From an uncultured Pelagibacteraceae bacterium (lineage in GTDB: Bacteria; Pseudomonadota; Alphaproteobacteria; Pelagibacterales; Pelagibacteraceae): a DNA stretch of 64,000 bases. Positions 1 through 64,000 of this stretch are shown in pieces. Position numbers and translations under genes: made by a program. Location: contig CABZCX010000004.1 in assembly GCA_902524345.1 (NCBI GenBank), positions 39,334 to 103,333 on the forward strand. The letters run 5' to 3'. Within the stretch, counting starts at the first letter, position 1; the number at the start of each line of letters is the position of its first letter. A model generated the notes under the pieces. The model searched no databases. It saw only the letters and a program-made list of their open reading frames with translations, and had not been told where the DNA came from.

Positions 1-488
1 AATATCACTTTTCCAAGAATTTTTTTAATTTTTGAATTAATTGAATGAACAATTTTTGCATCCCATCCTATACCAGCCATTAAAAAGAAATAATTCTCGT
101 TAATTTTTACAAGATTAGAGGATTTATAATTATTAGAAATCAATACATTGACTATATCATCAATCTTTTTATTCATTGATAATTCAGCTTGCAATAAATT
201 TGCAGTCCCAGCAGGTATATAGCCTATAGCAAAATCGTCTTTAAAATTAAAATCATTCTTTATTAATTCATTAATTGCAAAAGAAACAGATCCATCTCCA
301 CCAGCAACTATTAATCGATCATAATTTTTTTGATTAAAGTTTTTAAAAATTTTCTTAGCTTGATTTATTGTTTTGGTCTCAAAGTATTCTACTGAATTAT
401 TTTCTTTTAACTTAGATAAAACCCTATTTATGAATTTTGATTTTCTTCCAGAGGAAGAGTTTTGATTGTAAATTAAACAATACAACAT
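1..488 (-). CDS. Diacylglycerol-kinase-like lipid kinase (partial, C-terminus beyond the window)
   Basis: This gene is absent from the ORF track because it runs off the left edge. Reading the minus strand from the ATG at 488 gives about 162 residues beginning MLYCLIYNQNSSSGR, without a stop. The stretch 'DRLIVAGGDGSVSFAINEL' carries the GGDG motif of the DAGK / sphingosine-kinase catalytic domain, and 'GYIPAGTANLLQAEL' matches the family's GTxN loop. Family members phosphorylate diacylglycerol or related lipids with ATP. It is divergent from plcP and shares a 98-bp promoter region carrying a Pho box in each orientation, so a role in lipid turnover under phosphate stress is likely (inference). 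The substrate cannot be decided from sequence. Confidence 0.8.
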   Translation of the reverse strand, partial: MLYCLIYNQNSSSGRKSKFINRVLSKLKENNSVEYFETKTINQAKKIFKNFNQKNYDRLIVAGGDGSVSFAINELIKNDFNFKDDFAIGYIPAGTANLLQAELSMNKKIDDIVNVLISNNYKSSNLVKINENYFFLMAGIGWDAKIVHSINSKIKKILGKVI

Positions 489-497
489 AATTAATCC

Positions 498-526
498 TTA
501 AAAAATTTTTAACAAATTTGTAACAT
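498..526 (+). promoter_or_regulatory. Candidate Pho box for plcP-agt
   Basis: Three 7-mers lie 11 bp apart: TTAAAAA (498), TTAACAA (509) and GTAACAT (520). Tandem 7-mers separated by 4 bp are the known geometry of PhoB sites. The last repeat ends 60 nt before the plcP ATG, close to the 68-nt distance seen at pstS. The same kind of 7-mer recurs before pstS in this window. Confidence 0.65.
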
Positions 527-553
527 TTAAATGAGATAAGAAATACATGATTC

Positions 554-571
554 GTGTTACAGTTGTATTAA
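554..571 (-). promoter_or_regulatory. Candidate reverse-oriented Pho box for the DAGK-like gene
   Basis: On the minus strand TTAATAC (571-565) is followed 11 bp later by GTAACAC (560-554), the same 7-mer and spacing as the plus-strand sites. It ends 65 nt before the ATG at 488. The two Pho boxes therefore face each other, with both -10 regions falling in the 27 bp between them. Confidence 0.5.
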
Positions 572-586
572 AATATAGGCCTTTAA

Positions 587-1399
587 ATGCCTAACATACT
601 TAAATACAAAAGCATTTTTATTTCTGATGTGCATTTGGGTACCAAGGGTTGTCAGGCGAAAAAACTTTTAGAGTTTTTTAAAAACTCAAGATCTGAAAAT
701 CTTTATCTTGTAGGAGACATTATAGATGTCTGGGAAATGCAAAAAAGTTTTTTTTGGCCTCAAGAACATAATGATGTAATCCAAAAAATTTTAAGAAAAG
801 CAAGACATGGCACTAAAGTTTTCTATATTATGGGCAACCATGATGAAATGTTAAGAAAATTTATTCCAATGAATTTTGGTGACATCCATATGGTTAATAG
901 AGTTATTCATGAGACAAATGCTGGAAAAAAATATGTTGTTGTTCATGGTGATGCTTGGGATGGTGTTATGAAACATGCTAAATGGCTATCTAAACTTGGA
1001 TCAATAGCTTACAATTTATTGTTACAAATAAATGTAATAATTAATTTCTTTAGAAGGTTGAGAGGAAAAGAATATTGGTCTCTTGCAAAATATTTAAAAT
1101 ATAAGGTTAAGAACGCCGTCAAATATATTGGTGAATATGAAAAAACACTCTCAGATTATGCAAAAAGAAAAAAATTTGATGGAATAATTTGTGGCCATAT
1201 CCATCATGCTGAGGATAGAGATTTTAATGGGGTCAATTATTTAAATTGTGGAGACTGGGTAGAATCTTGCACTGCATTAGCCGAAAATTACGATGGTAGC
1301 TTTGAAATATTATATTGGGATAAAATAAGAGAACAATATTTAGACACTCAAGAAATAATTAAACCTATTAAAAATGAAGACTTAAAAAAAGCTTCGTAA
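587..1399 (+). CDS. plcP: PlcP-type metallophosphoesterase (phospholipase C of lipid remodelling)
   Basis: A 270-residue calcineurin-like phosphoesterase with the full metal-binding set: SDVHLG (13-18), GDIIDVWE (43-50), GNHDE (83-87), HGDAWD (120-125) and GHIHHAE near 200. It resembles LpxH (UDP-diacylglucosamine hydrolase), but the family paired with a GT4 glycosyltransferase next to pst genes is PlcP. PlcP removes the head group of phospholipids to give diacylglycerol during phosphate starvation. Agt begins 3 nt after its stop, so the two are probably cotranscribed. A Pho box lies upstream. The PlcP rather than LpxH call rests on context; the catalytic fold is certain. Confidence 0.87.
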   Translation: MPNILKYKSIFISDVHLGTKGCQAKKLLEFFKNSRSENLYLVGDIIDVWEMQKSFFWPQEHNDVIQKILRKARHGTKVFYIMGNHDEMLRKFIPMNFGDIHMVNRVIHETNAGKKYVVVHGDAWDGVMKHAKWLSKLGSIAYNLLLQINVIINFFRRLRGKEYWSLAKYLKYKVKNAVKYIGEYEKTLSDYAKRKKFDGIICGHIHHAEDRDFNGVNYLNCGDWVESCTALAENYDGSFEILYWDKIREQYLDTQEIIKPIKNEDLKKAS

Positions 1400-1402
1400 T
1401 TA

Positions 1403-2410
1403 ATGAAAATTTTAATCGCAACAGATGCATATTTTCCACAAGTAAATGGTGTTGTAAGAACCTTGCATGAAACAGGTAAAATTTTAAAAGAACAAGGTCA
1501 TAGAATAGAATATATCACACCAGAATTATTTTTAACTTTTCCGATGCCAAAATATAATGAAATTAGAATATCTATTAATGTTTGGCCAAGAGTTGGTAGC
1601 TTAATAAAGAAAATAAAACCTGATGCAATTCATATAGCTACTGAAGGTCCTATAGGGACTATGGCAAGAAGATATTGTTTGAAGAATAAACTAAAGTTTA
1701 CCACAAGTTTTCATACAAGATTTGATAAATATCTTAAGCTTTACTTTCCTATTATACCTGCAAAATGGGCTGAAAAATTCTTAGCAAACTTTCATAATAA
1801 GGCTGAGAGAATCTTAGTAACAACAGAATCTATGAGAAAAGAATTAATCGATATAGGTATAGATAATAATAAAATGATTACTTGGACAAGAGGAGGCAAT
1901 CATGGAGCTTTTAAGAGTCCGAAAAAAATTGATTTACCACATAAAAGACCGATTTGGATTTATGTTGGAAGAGTTGCAGTTGAAAAAAACATAAGAGCTT
2001 TTTTAGAATGTGATTTAGAGGGTACAAAAATGATAATAGGAAAGGGACCTGATTTAAAAAAATTAAAAAAAGAATTTCCTAAAGATATTTTTTTAGGAGA
2101 AAAAACAAACGGTGAATTAGCGTCTCATTTTGCATCTTCCGATGTTTTTGTATTTCCAAGTAAAACAGATACATTTGGAATTGTAGTTTGTGAGTCTTTA
2201 AATTGCGGAACACCTGTAGCTGCTTATCCTGTTCCAGGTCCTAAAGATATATTTGAGGGTTCCAAAATAAATTGTTTAGATAATGATCTTAAAGTTTCAG
2301 CTCATAAAGCTTTGAAAGTTAATAGAAATGATTGTCTTGAATTTGCAAAAAAATTCACTTGGGAAGAAACAGCAAAAATATTTTTTAACAATATTTCACC
2401 AAATCATTAG
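1403..2410 (+). CDS. agt: GT4 glycosyltransferase, diacylglycerol glycosyltransferase (Agt)
   Basis: A 335-residue GT-B fold enzyme. The N-terminal half begins MKILIATDAYFPQVNGVVRT, typical of GT4 enzymes that glycosylate lipids. The C-terminal half has the nucleotide-sugar site 'DTFGIVVCESLNCGTPVAA' (E-X7-E type) near residues 250-275. Agt moves glucose or glucuronate to diacylglycerol made by PlcP, giving phosphorus-free membrane glycolipids. SAR11 cells make such lipids when starved of phosphate (established for a cultured strain). It follows plcP by 3 nt. The sugar donor cannot be read from the sequence. Confidence 0.85.
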   Translation: MKILIATDAYFPQVNGVVRTLHETGKILKEQGHRIEYITPELFLTFPMPKYNEIRISINVWPRVGSLIKKIKPDAIHIATEGPIGTMARRYCLKNKLKFTTSFHTRFDKYLKLYFPIIPAKWAEKFLANFHNKAERILVTTESMRKELIDIGIDNNKMITWTRGGNHGAFKSPKKIDLPHKRPIWIYVGRVAVEKNIRAFLECDLEGTKMIIGKGPDLKKLKKEFPKDIFLGEKTNGELASHFASSDVFVFPSKTDTFGIVVCESLNCGTPVAAYPVPGPKDIFEGSKINCLDNDLKVSAHKALKVNRNDCLEFAKKFTWEETAKIFFNNISPNH

Positions 2411-2475
2411 TTAATTTTTCCTTAATTTATTTGCATTAAAAAGTTTAATGATGCAAAATTAAGTCGTCTAAATTT

Positions 2476-3621
2476 ATGGAATATTTCATCATTCTACTTA
2501 TAGTTGTTATAATTTATCTCCTCTATTTACTTAATCAAAAAAAAAACAAATCAATAAATACTGCTACAATAATTAATAAAAGAGAGGAAAAAACCAAAAG
2601 AGTAATTATTGATGAGCTTGAGGATCAATTTTTTGCATTAAATAAATTTAACATAATTAAATATGCCAATCCAAGTGCATTAAAAAGATTTGGAAGTAAT
2701 TTAATTGATAAAAACATATCTTCTATAATTCGAAAACCAGAATTAATAGAAAATATTGAAAAAGCTATTGTTGAAAATAAAACAAAAAATATTGACATTG
2801 AAATAGACCTCCCATCATATCAATTCTATAAAATTTATATTATTCCTGGCCCAACTCATTTGTTTACTGAACCAGACTCTGTTGTGTTATTTTTAAAAGA
2901 TTTTACTGAAATTACAAAAGCACAAAAATTTAAAACTGATTTTGTAGCAAATGTAAGCCATGAATTAAGAACACCTTTAATGGCAATCAAAGGATCACTA
3001 GAAACAATTGAGGGCCCAGCGTCTGATGATGAAAAGGCTAAAAAAAAATTTATGAAAATAATGACTGATCAATCAAATAGAATGGAAAATTTAATTAATG
3101 ATCTTTTAATACTCACAAGAATTGAATTAGAAGAACACATAAGGCCAAACTCTTTAGTTGATATAAATGATCTTTTCAAAACAATCATCAGTAATTTTGA
3201 GATTGTTTTAAAAAGAAAGAAATTAAATATTAATTTATCTCTCGCCAATCCAACAGTTGTTATTGGAGATGAAAAAAAATTACAAACTGTTTTTTCTAAT
3301 CTTTTAGATAATGCAATTAAATATTCAAAGGAAAATAAGTCTATTTTTATATCAAGCAAAATTAGCGATGGTAAATTGTTAGAAAAAAATTTTATGATCA
3401 GTATTAAAGACGAAGGTGTTGGCATTCCTCAAAGATATATTTCTAGAATTACAGAAAGATTTTTTAGGGTAGATCTTGAACAAAGTAACAAAGTTGGTGG
3501 AACCGGTTTAGGATTAGCTATTGTTAAACATATAGTTACTCAACATCGTGGACACTATGAGATTCTAAGTGAGGAAAACCAAGGAACTGAAATTCAAATT
3601 TATTTACCAGCGAAAACTTAA
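2476..3621 (+). CDS. phoR: Phosphate regulon sensor histidine kinase PhoR
   Basis: A 381-residue sensor kinase. One membrane helix (about 1-20) is followed by a PAS-like region (about 45-150) and the HisKA motif FVANVSHELRTPL with phospho-acceptor His162. The ATPase domain has N box DNAIKY, G1 DEGVGIP and G2 GGTGLGLAIV. It lacks a large periplasmic domain, as usual for PhoR, which senses phosphate through the Pst-PhoU complex. Its partner PhoB is encoded 6 kb downstream behind pstSCAB-phoU. It is separated from agt by 65 bp, so it may share transcription or have its own promoter. Confidence 0.92.
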   Translation: MEYFIILLIVVIIYLLYLLNQKKNKSINTATIINKREEKTKRVIIDELEDQFFALNKFNIIKYANPSALKRFGSNLIDKNISSIIRKPELIENIEKAIVENKTKNIDIEIDLPSYQFYKIYIIPGPTHLFTEPDSVVLFLKDFTEITKAQKFKTDFVANVSHELRTPLMAIKGSLETIEGPASDDEKAKKKFMKIMTDQSNRMENLINDLLILTRIELEEHIRPNSLVDINDLFKTIISNFEIVLKRKKLNINLSLANPTVVIGDEKKLQTVFSNLLDNAIKYSKENKSIFISSKISDGKLLEKNFMISIKDEGVGIPQRYISRITERFFRVDLEQSNKVGGTGLGLAIVKHIVTQHRGHYEILSEENQGTEIQIYLPAKT

Positions 3622-3711
3622 ATTTAAAAAATATTATATTGTAATAGTTTTAGAAGGTTTTTTTAACAATTCTTTACTTGATTAATTTTAATCTTTTAAT
3701 TAATTTTTTAT

Positions 3712-4320
3712 ATGGTTAAAATATTTAAAAATATTTTGATTTTTCCTTTTTTATTAAGCTCTATAACAACAAGTGTTTTTTCTAAAGATATCACAACATT
3801 ATTAAGAAATCAGCAACTTACAGTTTTTGATATTGGAATTTTTAGATTAGAGGCAGATTTGAAAACTTCATATCCTTCTATTAAAGATCATTTAGAAGTT
3901 ACTGAAGCTGAATTTTATACAGACGTAGTTACCTCGTATTCTAAAAATTCAATTGATTTAATTGTTTCTGTTCCTATGAATAGAAATCTCAAGAAGGAAA
4001 ATTATTTTTCAGATTCTTTTAGATGTAGGAATATTTTTAATTCTGTAAGAGATTTTTTATTGAGGAATGAAAATTTGAGTAATTATAGATATACTATGGC
4101 TACAAGCTATTTAACCTCTATATTTTCAACCCCAAGTTCATGGCCAAGCTGGAGATATGATGAAGAAATTAGAGAGGAATTAGTAAACTTAGTAAAACTA
4201 GAAATAACTTTACGTCCAACCAAAGAACTAGCTCTTAATGAACAGGTAAACCCTGTTTCATGTATTGGTGGCTTAGAAACTGATATTGATCAAATAATTA
4301 TATCAAAAAAATACAACTAA
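3712..4320 (+). CDS. Hypothetical secreted protein of the pho cluster
   Basis: 202 residues, not recognised. Residues 1-24 look like a Sec signal peptide (basic start, hydrophobic 'ILIFPFLLSSITTSVFS', cut near FSK). The mature part has two cysteines, in 'SFRCRNIF' and 'PVSCIGG', that could form a disulfide. No catalytic motif is visible. It sits between phoR and pstS on the same strand, 90 bp after phoR, which suggests a periplasmic role tied to phosphate limitation (inference). RBS and start are unremarkable. No homologue was recognised by eye. Confidence 0.75.
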   Translation: MVKIFKNILIFPFLLSSITTSVFSKDITTLLRNQQLTVFDIGIFRLEADLKTSYPSIKDHLEVTEAEFYTDVVTSYSKNSIDLIVSVPMNRNLKKENYFSDSFRCRNIFNSVRDFLLRNENLSNYRYTMATSYLTSIFSTPSSWPSWRYDEEIREELVNLVKLEITLRPTKELALNEQVNPVSCIGGLETDIDQIIISKKYN

Positions 4321-4332
4321 AAAGTTACCTTT

Positions 4333-4361
4333 TTAACAAAAGTGTAACAATTCTGTAATAT
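4333..4361 (+). promoter_or_regulatory. Candidate Pho box upstream of pstS
   Basis: Three 7-mers lie at exact 11-bp steps: TTAACAA (4333), GTAACAA (4344) and GTAATAT (4355). This matches the direct-repeat layout of PhoB sites and the repeats before plcP. The last one ends 68 nt before the pstS ATG. AT-rich sequence 'AATAAATTTATAC' downstream could supply the -10. Confidence 0.75.
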
Positions 4362-4429
4362 TAAAGATTCAATAAATTTATACGAGTTAATCATCTTTTA
4401 ATTAATAAATAACGAAAGGATTAAAGATA

Positions 4430-5461
4430 ATGAAAAAACTAACTATAGTAATTGCTTCTTTAGTTGCACTTTCAATTGCAACTGTTGCTCAAGCAAGAGA
4501 TCAAATTAAGATAGTTGGTTCTTCTACAGTATTCCCTTATGCAACAGTTGTTGCTGAAAGATTTGGTGGTTCAGGATTTAAAACTCCTGTAATCGAGTCT
4601 ACTGGTACTGGTGGTGGAGCTAAACTATTCTGTGCTGGTGTAGGTGAACAACATCCAGATATTACAAATGCATCAAGAGCTATGAAAGATAAAGAAAAAG
4701 CTCTATGTAAGAAAAATGGTGTTAATGATATCGTTGAGATCGTAATTGGTAACGATGGTATTACATTAGCTTACAGCAAAGATGCAAAACCAGTAAACTT
4801 TACTAAAGAACAATTATATTTAGCACTTGCTGCTCATACAGTTGTTGATGGTAAATTAGTTCCAAATATTTATAAAACTTGGGACCAAATTGACCCTAGC
4901 TTACCAAAACAAAAAATCTCAGTGATGATCCCACCAGGAACATCAGGAACTAGAGATGCTTGGAATTCTTTAGTAATGAAAAAAGGTATGACTAAAGAAG
5001 CTAAAGCTCTTTATAAAGCTGGTTTTGAAGCTGGAAATAAAAAATACAAAAAACCTCAAAAACTTTACAGAGAAGATGGTGCTGCTATTGAAGTTGGAGA
5101 AAACGATAGTTTAATCATCCAAAAGTTAACTCAAGATAAAGAAATGTTTGGTTTCTTTGGTTTCAGTTATTTCTTAGCTGCAAAAGATAAATTGCAAGCA
5201 GCAAGTATTGATGGTGGACAACCGTCATTAAAGTCTATTCAAGACTACAGTTATGCTGTTGCTAGACCATTATTCTTCTACGTGAAAAAAGCACACGTTG
5301 GAGTAATTCCAGGCTTACATGAGTTTGTGAAAGAATTCACAACTAAGAAAGCTATTGGAAAAGGGGGTTACTTAGCAGACATTGGTTTAGTGCCATTAGA
5401 CTCTAAGTTGTATAAAACAACTAGAACTAATGCTACGAAGCTAGTTGCTATGGGTAATTAA
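4430..5461 (+). CDS. pstS: Phosphate ABC transporter substrate-binding protein PstS
   Basis: 343 residues with a clear signal peptide (1-22, ending VAQA). The phosphate-binding pattern is present: 'KIVGSSTVFPYA' after the cleavage site, 'ESTGTGGG' and 'PPGTSGTRDAW'. PstS binds inorganic phosphate in the periplasm and delivers it to PstCA. The SD 'GAAAGGA' precedes the ATG, and a three-repeat Pho box lies further upstream. A strong terminator directly follows, so pstS is probably made in excess over the membrane subunits. Codon choice looks richer in GC-ending codons than the neighbours, as in highly expressed genes (impression, not measured). Confidence 0.96.
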   Translation: MKKLTIVIASLVALSIATVAQARDQIKIVGSSTVFPYATVVAERFGGSGFKTPVIESTGTGGGAKLFCAGVGEQHPDITNASRAMKDKEKALCKKNGVNDIVEIVIGNDGITLAYSKDAKPVNFTKEQLYLALAAHTVVDGKLVPNIYKTWDQIDPSLPKQKISVMIPPGTSGTRDAWNSLVMKKGMTKEAKALYKAGFEAGNKKYKKPQKLYREDGAAIEVGENDSLIIQKLTQDKEMFGFFGFSYFLAAKDKLQAASIDGGQPSLKSIQDYSYAVARPLFFYVKKAHVGVIPGLHEFVKEFTTKKAIGKGGYLADIGLVPLDSKLYKTTRTNATKLVAMGN

Positions 5462-5485
5462 TTATTCCTCAGTTAACAAATGATT

Positions 5486-5518
5486 AAAAAGGGGGTCTTT
5501 TTAGACCCCTTTTTTTTA
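5486..5518 (+). terminator. Intrinsic terminator after pstS
   Basis: GGGGTC / GACCCC forms a GC-rich stem with a TTTTTA loop, flanked by A5 before and T8 after. It lies 25 nt after the pstS stop and 34 nt before pstC. It likely makes most transcripts end after pstS with partial read-through into pstCAB-phoU-phoB. Confidence 0.88.
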
Positions 5519-5551
5519 AAAAAGAGTAAAGTCCTCACTTAAGGAGATTCT

Positions 5552-6937
5552 GTGAACTTAATATTATTTACATTTATTGTTCTTCTAGGTTTCACAAGCT
5601 ATTATTTTGGACGCAAAAAAGCATATACAATTCAATCTACAAAAAAAAGATTAACCGCATTACCACAATTTTATGGTTATTATCTTGCAATCTGGTGTGC
5701 AATACCAGCCTTTATAATTTTTTCATTATGGGCAATTTTTGAGCCCACAATTGTAAAACTATTAATCTTAAGTGATTATTCAAATCAAGGTTATCTTGAT
5801 GATGAATTAAATTTATTATACGAAAAATCAAAAGCATTGTCTCGAGGGCAATTCACTGGAGAAATTACACCTTTTATTGAAGCTTCAGCTGAAAAATATT
5901 TAAGTCTTCGATCAATAGCTCAAAGTTCAAAAGTTGTTATAGTATTATCTGCAATTATTGCCTCTGTTGCTTATGCGTATAAAAGAATTTCATCTAATTC
6001 TAGAACAAGAGAACCAGTTGAAAAATTTTTGAACGCAGTTTTATTTACAGCTTCTTTAGCTGCAATATTAACTACTGTTGGAATAGTTTTCTCACTTATA
6101 TTTCAAACTATAGATTTTTTTAAAGTAATTCCATTATTTGATTTTGTCTTTGGAACTCACTGGTATCCAGCAAAAGCTTTTGTTAGAGATTCTTCTGAAG
6201 CTTTAGATCCGACAATGTATTCAGATACTTTTGGAGCAGTCCCTATTTTTGCAGGTACTTTTTTTATTGCATTTATTGCTATGTGCGTTGCTATCCCAAT
6301 TGGATTAATGAGTGGAATTTATTTAGCTGAATATGCATCAACTAAAGTTAGACAATATGCAAAACCATTAATTGAAATTTTAGCTGGTATACCAACAGTT
6401 GTTTATGGTTTTTTTGCTGCCCTAACTGTTGGACCATTTTTGAAAGAATTAGGAACTTCAATGGGTCTTGAAGTTTCAGCTGAAAGTGCTTTAGCAGCAG
6501 GAGGGGTAATGGGTATTATGATTATACCATTTATTTCAAGTTTAAGTGACGATGTAATTACAAGTGTGCCTCAAAGTTTAAGAGATGGAAGTTACGCTAT
6601 GGGAGCAACTAAATCAGAAACAATTAAGAGAGTTATTTTTCCCGCGGCATTGCCGGGGATAGTTGGATCTATTTTACTTGGTGTTTCAAGAGCTATTGGA
6701 GAAACAATGATAGTTGTTATGGCCTCTGGTTTAGCTGCTAATTTAACTTTAAATCCTTTAGAGTCTACTTCAACGATTACAGCTCAAATTGTAGTTATTC
6801 TAATTGGTGACCAAGCTTTTGGCGACCCAAAAACGCAAGCTGCTTTTGCTTTAGGTATGTCATTATTTTTAGTAACACTTTGTTTAAATATTGTGGCCTT
6901 GAGAGTAGTTAAAAAATATAGAGAAAAATATGAATAA
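5552..6937 (+). CDS. pstC: Phosphate ABC transporter permease PstC
   Basis: 461 residues starting at GTG, chosen because an ideal SD (AAGGAG, 5541-5546) lies 5 nt ahead. Several N-terminal helices precede the BPD_transp_1 core, whose coupling region reads 'SYAMGATKSETIKRVIFPAALPGI' in part (EAA-type loop). It is longer than the E. coli protein (about 320) because of an N-terminal extension with extra helices, as is common in alphaproteobacteria. It overlaps pstA by 8 nt. With PstA it forms the membrane channel of the high-affinity phosphate importer. Confidence 0.94.
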   Translation: MNLILFTFIVLLGFTSYYFGRKKAYTIQSTKKRLTALPQFYGYYLAIWCAIPAFIIFSLWAIFEPTIVKLLILSDYSNQGYLDDELNLLYEKSKALSRGQFTGEITPFIEASAEKYLSLRSIAQSSKVVIVLSAIIASVAYAYKRISSNSRTREPVEKFLNAVLFTASLAAILTTVGIVFSLIFQTIDFFKVIPLFDFVFGTHWYPAKAFVRDSSEALDPTMYSDTFGAVPIFAGTFFIAFIAMCVAIPIGLMSGIYLAEYASTKVRQYAKPLIEILAGIPTVVYGFFAALTVGPFLKELGTSMGLEVSAESALAAGGVMGIMIIPFISSLSDDVITSVPQSLRDGSYAMGATKSETIKRVIFPAALPGIVGSILLGVSRAIGETMIVVMASGLAANLTLNPLESTSTITAQIVVILIGDQAFGDPKTQAAFALGMSLFLVTLCLNIVALRVVKKYREKYE

Positions 6938-8198
6938 AAATAAAGAACAATTATTAAATAAAAGATATAAAGCTGAACAGCGATTTCGCTTATACGGTCT
7001 GAGTGCAATTTTTATGGCACTTTTATTTTTAACAATCTTTATTTTTAAAATTTTTTCAACTGGCTATTCAGCTTTTCAAAAAACATGGCTTATTGTTCCA
7101 GTAACTTTCGATGCTGAATTAATGATGTTAGACCAAAATCCTTCTAAAGAAGATTTACAGGACGCTGATTATTACGATATAGCATTAAAATCAATGGCTG
7201 ATTTAGATCCAAACGCCAATGAAGATCAAGAAAATGAATTGAAGAGAATGGTGTCTTATTTTTTTGAAAAAGAAATTAAAAATGAACTTTTAAATGACCC
7301 TAATTTAATAGGAAAAACAAAGGAAGTTTATCTAACTGCTTCAGATGATTTAGACCAAGTCTTTAAAGGAAATTATCCAAGAGATTTACCTGAAGACCAA
7401 AGAAGAGTAAGCGATTATCAATTAAAAATTTTTGATCAACTTGTTGCAAATGGTAAGGTTGAAAGTAAATTTAATATAAGTTTTTTTACAAATGCTGACT
7501 CAAGAGAAGCTGAGCTAGCTGGAATAGCAAGTTCATTTATGGGCTCAATTTTTTCTATACTTGTTTGTTTAATGATAGCTTTTCCTGTTGCGGTTCTAGC
7601 TGCAATCTATCTTGAAGAATTTGCCCCTAAAAATAGATTTACTGATTTTATTGAAGTTAATATAAACAACTTAGCAGCGGTTCCATCTATAGTTTTTGGT
7701 CTATTAGGGTTAGGAGTTTTATTGGCTATATTTCATTTACCAAGGTCTACGCCATTAGTTGGAGGTATCACTTTGTCCTTAATGACTTTACCAACAATAA
7801 TTATAGCTGCTAGAGCATCTTTAAAAGCAGTTCCACCAAGTATAAGAGAGGCAGCACTTGCTATGGGAGCAAGTCGAATGCAAACCACAATGCATCATAC
7901 AGTTCCTCTTTCTATGCCTGGCACGTTATCAGGAACAATAATTGGTTTAGCTCAAGCTTTAGGAGAAACTGCACCCTTAATTTTAATTGGAATGGTTGCT
8001 TTTGTTAACACGATACCTGGATCACCCATGGATCCTGCTGCAAGCTTACCAGTTCAAATTTATATTTGGGCTGAAAGTGCTGAAAGGGGATTTGTAGAAA
8101 AAGTTTCGGCATGTATAATGGTCTTACTTGGCTTTTTAATAATAATGAATTTATTTGCCCAAATAATTAGACATAAGTTTGAGAAAAAATGGAGTTAA
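6930..8198 (+). CDS. pstA: Phosphate ABC transporter permease PstA
   Basis: 422 residues. After a first helix (about 30-50) comes a long acidic soluble insert (about 60-185), then the permease core with the EAA loop '[20 protein letters not shown]'. The insert is absent from short PstA proteins such as that of E. coli (about 300). It overlaps the end of pstC by 8 nt and ends just before pstB, indicating translational coupling. It is the partner of PstC in phosphate import. Confidence 0.93.
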
Positions 8199-8199
8199 G

Positions 8200-8955
8200 A
8201 TGATAAAGATTAAAGCAAAAGATGTTGATGTTTTTTATGGAAAAAAACAAGCGCTCTTTAATATAAGTTTAGATATTGAGGAAAATCAAGTAACGGCATT
8301 AATTGGTCCATCTGGTTGTGGTAAATCAACTTTCCTAAGATGTATTAATAGAATGAATGATGTAATTGATATCTGTAGTGTTAAAGGAGAAATTTTAATT
8401 AATGATTTTAATATCAATGATAAAAGTTGTGATGTCGTAAGACTAAGAGAAAAAATTGGTATGGTTTTTCAAAAACCCAATCCTTTCCCAAAAACTTTAT
8501 ATGAAAATGTGTCTTACGGTCCAACAATTCATGGTATGGCTCAATCAAAACAAGAAATGGATGAAATTGTTGAAACTAGTTTGAAAAAGGCTGCACTATG
8601 GGAAGAGGTAAAAGATAGGTTGCATGAACCTGGAACTGGATTATCTGGAGGACAACAGCAAAGACTTTGTATTGCTAGAGCGATTTCTGTAAAACCTGAA
8701 GTTATATTAATGGATGAACCTTGTTCAGCATTAGATCCAATAGCAACAGCACAAATTGAAGAATTGATTGATGAGTTAAAAAAAGAGCACACAATAATAA
8801 TTGTAACTCATTCTATGGCTCAAGCAGCACGTGTTTCTCAAAATACAGGTTTTTTTCATTTAGGTCAATTGATTGAACATGGATCTACTGATAAAATATT
8901 TAAGAATCCTGATAATAAAAAAACGCAAGATTATATAACAGGGAGGTTTGGATAA
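8200..8955 (+). CDS. pstB: Phosphate ABC transporter ATP-binding protein PstB
   Basis: The ORF track starts at a TTG at 8179. The better start is the ATG at 8200, one base after the pstA stop, with SD GGAG at 8191-8194, giving 251 residues beginning [14 protein letters not shown]. Walker A is GPSGCGKS, the signature LSGGQQQR, and Walker [13 protein letters not shown]. It powers phosphate import through PstCA. Its stop overlaps the phoU start (TAATG). Confidence 0.96.
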
Positions 8956-9662
8956 TGTCTGAAGCACCACATACAGTCAAATCTTACGAAGAAGAACTAA
9001 AAAATCTTAATGCTAATATAATTAAAATGGGAAGTGCATGTGAAGATTCTTTAGGTAAAGCAATTCAAGCCATTACAACAAGAGATAATAATATTGCAGA
9101 AGCTGTTATTCAAGAAGATGAAAAAATAGATAAATATGAGACTTTAATTGAACAGCAAGTTGTGAATTTAATTGCTTTAAGACAACCTATGGCAATTGAT
9201 TTAAGAGAGACAGTAACGGCTTTGAAAATGTCTTCAGATTTAGAAAGAATAGGTGATTTAGCAAAAAATATATCCAAGAGAACACTTTTGCTTAACGAAA
9301 ATCTTCCAAAGAACTTGGTAGACTCATTGAATAGAGTATCTACCAATGTTCAAAAACAATTAAAATCAACATTAGATGCTTATCTAGAAAGATCTGCGCC
9401 AATGGCAGTAAATGTTTGGGAAGGTGATGAGCAAATAGATGATCTAACAAATCTTTGTATGCAAGAAGTTATAAAATATCTTAAAGAAAATGAAAAAAAT
9501 TTAGAAGATGGAACCCATTTATTGTTTGTAACTAAAAACATAGAGCGTATTGGTGATCATACTACAAATGTTGCAGAACAAGTTTATTATTTAGTTAAAG
9601 GCGAATATTTAGAAGGTGATAGACCCAAGGGAACAGAGCCAATTGTAACCGGAGAAAAATGA
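8955..9662 (+). CDS. phoU: Phosphate signalling protein PhoU
   Basis: 235 residues forming two PhoU helical-bundle repeats. Each carries the metal-binding signature: 'SSDLERIGDLAKNISKR' (first repeat) and 'TKNIERIGDHTTNVAEQ' (second). PhoU links the Pst transporter to PhoR and keeps the regulon off when phosphate is plentiful. Its ATG overlaps the pstB stop by 1 nt, and phoB follows 3 nt after its end. Confidence 0.95.
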   Translation: MSEAPHTVKSYEEELKNLNANIIKMGSACEDSLGKAIQAITTRDNNIAEAVIQEDEKIDKYETLIEQQVVNLIALRQPMAIDLRETVTALKMSSDLERIGDLAKNISKRTLLLNENLPKNLVDSLNRVSTNVQKQLKSTLDAYLERSAPMAVNVWEGDEQIDDLTNLCMQEVIKYLKENEKNLEDGTHLLFVTKNIERIGDHTTNVAEQVYYLVKGEYLEGDRPKGTEPIVTGEK

Positions 9663-9665
9663 TTT

Positions 9666-10349
9666 ATGTCAGCTCATGTTTTCATAGCTGAAGATGAAGC
9701 ATCAATTGTTAGTTTGTTAAAGTACAATCTTGAAAAAGAAGGTTATAAAGTCAGTCATTCAGAAAATGGAGAAGATGCTCTTAAACAAATAAAATTAAAA
9801 CAGCCAGATTTAATATTAATGGATTGGATGTTACCAGAATTATCTGGTGTTGAAATTTGTAAAAACTTAAAAAAAGATAATAAGTTTAATGATATTCCTG
9901 TCATTATGTTAACTGCAAAAGGGGAGGAAGAAGACAAATTAAAAGCATTTGATACAGGTGCAGATGATTATGTAACTAAACCTTTTAGTCAAAAAGAATT
10001 GAATGCTAGAATTAAATCTTTATTGAGAAGATCTAAACCTCAATCATCATCAGATATTGTAGAATTTACTGATTTAAAAATAGATCGGATTACAAAAAGA
10101 GTTTATAGAAAAGATAAAGAAATTACTTTGGGTCCAACTGAATTTAAACTCTTAGATTTTTTTATCAAAAATCCAAAAAGAGTTTATTCAAGAGAACAAC
10201 TCTTAAACAATGTTTGGGGAGAAAATATATATGTTGAGTCTAGAACAGTTGATGTTCATATTAGAAGATTAAGACAAGCAATTAACATACAAAATACAAA
10301 ACCTTTAATTAGAACAGTAAGATCAGCTGGTTATTCTTTAGAATCTTGA
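9666..10349 (+). CDS. phoB: Phosphate regulon response regulator PhoB
   Basis: 227 residues in OmpR-family layout. The receiver domain has acidic pair ED (9-10), phospho-acceptor Asp53 in 'LMDWMLPELSG', Thr in 'MLTAKG' and the conserved Lys in 'YVTKPF'. The C-terminal winged helix contains 'VDVHIRRLRQAI' and 'IRTVRSAGYSL'. PhoB is the expected reader of the Pho boxes in this window. Its 3' end overlaps the convergent sixA-like gene by 19 nt. Confidence 0.95.
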   Translation: MSAHVFIAEDEASIVSLLKYNLEKEGYKVSHSENGEDALKQIKLKQPDLILMDWMLPELSGVEICKNLKKDNKFNDIPVIMLTAKGEEEDKLKAFDTGADDYVTKPFSQKELNARIKSLLRRSKPQSSSDIVEFTDLKIDRITKRVYRKDKEITLGPTEFKLLDFFIKNPKRVYSREQLLNNVWGENIYVESRTVDVHIRRLRQAINIQNTKPLIRTVRSAGYSLES

Positions 10350-10855
10350 AGATCTTTGGGTCTTATAAATTTTTTTAATACTCCCTTTTTCTCAACTTCA
10401 TTCCAGGATTTAATATCAAACTCAATTTTTGCAAATGCTGCTGTTGGGAATTTATAATTCATTAGTTTAAAATTATTCGTATTATGATTTTTTGTAAGAT
10501 TTCGTACTAAATTTTTCACTGATGGTTCATGGTTTATAATCAAAATTGATTTATATTCACTGGATATTTCTTTAATTTTTTTTACAATTGCATTCTCATC
10601 AACTAAATATAAATCTTTTGAAAAATTAACTTTTTTTGGCTTATTAATTTTCTTGGATAAAATTTGAAAAGTTTTTTTTGTTCTTTTTGATGATGAAATT
10701 AATGCATAATCAAATTCAAATTTTTTTTTAACAAAAAATTCACAAATCATTTTTGCATTTTTCTTGCCTCTTTTAGTAAGTGGTCTATCAAAATCATTAA
10801 TACTTAAATCATCCCAACTAGATTTTGCGTGTCTCATGACGTATAATTGATACAT
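10331..10855 (-). CDS. SixA-like phosphohistidine phosphatase (histidine phosphatase superfamily)
   Basis: The track's 205-codon ORF begins inside ppk. The start at 10855 gives 174 residues beginning MYQLYVMRHAKSSW, where the RHA motif of the histidine phosphatase (phosphoglycerate mutase-like) family sits at its normal place near the N-terminus. 'NDFDRPLTKRGKKNA' and 'ILIINHEPSVKNL' complete the SixA pattern. SixA removes phosphate from phosphohistidines, for example in phosphotransfer proteins. It is divergent from ppk with only 13 bp between starts, and convergent with phoB. Confidence 0.85.
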   Translation of the reverse strand: MYQLYVMRHAKSSWDDLSINDFDRPLTKRGKKNAKMICEFFVKKKFEFDYALISSSKRTKKTFQILSKKINKPKKVNFSKDLYLVDENAIVKKIKEISSEYKSILIINHEPSVKNLVRNLTKNHNTNNFKLMNYKFPTAAFAKIEFDIKSWNEVEKKGVLKKFIRPKDLQDSKE

Positions 10856-10868
10856 AAAATCTAAATAT

Positions 10869-13025
10869 ATGACTGCTTTAAAAAAACAACATAAAGAAGA
10901 GTTGAAATCTAAATATATAAATAGAGAGCTTTCTTGGTTAAAATTCAACGATAGAGTACTTTTAGAGGCGCAAAATATCGAAAATCCTCTTTATGAAAGA
11001 GTAAAGTTTTTATCAATTGCTGGGTCTAATCTAGATGAATTTTTTATGGTCCGTGTAGCTGGGTTATATAGTCAAATAAAACAAGAAGTTGACTCACTAA
11101 GCTCTGATGGTTTGACACCTGAAGAGCAAATGGATGAGGTAGTACTTGAAACTAAGAATCTATTAAAAAAACAGAACAAAATTTTTATTCAACTGATTAT
11201 GGAATTAAAAAAAAATAATATCAATTTAGTTAAACCAGTTAATTTAAATACTAAGGATAAAAAAAAACTTTTAGAAATATTTAAAGAAGAGATTTACCCT
11301 TTATTAACACCATCAGCAATTGATCCTGCACATCCATTTCCATTTATAATTAATCAAGGAAGAGCAATTGTAATGAAGTTAAGAAAAAAAAATAAAAAAA
11401 GGATTTTAAACTCAATAATAGTAATACCAAAAGCATTATCTAGATTTATTGAAATTGAGTCTTCAAAAAATCATAAGAAATTTGTGATTCTAGATGATGT
11501 AATAAGTTTTTTTGCTAATGAAATTTTTCCAGATCATGATTTAGAAAAGAAAATGATTTTTAGAGTAATAAGAGACAGCGATGTAGAGATTCAAGAGGAA
11601 GCAGAAGATTTGGTTAGATCTTTTGAATTGGCTTTAAAAAGACGTAGAACGGGTGATATTGTTCGTTTAGAGGTTCTTGAAAATAGTGATAACGAATTGA
11701 TAAGATTTATAACTAATAAATTAGATATAAATCCTGACTATATTTATGATGTTGCTGGCCTTGTTGGAATTCAAGATATAGATCAAATATGTAAAGTAAA
11801 AAATCCAAAATTAAGATTTAAACATTTTACACCTAGAGAAGTTGAAAGATTAAAAGAATATAATGATAATTTTTTTGAAACTATTAAAAAGAAAGATTTA
11901 GTTGTTCATCATCCTTTTGAAACATTTGACTCAGTAATTGAATTTTTAAACCAAGCAGCAAATGATAAAAAAGTTATAGCTATAAAACAAACTCTATATA
12001 GAACAACTCTAGACTCACCTATTGTTAAAGCTTTAATAACAGCTGCAGAAAACGGAAAAACAGTTACCGCTTTAATTGAAATTAAAGCTAGATTTGATGA
12101 GGAAGCTAATATTCAACTATCAAGAAGTTTAGAAAAAGTAGGTGTTCAAATTGTTTATGGTTTTGCTAAATATAAAACTCATGCAAAATCATCATTAGTT
12201 TTAAGAAGAGAACAGGGTAAAATACAAACTTATTTTCATTTAGGAACTGGCAATTATCATCCAGTAAATGCTAAAATTTATACTGATTTGTCTTTATTTA
12301 GTTGTGATAAGAAAATGGCATCAGATGTAGAAAAGTTTTTCAATTATGTAACAGGATACGCAAAACCAAAAAATTTAAATAAAATTTCTATTTCGCCAGT
12401 AAATATGAGGCAAACCTTAAATGAAAATATTGATGCTGAAATTAAAAATTCTAAAAATGGAAAATTTGCAGCTATTTGGGCAAAAATGAACTCTTTAGTA
12501 GATCCAGAAATTATTGATAAATTTTATGAAGCTTCGAATGCTGGTGTAAAAATTCATTTATTTGTAAGGGGTGTTTGTTGTTTAAGACCAGGAGTAAAAG
12601 ATAGATCAGAAAACATATTTGTAAAAAGTATCATAGGAAGATTTTTAGAGCATTCTAGAATTTACTGCTTTAGTAATGGTACAAAAAAAATGCCTAATAG
12701 AAATGCAAAAGTATATATTTCGTCAGCTGATTTAATGCCGAGAAATTTAAATCGAAGGGTAGAACTTCTAGTCCCAATTGAAAATGAGACTGTTCATGAA
12801 CAGATCTTAGATCAAATAATGTTGGCAAATTATCTTGATACTAATCAGAGCTGGGAACTTGAAGCTGATGGTAATTATAAAAAAATTAAATATAGTAAGA
12901 GCGATTCCTTTTCAGCTCATGAATATTTTATGAATAATCCGAGCTTATCTGGAAGAGGTAAAGCTAAACTAAGAATGCAGCCTAAACAACTGCACTTAAG
13001 ATTGATTAAAAGTGGAAGTAATTAA
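10869..13025 (+). CDS. ppk: Polyphosphate kinase PPK1
   Basis: 718 residues, full length for PPK1. The N-terminal domain reads 'INRELSWLKFNDRVLLEA'. The catalytic histidine lies in 'YKTHAKSSLVLRRE', and a second conserved block is 'RNLNRRVELLVPI'. It polymerises ATP gamma-phosphate into polyphosphate. It overlaps the start of ppx by 14 nt, placing synthesis and breakdown of polyphosphate in one transcript. Location right after phoB supports phosphate-dependent expression, although no clear Pho box was seen directly before it. Confidence 0.95.
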   Translation: MTALKKQHKEELKSKYINRELSWLKFNDRVLLEAQNIENPLYERVKFLSIAGSNLDEFFMVRVAGLYSQIKQEVDSLSSDGLTPEEQMDEVVLETKNLLKKQNKIFIQLIMELKKNNINLVKPVNLNTKDKKKLLEIFKEEIYPLLTPSAIDPAHPFPFIINQGRAIVMKLRKKNKKRILNSIIVIPKALSRFIEIESSKNHKKFVILDDVISFFANEIFPDHDLEKKMIFRVIRDSDVEIQEEAEDLVRSFELALKRRRTGDIVRLEVLENSDNELIRFITNKLDINPDYIYDVAGLVGIQDIDQICKVKNPKLRFKHFTPREVERLKEYNDNFFETIKKKDLVVHHPFETFDSVIEFLNQAANDKKVIAIKQTLYRTTLDSPIVKALITAAENGKTVTALIEIKARFDEEANIQLSRSLEKVGVQIVYGFAKYKTHAKSSLVLRREQGKIQTYFHLGTGNYHPVNAKIYTDLSLFSCDKKMASDVEKFFNYVTGYAKPKNLNKISISPVNMRQTLNENIDAEIKNSKNGKFAAIWAKMNSLVDPEIIDKFYEASNAGVKIHLFVRGVCCLRPGVKDRSENIFVKSIIGRFLEHSRIYCFSNGTKKMPNRNAKVYISSADLMPRNLNRRVELLVPIENETVHEQILDQIMLANYLDTNQSWELEADGNYKKIKYSKSDSFSAHEYFMNNPSLSGRGKAKLRMQPKQLHLRLIKSGSN

Positions 13026-14523
13026 AAGTAAAAATAGTTTAAAATTAAATCAGGCAAAATTAGCTATAATAGACATTGGATCAAACTCTATAAGAATGCT
13101 AATTTATGAAGATTTCAGTTCTTCTCGTGTGCCTTTTTTTAATGAAAAAGCAATTTGTGAACTTGGAAAAAATTTAGATAAATCCAAAAAACTTCACAGA
13201 TCTGGTACCGAATATGCTTTAAAAGTTTTAAAAAGATTCTCTGAAATTTTAAATGTTTCAAAAATCACAAATCTTAAAATCATTGCAACAGCAGTTTTAA
13301 GAGAAGCGACTGATACAAAACCATTTATTAATGAAGTTGAAAAACTTTTTAAAACTAAGATTAATATATTATCTGGTGAAGAAGAAGCTGAATGCTCAGC
13401 TGAGGGAGTAAAAATAGGCTTTGAAAATGTCAATGGATTAGTTGCTGATCTTGGAGGTGGAAGTTTAGAATTAGCTCGAGTTGAAAATAATATAGTTACT
13501 AATAAAACCTCATTACCTATTGGAGTTTTAAGATTATTAAATAATCCTATAGTTAAAAAAAGAAATTTAGCAAAATATATCAAAAAATTATTAAGAGAAG
13601 AAAAATGGCTTTCAAAAAAGAAATTTAATAATCTATATTTAGTTGGAGGTACCTGGCGAGCATTATTTAAATTACATCTTTTTCAAAATAATCATCCGGT
13701 ACATATAATTCATCAATATAGTATTGATAACAATGTTTTATCTAAGTTTGTTGAAAAAATTTCATCTTTTAATAAATCTAAACTTAAAACAGTTGAGTAT
13801 ATTTCAAAATCTAGAACAGCGTATTTACCTTATAGTTGCATTATACTTGATGAAATTATGAGAGTTACAAATCCAAGAAATATAATTTGTTCTATAAGCG
13901 GTTTGCGTGAAGGTTCTTTATCAATTGACTATTTTAAAGATGTAAAAGAATCAGAAATTTTTCATAAAGCACTTGAGAATATTGCAAAAAAAAGAGGTGA
14001 TCTAGGATCGAACTATAAAAAATATTATGATTTTATTCAGCCAGTTTTTGAAGGCAATGAACATTTTAATAAGAAATTATTATATCTGGCATGTGTATTA
14101 AGTCATATGGATTGGGGATTAGGAGCATTTCAAAAAGCTGAATTGGTATTTCAAGAAACAATAAATACTCCTTTACTTAGATTGACTCATAAAGAAAGAA
14201 TACAATTAGCTTTGTCATGTTATTGGCGGTACTGTAGTATCAAGTATAATCCAAAGATGGAGTATCTAACTTTTTTAAATAATAATGAAATTTTTTCAAG
14301 CAAACAAGTTGGAGCAGCATTGAGATTTTCACAATCATTGACCTCGATATCTACGATATTTCTTGAAGAGTTTAAATTGTATAAAAGAGGTAATGCTGTA
14401 TTTTTAAAAATTCCATCACAACATCAAGAAATAATCTCAAAACAAGTTACTAAAAGATTTAAAGCTCTTGCTAGAGAATTATTTTTAGAACCAAGAGTAA
14501 TTTACTCAAATAATTCAAGATAA
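13012..14523 (+). CDS. ppx: Exopolyphosphatase PPX/GppA
   Basis: 503 residues from a GTG start that overlaps the ppk 3' end. The ASKHA-fold phosphate-binding loops are visible: 'AIIDIGSNSIRMLIYE' (first), 'ATAVLREATD', 'GEEEAECSAEGV' and 'LVADLGGGSLELA'. The C-terminal helical (HD-like) region follows residue 310. It releases phosphate from the ends of polyphosphate chains or hydrolyses pppGpp. It is probably coupled to ppk translation. Confidence 0.93.
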   Translation: MEVIKSKNSLKLNQAKLAIIDIGSNSIRMLIYEDFSSSRVPFFNEKAICELGKNLDKSKKLHRSGTEYALKVLKRFSEILNVSKITNLKIIATAVLREATDTKPFINEVEKLFKTKINILSGEEEAECSAEGVKIGFENVNGLVADLGGGSLELARVENNIVTNKTSLPIGVLRLLNNPIVKKRNLAKYIKKLLREEKWLSKKKFNNLYLVGGTWRALFKLHLFQNNHPVHIIHQYSIDNNVLSKFVEKISSFNKSKLKTVEYISKSRTAYLPYSCIILDEIMRVTNPRNIICSISGLREGSLSIDYFKDVKESEIFHKALENIAKKRGDLGSNYKKYYDFIQPVFEGNEHFNKKLLYLACVLSHMDWGLGAFQKAELVFQETINTPLLRLTHKERIQLALSCYWRYCSIKYNPKMEYLTFLNNNEIFSSKQVGAALRFSQSLTSISTIFLEEFKLYKRGNAVFLKIPSQHQEIISKQVTKRFKALARELFLEPRVIYSNNSR

Positions 14524-14744
14524 ATTAAATTTAATTCTATTTTTAATTGAGTGATATTTTTTTGTAACATTATTTTAATTTAAATTCATTTAACTTTAAC
14601 AATAAGTAAATAATTTTGTAATTTAGTTTATGTATAAAGCATCATCAAAGTTTAAATATTCATTATTTCTTCCCCTGTTTAAATTTTGTTGATTAACTAC
14701 TTTCTTCCTTCTCTTAAATGAGAAGGGAGAAAGACGATTTGGAA
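14524..14744. other. Non-coding gap between convergent ppx and a small gene
   Basis: 221 bp with no recognised gene. It holds a poorly matching Pho-like pair (GTAACAT at 14564, TTAATTT at 14575), a 20-codon ORF (14630-14692, no SD), and a long hairpin at 14700-14733. Function unknown. Confidence 0.5.
14700..14733. repeat. 14-bp inverted repeat (hairpin)
   Basis: CTTTCTTCCTTCTC pairs with GAGAAGGGAGAAAG around a TTAAAT loop; the single non-complementary position is a G-U wobble if transcribed rightward. It lies 11 bp beyond the stop of the minus-strand small gene, but neither side has a T tract, so it is not a standard intrinsic terminator. It could be a Rho-independent-like 3' stabilising stem for either convergent transcript. 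Confidence 0.7.
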
Positions 14745-14954
14745 TTAATTATTTATAGATGCAGGAGACTGCTCTGCATTTTTCTTAGCAAGCTTTTTTG
14801 CTTTTTTTTCTGCAACCTTTTTTTCTAGACCAGCAATTTTAATATTAAGGCTTGATAATTTTTTTTCTTTTGCTGTAATTTTATTTTTAAGTTTGTCTAT
14901 TGATTTTAATATCTTTGTTTTTTTCTTTTCATTTTTTTTTAGTTTTTTTCTCAT
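14745..14954 (-). CDS. Small Lys-rich coiled-coil protein
   Basis: 69 residues, unrecognised, with about 25 lysines and regular heptad-like Leu/Ile spacing ('LKSIDKLKNKITAKEKKLSS'), so probably one long basic helix or coiled coil. A very strong SD (CGGAGG, 7 nt before the ATG) argues it is translated. The tail 'AEQSPASINN' is less basic. Nucleic-acid binding is possible from the charge, but no motif shows it. It stands alone between ppx and the Nudix group. Confidence 0.65.
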   Translation of the reverse strand: MRKKLKKNEKKKTKILKSIDKLKNKITAKEKKLSSLNIKIAGLEKKVAEKKAKKLAKKNAEQSPASINN

Positions 14955-15033
14955 TACTGCCTCCGAATTATTTAATATTTGATTTAATCATATAATCCTT
15001 AAATAAAAAAGATATTTTGATACAACCTTTAGT

Positions 15034-15525
15034 TTATAGTTTTTTAAGAACTGTTATTAAATAAAAAAACATTGCTATATGAGAACTATTATTGAATTTT
15101 TGATTTAATATTAATTTAAATATCTCTCTTTGATTAAAAAGATGAATTCTAATACCTTGTTCTGGTTTCGAAATTTTAATTAAGTCTTCTGTGTAATAAC
15201 CAGTAATTTTAGTAGTTAGTCTTCCAGGTTCATTATAAAAAGTTATTATTTTACTCAATTTTGATCTAGATCTATATCCTGTTTCTTCTCTTAATTCCTT
15301 ATATGCTGATTGGAGAGTTGTTTCCTTTTTTTCCACTATGCCAGAAGGAAACTCGTAGTTAATTTTATTAATTGGAACTTTTTTTTGGGAAACTACTACA
15401 TATTTGTCTTTAATCTTAGGTATTACTAATGAAAGATTAGAAGTTTTAAGATAATGATAAAACTCTTTTTTTTTAAATTTTTTGTTAATTAAACTTATTC
15501 GATTGGTAAGTTTTATATTTTTCAA
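15034..15525 (-). CDS. Nudix hydrolase
   Basis: 163 residues with a complete Nudix box: 'GIVEKKETTLQSAYKELREE' continuing TGY (Gx5Ex7REUxEExGU). The family hydrolyses nucleoside diphosphates linked to another group; 'FYNEPGRLTTKITGYYTEDL' resembles ADP-ribose pyrophosphatase types. The ATG overlaps the end of the aquaporin gene by 4 nt, making it the last gene of a small minus-strand operon with arsC. Substrate not determinable. Confidence 0.85.
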   Translation of the reverse strand: MKNIKLTNRISLINKKFKKKEFYHYLKTSNLSLVIPKIKDKYVVVSQKKVPINKINYEFPSGIVEKKETTLQSAYKELREETGYRSRSKLSKIITFYNEPGRLTTKITGYYTEDLIKISKPEQGIRIHLFNQREIFKLILNQKFNNSSHIAMFFYLITVLKKL

Positions 15526-16181
15526 TTTTTTTCTAAAAATAACTTTTTAACAATAAGTAGAGCAATTAACATTCCAATAAGCTCAGCTAAAATATAATAA
15601 GGAGTATTTAAATAACTAATACCAGTAAACGATTCTGTAAATGTTCTAGCAATAGCTACCGCAGGATTTGCAAAAGAAGTTGAAGAAGTAAACCAATAAC
15701 CAGCAGTAATATAAAGACCAACACTAGCAGCAACAGCAATTTTGCCCGACTTCATAGACCCAAAAATTATAATTATAAGCCCTAATGTTGCTATTACCTC
15801 AGATGTGAGTATGTAAATTCCATCTCTTGATTTAGTAGACAATTCATAAACTTCATGTTCAAAAAAGAAATTAGCTAAACCAACACCAATTAAGCAACCA
15901 ACCAATTGAGCAATGATATAGTAGGGTAATAGTTTCTTTTTTAATTTACCCGTTATTGCCATTGCGATACTTACAAATGGATTAAAGTGAGCTCCTGATA
16001 CATCAGCAAAAACTGTAATAAGCACAAATAAACCTGCTCCTGTTGCTATAGTATTAGCTATTAACATCACAGCAACATCATTAGTTAAGTTTTCAGCCAT
16101 TAAACCTGAACCAACAATAATCATTACCAAAAAACAACTGCCTAATAGTTCAGCAAGAAAATAGCGACTTTTATTTTTCAT
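15522..16181 (-). CDS. Aquaporin/glycerol-facilitator family channel, probable arsenite channel
   Basis: 219 residues, six predicted helices. The two pore boxes read 'GAHFNPFVSIAMA' (NPF instead of NPA) and 'SFANPAVAIARTFTE' (canonical NPA). MIP channels pass water, glycerol or arsenite. Overlapping arsC by 11 nt recalls the aqpS-arsC arrangement of rhizobia, in which arsenate is reduced and the arsenite leaks out through the channel. That role is inferred from context. The altered first NPA box may change selectivity. Confidence 0.82.
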   Translation of the reverse strand: MKNKSRYFLAELLGSCFLVMIIVGSGLMAENLTNDVAVMLIANTIATGAGLFVLITVFADVSGAHFNPFVSIAMAITGKLKKKLLPYYIIAQLVGCLIGVGLANFFFEHEVYELSTKSRDGIYILTSEVIATLGLIIIIFGSMKSGKIAVAASVGLYITAGYWFTSSTSFANPAVAIARTFTESFTGISYLNTPYYILAELIGMLIALLIVKKLFLEKN

Positions 16182-16602
16182 AAAGCAGCTCCATTATTCT
16201 TTTATGGATATTATTGTAAACTTTTTCAATTATTTCGTCTTTTTTATTTAAGTCGTTTGTTTCATTAAGTAATTTTACAGGATCCTCTATATCCCAATGA
16301 ATTATCTGATCTTTATTTGGCCAAATGGGGCAAACTTCATTATTGGCATTATTACAAACTGTAATCACATAATCCATTTTAATTTGACCATTAATAAACT
16401 CATTAAAATTTTTAGATCTGTAATTTGAAAGATCATAATGTTTTGATAATAAATAATTCTTCACATCTTCATTTACTTTTCCTGTTGGATTACTCCCGGC
16501 ACTAAAACCTTTATACAAATCGTCATACTCATTATTTATAATACTTTCAGCAATAATACTTCTTGCTGAATTACCTGTGCAGACAAACAAAATATTCTTC
16601 AT
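16171..16602 (-). CDS. arsC: Arsenate reductase, LMW-phosphatase (thioredoxin-coupled) type
   Basis: 143 residues. The phosphatase loop is 'VCTGNSARSIIAE' (CX5R), and the redox cysteine pair is in 'VCNNANNEVCPIWP', as in the thioredoxin-coupled ArsC family. It reduces arsenate to arsenite. Arsenate enters through phosphate transporters, so its presence near a large pst cluster makes sense. It directly follows a small membrane-protein gene (start codon adjacent to its stop) and overlaps the aquaporin. No arsR-type regulator is nearby. Confidence 0.9.
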   Translation of the reverse strand: MKNILFVCTGNSARSIIAESIINNEYDDLYKGFSAGSNPTGKVNEDVKNYLLSKHYDLSNYRSKNFNEFINGQIKMDYVITVCNNANNEVCPIWPNKDQIIHWDIEDPVKLLNETNDLNKKDEIIEKVYNNIHKRIMELLYEK

Positions 16603-16824
16603 TTAAAAAATAATCTTATAAATTCCAATAACAAATAATGGAATTTGTAATCCAAAATTTGTTAGGATTGCTTTATCTTTGCTAATAAATCCAGCAATGG
16701 TCCATCCAACAACTCCCAATCCATGAAAATATATATTTAATGGATATATATTTAAATTTGTAAGAAGTATTCCCACTAAAACTAGAAACGTACTGATCCA
16801 CTTTAGATATTTTTTTATAAACAT
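16603..16824 (-). CDS. Small membrane protein of the arsC operon
   Basis: 73 residues with two predicted membrane helices (about 9-26 and 50-72) separated by 'YFHGLGVVGWTIAGFIS'. It resembles a short DUF family of alphaproteobacterial membrane proteins, but the name was not certain enough to assign. The SD 'AAAGGA' precedes the ATG. It is first in the operon small protein-arsC-aquaporin-Nudix. Function unknown. Confidence 0.75.
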   Translation of the reverse strand: MFIKKYLKWISTFLVLVGILLTNLNIYPLNIYFHGLGVVGWTIAGFISKDKAILTNFGLQIPLFVIGIYKIIF

Positions 16825-16882
16825 AAAATTTCCTTTCGTTATTATTATTCCAGTTATGTTAAGAATTTATTAAAATAAAGGA

Positions 16883-17284
16883 TTATCTACACTTTTTACA
16901 TAATCCAAAAAACTCAAGATTGTATTTACTATATTTCATACCATCTTTGTCTTTGAAGTTAGCTAAGTATTTTGAGAGACTTGCACTGCTGATTTCTGTT
17001 ATCTTCTCACAAATCTCACAGATTGAAAATGCAGTAGCTTTTGATACCTGGCAACTTGAATTATGACATGCAATAAAGGCATTTCGACTTTCAATTTTAT
17101 GAATTTTTCCTATTTCAACTAGCTTATCTAATGCTCTATAAACTTGTAATGGAGCTTTAATGCCTTTTTTTTGAACATTAAAAAGGATTGAATAAGCTTT
17201 CATTGGTTCAGGAGATTTATCAATTAAATCAAAAATAATTTGCTGATTTTTTGTGAGAGTATGTTCTTTATGCATTGTTTTCAT
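16883..17284 (-). CDS. zur: Fur-family zinc uptake regulator Zur
   Basis: 133 residues: winged helix (about 10-80, 'PLQVYRALDKLVEIGKIHKI') followed by a metal-binding dimer domain with two CxxC pairs, 'CEICEK' and the C-terminal 'CKKCR'. The location directly before znuBC identifies it as Zur rather than Fur. With zinc bound it should repress znu genes. The two palindromes at 18871-18903 are likely operators. It is 15 nt downstream of znuB on the same strand. Confidence 0.9.
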   Translation of the reverse strand: MKTMHKEHTLTKNQQIIFDLIDKSPEPMKAYSILFNVQKKGIKAPLQVYRALDKLVEIGKIHKIESRNAFIACHNSSCQVSKATAFSICEICEKITEISSASLSKYLANFKDKDGMKYSKYNLEFFGLCKKCR

Positions 17285-17299
17285 TTTACTGATTCCTCA

Positions 17300-18103
17300 T
17301 TAATTTTTCAATTTAATAGATTGTTTTATTTTAAATAATGAAAGTATGAATAATAATAAAGCTGCCGTTATAATTGATGGACCCGAAGAAGTATTAAACT
17401 CTAAAGATGTGAATAATCCTATAATTACAGATAACAATCCTCCTATGATTGAATAGATAACCATACTTTGTGGACTTGATGATAAATTTCTTGCCATTGC
17501 AGCAGGAATAATCAGCATTCCAGTAATTAATAGTAATCCAACCATTTTAATTGAAATAGCGATGATTGCTGCCATTAAAATTGTAAATATAGCTTTAGCT
17601 CTATCCGGATTTAATCCTTCTGCCTCCGCTAGTTCATAATTTACTGTTGAAGCGAATAAAGGTTTCCAAATTAATTTTAGAACTAACAGAATTAATGCTC
17701 CTCCAATCCATATGATCAACAAATCATTAACTGAAACTGCTAAAATATCTCCAAATAACAATCCCATAATATCAAATCTAATAAACGTTAAAAAACCAAT
17801 CACAACAAGTCCAACTGCTAGAGATGAATGAGCTAGAAGACCCAACAAAGCATCACCCGGTAAATTTGTTTTTTTTTGAAGTTGAATCAAAATTAAAGCT
17901 ATTATGGAAGAAATAACAAAAACTGAAATAGCAATATTAAATTCCATAGTAAAAGCTAATGTCACTCCCAATAGAGCAGAGTGAGCTAAGGTGTCACCAA
18001 AATAAGATAATCTTCTCCATATGACAAAGCAACCAAGAGGTCCTGTTACAAAAGCAACTCCAATTCCAGCTACCAAAGCTCTTATAAAAAAATCATCAAA
18101 CAT
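17300..18103 (-). CDS. znuB: Zinc ABC transporter permease ZnuB
   Basis: 267 residues, about eight membrane helices, of the ABC-3 metal permease family. 'RRLSYFGDTLAHSALLGVTL' is the family's conserved N-terminal block, and 'LLLITGMLIIPAAMARNLSS' its conserved C-terminal helix. The start abuts znuC (stop at 18104). It forms the membrane channel for zinc import with ZnuC and ZnuA. Confidence 0.94.
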   Translation of the reverse strand: MFDDFFIRALVAGIGVAFVTGPLGCFVIWRRLSYFGDTLAHSALLGVTLAFTMEFNIAISVFVISSIIALILIQLQKKTNLPGDALLGLLAHSSLAVGLVVIGFLTFIRFDIMGLLFGDILAVSVNDLLIIWIGGALILLVLKLIWKPLFASTVNYELAEAEGLNPDRAKAIFTILMAAIIAISIKMVGLLLITGMLIIPAAMARNLSSSPQSMVIYSIIGGLLSVIIGLFTSLEFNTSSGPSIITAALLLFILSLFKIKQSIKLKN

Positions 18104-18850
18104 CTAATTTTTTTTAATTTCACCTTCATCTGTATGAATATGGTCATGCTTATGCTGATATCTAGATAATATTTGAGAAGCTTGTTCTCCAAATAAAGCT
18201 TTATATTCATTGTTTTTTGCAACATCCATTGGAGATCCTGAGCAACAAACATGGCCGTTTAGACAAACAACATGGTCTGTTGCACTCATAACTGTATGTA
18301 AGTCGTGTGAAATTAATAAGATCCCACAACTTAATTCATCAGAAATTTTCTTAATTAGTTCGTATAAAGCCATTTCACCAGTAAAATCAACTCCCTGTAC
18401 TGGTTCATCAAGCACTAATAGATCAGGTTTTTTTGATATAGCTCTAGCAAGTAGCACTCTTTGAAATTCACCACCTGATAAATCTCCTAAATTTTTATCT
18501 TTAAGATGAATGACACCAGTTAAAGATAGAGCTTCATCTACTGTCTCTTTATTAAGACTTTCTGTTAACATCATGAAATCATTTACTCTTAGCGGTAACG
18601 TCCAATCAATTGAAATTTTCTGTGGAACATATCCAACTTTATTAGTGTATTTTTCAACAGAACCATCAATCTTTTTGTAAATACCTAGAGCAATTTTAGC
18701 TGTTGTGCTTTTTCCTGATCCATTTGGGCCTATGAGAGTCACTATTTTACCTTTTTCAACTTGTAGAGAGACTCCTTTAACTAACCATTTGTTGTTCAAC
18801 TGTAAACCAGCATCATTTAATTTTACCAATATATTTTGATCAGTGCTCAT
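18104..18850 (-). CDS. znuC: Zinc ABC transporter ATP-binding protein ZnuC
   Basis: 248 residues. Walker A GPNGSGKST, Q-loop 'GYVPQKISIDWTLPLRVNDF' (diagnostic for metal transporters), signature LSGGEFQR and Walker B LLVLDEPVQGVD. The C-terminus is His-rich ('RYQHKHDHIHTDEG'), consistent with zinc handling. It is divergent from znuA across a 70-bp region that carries two Zur palindromes. Confidence 0.94.
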   Translation of the reverse strand: MSTDQNILVKLNDAGLQLNNKWLVKGVSLQVEKGKIVTLIGPNGSGKSTTAKIALGIYKKIDGSVEKYTNKVGYVPQKISIDWTLPLRVNDFMMLTESLNKETVDEALSLTGVIHLKDKNLGDLSGGEFQRVLLARAISKKPDLLVLDEPVQGVDFTGEMALYELIKKISDELSCGILLISHDLHTVMSATDHVVCLNGHVCCSGSPMDVAKNNEYKALFGEQASQILSRYQHKHDHIHTDEGEIKKN

Positions 18851-18870
18851 TTTATTTCTTGACTAATAAG

Positions 18871-18885
18871 TGTAATATTATTACA
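18871..18885. promoter_or_regulatory. Candidate Zur operator 1
   Basis: TGTAATA-T-TATTACA is a perfect 15-bp palindrome in the znuC-znuA divergent promoter. Its centre is 18 bp from the second palindrome. The match to known Zur sites (TGTTATANTATAACA core) is close. Confidence 0.75.
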
Positions 18886-18888
18886 TAA

Positions 18889-18903
18889 TGTTATATTATA
18901 ACA
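18889..18903. promoter_or_regulatory. Candidate Zur operator 2
   Basis: TGTTATA-T-TATAACA is a perfect 15-bp palindrome equal to the core of known proteobacterial Zur boxes. It covers the first codons of the track's longer znuA ORF, which is a reason to prefer the later znuA start. Confidence 0.85.
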
Positions 18904-18920
18904 ATTCAAATATACAACAT

Positions 18921-19898
18921 ATGAAAAACATAAAAAAATTACCATTAATTCTATCAATATTATCATTCTTAACAATTTTTGTACCAGCAAACGCTGAAAT
19001 TAAAGTAGTTGCAACAATTAAACCAATCCATTCTCTTGCAAGTTATCTAATGGATGGTGTTGCTAAACCAGATTTAATTGTTGATGGTTATGCTTCCCCA
19101 CATGGATTTGCGCTTAAGCCATCACACGCAAAAATGATTCAAAATGCAGATATTATATTTTGGGTAGGAGAGGACATAGAAAATTTCTTGGAAAAACCAT
19201 TAAAAACAATTGCGAAAGATGCTGAAAAAATTGAATTAATGGAAATTAAAGGTTTAACTAAACTTAAATTTAGAGAAAGAAATATTTTTGATGAACATGG
19301 TCACAAAGATAAAGATGATGATCATGGTCATAAAGAAGATGAACATGGTCACAAAGATAAAGATGATGATCATGGTCATGATGAACACGCTCATGGCGAA
19401 TTTGATCCACATATTTGGCTGGACCCTATGAACGCAAAAATAATTTTAAGTGAGATGGCTGAACATCTGATAGAAAAAGATCAGAAAAATGCTTCTACAT
19501 ATAAAGCAAATTTAAAGAAAGCACATAATGATTTAGATAAATTAACAAAAAAAGTTAAGTCTGAATTAAACAAAGATTTTAAATCAGTAGTCTTTCATGA
19601 TGCTTATCAATATTTTGAAAAAAGATTTGGTATAAATATTCTTGGAGCATTTACAGTAAATACAGACGTTATGCCTGGTGCTGAACAATTAGCTGAAATT
19701 AGAGAAGTAATCGAGCATGATAAAGTGAGTTGTATATTTTCTGAGCCTCAATTTAATCCAGATATAATAAAAGCTGTAGCAAAAGATACCAATGTTGCAA
19801 CAGGTGTTATAGATCCATTAGGAGCTACACTCGATCCAGGAAAAAATTTATATTTTGATTTGATTGGCAACATGTCAAAATCATTTAAAGGTTGCTAA
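18921..19898 (+). CDS. znuA: Zinc ABC transporter substrate-binding protein ZnuA
   Basis: The ATG at 18921 (325 residues) is preferred to 18888 because the extra 11 codons lie in the Zur operator and only MKNIKKLPLILSILSF gives a proper signal peptide (cut after VPANA). Zinc ligands are expected at 'GYASPHGFALKPSH', 'EFDPHIWLDP' and 'VFHDAYQYFEKRFG'. Between the first two lies a His/Asp-rich loop (about 115-155) with a 16-residue tandem repeat, typical of ZnuA and thought to collect zinc. It ends with a 4-nt stop overlap with xth. Confidence 0.94.
   Translation: MKNIKKLPLILSILSFLTIFVPANAEIKVVATIKPIHSLASYLMDGVAKPDLIVDGYASPHGFALKPSHAKMIQNADIIFWVGEDIENFLEKPLKTIAKDAEKIELMEIKGLTKLKFRERNIFDEHGHKDKDDDHGHKEDEHGHKDKDDDHGHDEHAHGEFDPHIWLDPMNAKIILSEMAEHLIEKDQKNASTYKANLKKAHNDLDKLTKKVKSELNKDFKSVVFHDAYQYFEKRFGINILGAFTVNTDVMPGAEQLAEIREVIEHDKVSCIFSEPQFNPDIIKAVAKDTNVATGVIDPLGATLDPGKNLYFDLIGNMSKSFKGC
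19290..19379 (+). repeat. 48-bp tandem duplication coding the His-rich loop of ZnuA
   Basis: Two copies of an identical 42-nt stretch start at 19290 and 19338, a 48-bp (16-codon) period. They encode repeated DEHGHKDKDDDHGHK units. Identity at the nucleotide level suggests a recent duplication or slippage. Confidence 0.9.
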
Positions 19899-20671
19899 GC
19901 TAAAGTTATTTCTACAGGAGTGTGGTCTGATGGCTTTTCTCGACCTCTAGGGTCTTTATTAATATTGATACTTTTAATATTGTCTATCAAAGAATTTGAA
20001 ACTAAAAAATGGTCTATTCTCATTCCGTTATTTTTTTGCCAAGCGCCTCTCATATAATCCCAAAAAGTATATCCTTCTTTGGTATCATAAAAATGTCTAT
20101 AGACATCATTAAAACCTAGATTAATCATTTCTCTCAATTTTTTTCTAATTTCCAATCTAAATAAGGCATCATCTTCAAAACTTTTAGGATTATATACATC
20201 TTCCGCTGATGGTATTATGTTAAAATCCCCAGCCAGAATAATATTTTGATTTTTTTTACTTAAATTTTTTAATTGCTTAATTAAGTCATCGAGCCATTTT
20301 TTTTTATAATCATACTTTTCAGTGTCGACTGGATTACCATTAGGAGTGTAAATATTGATTAATTGAATATTTTTCTTTTTATATTCAATTTCAGCAGAAA
20401 TTATTCTTGATTGTTTTAATTTATCTTTAATTAGATCTTTTCTGATATTTTTTAATTTCCCTTTCGAAATAATTGCTACGCCATTATAACTTTTTTGACC
20501 AAATACATGGCTTTCATAATCCATAGATGAAAAATCATCATATGGAAAATTTAAGTCCTCTGTTTTGATTTCCTGCATCATCAAAATATCAGGCTTATAT
20601 TTTAGCAGATAACTTTTTATATTTTCAATTCTAGCTCTAACAGAATTTACATTCCACGATGAGATTATCAT
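19895..20671 (-). CDS. xth: Exodeoxyribonuclease III (AP endonuclease)
   Basis: The start at 20671 (MIISSWNVNSVRARI, 258 residues) is preferred: it overlaps the erpA stop by one base, and the family begins at this motif; the track's extra 10 residues do not fit. Catalytic motifs: 'LMMQEIKTED' (metal-binding Glu), 'NIYTPNG', 'LAGDFNIIPSAEDVYNP' and 'RIDHFLVS' plus 'SDHTPVEI'. It cuts at abasic sites in base-excision repair. Confidence 0.93.
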   Translation of the reverse strand: MIISSWNVNSVRARIENIKSYLLKYKPDILMMQEIKTEDLNFPYDDFSSMDYESHVFGQKSYNGVAIISKGKLKNIRKDLIKDKLKQSRIISAEIEYKKKNIQLINIYTPNGNPVDTEKYDYKKKWLDDLIKQLKNLSKKNQNIILAGDFNIIPSAEDVYNPKSFEDDALFRLEIRKKLREMINLGFNDVYRHFYDTKEGYTFWDYMRGAWQKNNGMRIDHFLVSNSLIDNIKSININKDPRGREKPSDHTPVEITLA

Positions 20672-20988
20672 TAAAGTGAAAAGGAGACACCACAACCACA
20701 AGATGATTTTGTTTGCGGATTATTTATCTTAAATTGTTCACCAATTAATTCAGAAACATAATCAACTTCTGATCCTTTAAGTAAATCTGCCGAAGTTTTA
20801 TCAATTAAAATATTTTGATAATTTAAATCGTCATCATTTTTTTCTTTGTCAAAAGTAAATTCGTATTGAAAACCCGAGCAACCACCACCTTTGATAGCGA
20901 TTCTAAAAAAAGAGCCTTTATCTTTTTTAGATAAAAGAACATTGATCTGTTTTAGTGCTTTATCGGTAAATTTAATTTCTTTAATCAT
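20671..20988 (-). CDS. erpA: Iron-sulfur cluster insertion protein, IscA/ErpA type
   Basis: 105 residues of the HesB/IscA family with all three conserved cysteines: 'GGGCSGFQYEF' and the C-terminal 'SSCGCGVSF'. It carries Fe-S clusters to apoproteins. ErpA versus IscA cannot be settled by motif alone; absence of isc/suf neighbours and a stand-alone position favour ErpA. It is transcribed with xth (1-nt overlap), a common alphaproteobacterial pair. Confidence 0.88.
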   Translation of the reverse strand: MIKEIKFTDKALKQINVLLSKKDKGSFFRIAIKGGGCSGFQYEFTFDKEKNDDDLNYQNILIDKTSADLLKGSEVDYVSELIGEQFKINNPQTKSSCGCGVSFSL

Positions 20989-21038
20989 AATTGATCACTG
21001 ATATTAGTAATATAATACTTAAAATTATATTTTAAAGG

Positions 21039-22157
21039 ATGAAAAATTACTCAAAGCTAGGGTTATTCAAAAGTAAGGGTAGAATATTTTATGAAACACC
21101 CTCAAAATATAGATCTCCATTTCAAAGAGATCGAGATCGAATTATACATAGTGCTTCGTTTAGAAGATTAAAACATAAGACCCAAGTATTTGTAAATACA
21201 GAGGGTGATCATTATCGAACTCGTATAACGCATTCAATGGAAGTATCTCAAATTGCACGGTCTATAGCACGTTATTTCAATTTAAATGAAGACCTAACAG
21301 AGACTTTAAGCTTGGCGCACGACTTAGGCCACACTCCGTTTGGCCATGCAGGCGAGGAGTCTTTGAATGATTGCATGGCTGATCACGGTGGGTTTGATCA
21401 TAATTTGCAAACATTGAGAATTGTGATGTTTTTAGAAAATAAATATATGAAATTTAATGGTCTAAATTTATCAATTGAGACCTTGGAGGGCCTTTTAAAA
21501 CACAATGGGCCAGTGGAGGACTTAAATTTAGTAAATGATTTAATAGGCACAAAAAAATTTAAGAATTTAATCAATTTTAAAACATATCCACCATTAGAAG
21601 CTCAAATTGCAGCTATTTCAGACGATATTGCTTATAATAATCATGACATACAAGATGGACTTAAGGCCAATTTATTTTCAATCGAGGAGTTAGTCGAAAT
21701 AGATTTTTATAAAAATATTTATAAAAAATATAAAAGAAAAATAAATAGATATAACCACGATATCGCAGTATATCAGATCATAAGAGATTCAATTGATATA
21801 ATGATAAAAGATCTAATATCTAATACTTTAAAAAATTTAAAAAAAAATAAAATTAAAGAGTCTAAAGATATAAAGAAAACAAAAGATTTAACCGTAGATT
21901 TTTCTGACAAAATAAAAAATTCGGATTATGAGATTAGATTTTTCCTAAAATCAAAAATGTACAATAACAAAAATGTCTTGAAAAAAAATAATAGAGGAAA
22001 ATACATTATCAAAAAACTTTTTGAAATGATTATAAAAAATCCCAAAAAATTTATTTCAAGAAAAGAGCTTTCTATTGATAAGTTTAGAGCAATTTCTGAT
22101 TTTATATCTGGGATGACTGATAGATATGCTATTAATTTATATAAAGATTTAAAATGA
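21039..22157 (+). CDS. dgt: Deoxyguanosinetriphosphate triphosphohydrolase-like protein
   Basis: 372 residues of the HD superfamily. 'FRRLKHKTQVF' and 'RTRITHSMEVSQIAR' supply the first metal histidine, 'LAHDLGHTPFGHAGE' the HD pair, and 'AAISDDIAYNNHDIQDGL' the distal Asp. The enzyme splits dNTPs to deoxynucleosides and triphosphate. It is divergent from erpA-xth and overlaps argS by 4 nt, the usual alphaproteobacterial order. Confidence 0.92.
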   Translation: MKNYSKLGLFKSKGRIFYETPSKYRSPFQRDRDRIIHSASFRRLKHKTQVFVNTEGDHYRTRITHSMEVSQIARSIARYFNLNEDLTETLSLAHDLGHTPFGHAGEESLNDCMADHGGFDHNLQTLRIVMFLENKYMKFNGLNLSIETLEGLLKHNGPVEDLNLVNDLIGTKKFKNLINFKTYPPLEAQIAAISDDIAYNNHDIQDGLKANLFSIEELVEIDFYKNIYKKYKRKINRYNHDIAVYQIIRDSIDIMIKDLISNTLKNLKKNKIKESKDIKKTKDLTVDFSDKIKNSDYEIRFFLKSKMYNNKNVLKKNNRGKYIIKKLFEMIIKNPKKFISRKELSIDKFRAISDFISGMTDRYAINLYKDLK

Positions 22158-23887
22158 ATATTTTTGATCTATATCTAATTAAGATAAAAGACATTCTTAA
22201 AGATTTGTCTAAGCAAAATAAGATTATTTTGCCTGAAAATTTGGAAGGAATTACTGCTGAAATTCCACCAGTCAAATTTGATAGTGATATTTCAACTAAT
22301 GTAGCAATGTTCTTAGCAAAGATTAATAAAAAGACACCTAATGATATTGCTGAAATTTTATCTCCAATTTTAAGTGATAATGATAAGCAAATCGAAAGAA
22401 TATCGATTGCAAAGCCTGGTTTTATCAATATTAAATTTAAACCGATATTTTGGACAAATTTTATAAAAGACGTAATCGAAAATTACAAAAGTTTTGGAGT
22501 AAATAAAAAAGAAAAAAAAATAAATTATTTAATTGAATTTGTATCTGCCAATCCGACTGGACCATTACACGTAGGTCATTGTCGAGGTGCTATTTTAGGC
22601 GACGTAACGGCAAATTTGTTACAATACAACAATCATAAAGTTACAAAGGAATACTATGTAAATGATTATGGTAATCAAATAATTAATTTTACAAAATCAG
22701 TATATTTTAGAATTAGAGAGATAAAATTTAAGGAGAACTTCCCGTCTAATGATGAAAACTTATATCCAGGCGATTATATAAAAGATTTTGCTCAAAATAT
22801 TATAAAATCAAATAAAGATCTAAACTTTGAAAATTTTGAGAGTATTTCTGAAAATCTAACTATTCTTTCAATTGAAGAAGCATTAAATCTAATTAAAAAA
22901 AATCTTAATAGTCTTGGAATTAATCATGATAGTTTTGTCAGTGAAAAAAAGTTGGTTTCTAATAAAGAAGTAGAAAAAGTTGTTCAAACACTTAGAGACA
23001 ATAATTTTGTTTATAAAGGAAAGATTAAAGCACCAATCGGAGAAGATAAAAATAATTGGGAGGAGAGAGAGCAGCTTCTTTTTAAATCAACTGATTTTGG
23101 TGATGATAAAGATAGAGCATTACAAAAAAGTGATGGCTCATGGACTTATTTTGCAAGCGATGTAGCTTATCATAAAAATAAATTAGACAGAAAGTTTGAT
23201 TGTTTAATAAATATTTTAGGTGCTGATCACGCTGGGTATATTAAGAGAATTTCATCTTCTGTTGATGCGTTGTCTAACTCAAAGATAAAATTAATTTGTA
23301 AAGTAAGCCAACTAGTAAAACTTATAAAAGATAAAAAACCTTTTAAAATGTCAAAGAGAAAAGGTGACTATATTACTGTGGATGACTTAATAAGTGAAGT
23401 TGGCAAAGACGCTACTAGATTTATAATGCTAAATAGAAGTAGTGATATGGAATTAGATTTTGATTTCGATAATGTTGTAGAGAAGTCAAAAGAAAATCCT
23501 CTTTATTATGTACAATATGCTTATGCAAGAATAGCTTCTGTATTTAGACACTTAAATAAAGATTTAAGTTCTGAAATAAATATTGATAGTTATGATTTTA
23601 GATATTCAAATGATGAAATCCAGATTTTAAAAAAAATAGCTGAATGGCCAAAATGTATAGATGTATCATGTAATAGATTGGAGCCACATAGAGTAGCTGT
23701 TTATCTTTATGATTTATCATCACTATTTCATTCTTATTGGAATTTAGGAAAAGATAATCCAGATAAAAGATTTATTAATGAACAAAAAAAAATCGATAAT
23801 GATAAATTGATTTTTCTTAAAGTTATTTCCAACTTAATTAAATCAGGTATGAATATTATTGGTGTTTCAACACCAGAAAAAATGTAA
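22154..23887 (+). CDS. argS: Arginyl-tRNA synthetase
   Basis: 577 residues, class I synthetase. The N-terminal Add1 domain is followed by HIGH-type 'SANPTGPLHVGHCRGAI' and the KMSKS loop 'FKMSKRKGDYITV'; the DALR anticodon-binding domain is at the end ('NPLYYVQYAYARIASV' onward). It starts inside the dgt 3' end (ATGA overlap) and abuts the next small gene. Confidence 0.96.
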   Translation: MNIFDLYLIKIKDILKDLSKQNKIILPENLEGITAEIPPVKFDSDISTNVAMFLAKINKKTPNDIAEILSPILSDNDKQIERISIAKPGFINIKFKPIFWTNFIKDVIENYKSFGVNKKEKKINYLIEFVSANPTGPLHVGHCRGAILGDVTANLLQYNNHKVTKEYYVNDYGNQIINFTKSVYFRIREIKFKENFPSNDENLYPGDYIKDFAQNIIKSNKDLNFENFESISENLTILSIEEALNLIKKNLNSLGINHDSFVSEKKLVSNKEVEKVVQTLRDNNFVYKGKIKAPIGEDKNNWEEREQLLFKSTDFGDDKDRALQKSDGSWTYFASDVAYHKNKLDRKFDCLINILGADHAGYIKRISSSVDALSNSKIKLICKVSQLVKLIKDKKPFKMSKRKGDYITVDDLISEVGKDATRFIMLNRSSDMELDFDFDNVVEKSKENPLYYVQYAYARIASVFRHLNKDLSSEINIDSYDFRYSNDEIQILKKIAEWPKCIDVSCNRLEPHRVAVYLYDLSSLFHSYWNLGKDNPDKRFINEQKKIDNDKLIFLKVISNLIKSGMNIIGVSTPEKM

Positions 23888-24147
23888 TGATTAAAGAGAT
23901 CAAGTATTTAGTATTTATTATCTTAATTTCTTTGTTTTTATTTTTTACTATTCGATATTATTTTTCTGATGAAAACAAAAAAAGGTCATATAGATCATTA
24001 AGCAATATTGATACGAAAATAAATAATTATGTAAAAAATTTACCTATTTTAAAAAGTGATACTCAAAATATAATTGAATACGTTGAAGAGACCAAATCCA
24101 ATAAAAAAAGATATAATTTTTGGAAATTGTTAGAGAGTAATGAATAA
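23887..24147 (+). CDS. Small single-pass membrane protein in the argS-nagZ slot
   Basis: 86 residues, unrecognised by sequence. One helix at about 7-25 ('YLVFIILISLFLFFTIRYYF') is followed by a charged Lys/Asn-rich tail. In many alphaproteobacteria this slot holds a SPOR-domain protein, but no SPOR domain is seen here, so this may be a reduced remnant or a replacement. It overlaps nagZ by 8 nt, so it is likely expressed. Confidence 0.7.
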   Translation: MIKEIKYLVFIILISLFLFFTIRYYFSDENKKRSYRSLSNIDTKINNYVKNLPILKSDTQNIIEYVEETKSNKKRYNFWKLLESNE

Positions 24148-25087
24148 TCGTAGAGCATTTATAGTTGGTCTTAAATCGACTGAAATTAGTTCAAAGGAAC
24201 AACTTTTTTTAAAAAAATATAAACCATGGGGAATAATTTTATTTACTAGAAACATCAAGAATTTAAATCAAACCAAAAAACTAACTGCAAAAATAAGAAA
24301 TATTTTTAATGACAAGAAATATCCTATAATGATTGATCAAGAGGGTGGACGTGTAAGCAGATTAGAAAATATTATCTCTTTTAAGAATTTGACCTCTGAC
24401 TTTTTTGGAAAGAAATATGTTAAAAATAAAAAAGATTTTGAAATCTACTTTAAAATTTTTATAGATAAAACATCTTATTTATTAAAAGAATTAGGAATAA
24501 ATATCAATTCCGTTCCAGTGTTAGATCTTAAAATTAGTGGTTCCAGCAAAATAATTGGAGACAGATCCTTTTCAAGAGATCCTAATATTGTCTCTAAAAT
24601 TGGTGATATATGTATTCAAACTTATAAAGAAAATTCAATTGGTACAATTATCAAGCACATACCTGGGCATGGTCTTGCAAAAGTTGATAGTCATTTTTCT
24701 ACTCCATATATTAATAAATCGCTTCAATATCTTTTAAAAAATGATTTTAAAGCTTTTAAAAATAAAAATTCCTTTTTTGCAATGACTGGTCATTTAATTT
24801 TTAATCAAATTGATAAGGTCAATACAGTTACTCATTCTAGAAAAATGATAAATATTATTAGAAAAAAAATTGGTTTTGAAAATCTATTAATTTCTGACGA
24901 TTTATCAATGAAGAGCCTTAAAAAAGGTCTCAAAATAAATACAATTGATACTTTTAAGGCAGGTTGTAATTTAGCGTTACATTGCAATGGTAAATTAAAA
25001 GAAATGGAAATTGTTGGTAAAAACTCACCTCTAGTAAGTAAATTTATTATAAAAAAAACATCACAATTTTACAATATTTTAAGATAA
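24140..25087 (+). CDS. nagZ: Beta-N-acetylhexosaminidase (GH3)
   Basis: 315 residues. GH3 NagZ motifs: 'IDQEGGRVSRLE', 'GDRSFSRDP', 'IIKHIPGHGLAKVDSH' and the catalytic Asp in 'ISDDLSMKSL'. It removes N-acetylglucosamine from muropeptides during wall recycling. It lies in the conserved argS-nagZ-scpA-scpB-tat order. Confidence 0.92.
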   Translation: MNNRRAFIVGLKSTEISSKEQLFLKKYKPWGIILFTRNIKNLNQTKKLTAKIRNIFNDKKYPIMIDQEGGRVSRLENIISFKNLTSDFFGKKYVKNKKDFEIYFKIFIDKTSYLLKELGININSVPVLDLKISGSSKIIGDRSFSRDPNIVSKIGDICIQTYKENSIGTIIKHIPGHGLAKVDSHFSTPYINKSLQYLLKNDFKAFKNKNSFFAMTGHLIFNQIDKVNTVTHSRKMINIIRKKIGFENLLISDDLSMKSLKKGLKINTIDTFKAGCNLALHCNGKLKEMEIVGKNSPLVSKFIIKKTSQFYNILR

Positions 25088-25096
25088 TATTGGCAT

Positions 25097-25837
25097 ATGT
25101 CTTTCAACGATTCTGAATTTTTCAACGTTCAAATTGAAAATTATAATGGTCCACTAGATGTTTTACTGGATCTTGCAAAAGCTCAAAAAGTAAATTTAGA
25201 AAAAATATCAATAACTAAATTAGCAGATCAATTTAATGATTATATTAAAAATGAGACAAATTTAAATTTAGAGACAGCTTCTGAATATTTGTTAATGGCA
25301 ACATGGTTAGCTTACCTAAAATCAAAATTATTATTACCAAGCTCTCCAGAGGAAGAGTTCAAACTTCAAGAAGTTGCTGAAAAATTAAAACTACAACTTA
25401 AAAAATTAGAATTAATAAGATTATTGTCAGATCAAATGCTTAAGCGAAAACGTCTTGGAAAAGAGATCAGATCAAGAGGCATGAAGGCTGGAATAAGACC
25501 AATTTATAATAGCGAATACAACATCAGTTTGTTTGATCTTTTAAAAACTTACTCTTCTATTTTAATGACTAAAGATTTTCAAAAAATTAATATCCCAAGG
25601 CTTCCAGTTTTTACAACTGAAGACGGCATAAAAACTATCAGAAACTTTTTTGGTAAGCTTTTAGATTGGAAAAAATTAGATGATTTGATACCAAAAAATT
25701 TTAAAAATGAAAAAAAATTTAAAAGTACTGGAACAGCTGGAATTTTTGCTGGTTCATTAGAATTAGTTAAAGAGGGAAATTTAAGAATAAAACAAGATGA
25801 TCTTTTTGAAGAGATTTATATAAAAGAGAATAAATGA
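25097..25837 (+). CDS. scpA: Segregation and condensation protein ScpA
   Basis: 246 residues. The kleisin N-terminal signature 'FNVQIENYNGPLDVLLDLA' is clear, and the C-terminal 'AGIFAGSLELVKEGNLRIKQ' winged helix matches ScpA. ScpA bridges the SMC heads with ScpB in chromosome organisation. The last 4 nt overlap scpB. Confidence 0.93.
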   Translation: MSFNDSEFFNVQIENYNGPLDVLLDLAKAQKVNLEKISITKLADQFNDYIKNETNLNLETASEYLLMATWLAYLKSKLLLPSSPEEEFKLQEVAEKLKLQLKKLELIRLLSDQMLKRKRLGKEIRSRGMKAGIRPIYNSEYNISLFDLLKTYSSILMTKDFQKINIPRLPVFTTEDGIKTIRNFFGKLLDWKKLDDLIPKNFKNEKKFKSTGTAGIFAGSLELVKEGNLRIKQDDLFEEIYIKENK

Positions 25838-26529
25838 TTAAAAAGAAGAAAAAAAATAATATAATTGACTTTCCCTCGAAGTTATCAAATGTTGAAAAAG
25901 AAATTGAAGCGATAATTTTTGCTGCAGCTGAACCTTTGGATATTAGTACTATTGAAAGTAAAATTTCTAAAAAATCAGATGTAGAAAAAATTCTACACAA
26001 ATTACAAAATGAATATAAAGATCGAGGAATAAATTTAGTTTGTATATCTAATAAATGGTCTTTTCGAACGTCTGCTAAATTGTCAAGTTTGATGATACAA
26101 GAAAAGACTGTTGAAAAAAAATTATCTAGGGCTGCAATAGAGACTTTATCAATTATTGTTTACCATCAACCTGTAACCCGAGCAGAAATTGAGGAAATTA
26201 GAGGTGTAGCCTTTGGAACAAATACTATTGAAATATTGATGGAATTAGATTGGGTTAAGCCTGGTGGAAGAAAAGATGTTCCTGGAAAACCAATTCAATA
26301 CGTTACGACTGATAATTTTCTGAGTCATTTTAACCTGCAAAAGTTATCTGATTTACCTACTGTTGATGAGTTAGGAGCCGCAGGTTTAATTGATAGCGCA
26401 AATATAGATAATGCAATATTTGGTACAGGAAAATTTTACAAGGAAAAACAAGAAGAAAAAAAAGAGGACATTTACTCAAATATTGATGAAATGTTGAGTA
26501 GCACTCTTGATAAGGATGAGCAAAAGTAA
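25834..26529 (+). CDS. scpB: Segregation and condensation protein ScpB
   Basis: 231 residues with two winged helices. 'RAAIETLSIIVYHQPVTRAE' and 'IRGVAFGTNTIEILMELDWV' are typical of ScpB. It is translated with ScpA (ATGA overlap). The C-terminal tail is acidic and Lys-rich without known function. Confidence 0.93.
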   Translation: MIKKKKKNNIIDFPSKLSNVEKEIEAIIFAAAEPLDISTIESKISKKSDVEKILHKLQNEYKDRGINLVCISNKWSFRTSAKLSSLMIQEKTVEKKLSRAAIETLSIIVYHQPVTRAEIEEIRGVAFGTNTIEILMELDWVKPGGRKDVPGKPIQYVTTDNFLSHFNLQKLSDLPTVDELGAAGLIDSANIDNAIFGTGKFYKEKQEEKKEDIYSNIDEMLSSTLDKDEQK

Positions 26530-26571
26530 TTTGTCACTTTAAATTTTTAATAAAAAGGATATAAGTTACTT

Positions 26572-26781
26572 ATGAGCATAGGAATTTGGCAAATAGCTAT
26601 AGTAGTAATATTAGTTGTTTTACTATTTGGTCGTGGCAAAATATCTAGTTTGATGGGCGATGTAGCCAAGGGTATTAAGAGTTTCAAAAAAGGTATGGCA
26701 TCTGACGTAACAGATGAGTCAGAACCTAAAAATATTTCTGACGATAATCAGGACAATAATAAATCTAACAATAAAGAATAA
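26572..26781 (+). CDS. tatA: Twin-arginine translocase subunit TatA
   Basis: 69 residues: N-terminal helix '[20 protein letters not shown]', the FGRGK hinge, then an amphipathic helix ('[17 protein letters not shown]') and an acidic tail. TatA oligomers form the translocation path for folded proteins. It is first of tatABC. Confidence 0.93.
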
Positions 26782-26786
26782 ACCAC

Positions 26787-26999
26787 ATGCCTACAATTGG
26801 TTGGTTTGAAATTTTAATTGTCGTAGGTATTGCTATAGTTGTCTTGGGTCCAAAGGATTTTCCAATAATGCTCAAGAAGGTTGGTTCTTGGATTGGTACT
26901 GCTAAAAGGTATGTTAATAATGTTCAAAATGAAGTTTCTAACATCGATATTGATGAAAATGAGATAAAAGAAAAAAAAGAAGAAAAGAAAAATGACTAA
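26787..26999 (+). CDS. tatB: Twin-arginine translocase subunit TatB (short form)
   Basis: 70 residues beginning MPTIGWFEILIVVGIAIVVLG with the TatB 'GPKDFP' hinge. It lacks most of the long C-terminal region of E. coli TatB (171 residues). Position between tatA and tatC and the GPK hinge support TatB over a second TatA. It overlaps tatC by 8 nt. Confidence 0.88.
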   Translation: MPTIGWFEILIVVGIAIVVLGPKDFPIMLKKVGSWIGTAKRYVNNVQNEVSNIDIDENEIKEKKEEKKND

Positions 27000-27768
27000 C
27001 GATGATAAAGACACGAGTTTTATTAGTCATTTAGCCGAATTAAGAAAAAGGTTAATACACAGTTTCATATTTTTAATTATTTTTTTTGTAGGATGTTATT
27101 TTTTTGCTGAGCATATTTATGGTTTTCTAGTTGAACCTTATGCTAAAGCAGTCAAAGACGATGAGACAAATAGAAGATTGATATTTACTGCTCTACAAGA
27201 GACCTTTTTAACTTATCTGAAAGTTTCTTTTTTCACTGCTTTTTTTGTAACTTGTCCATATATTTTAATGCAAATATGGAAGTTTATTGCGCCAGGACTT
27301 TATAAGCATGAAAAAATTGCGATTTTACCTTATTTAGTTTTAACACCTGTATTATTTTTTTTAGGAGGTTTACTTGTCTATTATCTAATAATGCCTTTAG
27401 CGATTAAATTTTTTCTTTCATTTGAAAGCTCAGGTATTTCTACCAATTTACCAATCCAATTAGAGGCTAAAGTGAACGAGTATTTATCTTTAGTTATGAA
27501 ATTAATTTTTGCATTTGGAATAAGTTTTCAGCTTCCAGTTGTTTTAAGTTTGTTAGCAAGAGTGGGATTAGTTGACTCAGATTTTTTAAAAAAAAGAAGG
27601 AAATATGTTGTTGTAATTATATTTACAGCTGCCGCATTACTAACACCACCTGATCCAATAACTCAAATTGGGTTAGCGATACCTTTACTAATTTTATATG
27701 AATTATCAATTTTTTCAGTAAGGTTTATTGAAAATAAAAATTTAGAAAAATCTGATGCACAATCTTAA
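26992..27768 (+). CDS. tatC: Twin-arginine translocase subunit TatC
   Basis: 258 residues, six helices. The N-terminal 'SFISHLAELRKRLIHS' is the TatC signal-recognition site, and 'FIAPGLYKHEK' the conserved cytosolic loop. It reads twin-arginine signal peptides with TatB. One candidate client in this window is the M48 protease with an RRKFLS leader. It overlaps serS by 14 nt. Confidence 0.95.
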   Translation: MTNDDKDTSFISHLAELRKRLIHSFIFLIIFFVGCYFFAEHIYGFLVEPYAKAVKDDETNRRLIFTALQETFLTYLKVSFFTAFFVTCPYILMQIWKFIAPGLYKHEKIAILPYLVLTPVLFFLGGLLVYYLIMPLAIKFFLSFESSGISTNLPIQLEAKVNEYLSLVMKLIFAFGISFQLPVVLSLLARVGLVDSDFLKKRRKYVVVIIFTAAALLTPPDPITQIGLAIPLLILYELSIFSVRFIENKNLEKSDAQS

Positions 27769-29014
27769 AGAGATTAGAAAAGATTTTAATAATTTTAAAA
27801 AGTCTTTAGAAAAAAGATCTATTGAAATAAATGTTTCAAATTTAGAAAAATTAGACCAAAAAAATAGAGAATTAATTCAAAAAAAAGAATCTTTAGAGCA
27901 AGAAAAAAAAGAAATATCCAAATCTAAAGATAAATCATTGTTTGAAAAATCAAAAAAATTATCTCAAGAGATTGATGATATTACAGAAGAACAAAAAAAA
28001 ATTAAGATAGAATTAGATAGTATTTTATCAAATATTCCGAATATTCCACACAAAGATGTTCCAACTGGTAAGGATGAAAATGATAATATTGAAGTCATGA
28101 AATCTGGAACAATACCAAATTTTGATTTTAAAGTTAAAAGTCATTATGAATTAGGTGAAGATCTTGGCATGCTTGATTTTGAATTAGCAACAAAGACTAC
28201 CGGATCAAGATTTGTTTTTGTAAGAGATAAACTAGCTCTATTGGAGAGAGCATTATCAAATTTCATGTTAGATACTCATATAAACAAAAATGGTTATAGT
28301 GAAATATCACCACCATTATTAGCTTCAGAAAGCACTATGTATGGTACAGGACAATTACCTAAATTCGAAAATGATCAATTTGAAGTTAAAATTGAGGAGG
28401 GAAATGAAAGAAAATTTCTTATACCAACAGCTGAGGTAATTTTAACAAACATTGTTAAAGATAAGATTATAAATCAAAAAGATTTACCAATGAGATTTGT
28501 TGCTTCAACGCCTTGTTTTAGAAAAGAGGCAGGTAGTTACGGTAAAGATACCAAAGGGATGATAAGACAACATCAATTTTATAAAGTTGAACTTGTTAGT
28601 ATTGTAGAGCAAGAAAATTGTCTAGAGGAACTTGAAAGAATGACCAATTGTGCGACTAATATTTTAGATCTTCTTGAATTACCTTATCGAAAAGTTATCC
28701 TTTGTAGCGGTGATATGGGATTTAGTGCAGAAAAAACTTATGATTTAGAAGTATGGTTACCATCAGAAAACAGATACCGTGAAATATCCTCTTGTTCCTC
28801 GTGTTCAACATTCCAAGCGAGCAGAATGAAAGCAAGGTATAAAACTCAAAGCAAAGATACAAAGTATCTCGGTACGTTAAATGGTAGTGGTCTAGCAATA
28901 GGAAGAACTTTGATCGCAATTTTAGAAAACTATCAACAAAAAGATGGCTCTATTCTAATCCCAAAAGTGTTACGTTCTTATATGAATAATTTAGAAAAAA
29001 TTTCATCCAAATAA
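27755..29014 (+). CDS. serS: Seryl-tRNA synthetase
   Basis: 419 residues. The N-terminal tRNA-binding coiled-coil arm (about 30-100, Lys/Glu-rich) precedes the class II core: motif 2 'FVASTPCFRKEAGSYGKDTK' and motif 3 'NGSGLAIGRTLIAILENY'. Its likely substrate tRNA-Ser(UGA) is encoded at 44.7 kb. It follows tatC as in many alphaproteobacteria. Confidence 0.96.
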   Translation: MHNLKEIRKDFNNFKKSLEKRSIEINVSNLEKLDQKNRELIQKKESLEQEKKEISKSKDKSLFEKSKKLSQEIDDITEEQKKIKIELDSILSNIPNIPHKDVPTGKDENDNIEVMKSGTIPNFDFKVKSHYELGEDLGMLDFELATKTTGSRFVFVRDKLALLERALSNFMLDTHINKNGYSEISPPLLASESTMYGTGQLPKFENDQFEVKIEEGNERKFLIPTAEVILTNIVKDKIINQKDLPMRFVASTPCFRKEAGSYGKDTKGMIRQHQFYKVELVSIVEQENCLEELERMTNCATNILDLLELPYRKVILCSGDMGFSAEKTYDLEVWLPSENRYREISSCSSCSTFQASRMKARYKTQSKDTKYLGTLNGSGLAIGRTLIAILENYQQKDGSILIPKVLRSYMNNLEKISSK

Positions 29015-29067
29015 AGTTGTTTTAATTCTTTAGATAGTATAAATATTCATTTTAAATTAGGAGTTTT

Positions 29068-29355
29068 ATGGATAGTTCAGGATTTGGTCAGTTTATACCG
29101 TTGATATTAATTTTTGTTATATTTTATTTTTTCCTTATTAGACCGCAACAAAAGAAAGTAAAAGAACACAGGACTATGGTTGAAAATTTAAAAAAAGGAG
29201 ACAAAGTAGTTACATCAGGAGGTATAACTGGGATTATTACCAGGGTAGTGGATAATGACAAAGTAGAAGTGGAAATTGCTGAAAATGTAACAGTAGAAGT
29301 AATTAGAGGCACGGGAATTCAAAGTTTAATGAATTCACAAGATACAAAGAAATAG
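29068..29355 (+). CDS. yajC: Preprotein translocase subunit YajC
   Basis: 95 residues: one helix ('FIPLILIFVIFYFFLIRPQ') followed by the conserved 'RPQQKKVKEHRTMVENLKKG' and 'GGITGIITRV'. YajC joins SecDF-YidC. It is preceded by SD TAGGAG and followed by secD 15 nt later. Confidence 0.93.
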   Translation: MDSSGFGQFIPLILIFVIFYFFLIRPQQKKVKEHRTMVENLKKGDKVVTSGGITGIITRVVDNDKVEVEIAENVTVEVIRGTGIQSLMNSQDTKK

Positions 29356-29370
29356 ATCTAATTTTATAAA

Positions 29371-30924
29371 GTGTTATATTTCTCTAAATTAAAGATTACT
29401 TTCATAACGTTAATATCATTATTTTTTATATTAATTGCATCATCAAATTTATTTAAGTTTGAAAATATTCTTTTAAAAAAAAATATTAATCTTGGTTTAG
29501 ATCTTCAAGGTGGTTCATATCTTTTATTAGAAATTGATAATAAGCCAGTTATTAATCAAAAACTTCAAAATTTAACAATTACTTTAAGAAGTTATTTTAA
29601 AGGAAAGAATATAAAATTGGTCAACTTTAAACTTCAAGAAGATAAAATTTTTTTTAATGTTAATGAAAATGATAAGCAGAAAGTATTCGAGATATTTAAT
29701 GATGAAAAGAGTGAGATCAATCCTTACTACCCAAGATTTAAATCTCATCAGTTAGAAATTAATGAGATAGATAGTTTTCTTGTAGTAAACTTTTCAAAAC
29801 AAGGATTAGTAAAACTTAAAACATCTTCTCAAGAACAAGCTCTTGAAATAGTAAGAAGAAGGATAGATGAAATTGGAACAAATGAACCAAATATTCTTAA
29901 AAGAGGTAATGATAGGGTATTAGTTGAGCTACCAGGGCTTGACGACCCTATGAGAATTAAATCACTACTTGGTAAAACTGCAAATTTAACTTTTAGGTTT
30001 GTTTCTAATAATGATGAAGACACTTTTGGTAATGAGCAATTGAATTATGAGGATGAGGAAGGATCAGAATTCGTAAGTAAAAGAATAATACTTAGTGGTG
30101 ATAATTTACTTGATGCACAGCCAAGAATGGACAGTGAGTCAAATGAAACAGTTGTAACATTCACTTTAGATAGAGTAGGTGCAAAAAGATTTGGTAAGGC
30201 TACCTCTACAGGCATAGGAAGACAACTAGCAATCATTTTAGATGGAAAAATTATTAGCGCTCCAGTAATTAGAGATACAATTGCAAGTGGTTCAGGACAA
30301 ATAAGTGGAGGATTTACATTTCAATCTGCCACTGATCTAGCTTTATTATTAAGATCTGGAGCGTTACCAGCTCCTTTAAACATTATAGAAGAAAGAACTG
30401 TAGGTCCTGATTTAGGTCAGGACTCTATTGATGCTGGTATAATAGCTCTAATAATAGGTTTTGTTTTAGTTATTGGCTTCATAATTATTAAATATAAAAT
30501 TTTTGGAATAATCACTAATATAGCTCTAGTTATTAACTTACTTCTTTTAGTGGGGGTTCTTACACTATTTGAAGCAACTTTAACATTACCAGGTATAGCA
30601 GGTATAATTTTAACTGTAGGAATGGCTGTAGATGCGAATGTATTAATCTTTGAACGAATAAAAGAAGAGCTTAAAAATGAAAAAAATAATTTAATAGCAT
30701 TTGACAGTGGATACACTAAATCAAAAACTGCAATCCTCGATGCTAATATTACTACTTTATTAGCAGCATTTATATTATTTTTTATGGGCTCAGGCCCAAT
30801 TAAAGGATTTTCTATAACTTTAGGTGTTGGTATTTTCACAACTCTTTTTTCTGTATATTTTATCGCAAGACTTTTAACTGTTCTATATATTTCAAAAAAT
30901 AAAGAAAAAGAGATCGCAATATAA
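29371..30924 (+). CDS. secD: Protein translocase subunit SecD
   Basis: 517 residues starting at GTG. The first helix (about 8-26) is followed by 'NLGLDLQGGSYLLLEI', the large periplasmic P1 domain, then the RND-type permease with 'TVGPDLGQDSIDAGIIALII' and 'TVGMAVDANVLIFERIKEEL'. It uses the proton gradient to help export. It abuts secF (ATG at 30925). Confidence 0.95.
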   Translation: MLYFSKLKITFITLISLFFILIASSNLFKFENILLKKNINLGLDLQGGSYLLLEIDNKPVINQKLQNLTITLRSYFKGKNIKLVNFKLQEDKIFFNVNENDKQKVFEIFNDEKSEINPYYPRFKSHQLEINEIDSFLVVNFSKQGLVKLKTSSQEQALEIVRRRIDEIGTNEPNILKRGNDRVLVELPGLDDPMRIKSLLGKTANLTFRFVSNNDEDTFGNEQLNYEDEEGSEFVSKRIILSGDNLLDAQPRMDSESNETVVTFTLDRVGAKRFGKATSTGIGRQLAIILDGKIISAPVIRDTIASGSGQISGGFTFQSATDLALLLRSGALPAPLNIIEERTVGPDLGQDSIDAGIIALIIGFVLVIGFIIIKYKIFGIITNIALVINLLLLVGVLTLFEATLTLPGIAGIILTVGMAVDANVLIFERIKEELKNEKNNLIAFDSGYTKSKTAILDANITTLLAAFILFFMGSGPIKGFSITLGVGIFTTLFSVYFIARLLTVLYISKNKEKEIAI

Positions 30925-31815
30925 ATGATAGCTTTTAACAAATATTATAATCAATTCAATATTCTATCAGTTTCATTGGTAGTCATTTCATTATTATTTT
31001 TGATATTCAAAGGTTTAAATTTTGGAATTGATTTTAAAGGTGGTACTTTAATTGAACTTAGATCATCAGACTCAAAAGTAAATGTATCTTCATTAAGAGA
31101 TAAATTTAATCAAATGAACTTAGGTGATATTTCAGTAAAAAAATTTGGCAATGATACCGATTATTTAATAAAATTTGAAAACAAAGATAGTAAAAAAAAT
31201 ATTATTGAAGATATTAAAAAAGATTTAATTGGTTCATTTGGAAATAATATAGATTTTAGAAGAGTAGAAAATGTTGGCCCTAAGGTTAGTGCTGAATTAT
31301 TAAAGTCTGGTATTATTGCCATTTCAGTGGCTTTAGCTTTAATGCTAATATATATTTGGATAAGATTTGAATGGCAATTTAGTCTTGGTGCTATTTGTGC
31401 ATTATTTCATGATGTAATTGTTACACTTGGCTTATTTTCACTATTAGGTTTGGAAATTAATTTATCAATAATTGCTGCTGTTTTAACAATAGTAGGTTAC
31501 TCGATGAATGATACTGTTGTAATTTTTGATCGTGTTCGTGAAAATTTAAGAAAATATGCTGACATTAAGATATTTGAATTAACAAATATCTCAATCAATG
31601 AAACTTTATCCAGAACTTTAATAACATCAATAACTACACTCTTAGCATTAGTCTCAATTTTTATTTTTGGTGGAGAAATTTTAAAAGGTTTCTCGTTAGC
31701 GATGATCTTTGGTGTTATTTTTGGAACTTATTCCTCAATTTATATAGCGAATACAATTCTGGTGAGACTAAATGTTTCTCAAAAAACTATTCTAAAAGAT
31801 GAGGAAAAAAATTAA
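30925..31815 (+). CDS. secF: Protein translocase subunit SecF
   Basis: 296 residues. 'LNFGIDFKGGTLIEL' and 'RRVENVGPKVSAELLKSG' are SecF signatures, followed by five helices and 'SMNDTVVIFDRVRENLR'. It is the partner of SecD. The TAA stop overlaps the stop of the convergent membrane gene within TTAA. Confidence 0.95.
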   Translation: MIAFNKYYNQFNILSVSLVVISLLFLIFKGLNFGIDFKGGTLIELRSSDSKVNVSSLRDKFNQMNLGDISVKKFGNDTDYLIKFENKDSKKNIIEDIKKDLIGSFGNNIDFRRVENVGPKVSAELLKSGIIAISVALALMLIYIWIRFEWQFSLGAICALFHDVIVTLGLFSLLGLEINLSIIAAVLTIVGYSMNDTVVIFDRVRENLRKYADIKIFELTNISINETLSRTLITSITTLLALVSIFIFGGEILKGFSLAMIFGVIFGTYSSIYIANTILVRLNVSQKTILKDEEKN

Positions 31816-32414
31816 TATAAATTTTGTGCTATAACCATCGTTAGTAACATTGGTATAGACAATAAAGTGTTTGTTCTAGAAAACAACATTGCAGTCTTAG
31901 CTGATTTAGCTTTTAAGTCTGGATCAGCTTCAACAATACCCAGAGCTCTTTTTTGATTGGGCCAGATAACAAACCAAACATTAAATGCCATTATCAAACC
32001 AAGCCACATACCAATACCTATAGCTGTATGTTTTGGAACACCTGATCCAATACTTAAGGTCATGGCATCATGTAAATACCCATTAAGTCCTGCTAGGATT
32101 AATCCAGAGATTACAGTAAATGCAGCAGCCCATCTAAAGTAAAATAATGCTGCGGGAGCAATAACTTTTCCAATAGCCGGTTTCTGTTCATCAGGTATTT
32201 TTCCCATATTGGGAATTTGAACAAAGTTAAAGTACCACAATAAACCAATCCACATAATTCCAACTAAAACGTGCGTATATCGAGCAATCCAACTCCAAAA
32301 AAGAGTGTCAAAGCTAAATCCTCCATTTAAGTAAAATAAACCAAGAAATAAAATTATAGCTATAGCGATTGACGTATGAATCGTTTTAGATAATGATGAT
32401 AGTAAATTAATCAC
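31812..32414 (-). CDS. PuuD-type membrane protein (urate hydroxylase N-terminal family)
   Basis: 200 residues with about five helices. 'RYTHVLVGIMWIGLLWYFNF' and 'YFRWAAAFTVISGLILAG' match the membrane domain found at the N-terminus of PuuD-type urate hydroxylases, but the C-terminal cytochrome c domain is absent. Conserved histidines (YTHVL, LHDAM, PKHTAIG) could bind heme. No purine-degradation gene is nearby, so urate oxidation is not supported; the role is unknown. Confidence 0.7.
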   Translation of the reverse strand: MINLLSSLSKTIHTSIAIAIILFLGLFYLNGGFSFDTLFWSWIARYTHVLVGIMWIGLLWYFNFVQIPNMGKIPDEQKPAIGKVIAPAALFYFRWAAAFTVISGLILAGLNGYLHDAMTLSIGSGVPKHTAIGIGMWLGLIMAFNVWFVIWPNQKRALGIVEADPDLKAKSAKTAMLFSRTNTLLSIPMLLTMVIAQNLY

Positions 32415-32461
32415 AATAAATTATTTATATCAAATTCAACTTAAATTTACTAATATTTTTT

Positions 32462-35317
32462 CTAGTTTAAAAGTGGCTTTAAAAATTTTCCTGTATAACT
32501 ACTGTCTACCTTACAAATTTCCTCGGGTTTACCCTCTGCGATGATTTTACCTCCTTTTACTCCACCCTCTGGGCCCATATCAACAATATAATCAGCAGTT
32601 TTTATTACATCAAGATTATGTTCGATCACAACGACAGTATTTCCAAGAGCGACAAATGTATGCAAAATTTCTAATAGCTTTTTTATGTCGTGCTGATGTA
32701 AACCAGTAGTTGGCTCATCAAGTATATACATTGTACGACCAGTTGATCTTTTTGATAATTCTTTTGCAAGTTTTATTCTTTGTGCTTCTCCACCAGAGAG
32801 TGTGGTAGCTTGTTGTCCAATTTTTATATAACCTAATCCAACTTTTTTCAGAGTAAGTAATTTAGTCTTTATATTTGTAATATTTTCAAAATATTCACAT
32901 CCCTCATCAACAGTCATATTTAAAACATCAGCAATACTTTTATCTTTAAATTTTATCTCTAAAGTCTCACGATTATATCTTGTACCTTTACACTCATCAC
33001 ATTGGATATACACATCTGGGAGAAAGTGCATTTCATATGTTATAACTCCATCACCTTCGCAAGCTTCACATCTTCCACCTTTAACATTGAAAGAAAATCT
33101 ACCAGGTTTGTAACCTCGGGATTTAGATTCAGGCAATGATGTAAACCAGTCTCTTATTGGTCCAAAAGCACCAGTATATGTTGCTGGATTTGATCTTGGA
33201 GTACGGCCAATAGGTGATTGATCTATATCAATTACTTTATCTATTAATTCCGTACCTTTAAAATTTTTAAATGGTTTTGGAATTTTTCTAGATTTGTTAT
33301 TATTTAAGGTAAGATTCAGAGCATTATAAAGTGTTTGCAAAACTAAAGTAGACTTTCCACTACCTGATACGCCAGTTACACATGTCAAACTTCCTAAAGG
33401 TATTTTTAAATTTACATTATCTAAATTATTTCCTGAGGCACCCGTAATTTCTAAAAACCTTCCATTCTTAGCTAATCTTCTTTTTGGAGGTACTATGATT
33501 TTAAATTTATTTGATAAATATTTTCCAGTAATGCTATCTTTGTTTTGACCAATTTCTTCAAAAGTTCCTTGCGCTACAACTTGACCACCTTTATTACCGG
33601 CTTCGGGACCAAGATCAATGATGTGATCAGCGTTTTCCATAGTTTCTGTATCATGTTCAACAACAATGACGGTGTTTCCTAAATCTCTTAACCTTTTTAA
33701 AGCATTAATTAATTTAACATTATCTTTTTGGTGAAGTCCTATAGAAGGTTCATCTAAAACATAGAGCACACCTGTTAACCCTGAACCTATTTGCGAAGCA
33801 AGCCGTATTCTTTGAGATTCGCCGCCGGATAATGTGCCTGACTCTCTTGATAGGGTCAAATAATCAAGACCAACATTTAACAAAAAATCTAATCTCTCAT
33901 TTATCTCTTTTAAGATATGTTCAGCAATTTTAAATTGTTTTTTATTAAGGTTTGTCTGAAGTTCCTTAAACCATTTTGAGGCTTCTAAAATTGATTTTTC
34001 AGTTACTTCACTGATATGTAAACCGTCTATTTTTACACATAAGGCTTCATCTTTAAGTCTATGACCATTACATCTTTCACATTTAGTGTCTGATTGATAC
34101 TGTGAAATTTCCTCTCTTTTCCAATCACTATCAGTTTCTAAATAACGACGTTCAAGATTATTTATGACGCCTTCAAACGATTTCTTATGTGAATATTTTT
34201 CATATCCATCATCGTAAGTAAATTTTATTTCTTCATCATCAGAACCATAAAGTATTATATCTCTTATTTTTTTTGGTAGTTTATTCCATCTTTCATTTAG
34301 AGAAAAATTGTAGTGTTTTGCTAGAGAAGAGAGTGTTTGTGCATAATATAAAGTAGTGGTTTTAGCCCATGGTTCAATTGCACCATCAATGATAGTTTTT
34401 TTTTCATTTGGTATAACCAAGTTAGGGTCTACATTAAGTTTTACACCTATACCCTCACATTCTTCACATGCACCAAACGGACTATTAAAAGAAAATAATC
34501 TTGGTTCAATTTCCTCAATAGTAAATCCACTTTCTGGACAAGCAAATTTAGTTGAGAAGATTAATCTCTCTAATTTTCTAAACTTTTTAGGTAAAGTTTC
34601 ATTTTCATATTCAACGAAAACCAGACCATTTGCTAAATTTATTGATGTTTCAATTCCTTCTGCTAACCGATTACCTAAAGATGAATTAAGTATAATCCTA
34701 TCAACTAAGACATATATATCGTGCTTTATCTTTTTATTAAGTTCAGGAACATTATCTATATCATAAAGTTTATCATCTATTTTAATTTTTCTAAATCCAC
34801 GCTTTTTAAAGCCCAATATTTCTTTTTTGTATTCGCCTTTACGTCCTCTTACTACCGGAGCAAATAAATAAATTGTTGATTTTTTTGGTAATTCTTTAAT
34901 CTTATCTACAATTTGAGTAATCGTTTGAGATACTATTGGTTTACCGGTGAAAGGTGAATAGGGAATTCCTGCTCTTGCATAGAGAACTCTCATATAATCA
35001 TAGATTTCAGTAACTGTTGCGACAGTAGATCTTGGATTTTTTGAAGTATTCTTTTGCTCTATCGAAATAGCAGGGCTCAAACCTTCAATTAAATCAACAT
35101 TTGGTTTTTTCATTTTGTCTAAGAATTGACGTGCATAAGCTGATAAACTTTCAACGTACCTTCTTTGACCTTCTGCATAAACGGTATCAAATGCTAGCGA
35201 AGATTTTCCAGAGCCAGATAGACCTGTTATAACTACAAATTTGTCTTTAGGTATTTCTAATGAAATATTTTTTAAATTATGCTCTTTAGCCCCCTTAATA
35301 AGTATCTTTTTCATCAT
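32462..35317 (-). CDS. uvrA: Excinuclease ABC subunit A
   Basis: 951 residues, full length. Two ABC modules: Walker A '[12 protein letters not shown]' and '[12 protein letters not shown]', signatures '[12 protein letters not shown]' and '[12 protein letters not shown]'. The zinc modules are present ('CERCNGH', 'CEACEG'/'CDECKG'). The first module reads CPES...CEEC, with Ser replacing one Cys; from memory this is common in alphaproteobacteria. UvrA finds DNA damage for nucleotide excision repair. It is divergent from ssb. Confidence 0.96.
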
Positions 35318-35407
35318 AATTCTTATTGCTTTGACTTAATAAAATTAATATTCAGAGTAAATTGTGATATAAATCTAATTAATTAATAATACAAATATTA
35401 AAATATT

Positions 35408-35863
35408 ATGGCTGGAAGTTTAAATAAAGTACTTTTAATTGGTCGTTTGGGCGCAGACCCTGAAATTAAGCAAATGGTAAATGGAAAAAACGTTGCAAGA
35501 CTTAGTCTTGCTACAAGTCAATCCTGGAAAGATAAAAATTCTGGAGAAAAAAAAGAAAAAACTGAATGGCACCGTGTAGTTGTATTTAATGAGGGTCTTG
35601 TAAATGTTGTTCAACAATATCTTAAAAAGGGAGCTCAAATATATGTTGAGGGACAACTATCTACAAGAAAATGGAAAGACGAACAATCAGGCCAAGATAA
35701 ATTTTCTACTGAGATTATTATTCAAGGATATAATTCTTCACTTACAATGTTGGGTGGAGGCAACTCTGGTGGTGGTATTGCAAATGACAATAATAAATCA
35801 TTGAATAATAATGATGATATGTCTCAGATTTCCAACGAAATGGATGACGAAATTCCATTCTAG
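35408..35863 (+). CDS. ssb: Single-stranded DNA-binding protein
   Basis: 151 residues: OB fold beginning '[18 protein letters not shown]' with 'EWHRVVVFN' and '[11 protein letters not shown]', an Asn/Gly-rich linker, and the acidic tip 'MDDEIPF' that recruits repair proteins. It is divergent from uvrA, the classical pairing, and 5 nt ahead of gyrA. Confidence 0.96.
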
Positions 35864-35868
35864 CAATT

Positions 35869-38445
35869 ATGCAAAATTCTGAAAATCAAAACGATAAGAA
35901 TATTAAGTTGATATCTATGCATGACGAGATGAGCTCGTCATATCTATCTTATGCAATGAGTGTTATCGTCAGCCGTGCTCTACCAGATATCAGAGATGGA
36001 TTAAAACCTGTTCATAGAAGAATTTTATATGCAATGTACAAAGGAGGTTATGACTGGTCAAAACAATTTAGAAAATCAGCTAGAATAGTCGGTGATGTAA
36101 TTGGTAAATATCACCCCCATGGAGATCAATCTGTATATGACGCATTAGTTCGGATGGTTCAAGATTTTTCAATGAGTTTACCTTTGATTGAAGGGCAAGG
36201 AAATTTTGGTTCTATAGACGGAGATCCAGCAGCGGCAATGAGATATACTGAGACAAGACTCTCAAAAGTATCTCAGTTTCTTATAGATGATATTGAAAAG
36301 AACACTATTGATTTTAAAAGTAATTATGATGAAACGGAAAAAGAACCAAGCGTTCTTCCTGCTCAATATCCAAATCTTTTAGTTAATGGTGCCGGCGGTA
36401 TAGCAGTTGGAATGGCAACAAGTATTCCACCTCATAATTTGGGAGAAATAATAGATGGAACTTTAGCATTAATTGAAAATAAGGACATTACTGTTAAGCA
36501 ATTAATGAAATTTATACCTGGTCCTGATTTTCCAACGGGTGGAGTAATCATAGGAAAAGATATGATTAAAGAGGGTTACACTAAAGGAAGAGGGTCTTTT
36601 AAAGTCCGTGGTCAAATTTCTATTGAACAAGTGAAGAATGGTAGGGAGAGATTAGTAATAACTTCTATTCCGTATCAAGTTAATAAGTCGGTTTTAAATG
36701 AGAGAATAGCTCAATTGGTAAGAGAAAAAAAAATAGAAGGCATAAGAGATATAAGAGATGAGTCCAACAGGGAAGGGATAAGAGTATCTATAGATTTAAG
36801 AACTGGTGTTGAACCGGAGACAGTCAAAAGACAATTATATAAAAATACTCAAATAGAAAGCTCTTTTGGTTTTAATACTTTAGCAATAGTTGAGGGAAAA
36901 CCTATTACATGTAATTTAAAAGATTTTTTATCCCATTTTTTAAATTTTAGAGAAAGTGTAGTAATCAAAAAAACAAAATTTGATTTGAATAAAGCTGAAG
37001 AAAGAGCACATATATTGATTGGTTTATCTGTGTCAGTTGAAAATTTAGATAAAGTTATAAAAATTATAAGATCATCAAAAAATCCTGAAGAAGCAAAAAG
37101 CTCACTTCTTAAAATTAAATGGAAAATAAATAAATCATTAAAGATGATAAATTTAATTGAAAACAAAACTTCTAAAGGAATGTATTCTTTATCTGAAATT
37201 CAAGTTAATTCAATTTTAGAATTAAGATTACAAAAACTAACTGCACTGGGTATCAATGAAATAGAAATTGAAATAAAAAAACTTTCTGAATTGATAAAAA
37301 AATATAAAAAGATTATTTCTTCAAAAAAAGAATTGTTAAATGTAATTAGCAATGAGTTAAATGATATAAAAGAAAAATTTTCGGTTAAAAGAAGAACAGA
37401 TATTATCGATGCTGTTTTAAATTATGATATTGAGGAAACTATTCAAAAAGAGTCTGTAATAATTACTGTTACTCTTCAAGGCTATATTAAAAGAGGATCT
37501 TTAAATAATATAAAACAACAAAAAAGAGGAGGAAAAGGAAAAACTGGTATTACAACGAGAAATGAAGACTCTGTTGTCCAAACACTATCGGTTAACACCC
37601 ATACATCTGTTTTGTTTTTTTCAACCGAAGGTCTTGTTTACAGAATTAAAGCTTGGAAAATACCGGTTGGATCTTCATCCTCTAAAGGAAAATCTTTATT
37701 CAACATTTTACCTCTCAAAAGTCATCAATCTATAAGCTCTATAATGCCATTTCCTGAGGATTCTGAGTTAAAGAATTACCAGATAGTATTTGCCACGGCT
37801 AATGGAAAGATAAGAAAAAATAGTTTAGAGGATTTTTCTTCAATAAATACGGCAGGTAAAATTGCGATGAAATTGGACAACAATGATAAAATTGTTGGAG
37901 TAAAGATTTGCAAAGAAGATCAAGACATAATACTAAGCACCAAATTTGGAAAGTGCATTAGATTTGAATCAAAAAAATTGAGAGTTTTTAAAGGTAGATC
38001 TTCAAAAGGGATTAAGGGTATTGTTTTATCACCAAATGATCAAATTGTATCATTATCTATCATTGATAACGACAAATATAGTAAAAATGGAAAAAAGAGC
38101 AAAGATGAAAAATCTGAAATTAAAGCAAAAGAAAAATTTATTTTATCGATTACACAAAATGGGTTTGGAAAAAAAACATTGCATACTGATTACAGAGTTA
38201 CGAATAGAGGTGGTAAGGGTATAATAGGAATTGTTAATTCACCAAGAAATGGTGATATTTCATCATCTTTTCCTGTATTTGAAGGAGATGAAATTCTTAT
38301 ATCAACAAACAAAGGTAGAGTTATAAGAGTAGCTGTGAAAGAAATTAGAACCGCTGGAAGAAATACACAAGGTGTAAGAATAATTAAATTATCAGGTGAA
38401 GAAAAAGTAGTTTCAGCAAATAAAATTGATGATAATTTAATTTGA
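35869..38445 (+). CDS. gyrA: DNA gyrase subunit A
   Basis: 858 residues. '[20 protein letters not shown]' is the conserved N-terminal block, the active Tyr is in '[12 protein letters not shown]', and the C-terminal beta-pinwheel begins with the GyrA-box '[11 protein letters not shown]', which distinguishes gyrase from topoisomerase IV. It overlaps coaD by 4 nt. Confidence 0.96.
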
Positions 38446-38939
38446 TGAATAAAATTGCAATTTATCCAGGGACCTTTGATCCAATTACCTATGGTCATAT
38501 AGACGTTATTAAAAAAGGATTAAAATTATTTAATAAAATTATAGTTGCTGTTTCTGATGTTGATAATAAGAATTATCTATTTGATATCGATGAAAGAATA
38601 GAGATTGTTAAAAAGGCACTTTTTTTTGATTTAAAGCTTAATAAGAATAAAATTAATGTAATCGCTTTTAATACTCTAACAACAGATTTATGTAAAAAAA
38701 ATAAAGCTGGTATTATACTAAGAGGGCTTAGAGCAGCTTCAGATTTTGAATATGAGTTCCAACTTGCTGGAATGAATAGGAAGCTTAATAATACTATAGA
38801 AACTGTTTTTTTAATGTCCGATGTTGAAAATCAAATTATTTCATCAAAATTTGTAAAAGAAATTGTAAAATTAAAAGGTAATATTAAAAAATTTACAACT
38901 AAAAGCACTATAAAAGCTTTAGAAAGAAAATATGTTTAA
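38442..38939 (+). CDS. coaD: Pantetheine-phosphate adenylyltransferase
   Basis: 165 residues. Nucleotidyltransferase motif '[16 protein letters not shown]' (TxGH), '[20 protein letters not shown]', and 'ISSKFVKEI'. It makes dephospho-CoA from phosphopantetheine and ATP. It overlaps gyrA by 4 and the cyclophilin by 8 nt. Confidence 0.95.
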
Positions 38940-39486
38940 GATAATCTTAAAATTATTTTTTTTATTTTTTGTATTAATTAATCAATCAATATCGGAGGAA
39001 AATATAATGATCTTAAAACTTAAAGATGGTGATGTCAAAATAGAATTATTTGATGATGTGGCCCCAAATCATGTAAAACGAATTAAAGAATTAGCATCAG
39101 CTGGTAAATATGATGGGGTTGTCTTTCATAGAGTAATAGACGGATTTATGGCACAAACAGGTGATGTAAAGTTTGGAAACTCAAATTCTAAAGATTTTAA
39201 TTTAAGTAGGGCTGGAATGGGTGGATCAGATTTACCTGACCTTAACCAAGAATTTAGTAATCTTCCACATGACAGAGGAACTTTATCGATGGCTAGGTCC
39301 TCAAACCCAAATAGTGCTAATAGTCAGTTTTTTATATGTTTTAAACCTGCACCGTTTCTAGATAACCAATATACAGTTTTTGGAAAAGTTATTGAAGGTA
39401 TGGAATTTGTAGACAAAATTAAAAGAGGAGATGAAAATAATAATGGGGCAGTAAGTGATCCAGATAAGATTATAAGTTTTAAATAG
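38932..39486 (+). CDS. Cyclophilin-type peptidyl-prolyl isomerase, secreted
   Basis: 184 residues: signal peptide (1-21, 'LKLFFLFFVLINQSIS'), then a cyclophilin domain with 'GVVFHRVIDGFMAQTGD', 'LSMARSSNPNSANSQFFICF' and 'FLDNQYTVFGKVIEGM'. It assists folding of exported proteins. The gyrA-coaD-ppi-tgt order is seen in alphaproteobacteria. Confidence 0.92.
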   Translation: MFKIILKLFFLFFVLINQSISEENIMILKLKDGDVKIELFDDVAPNHVKRIKELASAGKYDGVVFHRVIDGFMAQTGDVKFGNSNSKDFNLSRAGMGGSDLPDLNQEFSNLPHDRGTLSMARSSNPNSANSQFFICFKPAPFLDNQYTVFGKVIEGMEFVDKIKRGDENNNGAVSDPDKIISFK

Positions 39487-39499
39487 TCATAAATTTTAA

Positions 39500-40612
39500 A
39501 TGGATATCAAAAAATTTGTCTTTGAGGTCTCCAAAACTGATAATTATGCTAGAGAGGGCGTAATAAGAACCCATAGAGGTGATATACATACCCCAGCTTT
39601 TATGCCCGTTGGTACACAGGCGACAGTTAAAGCTTGCACAATTAATGATATCAAGAAAACTAATTCAGAAATAATTCTTTGTAATACATATCACTTAATG
39701 ATTAGACCTGGTGTGGAAAGAATTGAAAGAGTAGGCGGATTACACAAATTTATGAACTGCGACCTACCTATACTTACAGATTCAGGAGGTTTTCAGGTTA
39801 TGTCTCTCTCAAAATTAAACAAAATTGATAAGGAAAAGGGTGCAATTTTTAATTCACATATTGATGGAAAAAAATTTGTTTTAAGTCCAGAAAGAAGTAT
39901 TGAAATTCAATTGGGTCTTAATTCAGATATTTGTATGATAATGGATGAATGTCCAAAAAATACGAAAGATTATGATTTAATAAATAATTCTATGAATTTA
40001 TCTTTGTATTGGGCTGAGAGATCCAAGAAAGCTTTTGGATTAAATCCACACAAAGCATTATTTGGAATTATCCAAGGTGGATTATTTGAGGATTTAAGAA
40101 AACAATCTTTGAAAGAACTAGTAAACATAGAATTTGATGGATATGCTGTTGGTGGATTAGCTGTAGGCGAGACACAAAAAGAAATGTTTGGGGTATTAGA
40201 TAGTCTAAAAGATGTTCTTCCACATGAAAAACCTCATTATTTAATGGGTGTTGGTACTCCATCAGATATCCTAGGAGCTGTGATGAGAGGTATTGATATG
40301 TTTGATTGTGTTTTACCAACAAGATCTGGAAGAACTGGTTTAGCTTTTACATGGAATGGAAGAGTTAATATTAGAAATAGCAAATATCAAAATGATGATT
40401 CTCCTCTTGATCCAAGGGTAAAAAATCTTGATTTAAATAAATATTCTAAAAGCTATTTAAATCATTTGTTTAATACAAATGAAATTCTTGGTTCAATGTT
40501 ATTAACTTTACATAATATTAACTTCTATCAAGAATTGATGTCGTTAATAAGAAAAAATATCCGCAATGGCACATTTAAGGAATTTCATGATAAATATGTA
40601 GATAAGTTGTAG
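39500..40612 (+). CDS. tgt: tRNA-guanine transglycosylase lacking the zinc cysteines
   Basis: 370 residues. The substrate pocket is intact: 'LTDSGGFQVMSLS' (general-acid Asp), 'GIIQGGLFEDLR', 'AVGGLAVGE', and the nucleophile in 'MRGIDMFDCVLPTR'. The C-terminal region aligns with the structural zinc site of other Tgt proteins (DPxCxCxxC...H), but reads 'DPRVKNLDLNKYSKSYLNHL': the three Cys are Val, Asn and Leu, while the His in 'TLHNINFYQ' stays. It exchanges guanine-34 for a queuosine precursor or queuine. Whether the fold works without zinc is untested here. Confidence 0.93.
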   Translation: MDIKKFVFEVSKTDNYAREGVIRTHRGDIHTPAFMPVGTQATVKACTINDIKKTNSEIILCNTYHLMIRPGVERIERVGGLHKFMNCDLPILTDSGGFQVMSLSKLNKIDKEKGAIFNSHIDGKKFVLSPERSIEIQLGLNSDICMIMDECPKNTKDYDLINNSMNLSLYWAERSKKAFGLNPHKALFGIIQGGLFEDLRKQSLKELVNIEFDGYAVGGLAVGETQKEMFGVLDSLKDVLPHEKPHYLMGVGTPSDILGAVMRGIDMFDCVLPTRSGRTGLAFTWNGRVNIRNSKYQNDDSPLDPRVKNLDLNKYSKSYLNHLFNTNEILGSMLLTLHNINFYQELMSLIRKNIRNGTFKEFHDKYVDKL

Positions 40613-40695
40613 TTAATTAACTTTTTTGTCTCACAAATTGCCATTTGAATTATTCTAATAATTATGTATATACAGTCTCAATCAATATTTTATTT

Positions 40696-40771
<76 letters not shown>

Positions 40772-40775
40772 TATC

Positions 40776-41603
40776 TTAAGATATCTTAAGTGGTGGGTAC
40801 TCTAAAAGTATTTGATTTGTCCACTCGTTAATTTTTTTAATTCTATTCTCAGCAGAGGGATGTGTACTCATAAATTCTGGAGGTGTTTGACCTTTGTTAT
40901 ATTCTTTCATTCTTTCCCAAATTTTTGGGGTTTCTCTGATATCATAACCAGATAAAGAGGAAAATATCATGCCGAGATAATCTGCTTCACTCTCTTGTTT
41001 TCTATTAAAAGGGTTCATTATTCCTAATTGAGATAATAATCCTACTGTATCCATACCTGTGGTTCTATTGATATCAGATAAAACGCCTCCACTTGCAATA
41101 TCGATAATTTTTGTACCAACATTTAATAATGTTCCTCTGCTTGCTCTTTCTACAGAATGCTTTGCTACTGCGTGAGCTATTTCGTGTCCCATTACTGCAG
41201 CCAGACCATTAGTATTTTTTGTAACATCTAATATACCTGTGTAAACTGCAATTTTTCCACCTGGCATACACCATGCGTTTCTAATTTTCTTATTATCAAT
41301 TAATATATATTCCCAATCAAAATATTTTGTAGGATCATCTAATTTAGACTGATAAAAATATTCACTAATTGAATCTTCCATCTTTTGTCCAATATCTTTT
41401 ATTAAATTGAGTGTTTTAGTGTCTTTACTTAATTTTTCTTTTTTTTTAACTTTTTCATAGATTTTTGCTGCTTGGGCATTTAGTTTTGCTTCAGGAATTA
41501 TACTTAACTGTTTTCTTTCAGTAATAGGTGCCGATGCACAGGAATTGAGAATAAAACCGCCACAACTACAGCCAACATATGATAAAAATTTTCTTCTATT
41601 CAT
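40776..41603 (-). CDS. M48-family metalloprotease, Tat-type lipoprotein
   Basis: 275 residues. The leader 'MNRRKFLSYVGCSCGGFILN' has a twin-arginine motif (RRKFLS) and a lipobox-like 'LNSC' just after it, suggesting Tat export and lipidation. The peptidase domain has HEIAH (zinc histidines and Glu) and the third ligand in 'QESEADYLGM'. It resembles BepA/LoiP-type proteins that guard outer-membrane assembly. It is divergent from a mini-ORF and DUF502 gene. Confidence 0.88.
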   Translation of the reverse strand: MNRRKFLSYVGCSCGGFILNSCASAPITERKQLSIIPEAKLNAQAAKIYEKVKKKEKLSKDTKTLNLIKDIGQKMEDSISEYFYQSKLDDPTKYFDWEYILIDNKKIRNAWCMPGGKIAVYTGILDVTKNTNGLAAVMGHEIAHAVAKHSVERASRGTLLNVGTKIIDIASGGVLSDINRTTGMDTVGLLSQLGIMNPFNRKQESEADYLGMIFSSLSGYDIRETPKIWERMKEYNKGQTPPEFMSTHPSAENRIKKINEWTNQILLEYPPLKIS

Positions 41604-41633
41604 TTTTCTTTAACATTGATATTATATTTATGC

Positions 41634-41711
41634 ATGAATCTAAATAACAAAATTTTATTAGTGTTATTTATAATTGCAATTGTTTTTGTTATTTATTCAA
41701 GTTTTAATTAA
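41634..41711 (+). CDS. Possible 25-residue single-pass membrane miniprotein
   Basis: Too short for the track: MNLNNKILLVLFIIAIVFVI then YSSFN. Nearly the entire peptide is one hydrophobic helix. It ends 2 nt before the DUF502 ATG, so it may act as a leader or be co-translated with it. There is no clear SD, and a chance ORF in AT-rich DNA is possible. Confidence 0.3.
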   Translation: MNLNNKILLVLFIIAIVFVIYSSFN

Positions 41712-41713
41712 TT

Positions 41714-42331
41714 ATGTCAAAAAATAAAAAGAAAAAATCAATAACTTTACTTTTGAGAAACTATTTCATTACGGGAGTAGTTGTTCTTATTCCGATAGGA
41801 TTTACCTTATACCTTAGTAAAGTTCTAATTGGTCTTTCTTCTAAAATTTTGCCTGAAAATATTAACCCAAATAGTTATTTACCATACGAAATTCCAGGTA
41901 TAGAAATTTTAATTTCACTTATATTTATAACTATTGTTGGAGGTTTGTCTTTATCGTTTTTAGGAAAAAGAATTTTAAAACTTATCGATGATCTTTTTAA
42001 AAGAATTCCATTTTTAAGAACTATTTATTCTGCCATAGTTCAGATGACTGAAACATTTTCAAAAAAAGATAACGATAAAAAAAGTGTAGTTTTGATTGAA
42101 TATCCTAGAAAAGGTGTGTGGGCTGTAGGTTTTGCAACAAAAGAAAATACTGGTGAAATGGCAAAAAAAACTAATAAAAAATTGATTAATGTTTTTGTAC
42201 CGACAACTCCGAACCCAACAAGTGGATTTTTATTAATGTTTCCAATAGAGGACGTAATCTATCTAGATATGTCTTTTGAAGAAGCATCTAAATTTATTGT
42301 TTCTGCTGGAACATCTTCAGGTAAAAATTAG
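41714..42331 (+). CDS. DUF502 family membrane protein
   Basis: 205 residues. Two membrane helices (about 18-38 and 57-80) are followed by a soluble domain with 'FLRTIYSAIVQMTETFS' and 'VFVPTTPNPTSGFLLMFP', the hallmark of DUF502. Function of the family is not established. The TAG stop overlaps the convergent recG stop by 4 nt; this DUF502-recG neighbourhood recurs in alphaproteobacteria as far as I recall. Confidence 0.88.
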   Translation: MSKNKKKKSITLLLRNYFITGVVVLIPIGFTLYLSKVLIGLSSKILPENINPNSYLPYEIPGIEILISLIFITIVGGLSLSFLGKRILKLIDDLFKRIPFLRTIYSAIVQMTETFSKKDNDKKSVVLIEYPRKGVWAVGFATKENTGEMAKKTNKKLINVFVPTTPNPTSGFLLMFPIEDVIYLDMSFEEASKFIVSAGTSSGKN

Positions 42332-44379
42332 GCAATATCATTTATTATATCTGCTCGATCATATAATTTTATTAATGCTTTAAATTTCCCTATGTCTTCT
42401 TTTTCATTTTCTATTCTTTTAATTTCTTTCTCCGCTAAAATAAAAAGGTCATGATTACGTATTGGATCTGCTAACTTAAAGTTTTTGATACCACTTTGTT
42501 TAAAACCAAGAATATCTCCAAAACCTCTTAACTTCATATCCTCCTCAGATATTACAAATCCGTCATTTGAGGCTTTTAATATTTTAATTCTTTTTTTTGC
42601 ATTTTCGCTTAGATTTGATTTAAACATTAATATACATGAGGATTCTTTATTGCCTCTTCCAACTCTACCTCTAAGTTGATGTAATTGAGACAAACCAAAT
42701 TTATTTGCGTTTTCTATAATAATTACATTTGCATTAGGAAAATCTATACCAACTTCAATGATTGTAGTTGAAACTAAAATCTTAAATTCATTTTTTAAAA
42801 ATTTGTTTAGGATTTTTTCTTTCTCCTCAATCGTTGTTTTTCCATGGAGTAAATAAACCTCATTAGGAAATATCTTTTTTAAATATTCAGATTTTTTAAC
42901 TGCTGAAGAATGATCAATTTTTTTAGACTCTTCTATAAGAGGGCATACCCAAAAAATTTGATTTCCAAGTCGTATTTCTTTCTTTATGAATTTAATAACA
43001 TCCTCAATCTTACTCTCAATTTTACTATAAGTTTTAACAGGTTTTCGGCTATTCGGTTTTTTTCGTATAATTGAAAGATCCATATCGCCGTAGATAGTCA
43101 TTGTTAAAGTGCGTGGTATTGGTGTTGCTGTCATTAAAAGAACATCACAATCTTTCCCAGCTTTATCAGATAGTTTTTTTCTTTGACTAACCCCAAATTT
43201 ATGCTGTTCATCAATTATTATTAAACCTAGTTTTTTGAATTCTACTTTTTTTTGAAATAAGACATGTGTTCCAAAAACAATATCAATTTCTTTTTTAATA
43301 AGTTTATCTAAAATTTTTTTTTTATCTTTGTATGATGATTTTCCAGAGAGTAACTCTATTTTAATAATTTTGGGAAATATTTTTTTTGCTAATAAAAAAT
43401 GCTGTCTTGCTAATATTTCGGTAGGAGCCATTACTGCTACTTGAAAGTCAGAACTGATGGTATTGAATGCAGATAATAACGCTACTATTGTTTTGCCACT
43501 ACCAACATCACCCTGAAGTAATCTAAACATCTTTTTATCTGAGCACAAATCATCGTTAATCTCATTTAATGTTTTAGTTTGATCACTAGTTAAGGAAAAA
43601 TCTAACTTGGATATTATTTCACTTTGTTTTTTAGTATCAAATTTTTTCTTTGTTTTTTTTATTTTTTTAATCTTTTTTCTAATTTCTGAATTTACCAAAA
43701 AAGTTGAAAAAATTTCATCAAAAGCAAGTCTTTGATAAAAGTTTTCTTTAAATTTACCAATATTTTCAGGTTCATGCAGCTTTTTGATTGAGTCATTCCA
43801 TCCAATATTGTCAAAATTTTTTAATATGTTTTTAGAGTGCCATTCATCAATTTTAGGTAAATTTTTAATTATTTGTAACATTATTTTATTATAAACTTTT
43901 TCACTAATACCATCAGTCAATGAATAACTATTATGTTTTTGTTTTATAATTGAGGAGTCTTCTGAAACATATTTTGGATTTGTTAATTGGTATTTGTTCC
44001 TAAAATGTTTAATTTTCCCACTGATTGTTACTTCTTTTCCAATGGGTAGTACCTTTTTTATATATCCCTCGTAGCTGTTAAAAAAAACACAATCTATATT
44101 ACCAGTTTCATCTTTACATAAAACTCGATTTGGTAAGTTTCTTACCCTAGGAAATGAATATTTTTGAGGGATTATCGTTATAGTTTGTACTTCATCTATT
44201 TTTAAATCTTTAATTTTCGAAGATAAACTTCGATCTGTATAGGATTTTGGTAATTTCCATAATAGATCGAAAATAGTATTAATTTTTTTCTTTTTTAATA
44301 AATTTGATGTCTTTGCTCCTACACCTTTTAGAGAACTTAGATCAGATAATAAATATTCATAATTTCTTTTAATATCCAT
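42328..44379 (-). CDS. recG: ATP-dependent DNA helicase RecG
   Basis: 683 residues. The N-terminal wedge/OB domain is followed by the helicase core: Walker A 'LLQGDVGSGKTIVALL', DEQH box 'IIIDEQHKFGVSQR', 'LLMTATPIPRTLTMT', and motif VI 'QLRGRVGRGNKESSC'. It remodels stalled replication forks. Its start is 22 bp from divergent sdhE, the typical recG-sdhE pairing of alphaproteobacteria. Confidence 0.95.
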   Translation of the reverse strand: MDIKRNYEYLLSDLSSLKGVGAKTSNLLKKKKINTIFDLLWKLPKSYTDRSLSSKIKDLKIDEVQTITIIPQKYSFPRVRNLPNRVLCKDETGNIDCVFFNSYEGYIKKVLPIGKEVTISGKIKHFRNKYQLTNPKYVSEDSSIIKQKHNSYSLTDGISEKVYNKIMLQIIKNLPKIDEWHSKNILKNFDNIGWNDSIKKLHEPENIGKFKENFYQRLAFDEIFSTFLVNSEIRKKIKKIKKTKKKFDTKKQSEIISKLDFSLTSDQTKTLNEINDDLCSDKKMFRLLQGDVGSGKTIVALLSAFNTISSDFQVAVMAPTEILARQHFLLAKKIFPKIIKIELLSGKSSYKDKKKILDKLIKKEIDIVFGTHVLFQKKVEFKKLGLIIIDEQHKFGVSQRKKLSDKAGKDCDVLLMTATPIPRTLTMTIYGDMDLSIIRKKPNSRKPVKTYSKIESKIEDVIKFIKKEIRLGNQIFWVCPLIEESKKIDHSSAVKKSEYLKKIFPNEVYLLHGKTTIEEKEKILNKFLKNEFKILVSTTIIEVGIDFPNANVIIIENANKFGLSQLHQLRGRVGRGNKESSCILMFKSNLSENAKKRIKILKASNDGFVISEEDMKLRGFGDILGFKQSGIKNFKLADPIRNHDLFILAEKEIKRIENEKEDIGKFKALIKLYDRADIINDIA

Positions 44380-44401
44380 AAACTAATATTATATTCTTAT
44401 T

Positions 44402-44662
44402 ATGACCACTGATACAGAACAAATAAAAAAAAAAATAATTTACAGATCAAATTATCGTGGCACTAAAGAAATGGATAAACTATTGGGAGCTTTCACCAAT
44501 AAATACTTAAATGAATTAGATTTAAGTGACTTAAATGAATTATTAAAGCTCTTGGAAGTAGATGATAACAATCTTTATAATTTTTATAATGGTTTAAAAA
44601 CTGATTTGGAATTTGAAAACAATAAAATTAACAACCTATTTAAAAATTTTAAATATTTATAA
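44402..44662 (+). CDS. sdhE: Succinate dehydrogenase flavinylation factor SdhE
   Basis: 86 residues, normal length. The RGxxE-type motif 'RSNYRGTKEMDKLLGAF' is the FAD-transfer signature of the SdhE/Sdh5 family, which attaches FAD to SdhA. It is divergent from recG. Confidence 0.9.
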   Translation: MTTDTEQIKKKIIYRSNYRGTKEMDKLLGAFTNKYLNELDLSDLNELLKLLEVDDNNLYNFYNGLKTDLEFENNKINNLFKNFKYL

Positions 44663-44669
44663 TTTTTGA

Positions 44670-44759
44670 TGGCGGAGAGACTGGGATTCGAACCCAGGAA
44701 AGAGTTGCCCCTTTGCCGGTTTTCAAGACCGGTGCTTTCAACCGCTCAGCCATCTCTCC
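44670..44759 (-). tRNA. tRNA-Ser (anticodon TGA)
   Basis: 90 nt on the minus strand with encoded GCCA end. Acceptor GGAGAGA / TCTCTCC, anticodon stem CCGGT / ACCGG with loop CTTGAAA, long variable arm typical of class II tRNA, T arm 'GGGTTCGAATCCC'. It begins 7 nt beyond the convergent sdhE stop. Confidence 0.96.
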
Positions 44760-44843
44760 GTGTAGAAGCTTTTATAATTAAAAATATTTAATTCAACAAT
44801 AAAATAGTCTAATTAGTCTTGATATTTTGTTCATTTAATTAAT

Positions 44844-45722
44844 ATGAAAAATAATTTTAATAAAGGTTTGATTTTAACTTCACTGGGTTCATTTTGGTGG
44901 GGATTTATTGGGGTTATATATTTTGAGTCCGTATCTTTTATCGGTCATACTGAATTAGTCGTGCATAGATGTTTATGGACTGCAATCATGTTAGTTTTTA
45001 CCACAACTTTTTTGTCTAAATGGCAAATGTTCCTAAAAGAAATAAAAGATAGAAAAAAATTAATCGCATTATTTGTATCTGGTTTTTTAATTTTTGTTAA
45101 TTGGTCTATATGGATTTATGCTGTAGCTACCGAAAGAATTATAGATGCAAGTTTCGGATATTTTATTATGCCAATTATCAGTGTGCTTTTAGGATATATT
45201 TTTTTTAGAGAAAAACTTAATAAAAAAAGAATTTTTTCAATCCTTTTAGTTTTGATATCAATTATAATATTAATTTTATTTAATCTTAAATCCTTACCTT
45301 GGGTTGGTCTTGTCGTAGCTTTTAGTTGGGCATTTTACAACTTAGTAAGAAAAAAAATTAAAATAGATACTGACATTGGATTATTAATTGAAAGCTTGTA
45401 TATTTTTCCGTTCGCTCTTGTTGCATTTTATATTATTGCAAATAACAACTTTAATGATTTTAGTTTGAATAACCCAGGACTAAGTCTGTATTTGCTTTTA
45501 GCTGGTCCAATGACAGTGATTCCTTTGTTCCTTTATGTAAGAGGAGTTGAGTTAATTGGTTTAGGTCCAACTGGAATGATATTTTATATTACGCCAACTT
45601 TACAGTTCATTTTAGGTTATTTTTATTATGGAGAGGATTTTTCATTAGTGAAATTTCTAAGTTTTATTATCATTTGGATTGCTGTAATTATATATTTAAA
45701 CGATTTATATGAACAAAATTAA
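44844..45722 (+). CDS. rarD: EamA-family transporter RarD
   Basis: 292 residues with ten helices in two EamA repeats. 'SFWWGFIGVIYFESVSFIG' and 'HRCLWTAIMLVF' are typical of the RarD subgroup. It is probably an exporter or importer of small metabolites; the substrate is unknown. It overlaps the following murein transglycosylase by 14 nt. Confidence 0.85.
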   Translation: MKNNFNKGLILTSLGSFWWGFIGVIYFESVSFIGHTELVVHRCLWTAIMLVFTTTFLSKWQMFLKEIKDRKKLIALFVSGFLIFVNWSIWIYAVATERIIDASFGYFIMPIISVLLGYIFFREKLNKKRIFSILLVLISIIILILFNLKSLPWVGLVVAFSWAFYNLVRKKIKIDTDIGLLIESLYIFPFALVAFYIIANNNFNDFSLNNPGLSLYLLLAGPMTVIPLFLYVRGVELIGLGPTGMIFYITPTLQFILGYFYYGEDFSLVKFLSFIIIWIAVIIYLNDLYEQN

Positions 45723-46710
45723 AATTTTTTTTTTAATTATATTTTTTTTTCAGTCTAGTTCCTTTGCTAATGAAATTCAAAGCTTTGAAAATTGGAAAAA
45801 AAATTTTAAACAAAGAGCTCTAGCATATAATATTTCTGAGAAAACTTTTGATCTTGTAATGGCTGATACTAAGTTTCTATCTAATGTAATAAAATATGAT
45901 AGATATCAACCTGAATTTTATGAGGATACTAAGACTTATATTTCAAAAAGAGCATCCTCAAAAAAATTGAGTAAAGGCACTAACTTTTATTCAAGTAACA
46001 AAAAATTGATTAATACTGTAGAAAATAAGTTTGATATTGAGAAAGAACTTTTATTATCATTAATGGGAATTGAAACTAATTATGGAACCTATGTTGGTAA
46101 GATGGATATTCTTTCTTCACTAGCGACATTAAGTTATGATAAACGAAGATCTGAATTTTTTACTAAAGAACTTCTTATTTTACTTAAATTAATAGATGAA
46201 AATCAAATAGATTATAAATCTTTATATGGTTCATGGGCAGGAGCATTTGGTTTTTTTCAGTTTATGCCCTCAACTATAAAAAATTACGCTATTGATTTTA
46301 ATGCTGATAATTACATAGATTTAAAAAATTCTCATGATGCTTATGCATCTGCTGCAAATTATCTTAAAAAGATTGGTTGGAAAAAAAATTCCCCTTGTTT
46401 TTACCAGATAGATCTAAAAGAAAACACACCAAAAAAATATTTAAATGTTTCTGCTAAAAAACTTCATAATAAAAAAAGATTAAGTTTCTTTAAAAAATAT
46501 ATAAAAAATTATGATGAATTAAGTTTTTTAAAATCGTACTACAATGTTGCAATAATCACTCCTGACAAAGATATTATTCCAGGTGCAGATACTTTAAATC
46601 CTGCTTATATTGTGTTTGACAACTATGAAATAATTCTTCAATGGAATAGATCTCTAAGATTTGCTTTAGCTGTTTGTACCTTAAAGGATAAATTTAAAAA
46701 TGAGCTATAA
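45709..46710 (+). CDS. Lytic murein transglycosylase, MltB/SLT-2 type
   Basis: 333 residues with a signal peptide (1-20, ending SSFA). The catalytic Glu is in 'LMGIETNYGTYVG', followed by 'LSSLATLSYDKRRSEFF' and 'GSWAGAFGFFQFMPSTIKNY', the SLT-2 signature. It cleaves peptidoglycan glycan chains to 1,6-anhydro ends. It is translated next to rlpA and dacC, forming a wall-remodelling operon. Confidence 0.9.
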   Translation: MNKIKIFFLIIFFFQSSSFANEIQSFENWKKNFKQRALAYNISEKTFDLVMADTKFLSNVIKYDRYQPEFYEDTKTYISKRASSKKLSKGTNFYSSNKKLINTVENKFDIEKELLLSLMGIETNYGTYVGKMDILSSLATLSYDKRRSEFFTKELLILLKLIDENQIDYKSLYGSWAGAFGFFQFMPSTIKNYAIDFNADNYIDLKNSHDAYASAANYLKKIGWKKNSPCFYQIDLKENTPKKYLNVSAKKLHNKKRLSFFKKYIKNYDELSFLKSYYNVAIITPDKDIIPGADTLNPAYIVFDNYEIILQWNRSLRFALAVCTLKDKFKNEL

Positions 46711-47446
46711 AATTTTACTTATATTACTCTCCTTTTTTTTGATAGGTTGTGTCCAAGTCCCCAAACAATTTGATAAGACCGAAATAAAATTAGAAAAAAA
46801 ATATGCTAATAGTGGATTTGCCTTAATTTTTCACGAAAGTTTAGATAAAATAAAGAAATTAGATGATAGATCATTAATAATTTATCACAAATCACTAAAA
46901 AGAAAATCAACTGTCAAGATTACAAATCCAAAAAATGGCAAGTCTTTGATTGCAGAAGTGAAATCTAATAATCAAAAGTTTTCAGATTTTTATAATTCTG
47001 TTATATCTAAAAGAATAGCTGAAGATTTGGATCTTGATTTTAATGAACCACTAATAAGAATAACATTAGTCTCAAGAAATTCTGCTTTTATTGCAAAAAA
47101 AAGTAAGACATTCGAAGAAGAAAAAAAAGTTGCTGAAAAAGCACCAGTTGATGGTATTCAAATAAAAGATCTAAATTCAACACCTAAGAAGAAAAAGAAA
47201 AATAAAAAACTTAAATTTTCCTATTCGATAAAACTAGCTGATTTTTATTATAAAAATTCAGCAAAGACTATGATTTTACGAATTAAAAATGAAACAAATA
47301 TTAAAAATTCTAGAATACAACAACTTTCTAAAACAAAATTTAGAGTACTAATAGGCCCCTTTAATGATATAAAAAGTTTAAAAGAGTCCTACGAAAAACT
47401 TAGGCCAATGAATTTTGAAAATTTAGAAATACTGAATAATGTTTAA
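46700..47446 (+). CDS. rlpA: RlpA-like lipoprotein with SPOR domain (divergent)
   Basis: 248 residues. The lipobox 'FFLIGCVQ' gives a lipid-attached Cys near residue 17. A double-psi beta-barrel-like part (about 35-125, 'STVKITNPKNGKSLIAEVKS') is followed by a basic linker and a C-terminal SPOR domain ('RIQQLSKTKFRVLIGPF'). In catalytic RlpA the segment after 'V' reads NDRGPY; here it is KSNNQKF, so the catalytic Asp seems lost. It may bind denuded glycan at the septum without cutting it. Confidence 0.78.
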   Translation: MSYKILLILLSFFLIGCVQVPKQFDKTEIKLEKKYANSGFALIFHESLDKIKKLDDRSLIIYHKSLKRKSTVKITNPKNGKSLIAEVKSNNQKFSDFYNSVISKRIAEDLDLDFNEPLIRITLVSRNSAFIAKKSKTFEEEKKVAEKAPVDGIQIKDLNSTPKKKKKNKKLKFSYSIKLADFYYKNSAKTMILRIKNETNIKNSRIQQLSKTKFRVLIGPFNDIKSLKESYEKLRPMNFENLEILNNV

Positions 47447-48590
47447 GAAGATTTTTATAATTAATTTAACAATATTATTTCTTTCAAGTTACTTGAATGC
47501 AAATATTCAAATAAAGGCTAGAACTGCTATCTTACAAGATTTTTTGTCTGGAGAGATACTTTATGAAAAAGATCCTGATAGATCAATTTACCCAGCTTCG
47601 ATGACTAAAATTATGACATCTATAATCGCTTTTGATTTAATTAAGTCTGGTGATTTAAATTTAGAGGATAAATTTATAATATCAGAAAAAGCATGGAGAT
47701 TATCTACCGCTGGTTACTCCTCAATGTTTATAATGGTTGGGGATGAGGTTACTGTAGAAAATTTACTTAGAGGAATTATTGTTGCTTCTGGAAATGATGC
47801 CTGTATTGCTTTAGCAGAAGGTATTGCGGGGACCGAAGAGGAATTTGCAATTCTGATGACTATGAAGGCCAAAGAATTAGGTATGGAAAATACAAATTTT
47901 ACTAATTCATCAGGAATTAATGATCCAGATAATTACTCGACTGTTAGGGATATTCTTATAATGTCTAATTACCTTATTAAAGAACATCCCGAATATTATC
48001 AATTATTTAGTGAGAAAGAGTTTACTTGGGATAGGACAGGTGGTGACCCCATAACTCAGGGGAATCGTAATCCACTTCTTTATAAAAACCTTGGAGCGGA
48101 TGGTATCAAAACTGGTTACTTAGCAGTCGAAAAATATTCTCTAGCCTCATCATTAGAAAAAAATGGACGAAGATTAATAGCTGTTGGAAGTGGATTTGAA
48201 ACTAAAAATAGTAGGTCTAGAGAAAGTACTAAGTTATTAACCTATGGCATTACAAATTTTGATCTCATCGAAATAGCTAAGGCAAAAAAATCTTTAGACA
48301 AAGTTGATGTTTGGTTAGGAAAAGAAAAACAAGTAAGCGTATATGTTAATGACGACATATATAAAACTATAAAAAAAGCACAAAAAAGATTATTAAAAGT
48401 ATCAATTAATTATAAGGGACCAGTAGAAGCGCCAATTAAAAAAAATCAAATCATTGGAAAATTAAATATTTCTTATAATGAAAACATAATCGGAGAATAT
48501 GATTTGCTAGCAGCTAATGATGTTAAAAAAGTTAACATGTTTTCAAGACTTATGAAGTCTATTAATTATTTGATTTGGGGTGATGTCTAA
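47439..48590 (+). CDS. dacC: D-alanyl-D-alanine carboxypeptidase (PBP5/6 family)
   Basis: 383 residues with a signal peptide (1-21). Penicillin-binding motifs: SMTK in 'IYPASMTKIMTS', SGN in 'VASGNDACIALAEG' and KTG in 'DGIKTGYLAVE'. The C-terminal PBP5-type beta domain follows residue 275. It trims the terminal D-Ala of peptidoglycan stems. Symbol dacA, dacC or dacD cannot be decided. It overlaps rlpA by 8 nt. Confidence 0.92.
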   Translation: MFKKIFIINLTILFLSSYLNANIQIKARTAILQDFLSGEILYEKDPDRSIYPASMTKIMTSIIAFDLIKSGDLNLEDKFIISEKAWRLSTAGYSSMFIMVGDEVTVENLLRGIIVASGNDACIALAEGIAGTEEEFAILMTMKAKELGMENTNFTNSSGINDPDNYSTVRDILIMSNYLIKEHPEYYQLFSEKEFTWDRTGGDPITQGNRNPLLYKNLGADGIKTGYLAVEKYSLASSLEKNGRRLIAVGSGFETKNSRSRESTKLLTYGITNFDLIEIAKAKKSLDKVDVWLGKEKQVSVYVNDDIYKTIKKAQKRLLKVSINYKGPVEAPIKKNQIIGKLNISYNENIIGEYDLLAANDVKKVNMFSRLMKSINYLIWGDV

Positions 48591-49197
48591 TAAGCCTGTT
48601 ATTGTTTTTGAAGGTATTGAATGTAGTGGAAAATCTCTTCATATCAGGAATGTATGTAATTTTTTAAAAAAAAAAAAGATTCCATATATATGTTTAAGAG
48701 AACCTGGTGGTAGTAGAAATTCAGAAATTATTAGAAAATTAATTCTTAATAAAAAATCAAATTTTAATCGAAATACTGATTTATTTTTATATTCCGCCTC
48801 AAGAAGTGAAAATATTCAAAAATTAAAAAGATTTCATAAAAAAAAAATTATACTCATAGATAGATTTACTGACTCCACTGTAGCTTATCAACATTTCGGG
48901 TTAGGTGTTGACTTAAATCTAATAAATAAAATTCATAGTGTGATACTAAATGATTTTAAAATTGATTTTACTTTTTTAAATATTGTAAATAACAAAAACA
49001 TGTTATCAAGATTAAAAAAAAGAGATAAATTGAATAGATATGATAAATTTAGTAGCAAATTTTATGAAAAGGTACAAAAAGGTTATTTAAAAATTGCAAG
49101 AAATAGGAAAAATAAATACTTAATTGTTGATTCAAATCTAGAATTAAAAAGAAATAAAGAAATTATAATTAGAAAGATTAATGATCTTATTAAATGA
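48583..49197 (+). CDS. tmk: Thymidylate kinase
   Basis: The ATG at 48583 is preferred to the GTG one codon earlier (204 residues). P-loop 'FEGIECSGKSLHIRN' is unusual (ECSGKSL rather than DGAGKST) but keeps the GK(S/T). 'REPGGSRNSEIIRK' and 'LIDRFTDSTVAYQ' match the thymidylate-binding motifs. It makes dTDP from dTMP. It overlaps dacC by 8 nt and holB by 4. Confidence 0.92.
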   Translation: MSNKPVIVFEGIECSGKSLHIRNVCNFLKKKKIPYICLREPGGSRNSEIIRKLILNKKSNFNRNTDLFLYSASRSENIQKLKRFHKKKIILIDRFTDSTVAYQHFGLGVDLNLINKIHSVILNDFKIDFTFLNIVNNKNMLSRLKKRDKLNRYDKFSSKFYEKVQKGYLKIARNRKNKYLIVDSNLELKRNKEIIIRKINDLIK

Positions 49198-50114
49198 AAT
49201 TAAATCCTTCAAATCAATTAGAATTATTTATTCACGGAAAAGAATTAAAAAAATTTATATCTTTATATAAAGAAAATAAACTTCCAAATAAGATTTTATT
49301 AAACGGCCGAAAGGGGATAGGTAAATGCACTTTGGCTTATCATTTAATCAATTCTATTCTTTCTGAAAATGAGGATTTTGCGTATAATTTTACAGATTTC
49401 AAAATTGATGAGAGAAATAAATCTTTTAAATTAATTAAAAATGGTTCAAGTCCAAACTTTTCTTTAGTTGACGTTAAAATAGATAAAAAAGTTGTGAACA
49501 TAGATCAAATAAGAGGATTAATAAAAGATTTAAATAAGTCCTCCTTTAATGAAAAACCTAAATTTGTTTTAATTGATAATAGTGAATTTTTGAACAAGAA
49601 TAGCATAAATGCCTTATTAAAAGATATTGAAGAACCAAATATTGGTGTTTATTTTATACTCATTCAAAATCAAAAAAAATTATTAAATACATTAACCTCT
49701 AGATTTGTGAAATTTAACATCCATTTAAGTAATAATGAATCATTGTATACAATAAATAAATTAATAAATGATAATATTCATAATTTGGTTAATAATGAAT
49801 TTATTAATTATTATTTTTCACCAGGTAATATTTATAAGATGATAGATTTTTGTAACGATAATAATATAGATTTTAAAGATATAAAACTTATAGATTTTAT
49901 TAATATTTTGATAAACAATAATCACTTTAAGAAAGACTCAAATCTTAAATATCTTTTTTATGAAGTCTTGGAAAATTTATTAAAACAAAAAACAAAATCA
50001 TTGGACTTAGATCATTACAATTATTTTATTAAAAAAATAAATATAATTAATAAATATAATCTCGATGAGGAATCGCTATTTATTGAATTAAGTGATAAAA
50101 TATTAAATGGGTAA
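49194..50114 (+). CDS. holB: DNA polymerase III delta' subunit
   Basis: 306 residues. An AAA+ clamp-loader fold with P-loop-like 'NGRKGIGKCTLAYHL', and 'VLIDNSEFLNKNSINALLKD' followed by 'EEPNIGVYFILIQ' (sensor/SRC region). It is very Asn/Lys-rich, so similarity is low beyond the motifs; the tmk-holB-metG order supports the call. Confidence 0.87.
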   Translation: MKLNPSNQLELFIHGKELKKFISLYKENKLPNKILLNGRKGIGKCTLAYHLINSILSENEDFAYNFTDFKIDERNKSFKLIKNGSSPNFSLVDVKIDKKVVNIDQIRGLIKDLNKSSFNEKPKFVLIDNSEFLNKNSINALLKDIEEPNIGVYFILIQNQKKLLNTLTSRFVKFNIHLSNNESLYTINKLINDNIHNLVNNEFINYYFSPGNIYKMIDFCNDNNIDFKDIKLIDFINILINNNHFKKDSNLKYLFYEVLENLLKQKTKSLDLDHYNYFIKKINIINKYNLDEESLFIELSDKILNG

Positions 50115-51648
50115 AACATTTTATATCACTACTCCAATTTATTACCCTTCGGCAAAACCTCATATGGGACATGCTTACTCAAGCATAATAGCTGATTTTT
50201 TTGCTAGATTTAAAAGAATAGATGGTTACGAAGTGTTCTTTCTCACTGGTACTGATGAACACGGTCTAAAAATTCAAAGAGCTGCTGAAAAAAAGAAAGT
50301 AGATCCATTAAAATTTTGCGATGAAATAAGCCAAACATTTAAGGATTTATCTAAGACATTAAACCTAACAAATAATGATTTTATAAGAACAACAGAAATA
50401 CGTCACAAAAAATCTGTTCAATATTTATGGGAGGAATTATTAAAAAATGATGATATTTATTTATCAAAATATTCCGGATGGTATTCTGTATCGGATGAAG
50501 CCTTTTATGACGAGAACGAAATTGAAGAAATAGATAATAAAAAAATTGCCATTTCATCAAAATCACCTGTTGAATGGGTTGATGAAGAATCATATTTTTT
50601 TAGATTATCTAAATGGGAAAAGCCACTTTTAGATTTTTATGAAAAAAATCCAAATTTTATTTTACCTGCCTCAAGAAAAAATGAGGTAATTAGTTTTGTA
50701 AAAAGCGGACTAAAAGATTTATCAGTTAGCAGAAAGAGCTTCTCCTGGGGCATTAAAGTTCCAAATGATGAAAAGCACGTGATATATGTATGGTTAGATG
50801 CTTTAACAAATTATATTAGTGCATTAAATTATCCTGACAAAAATAATGATTTATATAAAAAATTCTGGCCTGCCTCAATTCATTTAATTGGAAAAGACAT
50901 ATTAAGATTTCATGCAGTATATTGGCCAGCTTTTCTTTTGGCTGCAGAAATAGATCCTCCAAAAAAAGTATATGGACATGGATGGATACTTTCTAACGAA
51001 GAAAAGATGTCTAAATCAAAAGGTAATATCCTAGATCCATTAGAAATTATAAAACAATATGGACTTGATCCCTTGAGATATTATCTAATAAAAGAAGTAT
51101 CCTTTGGCAATGATGGAAATATTTCTCAGGAAAGATTAGAAGATTGTATCAATAGTGATTTGGCAAATAATTTTGGTAATTTATGCCAACGTGTTTGTGC
51201 TTTTGCCATTAGAAATTGTGATAGTAAGATTCCAGAAAAGATCCAATTTCAGAATGATGATTTAAAAATTTTAAATGAATACACTCGGAATCTAGATAAA
51301 ATAAGATCTGAAATAGATAGTCAAAATATCAATTACTATATTGATTATATTGTTAACCGATTATTTGATGCGAATAAATATTTTAATGATCAAGAACCAT
51401 GGAAAAAAAAAGATGATATAATTAGACTTAATACTATTGTTTACACTACTCTTGAAATTGTAAGAAAAATTACTTATTTGTTATATCCAATTATTCCTCA
51501 TTCATCGTTAAAAGCTTTAGATCTTTTTAATCTTAAGGAAAAAGACATTATTTTTGACACAATCAAAGACAATGAGTTTCTAAAAAAAGGCGGTGATATA
51601 AATAAAATTGATATATTGTTTAATAAAATAGAGAGAAAAAATGATTGA
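50107..51648 (+). CDS. metG: Methionyl-tRNA synthetase
   Basis: 513 residues, class I. HIGH-type 'YYPSAKPHMGHAYSSI' and KMSKS 'EEKMSKSKGNILDP'. The connective-peptide region has no zinc cysteines ('SGWYSVSDEAFYDENE'), the zinc-free form common in alphaproteobacteria. It overlaps holB and tatD by 8 nt each. Confidence 0.95.
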   Translation: MGKTFYITTPIYYPSAKPHMGHAYSSIIADFFARFKRIDGYEVFFLTGTDEHGLKIQRAAEKKKVDPLKFCDEISQTFKDLSKTLNLTNNDFIRTTEIRHKKSVQYLWEELLKNDDIYLSKYSGWYSVSDEAFYDENEIEEIDNKKIAISSKSPVEWVDEESYFFRLSKWEKPLLDFYEKNPNFILPASRKNEVISFVKSGLKDLSVSRKSFSWGIKVPNDEKHVIYVWLDALTNYISALNYPDKNNDLYKKFWPASIHLIGKDILRFHAVYWPAFLLAAEIDPPKKVYGHGWILSNEEKMSKSKGNILDPLEIIKQYGLDPLRYYLIKEVSFGNDGNISQERLEDCINSDLANNFGNLCQRVCAFAIRNCDSKIPEKIQFQNDDLKILNEYTRNLDKIRSEIDSQNINYYIDYIVNRLFDANKYFNDQEPWKKKDDIIRLNTIVYTTLEIVRKITYLLYPIIPHSSLKALDLFNLKEKDIIFDTIKDNEFLKKGGDINKIDILFNKIERKND

Positions 51649-52402
51649 TTCACACTGCCATTTAGATCATGAGCCATTATATAGTGACTTGAATAATGTT
51701 ATCAAAAGATCAAAAGAAATTGGTATTAAGAAATTATTGACCATTTCAACATCTGTGGAAAGTTTCTCAAGAGTAAAAGATATTGTAAAAAAAGATGACA
51801 TAATATTTGGTACTATTGGTATACACCCTCATGAAGCAGACAAGAATGAAATAGATATAGAATTTATTATTAAAAATTTGGATTTGCATAAAAAAATTAT
51901 TGGAGTAGGCGAGACAGGTCTTGATTTTTATTACGACAATTCAGATAGAAATAAACAAATAAAAAGTTTTAAACTTCATATAGAAGCTGCTTTAAAAGCT
52001 AACATACCTTTAATTATTCATTCAAGAAATGCTGAAGAAAAAACCTTTGAGATATTAGATGACTATAAAGACAAAAAACTCAAAATTTTAATGCATTGCT
52101 TTACTGGCTCACAGCATTTTGCTGAAAAACTTTTAAAGCTAAATGCTTATTTTTCAGCAAGTGGCATTATAACTTTTAAAAAATCTATTGAGTTACAAAA
52201 TACATTTAAATTTCTTCCTTTAAATAAGATTTTAATTGAAACTGATAGTCCTTTTCTTGCACCAGTCCCTAATCGGGGGAAAAAAAATGAACCAGCCTTT
52301 ATAGATTTTACTGCTTCAAAACTTGCAGAAATTAAAGGTATTACAAAATCGGAACTTATCAAAATTACCACAGACAACTTTGATAATCTTTTTTTTAATT
52401 AA
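51641..52402 (+). CDS. tatD: TatD-family deoxyribonuclease
   Basis: 253 residues. Metal ligands: 'IDSHCHLD', 'GVGETGLDFYYD', 'PLIIHSRNAEE', 'LMHCFTGS' and 'IETDSPFLAPVPNRGKKNEP'. The family has 3'-exonuclease / DNA-repair activity. It forms an operon with metG and the MBL protein (2 nt downstream). Confidence 0.93.
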   Translation: MIDSHCHLDHEPLYSDLNNVIKRSKEIGIKKLLTISTSVESFSRVKDIVKKDDIIFGTIGIHPHEADKNEIDIEFIIKNLDLHKKIIGVGETGLDFYYDNSDRNKQIKSFKLHIEAALKANIPLIIHSRNAEEKTFEILDDYKDKKLKILMHCFTGSQHFAEKLLKLNAYFSASGIITFKKSIELQNTFKFLPLNKILIETDSPFLAPVPNRGKKNEPAFIDFTASKLAEIKGITKSELIKITTDNFDNLFFN

Positions 52403-52404
52403 AT

Positions 52405-53175
52405 ATGAAATTTATAATACTAGGTTGTGGAAGTTCAATGGGTGTACCAAGACCTGACGGTTTTTTTGGAAATTGTGATCCAAAAAATAAGAAAAATTAT
52501 AGAACACGGTGTTCAGCTTTATTAAAAACCTCTGATCAAAATATCTTATTTGATACATCGCCAGATCTACGTCAACAATTATTGAGACATAAAATAAAGA
52601 AAATAAATAAAGTCCTTTATTCACATATGCATGGTGATCAAACTCATGGAATTAATGATTTAAGACCATTTTATATAAGTAGTAAAAATCAAGTTGATGT
52701 TTATGCTGATAATTTTACATCAGATTACTTAAAAAAAAGTTTTTCATACATTTTTAAAAGTTTTTCCAAAGAGTATCCTGCCACATTGAAACTTCATAGA
52801 TTAAAAAAAATATTCAATATATCAAACTACAAAAAAAATGTTACAATTAGATCAATTAAAGTAAAACATGGTAGAGTAAAATCTAATTGCTTTATAATCG
52901 ATAAGAAGCTAGCTTATATAAGTGATGTGAGTAAAATATACAGTAAAGATTTTAAATATTTTAAAAATTTAAAATTTTTGGTAATTGATTGTCTTTGGTA
53001 TGATTATCATCCATCACATTTTAATTTGGAGACTTCTCTTTCTATGATTAGAAAATTTAAACCTAAAAAGGCTATTTTAACAAATTTATCACCAGTTTTA
53101 GATTATAAGGATCTTAAAAGACTTGTGCCAAAAAATACAATACCTGCATTTGATGGTCTTACTTTAAACTTATAA
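52405..53175 (+). CDS. MBL-fold metallo-hydrolase (PhnP-like)
   Basis: 256 residues. The N-terminal 'LGCGSSMGVPRPDGFFGNCD' and 'RTRCSALLKT' with 'YSHMHGDQTHGINDLR' (HxHxDH-like) are typical of PhnP-like phosphodiesterases found after tatD in alphaproteobacteria. The metal motif reads HMHGDQTHG. Later ligands: 'AYISDVSKI' and 'WYDYHPSHF'. Natural substrate unknown. Its stop overlaps the convergent gpx stop by 6 nt. Confidence 0.87.
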   Translation: MKFIILGCGSSMGVPRPDGFFGNCDPKNKKNYRTRCSALLKTSDQNILFDTSPDLRQQLLRHKIKKINKVLYSHMHGDQTHGINDLRPFYISSKNQVDVYADNFTSDYLKKSFSYIFKSFSKEYPATLKLHRLKKIFNISNYKKNVTIRSIKVKHGRVKSNCFIIDKKLAYISDVSKIYSKDFKYFKNLKFLVIDCLWYDYHPSHFNLETSLSMIRKFKPKKAILTNLSPVLDYKDLKRLVPKNTIPAFDGLTLNL

Positions 53176-53715
53176 GATACTATTTATCTTATTAACTATT
53201 TTATTTGATAGTGGCTTGGTAAAAGAACTAAAGGTTTCTTCTATTTTACCTTCTTTATTGATTAAAATTTTATGAAAGTTCCATTTTGGTACAGCAGAAT
53301 TGCCATGATTAGCTTTAGCCCATTTAAACAGCTCATGTGCGTTTTTTCCTTTTACTTCAGTAATAACAGTGAGTGGAAAAGTTATATTAAAATTTACTTC
53401 ACAAAATTCTTTAACTTCAGAATTTTTTTTCTTTTCTTGATTAAACGAATTTGATGGAACTCCAAGAACAATCAATCCCTTTTTATTATATTTAACCCAA
53501 AGATTTTGAAGGTCTTCATATTGTTTAGTAAAACCGCAATAACTTGCCGTGTTTACAACTAGAACTACTTTATTTTTAAAATCTCTGAAGTTAATGGTTT
53601 CTCCTGAAATTCCCTCAATATTTAAATCAAAAAAATTTTTTTCATAATTTGCTGAACCTGAATTATTAAAAAAAAACATTATTATTCCCAAACATAAGAT
53701 AAATTTTTTTTTCAT
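53170..53715 (-). CDS. Glutathione peroxidase (cysteine type)
   Basis: 181 residues with a possible signal peptide (1-22, ending SGSA), so it may act in the periplasm. The active-site motif is 'NTASYCGFTKQYEDLQ' with Cys instead of selenocysteine. 'VLGVPSNSFNQEKK' contains a Ser-Asn where many have CNQFG. 'PKWNFHKILINKEG' supplies the catalytic Trp. It reduces peroxides, often using thioredoxin. Its ATG overlaps the nhaA stop. Confidence 0.9.
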   Translation of the reverse strand: MKKKFILCLGIIMFFFNNSGSANYEKNFFDLNIEGISGETINFRDFKNKVVLVVNTASYCGFTKQYEDLQNLWVKYNKKGLIVLGVPSNSFNQEKKKNSEVKEFCEVNFNITFPLTVITEVKGKNAHELFKWAKANHGNSAVPKWNFHKILINKEGKIEETFSSFTKPLSNKIVNKINSIL

Positions 53716-54884
53716 TTGTTAGGTGTAAGTAATATTAAAAAGTATCCAAATAAAGTGGATAAAAGTGACCCAGTTAGCACACCTATTTTTACACCATCCA
53801 TATATTGCATGTTGTCTACAAAAGCTAAATTACCAACGAATAAACTCATAGTAAAACCAATACCTGTCAATACACCCACTCCATAAAAATTATACCAATT
53901 TGAATTGTTTGGCATTTGAGCTATTTTTGTCTTGATTGATATATAAGAAAATAGAAATACACCCAATTGTTTCCCAACAAATAATCCCAATACGATACCA
54001 AGTGGAACTTTATCTAAAAGAGAGTTTAAAGACAAACCTTCAAGTGATACTCCAGCATTAGCAAATGCAAATAAGGGCATAATACCAAAAGCTACATATG
54101 GACTAATGGCATGTTCAACTTTAATTAATAAAGAAAAATCTTTTTCTTTTTTTCTGTGTGGAATTGTCATAGCCAAAAGAACTCCAGCGATCGTTGCATG
54201 AATTCCTGAATTGTGAGTGAAATCCCAAAGAAAAATACCTATAACTAAATATGGTAAAAATTTCTTAATATCAAATTTGTTAATTACCAGTAAAAGAATA
54301 AAGGCAAGTAACATCAATGATAAATAATTTATATTCAAATCGCTAGAGTAAAATAACGCAATTATTAAAATTGCACCTAAATCATCAATTATTGCTAAAG
54401 CTGTTAAAAAAACTTTTAAAGACAATGGGACTCTTTTTCCTAACAAAGATAGAACTCCTAAAGAAAAAGCTATATCTGTTGCAGATGGGATTGCCCATCC
54501 ATTAAGTGTTTCGCTATCACCAAAATTTATGAAAATATAAAATAAAGCAGGAATAAGCATTCCACCAACTGCCGCAATTATTGGTAGTAACGCTTGTTTA
54601 ATATTTGATAGTTCTCCTTGTAAAAATTCTCTTTTTATTTCAAGAGTTACAAAAAAGAAAAATATTGCCATTAAAGCATCATTAATCCAGTGTAGAACAC
54701 TTAATTTGATACCAAATTTATTTATACCTATAAAAATGTATTTATCTAAAGTAGAAAAATATAATTCAGACAAATTCGAGTTACTTATAATTAATGCTAT
54801 CACAGCTGCAAATAAAAGAACTAACCCACTAGCTGCTTCTAGCTTAAAAAACCATTTAAAGGGTTTTGAAATATAATTAATCAT
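53712..54884 (-). CDS. nhaA: Na+/H+ antiporter NhaA
   Basis: 390 residues, about twelve helices. The ion-binding Asp pair is in 'LTALAIIDDLGAILIIALFY', and 'IPSATDIAFSLGVLSLLGKR' is the conserved TM4 assembly. It exchanges two protons for one sodium, apt for a marine cell. It is 1 nt downstream of the zinc-ribbon gene on the same strand. Confidence 0.95.
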   Translation of the reverse strand: MINYISKPFKWFFKLEAASGLVLLFAAVIALIISNSNLSELYFSTLDKYIFIGINKFGIKLSVLHWINDALMAIFFFFVTLEIKREFLQGELSNIKQALLPIIAAVGGMLIPALFYIFINFGDSETLNGWAIPSATDIAFSLGVLSLLGKRVPLSLKVFLTALAIIDDLGAILIIALFYSSDLNINYLSLMLLAFILLLVINKFDIKKFLPYLVIGIFLWDFTHNSGIHATIAGVLLAMTIPHRKKEKDFSLLIKVEHAISPYVAFGIMPLFAFANAGVSLEGLSLNSLLDKVPLGIVLGLFVGKQLGVFLFSYISIKTKIAQMPNNSNWYNFYGVGVLTGIGFTMSLFVGNLAFVDNMQYMDGVKIGVLTGSLLSTLFGYFLILLTPNK

Positions 54885-54885
54885 A

Positions 54886-55353
54886 TTATTTAATTAAATC
54901 TTTTATGAACAAAGACATATCCTTAAGTATTTCATATAGATTATATAAGAATAATTCAAGATTAGGAAAAGTAGATGATAATTGTGTTTGAAACGTATCC
55001 AATAGAATTATTAAAGCAATAAAAGACAAAATAGAAACAACTATATAACCGAGTAAATTAGTTAATGTTACTTTTGGACCTTCGTCGTACTTAATCAAAG
55101 CTTTATCTGTATTGTTTATAATCTTATTTGGTGAATCTTTTTTTCTTATATCTATTTTATTTTTTTCTACCTTTTTGTCACTTTCTATTTCATTATTTAA
55201 AAATATTTCTTTTTTTAATTCTAAATTACTCGTTTCATTTTTAAAGAACCAAACGTGACTGCATGACCCACATTGTAAATTACGACCTTCTACTGGAATT
55301 AAATTTTCATCAATTTGAAAGCTTTTTTTACAAGAGGGGCAAGAAATTATCAT
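54886..55353 (-). CDS. MJ0042-type zinc-ribbon membrane protein
   Basis: 155 residues. The N-terminal zinc ribbon 'ISCPSCKKSFQID' and 'LQCGSCSHVW' (two CxxC) match the MJ0042 domain. A charged linker (45-100) and a single helix ('LLGYIVVSILSFIALIILL') follow. Function unknown; the family is common in alphaproteobacteria. Confidence 0.85.
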   Translation of the reverse strand: MIISCPSCKKSFQIDENLIPVEGRNLQCGSCSHVWFFKNETSNLELKKEIFLNNEIESDKKVEKNKIDIRKKDSPNKIINNTDKALIKYDEGPKVTLTNLLGYIVVSILSFIALIILLDTFQTQLSSTFPNLELFLYNLYEILKDMSLFIKDLIK

Positions 55354-55447
55354 GTGTCTGTATATAACAGATTTTTATTAAAATTCTTTAAATTTGGTAG
55401 CTTTATCCCTTTGAAAAAACTGATAACTACTGTATTAGTACATCATT

Positions 55448-55524
<77 letters not shown>

Positions 55525-55531
55525 TCATATT

Positions 55532-55813
55532 ATGAAAAAAGCAAAAATATATATACCAAACAAAAGTGCCATGCAATCTGGGCTTGGGAAATCAAATAAA
55601 TGGATACTAGAATTTGAAACAAAAAATCCAACTCAAAATCCTTTAATGGGCTGGGAAAGTTCAGACGATACTTTGAGTGAATTAAGATTAGAATTTTCAT
55701 CTAAGGACAAAGCTGTTAGTTATGCAAAAAAGAAAAAAATCGATTACGAAATTATTGAGCCAAAAAAAAGGAAAATTATAAAAAAATCTTATGCTAACAA
55801 TTTCTTAAAATAA
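55532..55813 (+). CDS. NADH dehydrogenase accessory subunit, NDUFS4-like
   Basis: The track's start at 55481 reads through the tRNA ('GPEGRRFESCHS' artefact); the ATG at 55532 gives 93 residues. 'IYIPNKSAMQSGLGKSNKWI' and 'PLMGWESSDDTLSELRLEF' match the NDUFS4 family, an accessory subunit of complex I shared by alphaproteobacteria and mitochondria. No other nuo genes are in the window. Confidence 0.9.
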   Translation: MKKAKIYIPNKSAMQSGLGKSNKWILEFETKNPTQNPLMGWESSDDTLSELRLEFSSKDKAVSYAKKKKIDYEIIEPKKRKIIKKSYANNFLK

Positions 55814-56806
55814 ATGTTTAAATTTTTTACACAAAGGAAATGGTTTTCATGGAGTATAGGGGGAACTATATTAATTCTATTGGCTACATGGTATCAGGTA
55901 CAACTAGATGTTAGAATTAATGAATGGTTTGGAGAATTTTATGACACCTTACAAAAAGCTTTAACAGAACCAAATTCTGTTTCTGAAAAAGAATTTATTT
56001 CTTATCTTTTCACATTTGCAAAAATAGCAGCTGTTTATATTCTTGTTGTTATTTTTAGCGACTATTTCACTAGTCATTGGACTTTCAGGTGGAGAACAGC
56101 TATGGCAGATTTTTATCATGATAAATGGAATCAAGCGTCATCTATAGAGGGAGCATCTCAACGAGTTCAAGAAGATACTCTTAAATTTGCAAGAATTATG
56201 GAGGGTCTTGGAGCAGAATTGTTAAGAAGCTTAATGACCTTAATAGCTTTTACTCCAATTTTATGGGGGCTATCTAAAAGTATAACTGTTTTACCTTGGA
56301 TCGGGGAAGTCGATCACGCATTAGTTTGGGTGGCAATACTATCTGCTTTAGGGGGGACAATATTATTAGCAAGTGTTGGAATAAAACTTCCAGGGATTGA
56401 ATATGACATTCAAAAAGAAGAAGCTGCTTACAGAAAGGAATTAGTTTTAGGTGAAGATTTTAAAGAAAGTGCAAAACCTGAAAAAATAACTGATCTATAT
56501 GGAGGTGTAAGAAAAATTCATTATAAAATGTATTTTCATTATTTATATTTTAATGCTGTGAAATGGAGTTATTTACAAGGTATGGTCATAGTTCCTTATT
56601 TAGCTTTGGCTCCCACAATTGTCACTGGTGCTATAACACTAGGTTTTGTTCAACAAATAATCAGAGCTTTTGGAAGAGTGGAAACATCACTACAATATTT
56701 AGTAAGAAGTTGGCCAATCATTGTCGAGTTAATTTCTGTTTGGAAAAGATTAAGAGAATTCGAAGCTAAATTAGAAAAAAACGCTTCATTAGAGACTGTT
56801 AGATAA
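55814..56806 (+). CDS. SbmA/BacA-like membrane protein
   Basis: 330 residues, about six helices. 'WYQVQLDVRINEWFGEFYDT' and 'FRWRTAMADFYHDKWN' match the SbmA/BacA family, proton-driven peptide importers that look like an ABC transporter without ATPase. It lacks some of the C-terminal length of E. coli SbmA (406). The substrate is unknown. Its stop overlaps the glpX start by 1 nt. Confidence 0.83.
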   Translation: MFKFFTQRKWFSWSIGGTILILLATWYQVQLDVRINEWFGEFYDTLQKALTEPNSVSEKEFISYLFTFAKIAAVYILVVIFSDYFTSHWTFRWRTAMADFYHDKWNQASSIEGASQRVQEDTLKFARIMEGLGAELLRSLMTLIAFTPILWGLSKSITVLPWIGEVDHALVWVAILSALGGTILLASVGIKLPGIEYDIQKEEAAYRKELVLGEDFKESAKPEKITDLYGGVRKIHYKMYFHYLYFNAVKWSYLQGMVIVPYLALAPTIVTGAITLGFVQQIIRAFGRVETSLQYLVRSWPIIVELISVWKRLREFEAKLEKNASLETVR

Positions 56807-57747
56807 TGGTTTTAGATAAAGAATTTGAAAATCTTTTTTTTAATGTTACACGTCGTGCTGCTTTAGCATCAGCATTTTTAATTGGGAAAAAAGATAAAAT
56901 TGCAGCAGATAAAGCTGCTGTTGATGCTATGAGAAAAGAATTAAACAAAATCAATATGAATGGTAGAATTGTAATAGGTGAGGGTGAACTTGATGAAGCA
57001 CCTATGTTGTATATAGGTGAAAAGGTTGGTACTAAAAATGGACCTTTACTAGATATTGCTGTTGACCCACTTGAGGGTACTAACTTTGTAGCAAATAATT
57101 TACCTGGTGCTCTATCAGTTATAGCTGTTACGAATAAATCAAATCTATTTAACGCTCCAGAAACATACATGAATAAGATATCTGCTAATTGTTCTGAACC
57201 TAATGTTGTTGATTTAGACTACTCAATAAAAAAAAATATTTATAATTTAGCTGAATTTAAAAATAAGAAACCAGAAAGTTTAACTGCCTGTATATTGAAT
57301 AGACCTAGGCATAAAAAAATTATAGATGAATTAAAGAATCTAAATGTAAAATTAAAATTGATCTCAGACGGAGATGTAGCAGGTGCCCTTATGGTAATAG
57401 ATAAAAAATACTCTGTAGATATTTTTCTTGGTATTGGGGGTGGTCCGGAGGGTGTTTTGGCTGCTGCAGCTCTTGATGCGTATAATTGTCATTTTCAGGG
57501 TAGATTTATATTTGATACAGATAAAGATAAACATCGTGCTAATAAAATGGGAATAACTGATCTCAAAAAAAAATACGAGTTAAATGAGATAGTTTCTGGT
57601 GACTCTATCTTTTGTGCAACTGGAATAACATCTGGAGATATTGTGTCAGGAATTGAAATAAAAGAAAATAAATTTCTATCTGAAACTCTAATAACTCATA
57701 AATCCTCGGGCTTGAAAAAAATATTCAAAACAGAACAATTTATTTGA
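56806..57747 (+). CDS. glpX: Fructose-1,6-bisphosphatase, class II
   Basis: 313 residues. 'GEGELDEAPMLYIGEKVG' and 'AVDPLEGTNFVANNLPGALS' are the metal- and substrate-binding blocks of GlpX, and 'GIGGGPEGVLAAAALDA' the C-terminal sugar-phosphate site. It provides gluconeogenic F6P. It is coupled to the SbmA-like gene upstream. Confidence 0.94.
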   Translation: MVLDKEFENLFFNVTRRAALASAFLIGKKDKIAADKAAVDAMRKELNKINMNGRIVIGEGELDEAPMLYIGEKVGTKNGPLLDIAVDPLEGTNFVANNLPGALSVIAVTNKSNLFNAPETYMNKISANCSEPNVVDLDYSIKKNIYNLAEFKNKKPESLTACILNRPRHKKIIDELKNLNVKLKLISDGDVAGALMVIDKKYSVDIFLGIGGGPEGVLAAAALDAYNCHFQGRFIFDTDKDKHRANKMGITDLKKKYELNEIVSGDSIFCATGITSGDIVSGIEIKENKFLSETLITHKSSGLKKIFKTEQFI

Positions 57748-57806
57748 TGATCATATATTTTAAAGACTTGATAAATAACTTTTTATACAATAAAAAACAG
57801 TTTTTT

Positions 57807-57881
57807 GGTCCCTTCGTCTATCGGTTAGGACACGTGGTTTTCATCCTCGAAAGAGGGGTTCGATTCCCCTAGGGACCGCCA
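57807..57881 (+). tRNA. tRNA-Glu (anticodon TTC)
   Basis: 75 nt with encoded CCA. Acceptor GGTCCCT / AGGGACC, D stem GTCT / GGAC, anticodon loop TTTTCAT (TTC), T arm 'AGGGGTTCGATTCCCCT'. The anticodon stem CGTGG / CCTCG has a T-T mismatch at its middle pair. It sits at the left edge of the glycosyltransferase segment. Confidence 0.93.
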
Positions 57882-57901
57882 ATATTGCTATCAATACATT
57901 A

Positions 57902-58165
57902 ATGATTTATTACGTGTATCTAATAAAAACCACAAAAGAATTTAAAAATAAGTCTTATGTTGGATTTACAAATAATATAAAAAGTAGATTAATACAACAT
58001 AATACTGGAAAAGGGGCAAAAGCTACAAAAGGTTATAAATGGGAACTCGTTTATAAAAAAAATTTTTTTAATAAATCTAAAGCTCTTTCATATGAGTATG
58101 CATTGAAAAAAGATAGATTTAAAAGATTAAGATTAATAAATGACTTCAATAAAAAGAAAAATTAA
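57902..58165 (+). CDS. GIY-YIG nuclease-family protein (UPF0213 type)
   Basis: 87 residues. 'YYVYLIKTTKEFKNKSYVGF' is the GIY-YIG core, with 'SRLIQHNTGKGAKATKGYKW' containing the conserved Arg and Gly residues. UPF0213 proteins are single-domain members with unclear roles. It overlaps the following glycosyltransferase by 26 nt. Confidence 0.85.
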   Translation: MIYYVYLIKTTKEFKNKSYVGFTNNIKSRLIQHNTGKGAKATKGYKWELVYKKNFFNKSKALSYEYALKKDRFKRLRLINDFNKKKN

Positions 58166-60266
58166 AATAGCAACAATATTACCCTATAAAGAAAATTATA
58201 CTTTTGCTAAAGCATCAGCAGCATCTTTGTGGGTTTCTGAATTCTATAAAAAATCAAAATTCAATCAAACTAATCACATTTATGGTCATACTAAAAATAA
58301 AGACTATTTAACGAAAAACTATTTTAATATTGAATTAAGTAATATTAAATCAAAATTTAGAAGCGCTACAAATGAGTATATAAATAAACTAATAAAAAAA
58401 TTTAAATATCAAAAATATGATTTAATTGAAATACATAATAGGCCTGTAATTTTAAATGAATTAACCAAAAAAATAAAAAGTAGATACATAATGTATTTCC
58501 ATAACGATCCATTATCAATGAATGGATCTAAGTCAATTAACCAAAGATTGAATATAATTTCTAAAGTTGAAAAAGTTATTTTTGTGAGTGAATGGACTCA
58601 AAAAAGATTTTTTATCGACATAGATGATAAGTTAAAAACCAAAACTGAAGTAGTTTACCCTAGTGTAAATTACAAAAAAAAAATATCTAAAAAAGAAAAA
58701 TTTATAACATTTATTGGAAAATTGAATAGATCTAAAGGATATGATCTTTTTGCAAAAGTCATAGTGAGAATACTTGACGAATTTCCAATGTGGGAAGCAT
58801 ATTCACTTGGCGATGAAGAAAGAAGAGATATTTATATAAAACACAAAAATCATCATGAACTAGGATTTCTCAAACATAAAGATGTTTTGGAACTTTTAGA
58901 TAAAACATCAATATCAGTAGTTCCCTCTAGATGGGAGGAACCATTTGGTAGAACAGCTTTAGAAGCTTCATCAAGAGGTTGTGCAACCATAATATCGAAT
59001 AAAGGTGGATTACCCGAAACAACAAATCAAGCAATAATGTTAAAAAATTTAAATGAAGAAACTTTATATAAACAAATACGCTATCTAATAAAAAATACAA
59101 AAAAAAGAAAAAAAATCCAAAAAAATTCACAAAAAAACGTTCAACACATCATTACATCAAATGTAAAAATTATTGATAAATTAAGAATAGAAAGTCTCCC
59201 ATACAGTAATTTCAATTTTATCAAAAAAAAAATAAAGATTTTAAATATATATAATCAAGGTCAAAAACTTAATCACAGACTTTATAACATTTCAATTGGG
59301 AAAAAATTATCTAATGGATTTATTAGAAATGGTCATGATGTATTAGAGATAAGTGATAGGGATTATATTAGGAAAAATAGATCTTTAAATTTTCTCTCAA
59401 AAAAAAATACTTTTCAAAAATATCTATTAGAAACATTTAAAAATTATAACCCCGATTTACTTCTTTTTGGACATACAAAAAATATTGATCATGAAACAAT
59501 AGATAGTTTTAAAAATATTAATAGAAATCTTATTGTTTCTCAATGGAATGAGGACCCTGTGATGCCAAGCTTAAAGTACTCTAAAGATAATATTTTAAAT
59601 ATTAAAAGATATTCTAATCTTGTAGACCATACTTTCATAACTACTCATCCAGATGAACTAATTAAGCAAGATAAAAATTTTAAAAATATACATTTTTTTT
59701 TCGTACCAGTAGATAGGAACATTGAATTTTTTGATGTTTATAAGCTAAATCCTCAAAAAGATCTTTTTTATGCAATGAGCCATGGTGTTAATAGAGCTGT
59801 CTTGAAGGAAGGAATAGAAGATGACAGAATTCTTTTTTTAGATAAATTGGTTAAAAAAATTCCAAACATCAAATATGATTTTTATGGTTTTGCTAACAAA
59901 CAGCCTATTTGGGGAAATAATTTCTTTAGAACGCTTATCAATTCTAAAATGGCTTTAAATTTAAGCCGAGGAAAACCAACTAAGTATTATTCTAGTAATA
60001 GAATAGCTTCAATTATGGGAAATGGTCTTTTAACTTTTATTGATAATAAAGTTAAGATGAATCATTTTTTCTCGAATAAAGAAATAATTTTTTATGACAA
60101 TATCTATGACTTATCCGAAAAAATTAAATTTTATGCAAACAATGATAAATTGAGAATTAAAATTGCAAAAAATGGTAAAAAAAAATATTTCCAACTTTTT
60201 AACGAAAAAAGAATATCTAAATATATAATTGATATATCTTTAGGTAAAAAATATGATTTATTTTAA
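58140..60266 (+). CDS. Bifunctional glycosyltransferase: GT4 domain fused to CgeB-like domain
   Basis: 708 residues with two GT-B-type halves. Residues 1-360 are GT4-like: 'FIGKLNRSKGYDLFAKVIVR' and the donor site 'PSRWEEPFGRTALEASSRGC'. Residues 365-708 begin anew with 'IKILNIYNQGQKLNHRLYNI' and end with 'SRGKPTKYYSSNRIASIMGN', resembling CgeB / Glyco_trans_1_2 proteins. It likely adds two sugars to a surface polysaccharide. It is followed by GT11 and a methyltransferase, an O-antigen-like set. Confidence 0.82.
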   Translation: MTSIKRKIKIATILPYKENYTFAKASAASLWVSEFYKKSKFNQTNHIYGHTKNKDYLTKNYFNIELSNIKSKFRSATNEYINKLIKKFKYQKYDLIEIHNRPVILNELTKKIKSRYIMYFHNDPLSMNGSKSINQRLNIISKVEKVIFVSEWTQKRFFIDIDDKLKTKTEVVYPSVNYKKKISKKEKFITFIGKLNRSKGYDLFAKVIVRILDEFPMWEAYSLGDEERRDIYIKHKNHHELGFLKHKDVLELLDKTSISVVPSRWEEPFGRTALEASSRGCATIISNKGGLPETTNQAIMLKNLNEETLYKQIRYLIKNTKKRKKIQKNSQKNVQHIITSNVKIIDKLRIESLPYSNFNFIKKKIKILNIYNQGQKLNHRLYNISIGKKLSNGFIRNGHDVLEISDRDYIRKNRSLNFLSKKNTFQKYLLETFKNYNPDLLLFGHTKNIDHETIDSFKNINRNLIVSQWNEDPVMPSLKYSKDNILNIKRYSNLVDHTFITTHPDELIKQDKNFKNIHFFFVPVDRNIEFFDVYKLNPQKDLFYAMSHGVNRAVLKEGIEDDRILFLDKLVKKIPNIKYDFYGFANKQPIWGNNFFRTLINSKMALNLSRGKPTKYYSSNRIASIMGNGLLTFIDNKVKMNHFFSNKEIIFYDNIYDLSEKIKFYANNDKLRIKIAKNGKKKYFQLFNEKRISKYIIDISLGKKYDLF

Positions 60267-60280
60267 CTTTTTTTAATTTT

Positions 60281-61189
60281 ATGAAAAAAAAAATTATTTG
60301 TAAAATATCTGAAGGTCTTGGTAATCAACTTTTTATGTACGCTAATTCTTATTCTTTATGTAAAAAAAATAATTTTGACCATTATATAGATAGTTTAAGT
60401 GGATATTATCAGAAAAAGCATATACACGATTTTATATTAGATAGATTTTATATATCAGCCAAAAAAGCATCTAAAGAATTCTTATTTGAAAATCCCTATA
60501 AAAATTTATTTAGAAAAGTTTTGATTTTTCTTGATAAATTTAGTGTAGATAAGAAATTTTTTTTCGAAAAAAAAAATAATAATAAAACTTCAGAATATTT
60601 TCCTTTAGATTTATCCAAAGCTTACGATTATTTTTTTATTGATGGTAATTTTGAGTCTGAAAAATATTTTCATAATTACCGTGATGATTTATTAAACGAA
60701 TTTGATATTAAAGATAAAGAAAAATTTTTTGACAATAAATACCTGGACATTATTAAAAAAAACAATGTAGTTTCGATTTGTGTAAGGCAAAATAGATTTT
60801 CTGAAAGAATTGAAAATAAGTACTCCTCTTCAAATATAGATAAATCTCTTTTGTTCGTTGAAAAAACGATAGATTATATAAATAAAGCAATTGAATACTT
60901 TAATAAAAGAATTGATAATCCAAAATACTTGATTTGGAGCAATGATTTTAATAATCTAGACAAGTTCTTTGATACTAATAAATTTATTTTTGTAATAAAC
61001 AATACAGACAAAATTTTAACTGATTTTTTTTTACTTACACAATGTCGATATTTTATTGTCGGACCATCAACCTTTCATTGGTGGGGAGCATGGTTATCAA
61101 ATTTTGATGATAAAATATGTGTCAGACCTAAAAATTTGAGTCCTTCAAATAATCTAGATTTTTGGCCAAATAACTGGATCTCGATATGA
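60281..61189 (+). CDS. GT11-family glycosyltransferase (fucosyltransferase-like)
   Basis: 302 residues. 'KISEGLGNQLFMYANSYSL' is the GT11 N-terminal motif (GxGNQLFxYA), and 'FIVGPSTFHWWGAWLS' the C-terminal one. The usual HxRRGDY motif reads 'ICVRQNRF', so donor or acceptor use may differ from alpha-1,2-fucosyltransferases. It overlaps the next gene by 4 nt. Confidence 0.85.
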   Translation: MKKKIICKISEGLGNQLFMYANSYSLCKKNNFDHYIDSLSGYYQKKHIHDFILDRFYISAKKASKEFLFENPYKNLFRKVLIFLDKFSVDKKFFFEKKNNNKTSEYFPLDLSKAYDYFFIDGNFESEKYFHNYRDDLLNEFDIKDKEKFFDNKYLDIIKKNNVVSICVRQNRFSERIENKYSSSNIDKSLLFVEKTIDYINKAIEYFNKRIDNPKYLIWSNDFNNLDKFFDTNKFIFVINNTDKILTDFFLLTQCRYFIVGPSTFHWWGAWLSNFDDKICVRPKNLSPSNNLDFWPNNWISI

Positions 61190-61875
61190 ATAATTTGATT
61201 GAAATAGGTAAAAAATATCCCTCTAATAAAAATAGATTTGGATTTATTCAAATCTACGAAAAATATTTTAATGATATAAGAAATGATAAAATAAATATTT
61301 TAGAAATTGGTATAGATAAAGGAGACAGTTTAAGAATTTGGCGCGATTATTTTCCAAATGCTAAAATTTGTGGTGTTGATATTGTCAAAAAAGATTTTAA
61401 GATTGATGGTGTAGATTTTTTTTTTGGTGATCAATCAGATGAAATTTTTTTAAAGACTATAATTGATAAATTTAATTCATTCGATATCATAATTGATGAT
61501 GGGAGCCATATTTCAAAACATATAATTTCGAGTTTTAATTATCTTTATCCTTATTTAAACAATAACGGTCTTTATATAGTGGAAGATCTACAAACCTCTT
61601 ATATACCAAGATATGGAGGTAGTAGATTAAAATTAAATAAGTTTAACACTTCAATGAATTTTCTAAAAAGACTTACAGATTGTATAAATTATGAACAAAA
61701 TGATCGTCCTTTTTATGAAAAAAATAAATTTGATGGTATGATAAAATATGTTCATTTTTACCAAAATATAGTTTTCGTTAAAAAAGAAGCGTCTAAGAAA
61801 TATTATCATCCAAATAAAAAACAAAAGTCTTTTATTAATTCAATAAAGAAATTGTTTTCTAAAGTTTTTTATTAG
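61186..61875 (+). CDS. Class I SAM-dependent methyltransferase, sugar-modifying type
   Basis: 229 residues. 'ILEIGIDKGDSLRIWRDYFP' (SAM loop I), 'GVDIVKKDF' and 'DIIIDDGSHISKHIISSF' then 'LYIVEDLQTSYIP' match the methyltransferase family that decorates sugars of macrolides and surface glycans. It is last of the plus-strand glycan genes; its TAG stop overlaps the convergent integrase stop by 4 nt. Confidence 0.83.
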   Translation: MNNLIEIGKKYPSNKNRFGFIQIYEKYFNDIRNDKINILEIGIDKGDSLRIWRDYFPNAKICGVDIVKKDFKIDGVDFFFGDQSDEIFLKTIIDKFNSFDIIIDDGSHISKHIISSFNYLYPYLNNNGLYIVEDLQTSYIPRYGGSRLKLNKFNTSMNFLKRLTDCINYEQNDRPFYEKNKFDGMIKYVHFYQNIVFVKKEASKKYYHPNKKQKSFINSIKKLFSKVFY

Positions 61876-62825
61876 ATCTTTATTTTATTTAATGCATTAT
61901 TCTTAAATATATTAGCTTCCCTAATATATCTTCTGACCATTTGTGTGGTTTTGTGGCCAGTCATTGCCATAATACTACGTTCATCAGCACCAGATTCTGC
62001 AGCAACAGTTGCGAAACCAGATCTTAAACTGTGACCTGCATAATTTTTATTTTCAATCCCTGCTAGGTTTAAATATTCTTTCATTAATAAAACTACTGAT
62101 TGGTCGGTTAATCTTTTTTCAGTTAATGATGATCCCTTAGAAAATCTTCTAAAAATAGGTCCAGATTTAATTTTAGAAATTTCTAACCATTTTTTAAGAT
62201 TGACTACAGGGCAATATTTTTCATTAGTAAAGTAGGGTAGTCCTTTGATCATTCCTTCGCCAAATTGATCTGTTTTTGATCTTCTAATGTTGATTTTAAG
62301 ACCTTCATTAACAAAATCTAAATCCTCACAATCAATTGAAATTAATTCGGTTCGTCTAAATCCTCCACTAAAACCAATTAAAATAATTGATTTGTCTCTT
62401 AATTTTTTAATTTCCTCAATTTTTTGTTCATCTATTATATTAATAATTAATTTTAAATGATTGATTAATATAGGTTTTTTACCTTTTTGAATGCTTCCTT
62501 TTACCCTTTTTATTCCCATTAGATTCTCAACAATAATTGGGTGTTTTATATCTAAATAATGCCCTTTGAGTTTATGCACCATGCTAATGGATACTAATCT
62601 TCTTCTTAAAGTGCTAATTTTTGAACTTTTAGAAAGATGGGTTAGGTATAAAGACACAATTTTTGGCTCTGATGGCAGCGAATTTAGATCATGTTTAGCA
62701 CAAAAAGCTCCAAAGTCTTTAAAGTCTGATTTATATGCTCTTAAAGTGTTATTTGCTTTAGAGCTTTTGAGGTTGTTTAAAGTTGCTTCATGAAGCGATT
62801 TTAAGTCTGTTGTTAGTTCATTCAT
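61872..62825 (-). CDS. Tyrosine recombinase / site-specific integrase
   Basis: 317 residues. An N-terminal SAM-like core-binding domain ('NTLRAYKSDFKDFGAFCAKH') precedes the catalytic domain with the full set: Arg in 'SGGFRRTELISI', HxLR in 'YAGHSLRSGFATV', His in 'MTGHKTTQMV' and Tyr in 'RRYIREANIF'. It looks functional. No other phage genes are present. It resembles XerC/D-like or island integrases; att sites were not found. Confidence 0.93.
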   Translation of the reverse strand: MNELTTDLKSLHEATLNNLKSSKANNTLRAYKSDFKDFGAFCAKHDLNSLPSEPKIVSLYLTHLSKSSKISTLRRRLVSISMVHKLKGHYLDIKHPIIVENLMGIKRVKGSIQKGKKPILINHLKLIINIIDEQKIEEIKKLRDKSIILIGFSGGFRRTELISIDCEDLDFVNEGLKINIRRSKTDQFGEGMIKGLPYFTNEKYCPVVNLKKWLEISKIKSGPIFRRFSKGSSLTEKRLTDQSVVLLMKEYLNLAGIENKNYAGHSLRSGFATVAAESGADERSIMAMTGHKTTQMVRRYIREANIFKNNALNKIKI

Positions 62826-62832
62826 ATAATTA

Positions 62833-62859
62833 CTATTGATAACAATTAATTATCATTAG
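62833..62859. promoter_or_regulatory. Palindromic operator-like site upstream of the integrase
   Basis: CTATTGATAA and TTATCATTAG form an inverted repeat around CAATTAA; only one position in each 10-nt arm is mismatched. It lies 7 nt before the integrase ATG on its upstream side and 47 nt before the 57-residue ORF. A regulator site is inferred. Confidence 0.45.
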
Positions 62860-62906
62860 TAATATATCAAGTGATTTTTAATGTCAATAGTTTAAATTAA
62901 ATATTT

Positions 62907-63080
62907 ATGGGTTCAATTGATGGAGAAATTCCTGCGGTATGGTTTTTAATAAGTTCAATTGGATTTATTATTTTAAGTGCTATTCAGTATAAAAATACTG
63001 GTAAAAGTATAAACACGATATTTCTATCAAGTATGGCGATTATATTCTTTGCCAGTTACTTGATATTACTTACAAAGTAG
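62907..63080 (+). CDS. Small two-helix membrane protein (57 residues)
   Basis: Below the track's length cutoff. It begins MGSIDGEIPAVWFLISSIGF and ends SYLILLTK; two hydrophobic helices (about 11-27 and 38-54) are joined by 'QYKNTGKSINT'. No SD is obvious, but the ORF fills the gap well and the helix-turn-helix membrane layout is hard to get by chance. Function unknown. Confidence 0.6.
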   Translation: MGSIDGEIPAVWFLISSIGFIILSAIQYKNTGKSINTIFLSSMAIIFFASYLILLTK

Positions 63081-63165
63081 AAGTTATCCCCGAAATTCAC
63101 AATAAAATCATTTAATTATGAAAAACAACTATTTAGTGATAACAATTTAAATTTCAGTCTGGTAT

Positions 63166-63171
63166 TATAAT
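63166..63171 (+). promoter_or_regulatory. Probable -10 element of the structured RNA
   Basis: A perfect TATAAT lies 6 nt before the first hairpin of the RNA, in the context GGTATTATAATTTTAAC. A -35 box is weak ('TGATAACAATTT' region). The start of transcription would fall near 63178. Confidence 0.65.
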
Positions 63172-63177
63172 TTTAAC

Positions 63178-63354
63178 TTAAGAGGCAACTCTTAACTGGC
63201 CAGCCAGAGAAAGGCCGAGAGGTTTAAGTCTGGAGGGCAGAAAACCCTGTAAAGCAGCGCTAAACATACAGGGTGGTCGGTTCGGCGGTAGCGCATAAAA
63301 CGACGAGCCATAAAATTCTGATCTTTGCACTGTAAAAAGTGTAAAGAATCAGGG
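63178..63354 (+). ncRNA. Structured non-coding RNA with predicted kissing hairpins, unknown family
   Basis: A GC-rich stretch in an AT-rich genome without a long ORF. Helices by eye: P1 63178-63184/63189-63195 (7 bp, GCAA tetraloop). P2 63196-63208/63229-63240 (interrupted, 10 bp) enclosing a small stem 63212-63216/63221-63225 with a GAGA loop. P3 63245-63251/63267-63273 (CCCTGTA/TACAGGG). P4 63279-63287/63301-63309 (9 positions, one G-A mismatch). The P3 loop GCGCTA (63257) is perfectly complementary to the P4 loop TAGCGC (63289). An intrinsic terminator follows. It does not show the RNase P, tmRNA, SRP or common riboswitch motifs I know. Confidence 0.72.
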
Positions 63355-63364
63355 TTTTTTTTTT
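63318..63364 (+). terminator. Intrinsic terminator between the structured RNA and the MGMT gene
   Basis: CTGATCTTTGCACT pairs with AGTGTAAAG-A-ATCAG (14 bp, one bulge, one G-U) around GTAAAA. It is followed by GG and ten T's (63355-63364). The last T is immediately followed by the ATG of the alkyltransferase gene, so this element may end a free RNA or act as an attenuator. Confidence 0.85.
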
Positions 63365-63643
63365 ATGAAACCCCTACTTGGCACAAAATTTCAGTTAAAA
63401 GTTTGGAAATATTTGATTACTATCCCTAAAGGTAGCGTGAAAACATATAAACAAGTAGCAATTGCCATTAAAAACCCTAAAGCAGCTCGTGCAGTCGCAA
63501 ATGCTTGTGCTAAAAACCCATATGCTCCAAAAATACCCTGTCATAGAGTGATTAGATCTGATGGAGATCTTGGAGGTTATTCTGGAAAAGGTGGGATCAG
63601 GCAAAAGCTCAAATTACTTAGATCTGAAAAAGTATCTATTTAG
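63365..63643 (+). CDS. MGMT-family methylated-DNA-cysteine alkyltransferase (catalytic domain only)
   Basis: 92 residues. 'GTKFQLKVWKYLITIPKGSV' and 'RAVANACAKNPYAPKIPCHR' with the alkyl-acceptor Cys in PCHRV, then 'DGDLGGYSGKGGIRQKLKLL'. This is only the DNA-binding/catalytic domain, lacking the N-terminal half of Ogt/Ada. It repairs O6-alkylguanine. The ATG follows a T10 terminator tract and has no SD, so translation must start on a read-through or leaderless transcript. Confidence 0.88.
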   Translation: MKPLLGTKFQLKVWKYLITIPKGSVKTYKQVAIAIKNPKAARAVANACAKNPYAPKIPCHRVIRSDGDLGGYSGKGGIRQKLKLLRSEKVSI

Positions 63644-63945
63644 CACTATTTTAGACCTTTTTTAGGTTAAAAAATTAAGTAAAATCAACCTTTTTTTAAC
63701 TTTTTACGTGATTTCCTTCTAAATAACATAATTCACCCTTTAGTTGTACCATATATTAGCCTATACCTAAAATAGACCCCTCTACGGGCGTTTAAATGGT
63801 ATATTCAATTAGTGCATCGCTCTACTATTCAACCATGTCAATGCTTTTAGACTACCCTAATTTTTGAAATTTTCACTACCGCAATCAGAAAAAAGCCCCT
63901 ATTTTAAAGGGCTATTTGATATTTTTCATAATTAGCTATAAATCT
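63644..63945. other. Non-coding region after the MGMT gene
   Basis: About 300 bp with no convincing gene. It contains a weak hairpin with a T7 tract (AGGTT/AACCT, 63664-63700) that could end the MGMT transcript, an inverted repeat TACCAT (63747) / ATGGTA (63796) enclosing a GC-richer CCCCTCTACGGG stem, and a minus-strand terminator. A 14-codon basic ORF on the minus strand has an SD but no further support. Confidence 0.5.
63889..63913 (-). terminator. Intrinsic terminator, minus strand
   Basis: On the minus strand AGCCC and GGGCT pair, with the 3' arm lengthened by G (GGGGCT), followed by T6. It lies 33 nt after the stop of the minus-strand ORF entering from the right edge, which supports that ORF being a real gene end. 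Confidence 0.7.
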
Positions 63946-64000
63946 CTACTTTTGCTCAGCATATAAGGCAAGTTTTAACATTGAACAACCCAAAGTATTC
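63946..64000 (-). CDS. C-terminal end of a minus-strand gene (partial)
   Basis: Only the last 17 codons are in the window: NTLGCSMLKLALYAEQK then TAG. The terminator just beyond argues for a real gene end. No family can be named from this fragment. Confidence 0.45.
   Translation of the reverse strand, partial: NTLGCSMLKLALYAEQK

Follow-up and report, generated by a model that had tools for sequence, protein, structure and literature searches.

In the Pelagibacter-type SAR11 genome analysed here, the 98-bp region between a gene for a diacylglycerol (DAG) kinase-like protein (DAGK) and the plcP-agt genes probably harbors a derived face-to-face pair of putative PhoB-activated promoters, by which the kinase would have acquired its own phosphate control opposite plcP-agt. 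PhoB~P activates transcription in the direction in which its direct repeats point. In E. coli, the consensus of these repeats is CTGTCAT-N4-CTGTCAT (PMC3465305). From the sequence, we infer PhoB binding to both sites, activation of DAGK and an alternation between the two directions. Within the window, i.e. the whole 64-kb stretch of DNA that was analysed, the gene order is DAGK (minus strand), the 98-bp gap, plcP, agt, phoR, a hypothetical gene, pstS, pstC, pstA, pstB, and phoU. The main features are listed below; group A designates loci of the window type, and group B a sister group with a plcP about 82% identical.

1-488, minus strand: DAGK-like lipid kinase, N-terminal part (PF00781; similarity to DgkB, 2qv7)
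498-504, plus strand: weak candidate outer half-site TTAAAAA, in register (3.3 bits; GTAACTA or GTAATTA in group B)
509-526, plus strand: putative plcP Pho array TTAACAA-ATTT-GTAACAT (18.8 bits, rank 3; present in every complete gap read)
527-553, no strand: 27-bp core that both promoters would share (of the same length in groups A and B and in L029)
549-553, no strand: GATTC, a CcrM-type site (GANTC) within this core (invariant in 54 haplotypes)
554-571, minus strand: putative DAGK Pho array TTAATAC-AACT-GTAACAC, read from 571 down (15.6 bits, rank 4; one clade only)
587-1399, plus strand: plcP, metallophosphoesterase removing phospholipid head groups (PF00149; about 78% identical to the L032 ortholog)
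1403-2410, plus strand: agt, GT4 DAG glycosyltransferase (PF13439/PF00534; about 83% identical to the L032 ortholog)
2476-3621, plus strand: phoR sensor kinase (phoR_proteo, TIGR02966, 282 bits, under the cut-off of 334; pst genes adjacent)
4333-4361, plus strand: three-box pstS Pho array, the reference site (pstS matrix)
4430-5461, plus strand: pstS, phosphate-binding protein (PF12849)

Domain matches bear out the gene identities proposed in the initial annotation: a PF00781 lipid kinase, a PlcP-type metallophosphatase, and a GT4 glycosyltransferase. The whole DAGK gene extends past the window edge (G000:C4:38937-39821) and encodes 294 amino acids. Its product passes the gathering score of PF00781 (DAGK_cat; 83.5 bits vs. 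a cut-off of 23.6) and resembles DgkB (PDB 2qv7) over nearly its full length (E = 4e-20); as far as sequence can tell, this similarity to a solved protein settles the fold class. DAGK shares the PF00781 domain and the GGDG motif (here GGDGS) with the bacterial DAGK_cat lipid kinases DgkB, YegS, and BmrU, but differs in scoring below the curated cut-off of TIGR00147, the YegS/Rv2252/BmrU lipid kinase subfamily (102.4 vs. 118.65). It is regarded here as a putative DAG kinase, with a predicted substrate and role. The GT4 gene immediately follows plcP, as in the PlcP-Agt glycolipid remodelling module. In the family, plcP and DAGK occur in nearly identical sets of genomes (132 and 135 of 297, respectively). 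Among the listed genomes of the window's genus, their presence differs only where plcP sits at a contig end, and the exceptions are confined to other genera, for instance g5 genomes having one gene without the other. The L032 genome is a single contig of 1,456,888 bp, which we take to be the size of the HTCC7211 genome. At positions 917-2481 of L032, two extra acyltransferase-like genes, absent from the window, lie between agt and phoR, convergent with agt; they are possibly the ornithine-lipid genes olsB/olsA.

The geometry of the two arrays is regular. On the plus strand, the 7-mers TTAAAAA, TTAACAA, and GTAACAT start at 498, 509, and 520; on the minus strand, TTAATAC and GTAACAC occupy 571-565 and 560-554. 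Both series keep an 11-bp register, and each array contains the two same-strand 7-mer direct repeats at 11-bp spacing that define a Pho box. Coordinates, strands, and spacing had all been correctly described in the initial annotation. The roughly 27 bp it placed between the arrays is exactly 27 bp (527-553), and its distances of 60-65 nt between each array and its own start codon are measured at 60 nt for plcP (526 to the ATG at 587) and 65 nt for DAGK (554 to the ATG at 488). Each array points at its own gene, at a distance close to the 68 nt found for pstS. The proposal of three plus-strand 7-mers stands for those at 509 (7.7 bits) and 520 (8.6 bits); that at 498 is in register but weak by itself (3.3 bits) and was rejected as a full box in the window's genome. 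It may still be a real outer half-site, since it is in register and reads GTAACTA or GTAATTA in sister group B. A further in-register candidate at 531 (ATGAGAT) was discarded because of its negative score. The minus array is made up of two half-sites only, the first of which is middling (4.4 bits). The evidence for each array lies in its two-box core. A -10 element would be expected some 10 bp downstream of each box. When the stretch between the arrays (527-553) was scanned for sigma-70 promoters, it yielded no pair, and only weak -10 candidates are visible there by eye, in either direction.

The assignment of these sequences to PhoB is supported by an 18-bp Pho-box matrix built from 73 pstS upstream regions of the family, the plcP-DAGK sites being left out of the training. 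Over the approximately 128,000 positions of both strands of the window, the sites at 509 and 571 (minus) rank third and fourth, just behind two overlapping pstS sites, and both resemble the established SAR11 pstS Pho promoters. In random sequences having the dinucleotide make-up of the window or of intergenic DNA, 0.17 (Markov model of the window) to 0.37 (composition of intergenic DNA) matches of at least 15.6 bits are expected per 64 kb, both strands included; four are observed. A genome-wide count of KTAAYA repeats with one mismatch gave fewer matches than its reversed control, this consensus being too loose.

The distribution of the two arrays is very different. The plcP-DAGK gap was read in about 80 genomes, and many members of the window's lineage are single-cell genomes (Pelagibacteraceae/Pelagibacterales), among them a SAG-MED series. 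The plus array is found in every complete gap, with scores of 12.8-21.7 bits, in six genera (g1, g2, g4, g7, g9, and g12). The minus array is found in groups A and B and in L029 (12.8-17.7 bits), always at the same 27-bp distance from the plus array. It was not found in L024-L028, L030, L032, L040, L041, L043, or L044, nor in any other sampled genus, the highest score on the minus strand there being 5.9; most plcP-DAGK lineages are thus without it. In the DAGK protein tree, its presence corresponds to one branch and one change (SH-aLRT 98), with the array-less lineages on the other side. Because presence maps to one branch, a single gain in the window's DAGK allele clade would be the simplest reading. 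The initial annotation had proposed that PhoB couples the kinase to head-group removal and glycosylation; the opposed arrays behind this proposal are real, but such coupling is not general to SAR11, the minus array being absent from L032 and from the other sampled plcP lineages.

Within the clade, the arrays are kept. Addition of 80 loci from named genomes gave 54 distinct haplotypes, in which the mean minor-allele share is 0.005 and 0.021 for the plus boxes and 0.008 and 0.071 for the minus boxes, vs. 0.18 for the linker at 527-530 and 0.17 for the plcP leader at 572-586. Nearly all of the 0.071 comes from one T/C site (TTAATAC or TTAACAC), a position that is also either C or T in pstS boxes. 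In L029, the two minus boxes persist with a changed linker and changed 7-mers (GTAACAA TATT GTAACGT). Because its boxes are near-invariant, its variant Pho-compatible, and the 27-bp gap kept, the minus array looks selected as a Pho box. Conservation beyond that of the surrounding DNA is thus family-wide for the plus array, and limited to one clade for the minus array. The loss of the 11-bp-spaced 7-mers in close relatives, named beforehand as an argument against the proposal, is not what the intergenic comparison of these haplotypes gives. Finally, L024-L028 are mosaic: agt is window-like (at least 90% identical DNA), whereas DAGK and the gap are different (60-74%); therefore, kinase allele and promoter travel together. 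In these genomes, phoR and pstS are window-like too, whereas another lineage is the source of DAGK and the promoter region.

Three other readings can be weighed against these data. According to the first, the array would have switched the sign of the control: without it, the plcP operator would abut the DAGK start and PhoB~P would block the kinase during starvation, and the gained array together with a wider leader would have turned blockage into activation. Indeed, counting from the DAGK start codon, the first base of the plus array is the 3rd-9th in array-less lineages of the same genus, vs. the 18th-21st in those having the minus array. However, genera g7 and g9 have the plus array at a distance of 29 without any minus array, and we consider this scenario rather unlikely. 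It supplements the face-to-face promoters and is not contrary to them. According to the second reading, the minus array would serve plcP. Located past the transcription start of that gene, it would let PhoB act as a roadblock or fine-tuner, DAGK being constitutive. PhoB-family regulators are able to repress from downstream sites, and the minus array would be inside or beside the plcP leader. Yet its orientation and its 65-nt distance suit a DAGK activator (cf. 68 for pstS and 60 for plcP), it tracks the DAGK allele clade, and a roadblock needs neither the strict orientation nor the 27-bp gap found in three subgroups, all of which makes this role improbable. Last, a chance or non-functional match, or conservation through an RNA element of the plcP leader, would fit the youth of the clade relative to the family and the position of the array sequence within the leader region, but is very unlikely given the low chance expectation (0.17-0.37 per 64 kb), the free variation of the adjoining leader bases next to an array whose common change is Pho-compatible, and the two boxes kept in L029 despite a changed linker and different 7-mers.

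We therefore retain the face-to-face pair as the preferred reading. Two PhoB operators of opposite orientation would lie in the 98-bp region. The older of them, the plus array (509-526, flanked by weak half-sites), would serve to activate plcP-agt throughout the family; the minus array (571-554) would be a later gain in the window's DAGK lineage, placing the DAG kinase under its own activation by PhoB~P. Both -10 elements would have to sit in the shared 27 bp, and because of this the two promoters should exclude each other. On a given DNA molecule, the polymerase would be recruited one way or the other, so that the directions alternate under one activator signal. Thus, of the claim that overlapping promoters fire in both directions, the opposed arrays are confirmed, but simultaneous firing is doubtful over 27 bp. 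PlcP and Agt convert phospholipid to glycolipid via DAG (PMC4796936, PMC8231724). Under phosphate starvation, PlcP would yield DAG and Agt would glycosylate it, while the kinase would return surplus DAG to phosphatidic acid, providing essential phospholipids and reducing DAG build-up.

The shared core also contains a GANTC site. GANTC follows the plcP Pho array at a distance of no more than 45 bp in all 12 of the 12 divergent representatives (18 sites), the best of 23 permuted control words reaching 6 of 12. It is also present in 8 of the 17 pstS representatives, where its middle base may be G, A, T, or C (best control, 3); the plcP and the pstS representatives are related by descent, so both counts overstate independence. 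A general enrichment of intergenic GANTC was considered and rejected in the window (2.3 vs. about 2.0 per kb), and the Pho-promoter signal is therefore not a genome-wide trend. Both GcrA and a methylase belonging to the Pfam family of CcrM are encoded in the window's genome. Pelagibacter DNA carries methylated GANTC (PMC9516812), and CtrA is reported missing there (PMC2877005). It is possible, though we advance it only tentatively, that the SAR11 Pho promoters of the plcP-DAGK module also carry a CcrM/GcrA input. If so, by acting on methylated GANTC, GcrA would link lipid remodelling under phosphate starvation to the state of DNA replication, in an organism reported to be without CtrA.

Two other features were noticed in the window. 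A third Pho-like array, TTAATAA ATTC TTAACAT AACT GGAATAA, lies at 16873-16845 on the minus strand (second pair, 15.1 bits), upstream of a small membrane ORF, a low-molecular-weight phosphatase/ArsC-like gene (16602-16171), and a GlpF-type aquaporin (16181-15522). Together, these genes may form an arsenate detoxification set under Pho control. Next to the pstS array, on its upstream side (about 4306-4323), is a short inverted repeat, AACTAAAAAGTT, which most relatives keep, even with a different upstream gene.

SAR11 bacteria are abundant in the ocean and are thought to have few transcription regulators. For this reason, the lineage-specific gain of an operator that rewires one lipid-remodelling enzyme would be a clean natural experiment. 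If the preferred reading is true, phosphate starvation should elicit a response of the DAG kinase in the window's lineage, but not through activation by PhoB in strains of the HTCC7211 type. This reading further suggests a return step from DAG to phosphatidic acid that does not appear in the available portions of the PlcP-Agt pathway descriptions (PMC4796936, PMC8231724). In the open-access literature searched, we found no account of a short core flanked by two opposed Pho arrays, no direct precedent for overlapping Pho promoters, and no description of such a gain in one lineage at the plcP-DAGK locus. The linkage of DAGK to plcP-agt and divergent Pho promoters are already known, and the facing arrangement and its lineage-specific gain appear new.

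Known systems share part of this organization. As far as the accessible text goes, a Pho box has been described upstream of plcP-cluster genes in marine bacteria including HTCC7211 (PMC4796936); the genes and the upstream Pho box are the same as in the window, but the opposed DAGK array is not described in that text, and L032 is without it. Similarly, in the parts of the reports available, a DAG kinase is found with metallophosphoesterase (or LpxH-like) and glycosyltransferase genes in low-phosphate SAR11 gene sets (PMC3686209) and in HIMB59 phosphate islands (PMC10734472); these concern gene content only, vs. promoter arrays in the window. Finally, E. coli has divergent gene pairs sharing one PhoB site (PMC3465305). 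As in the window, PhoB-type sites lie between divergent genes, but one putative site serves two genes in E. coli, whereas in the window each gene has its own oriented array, 27 bp from the other.
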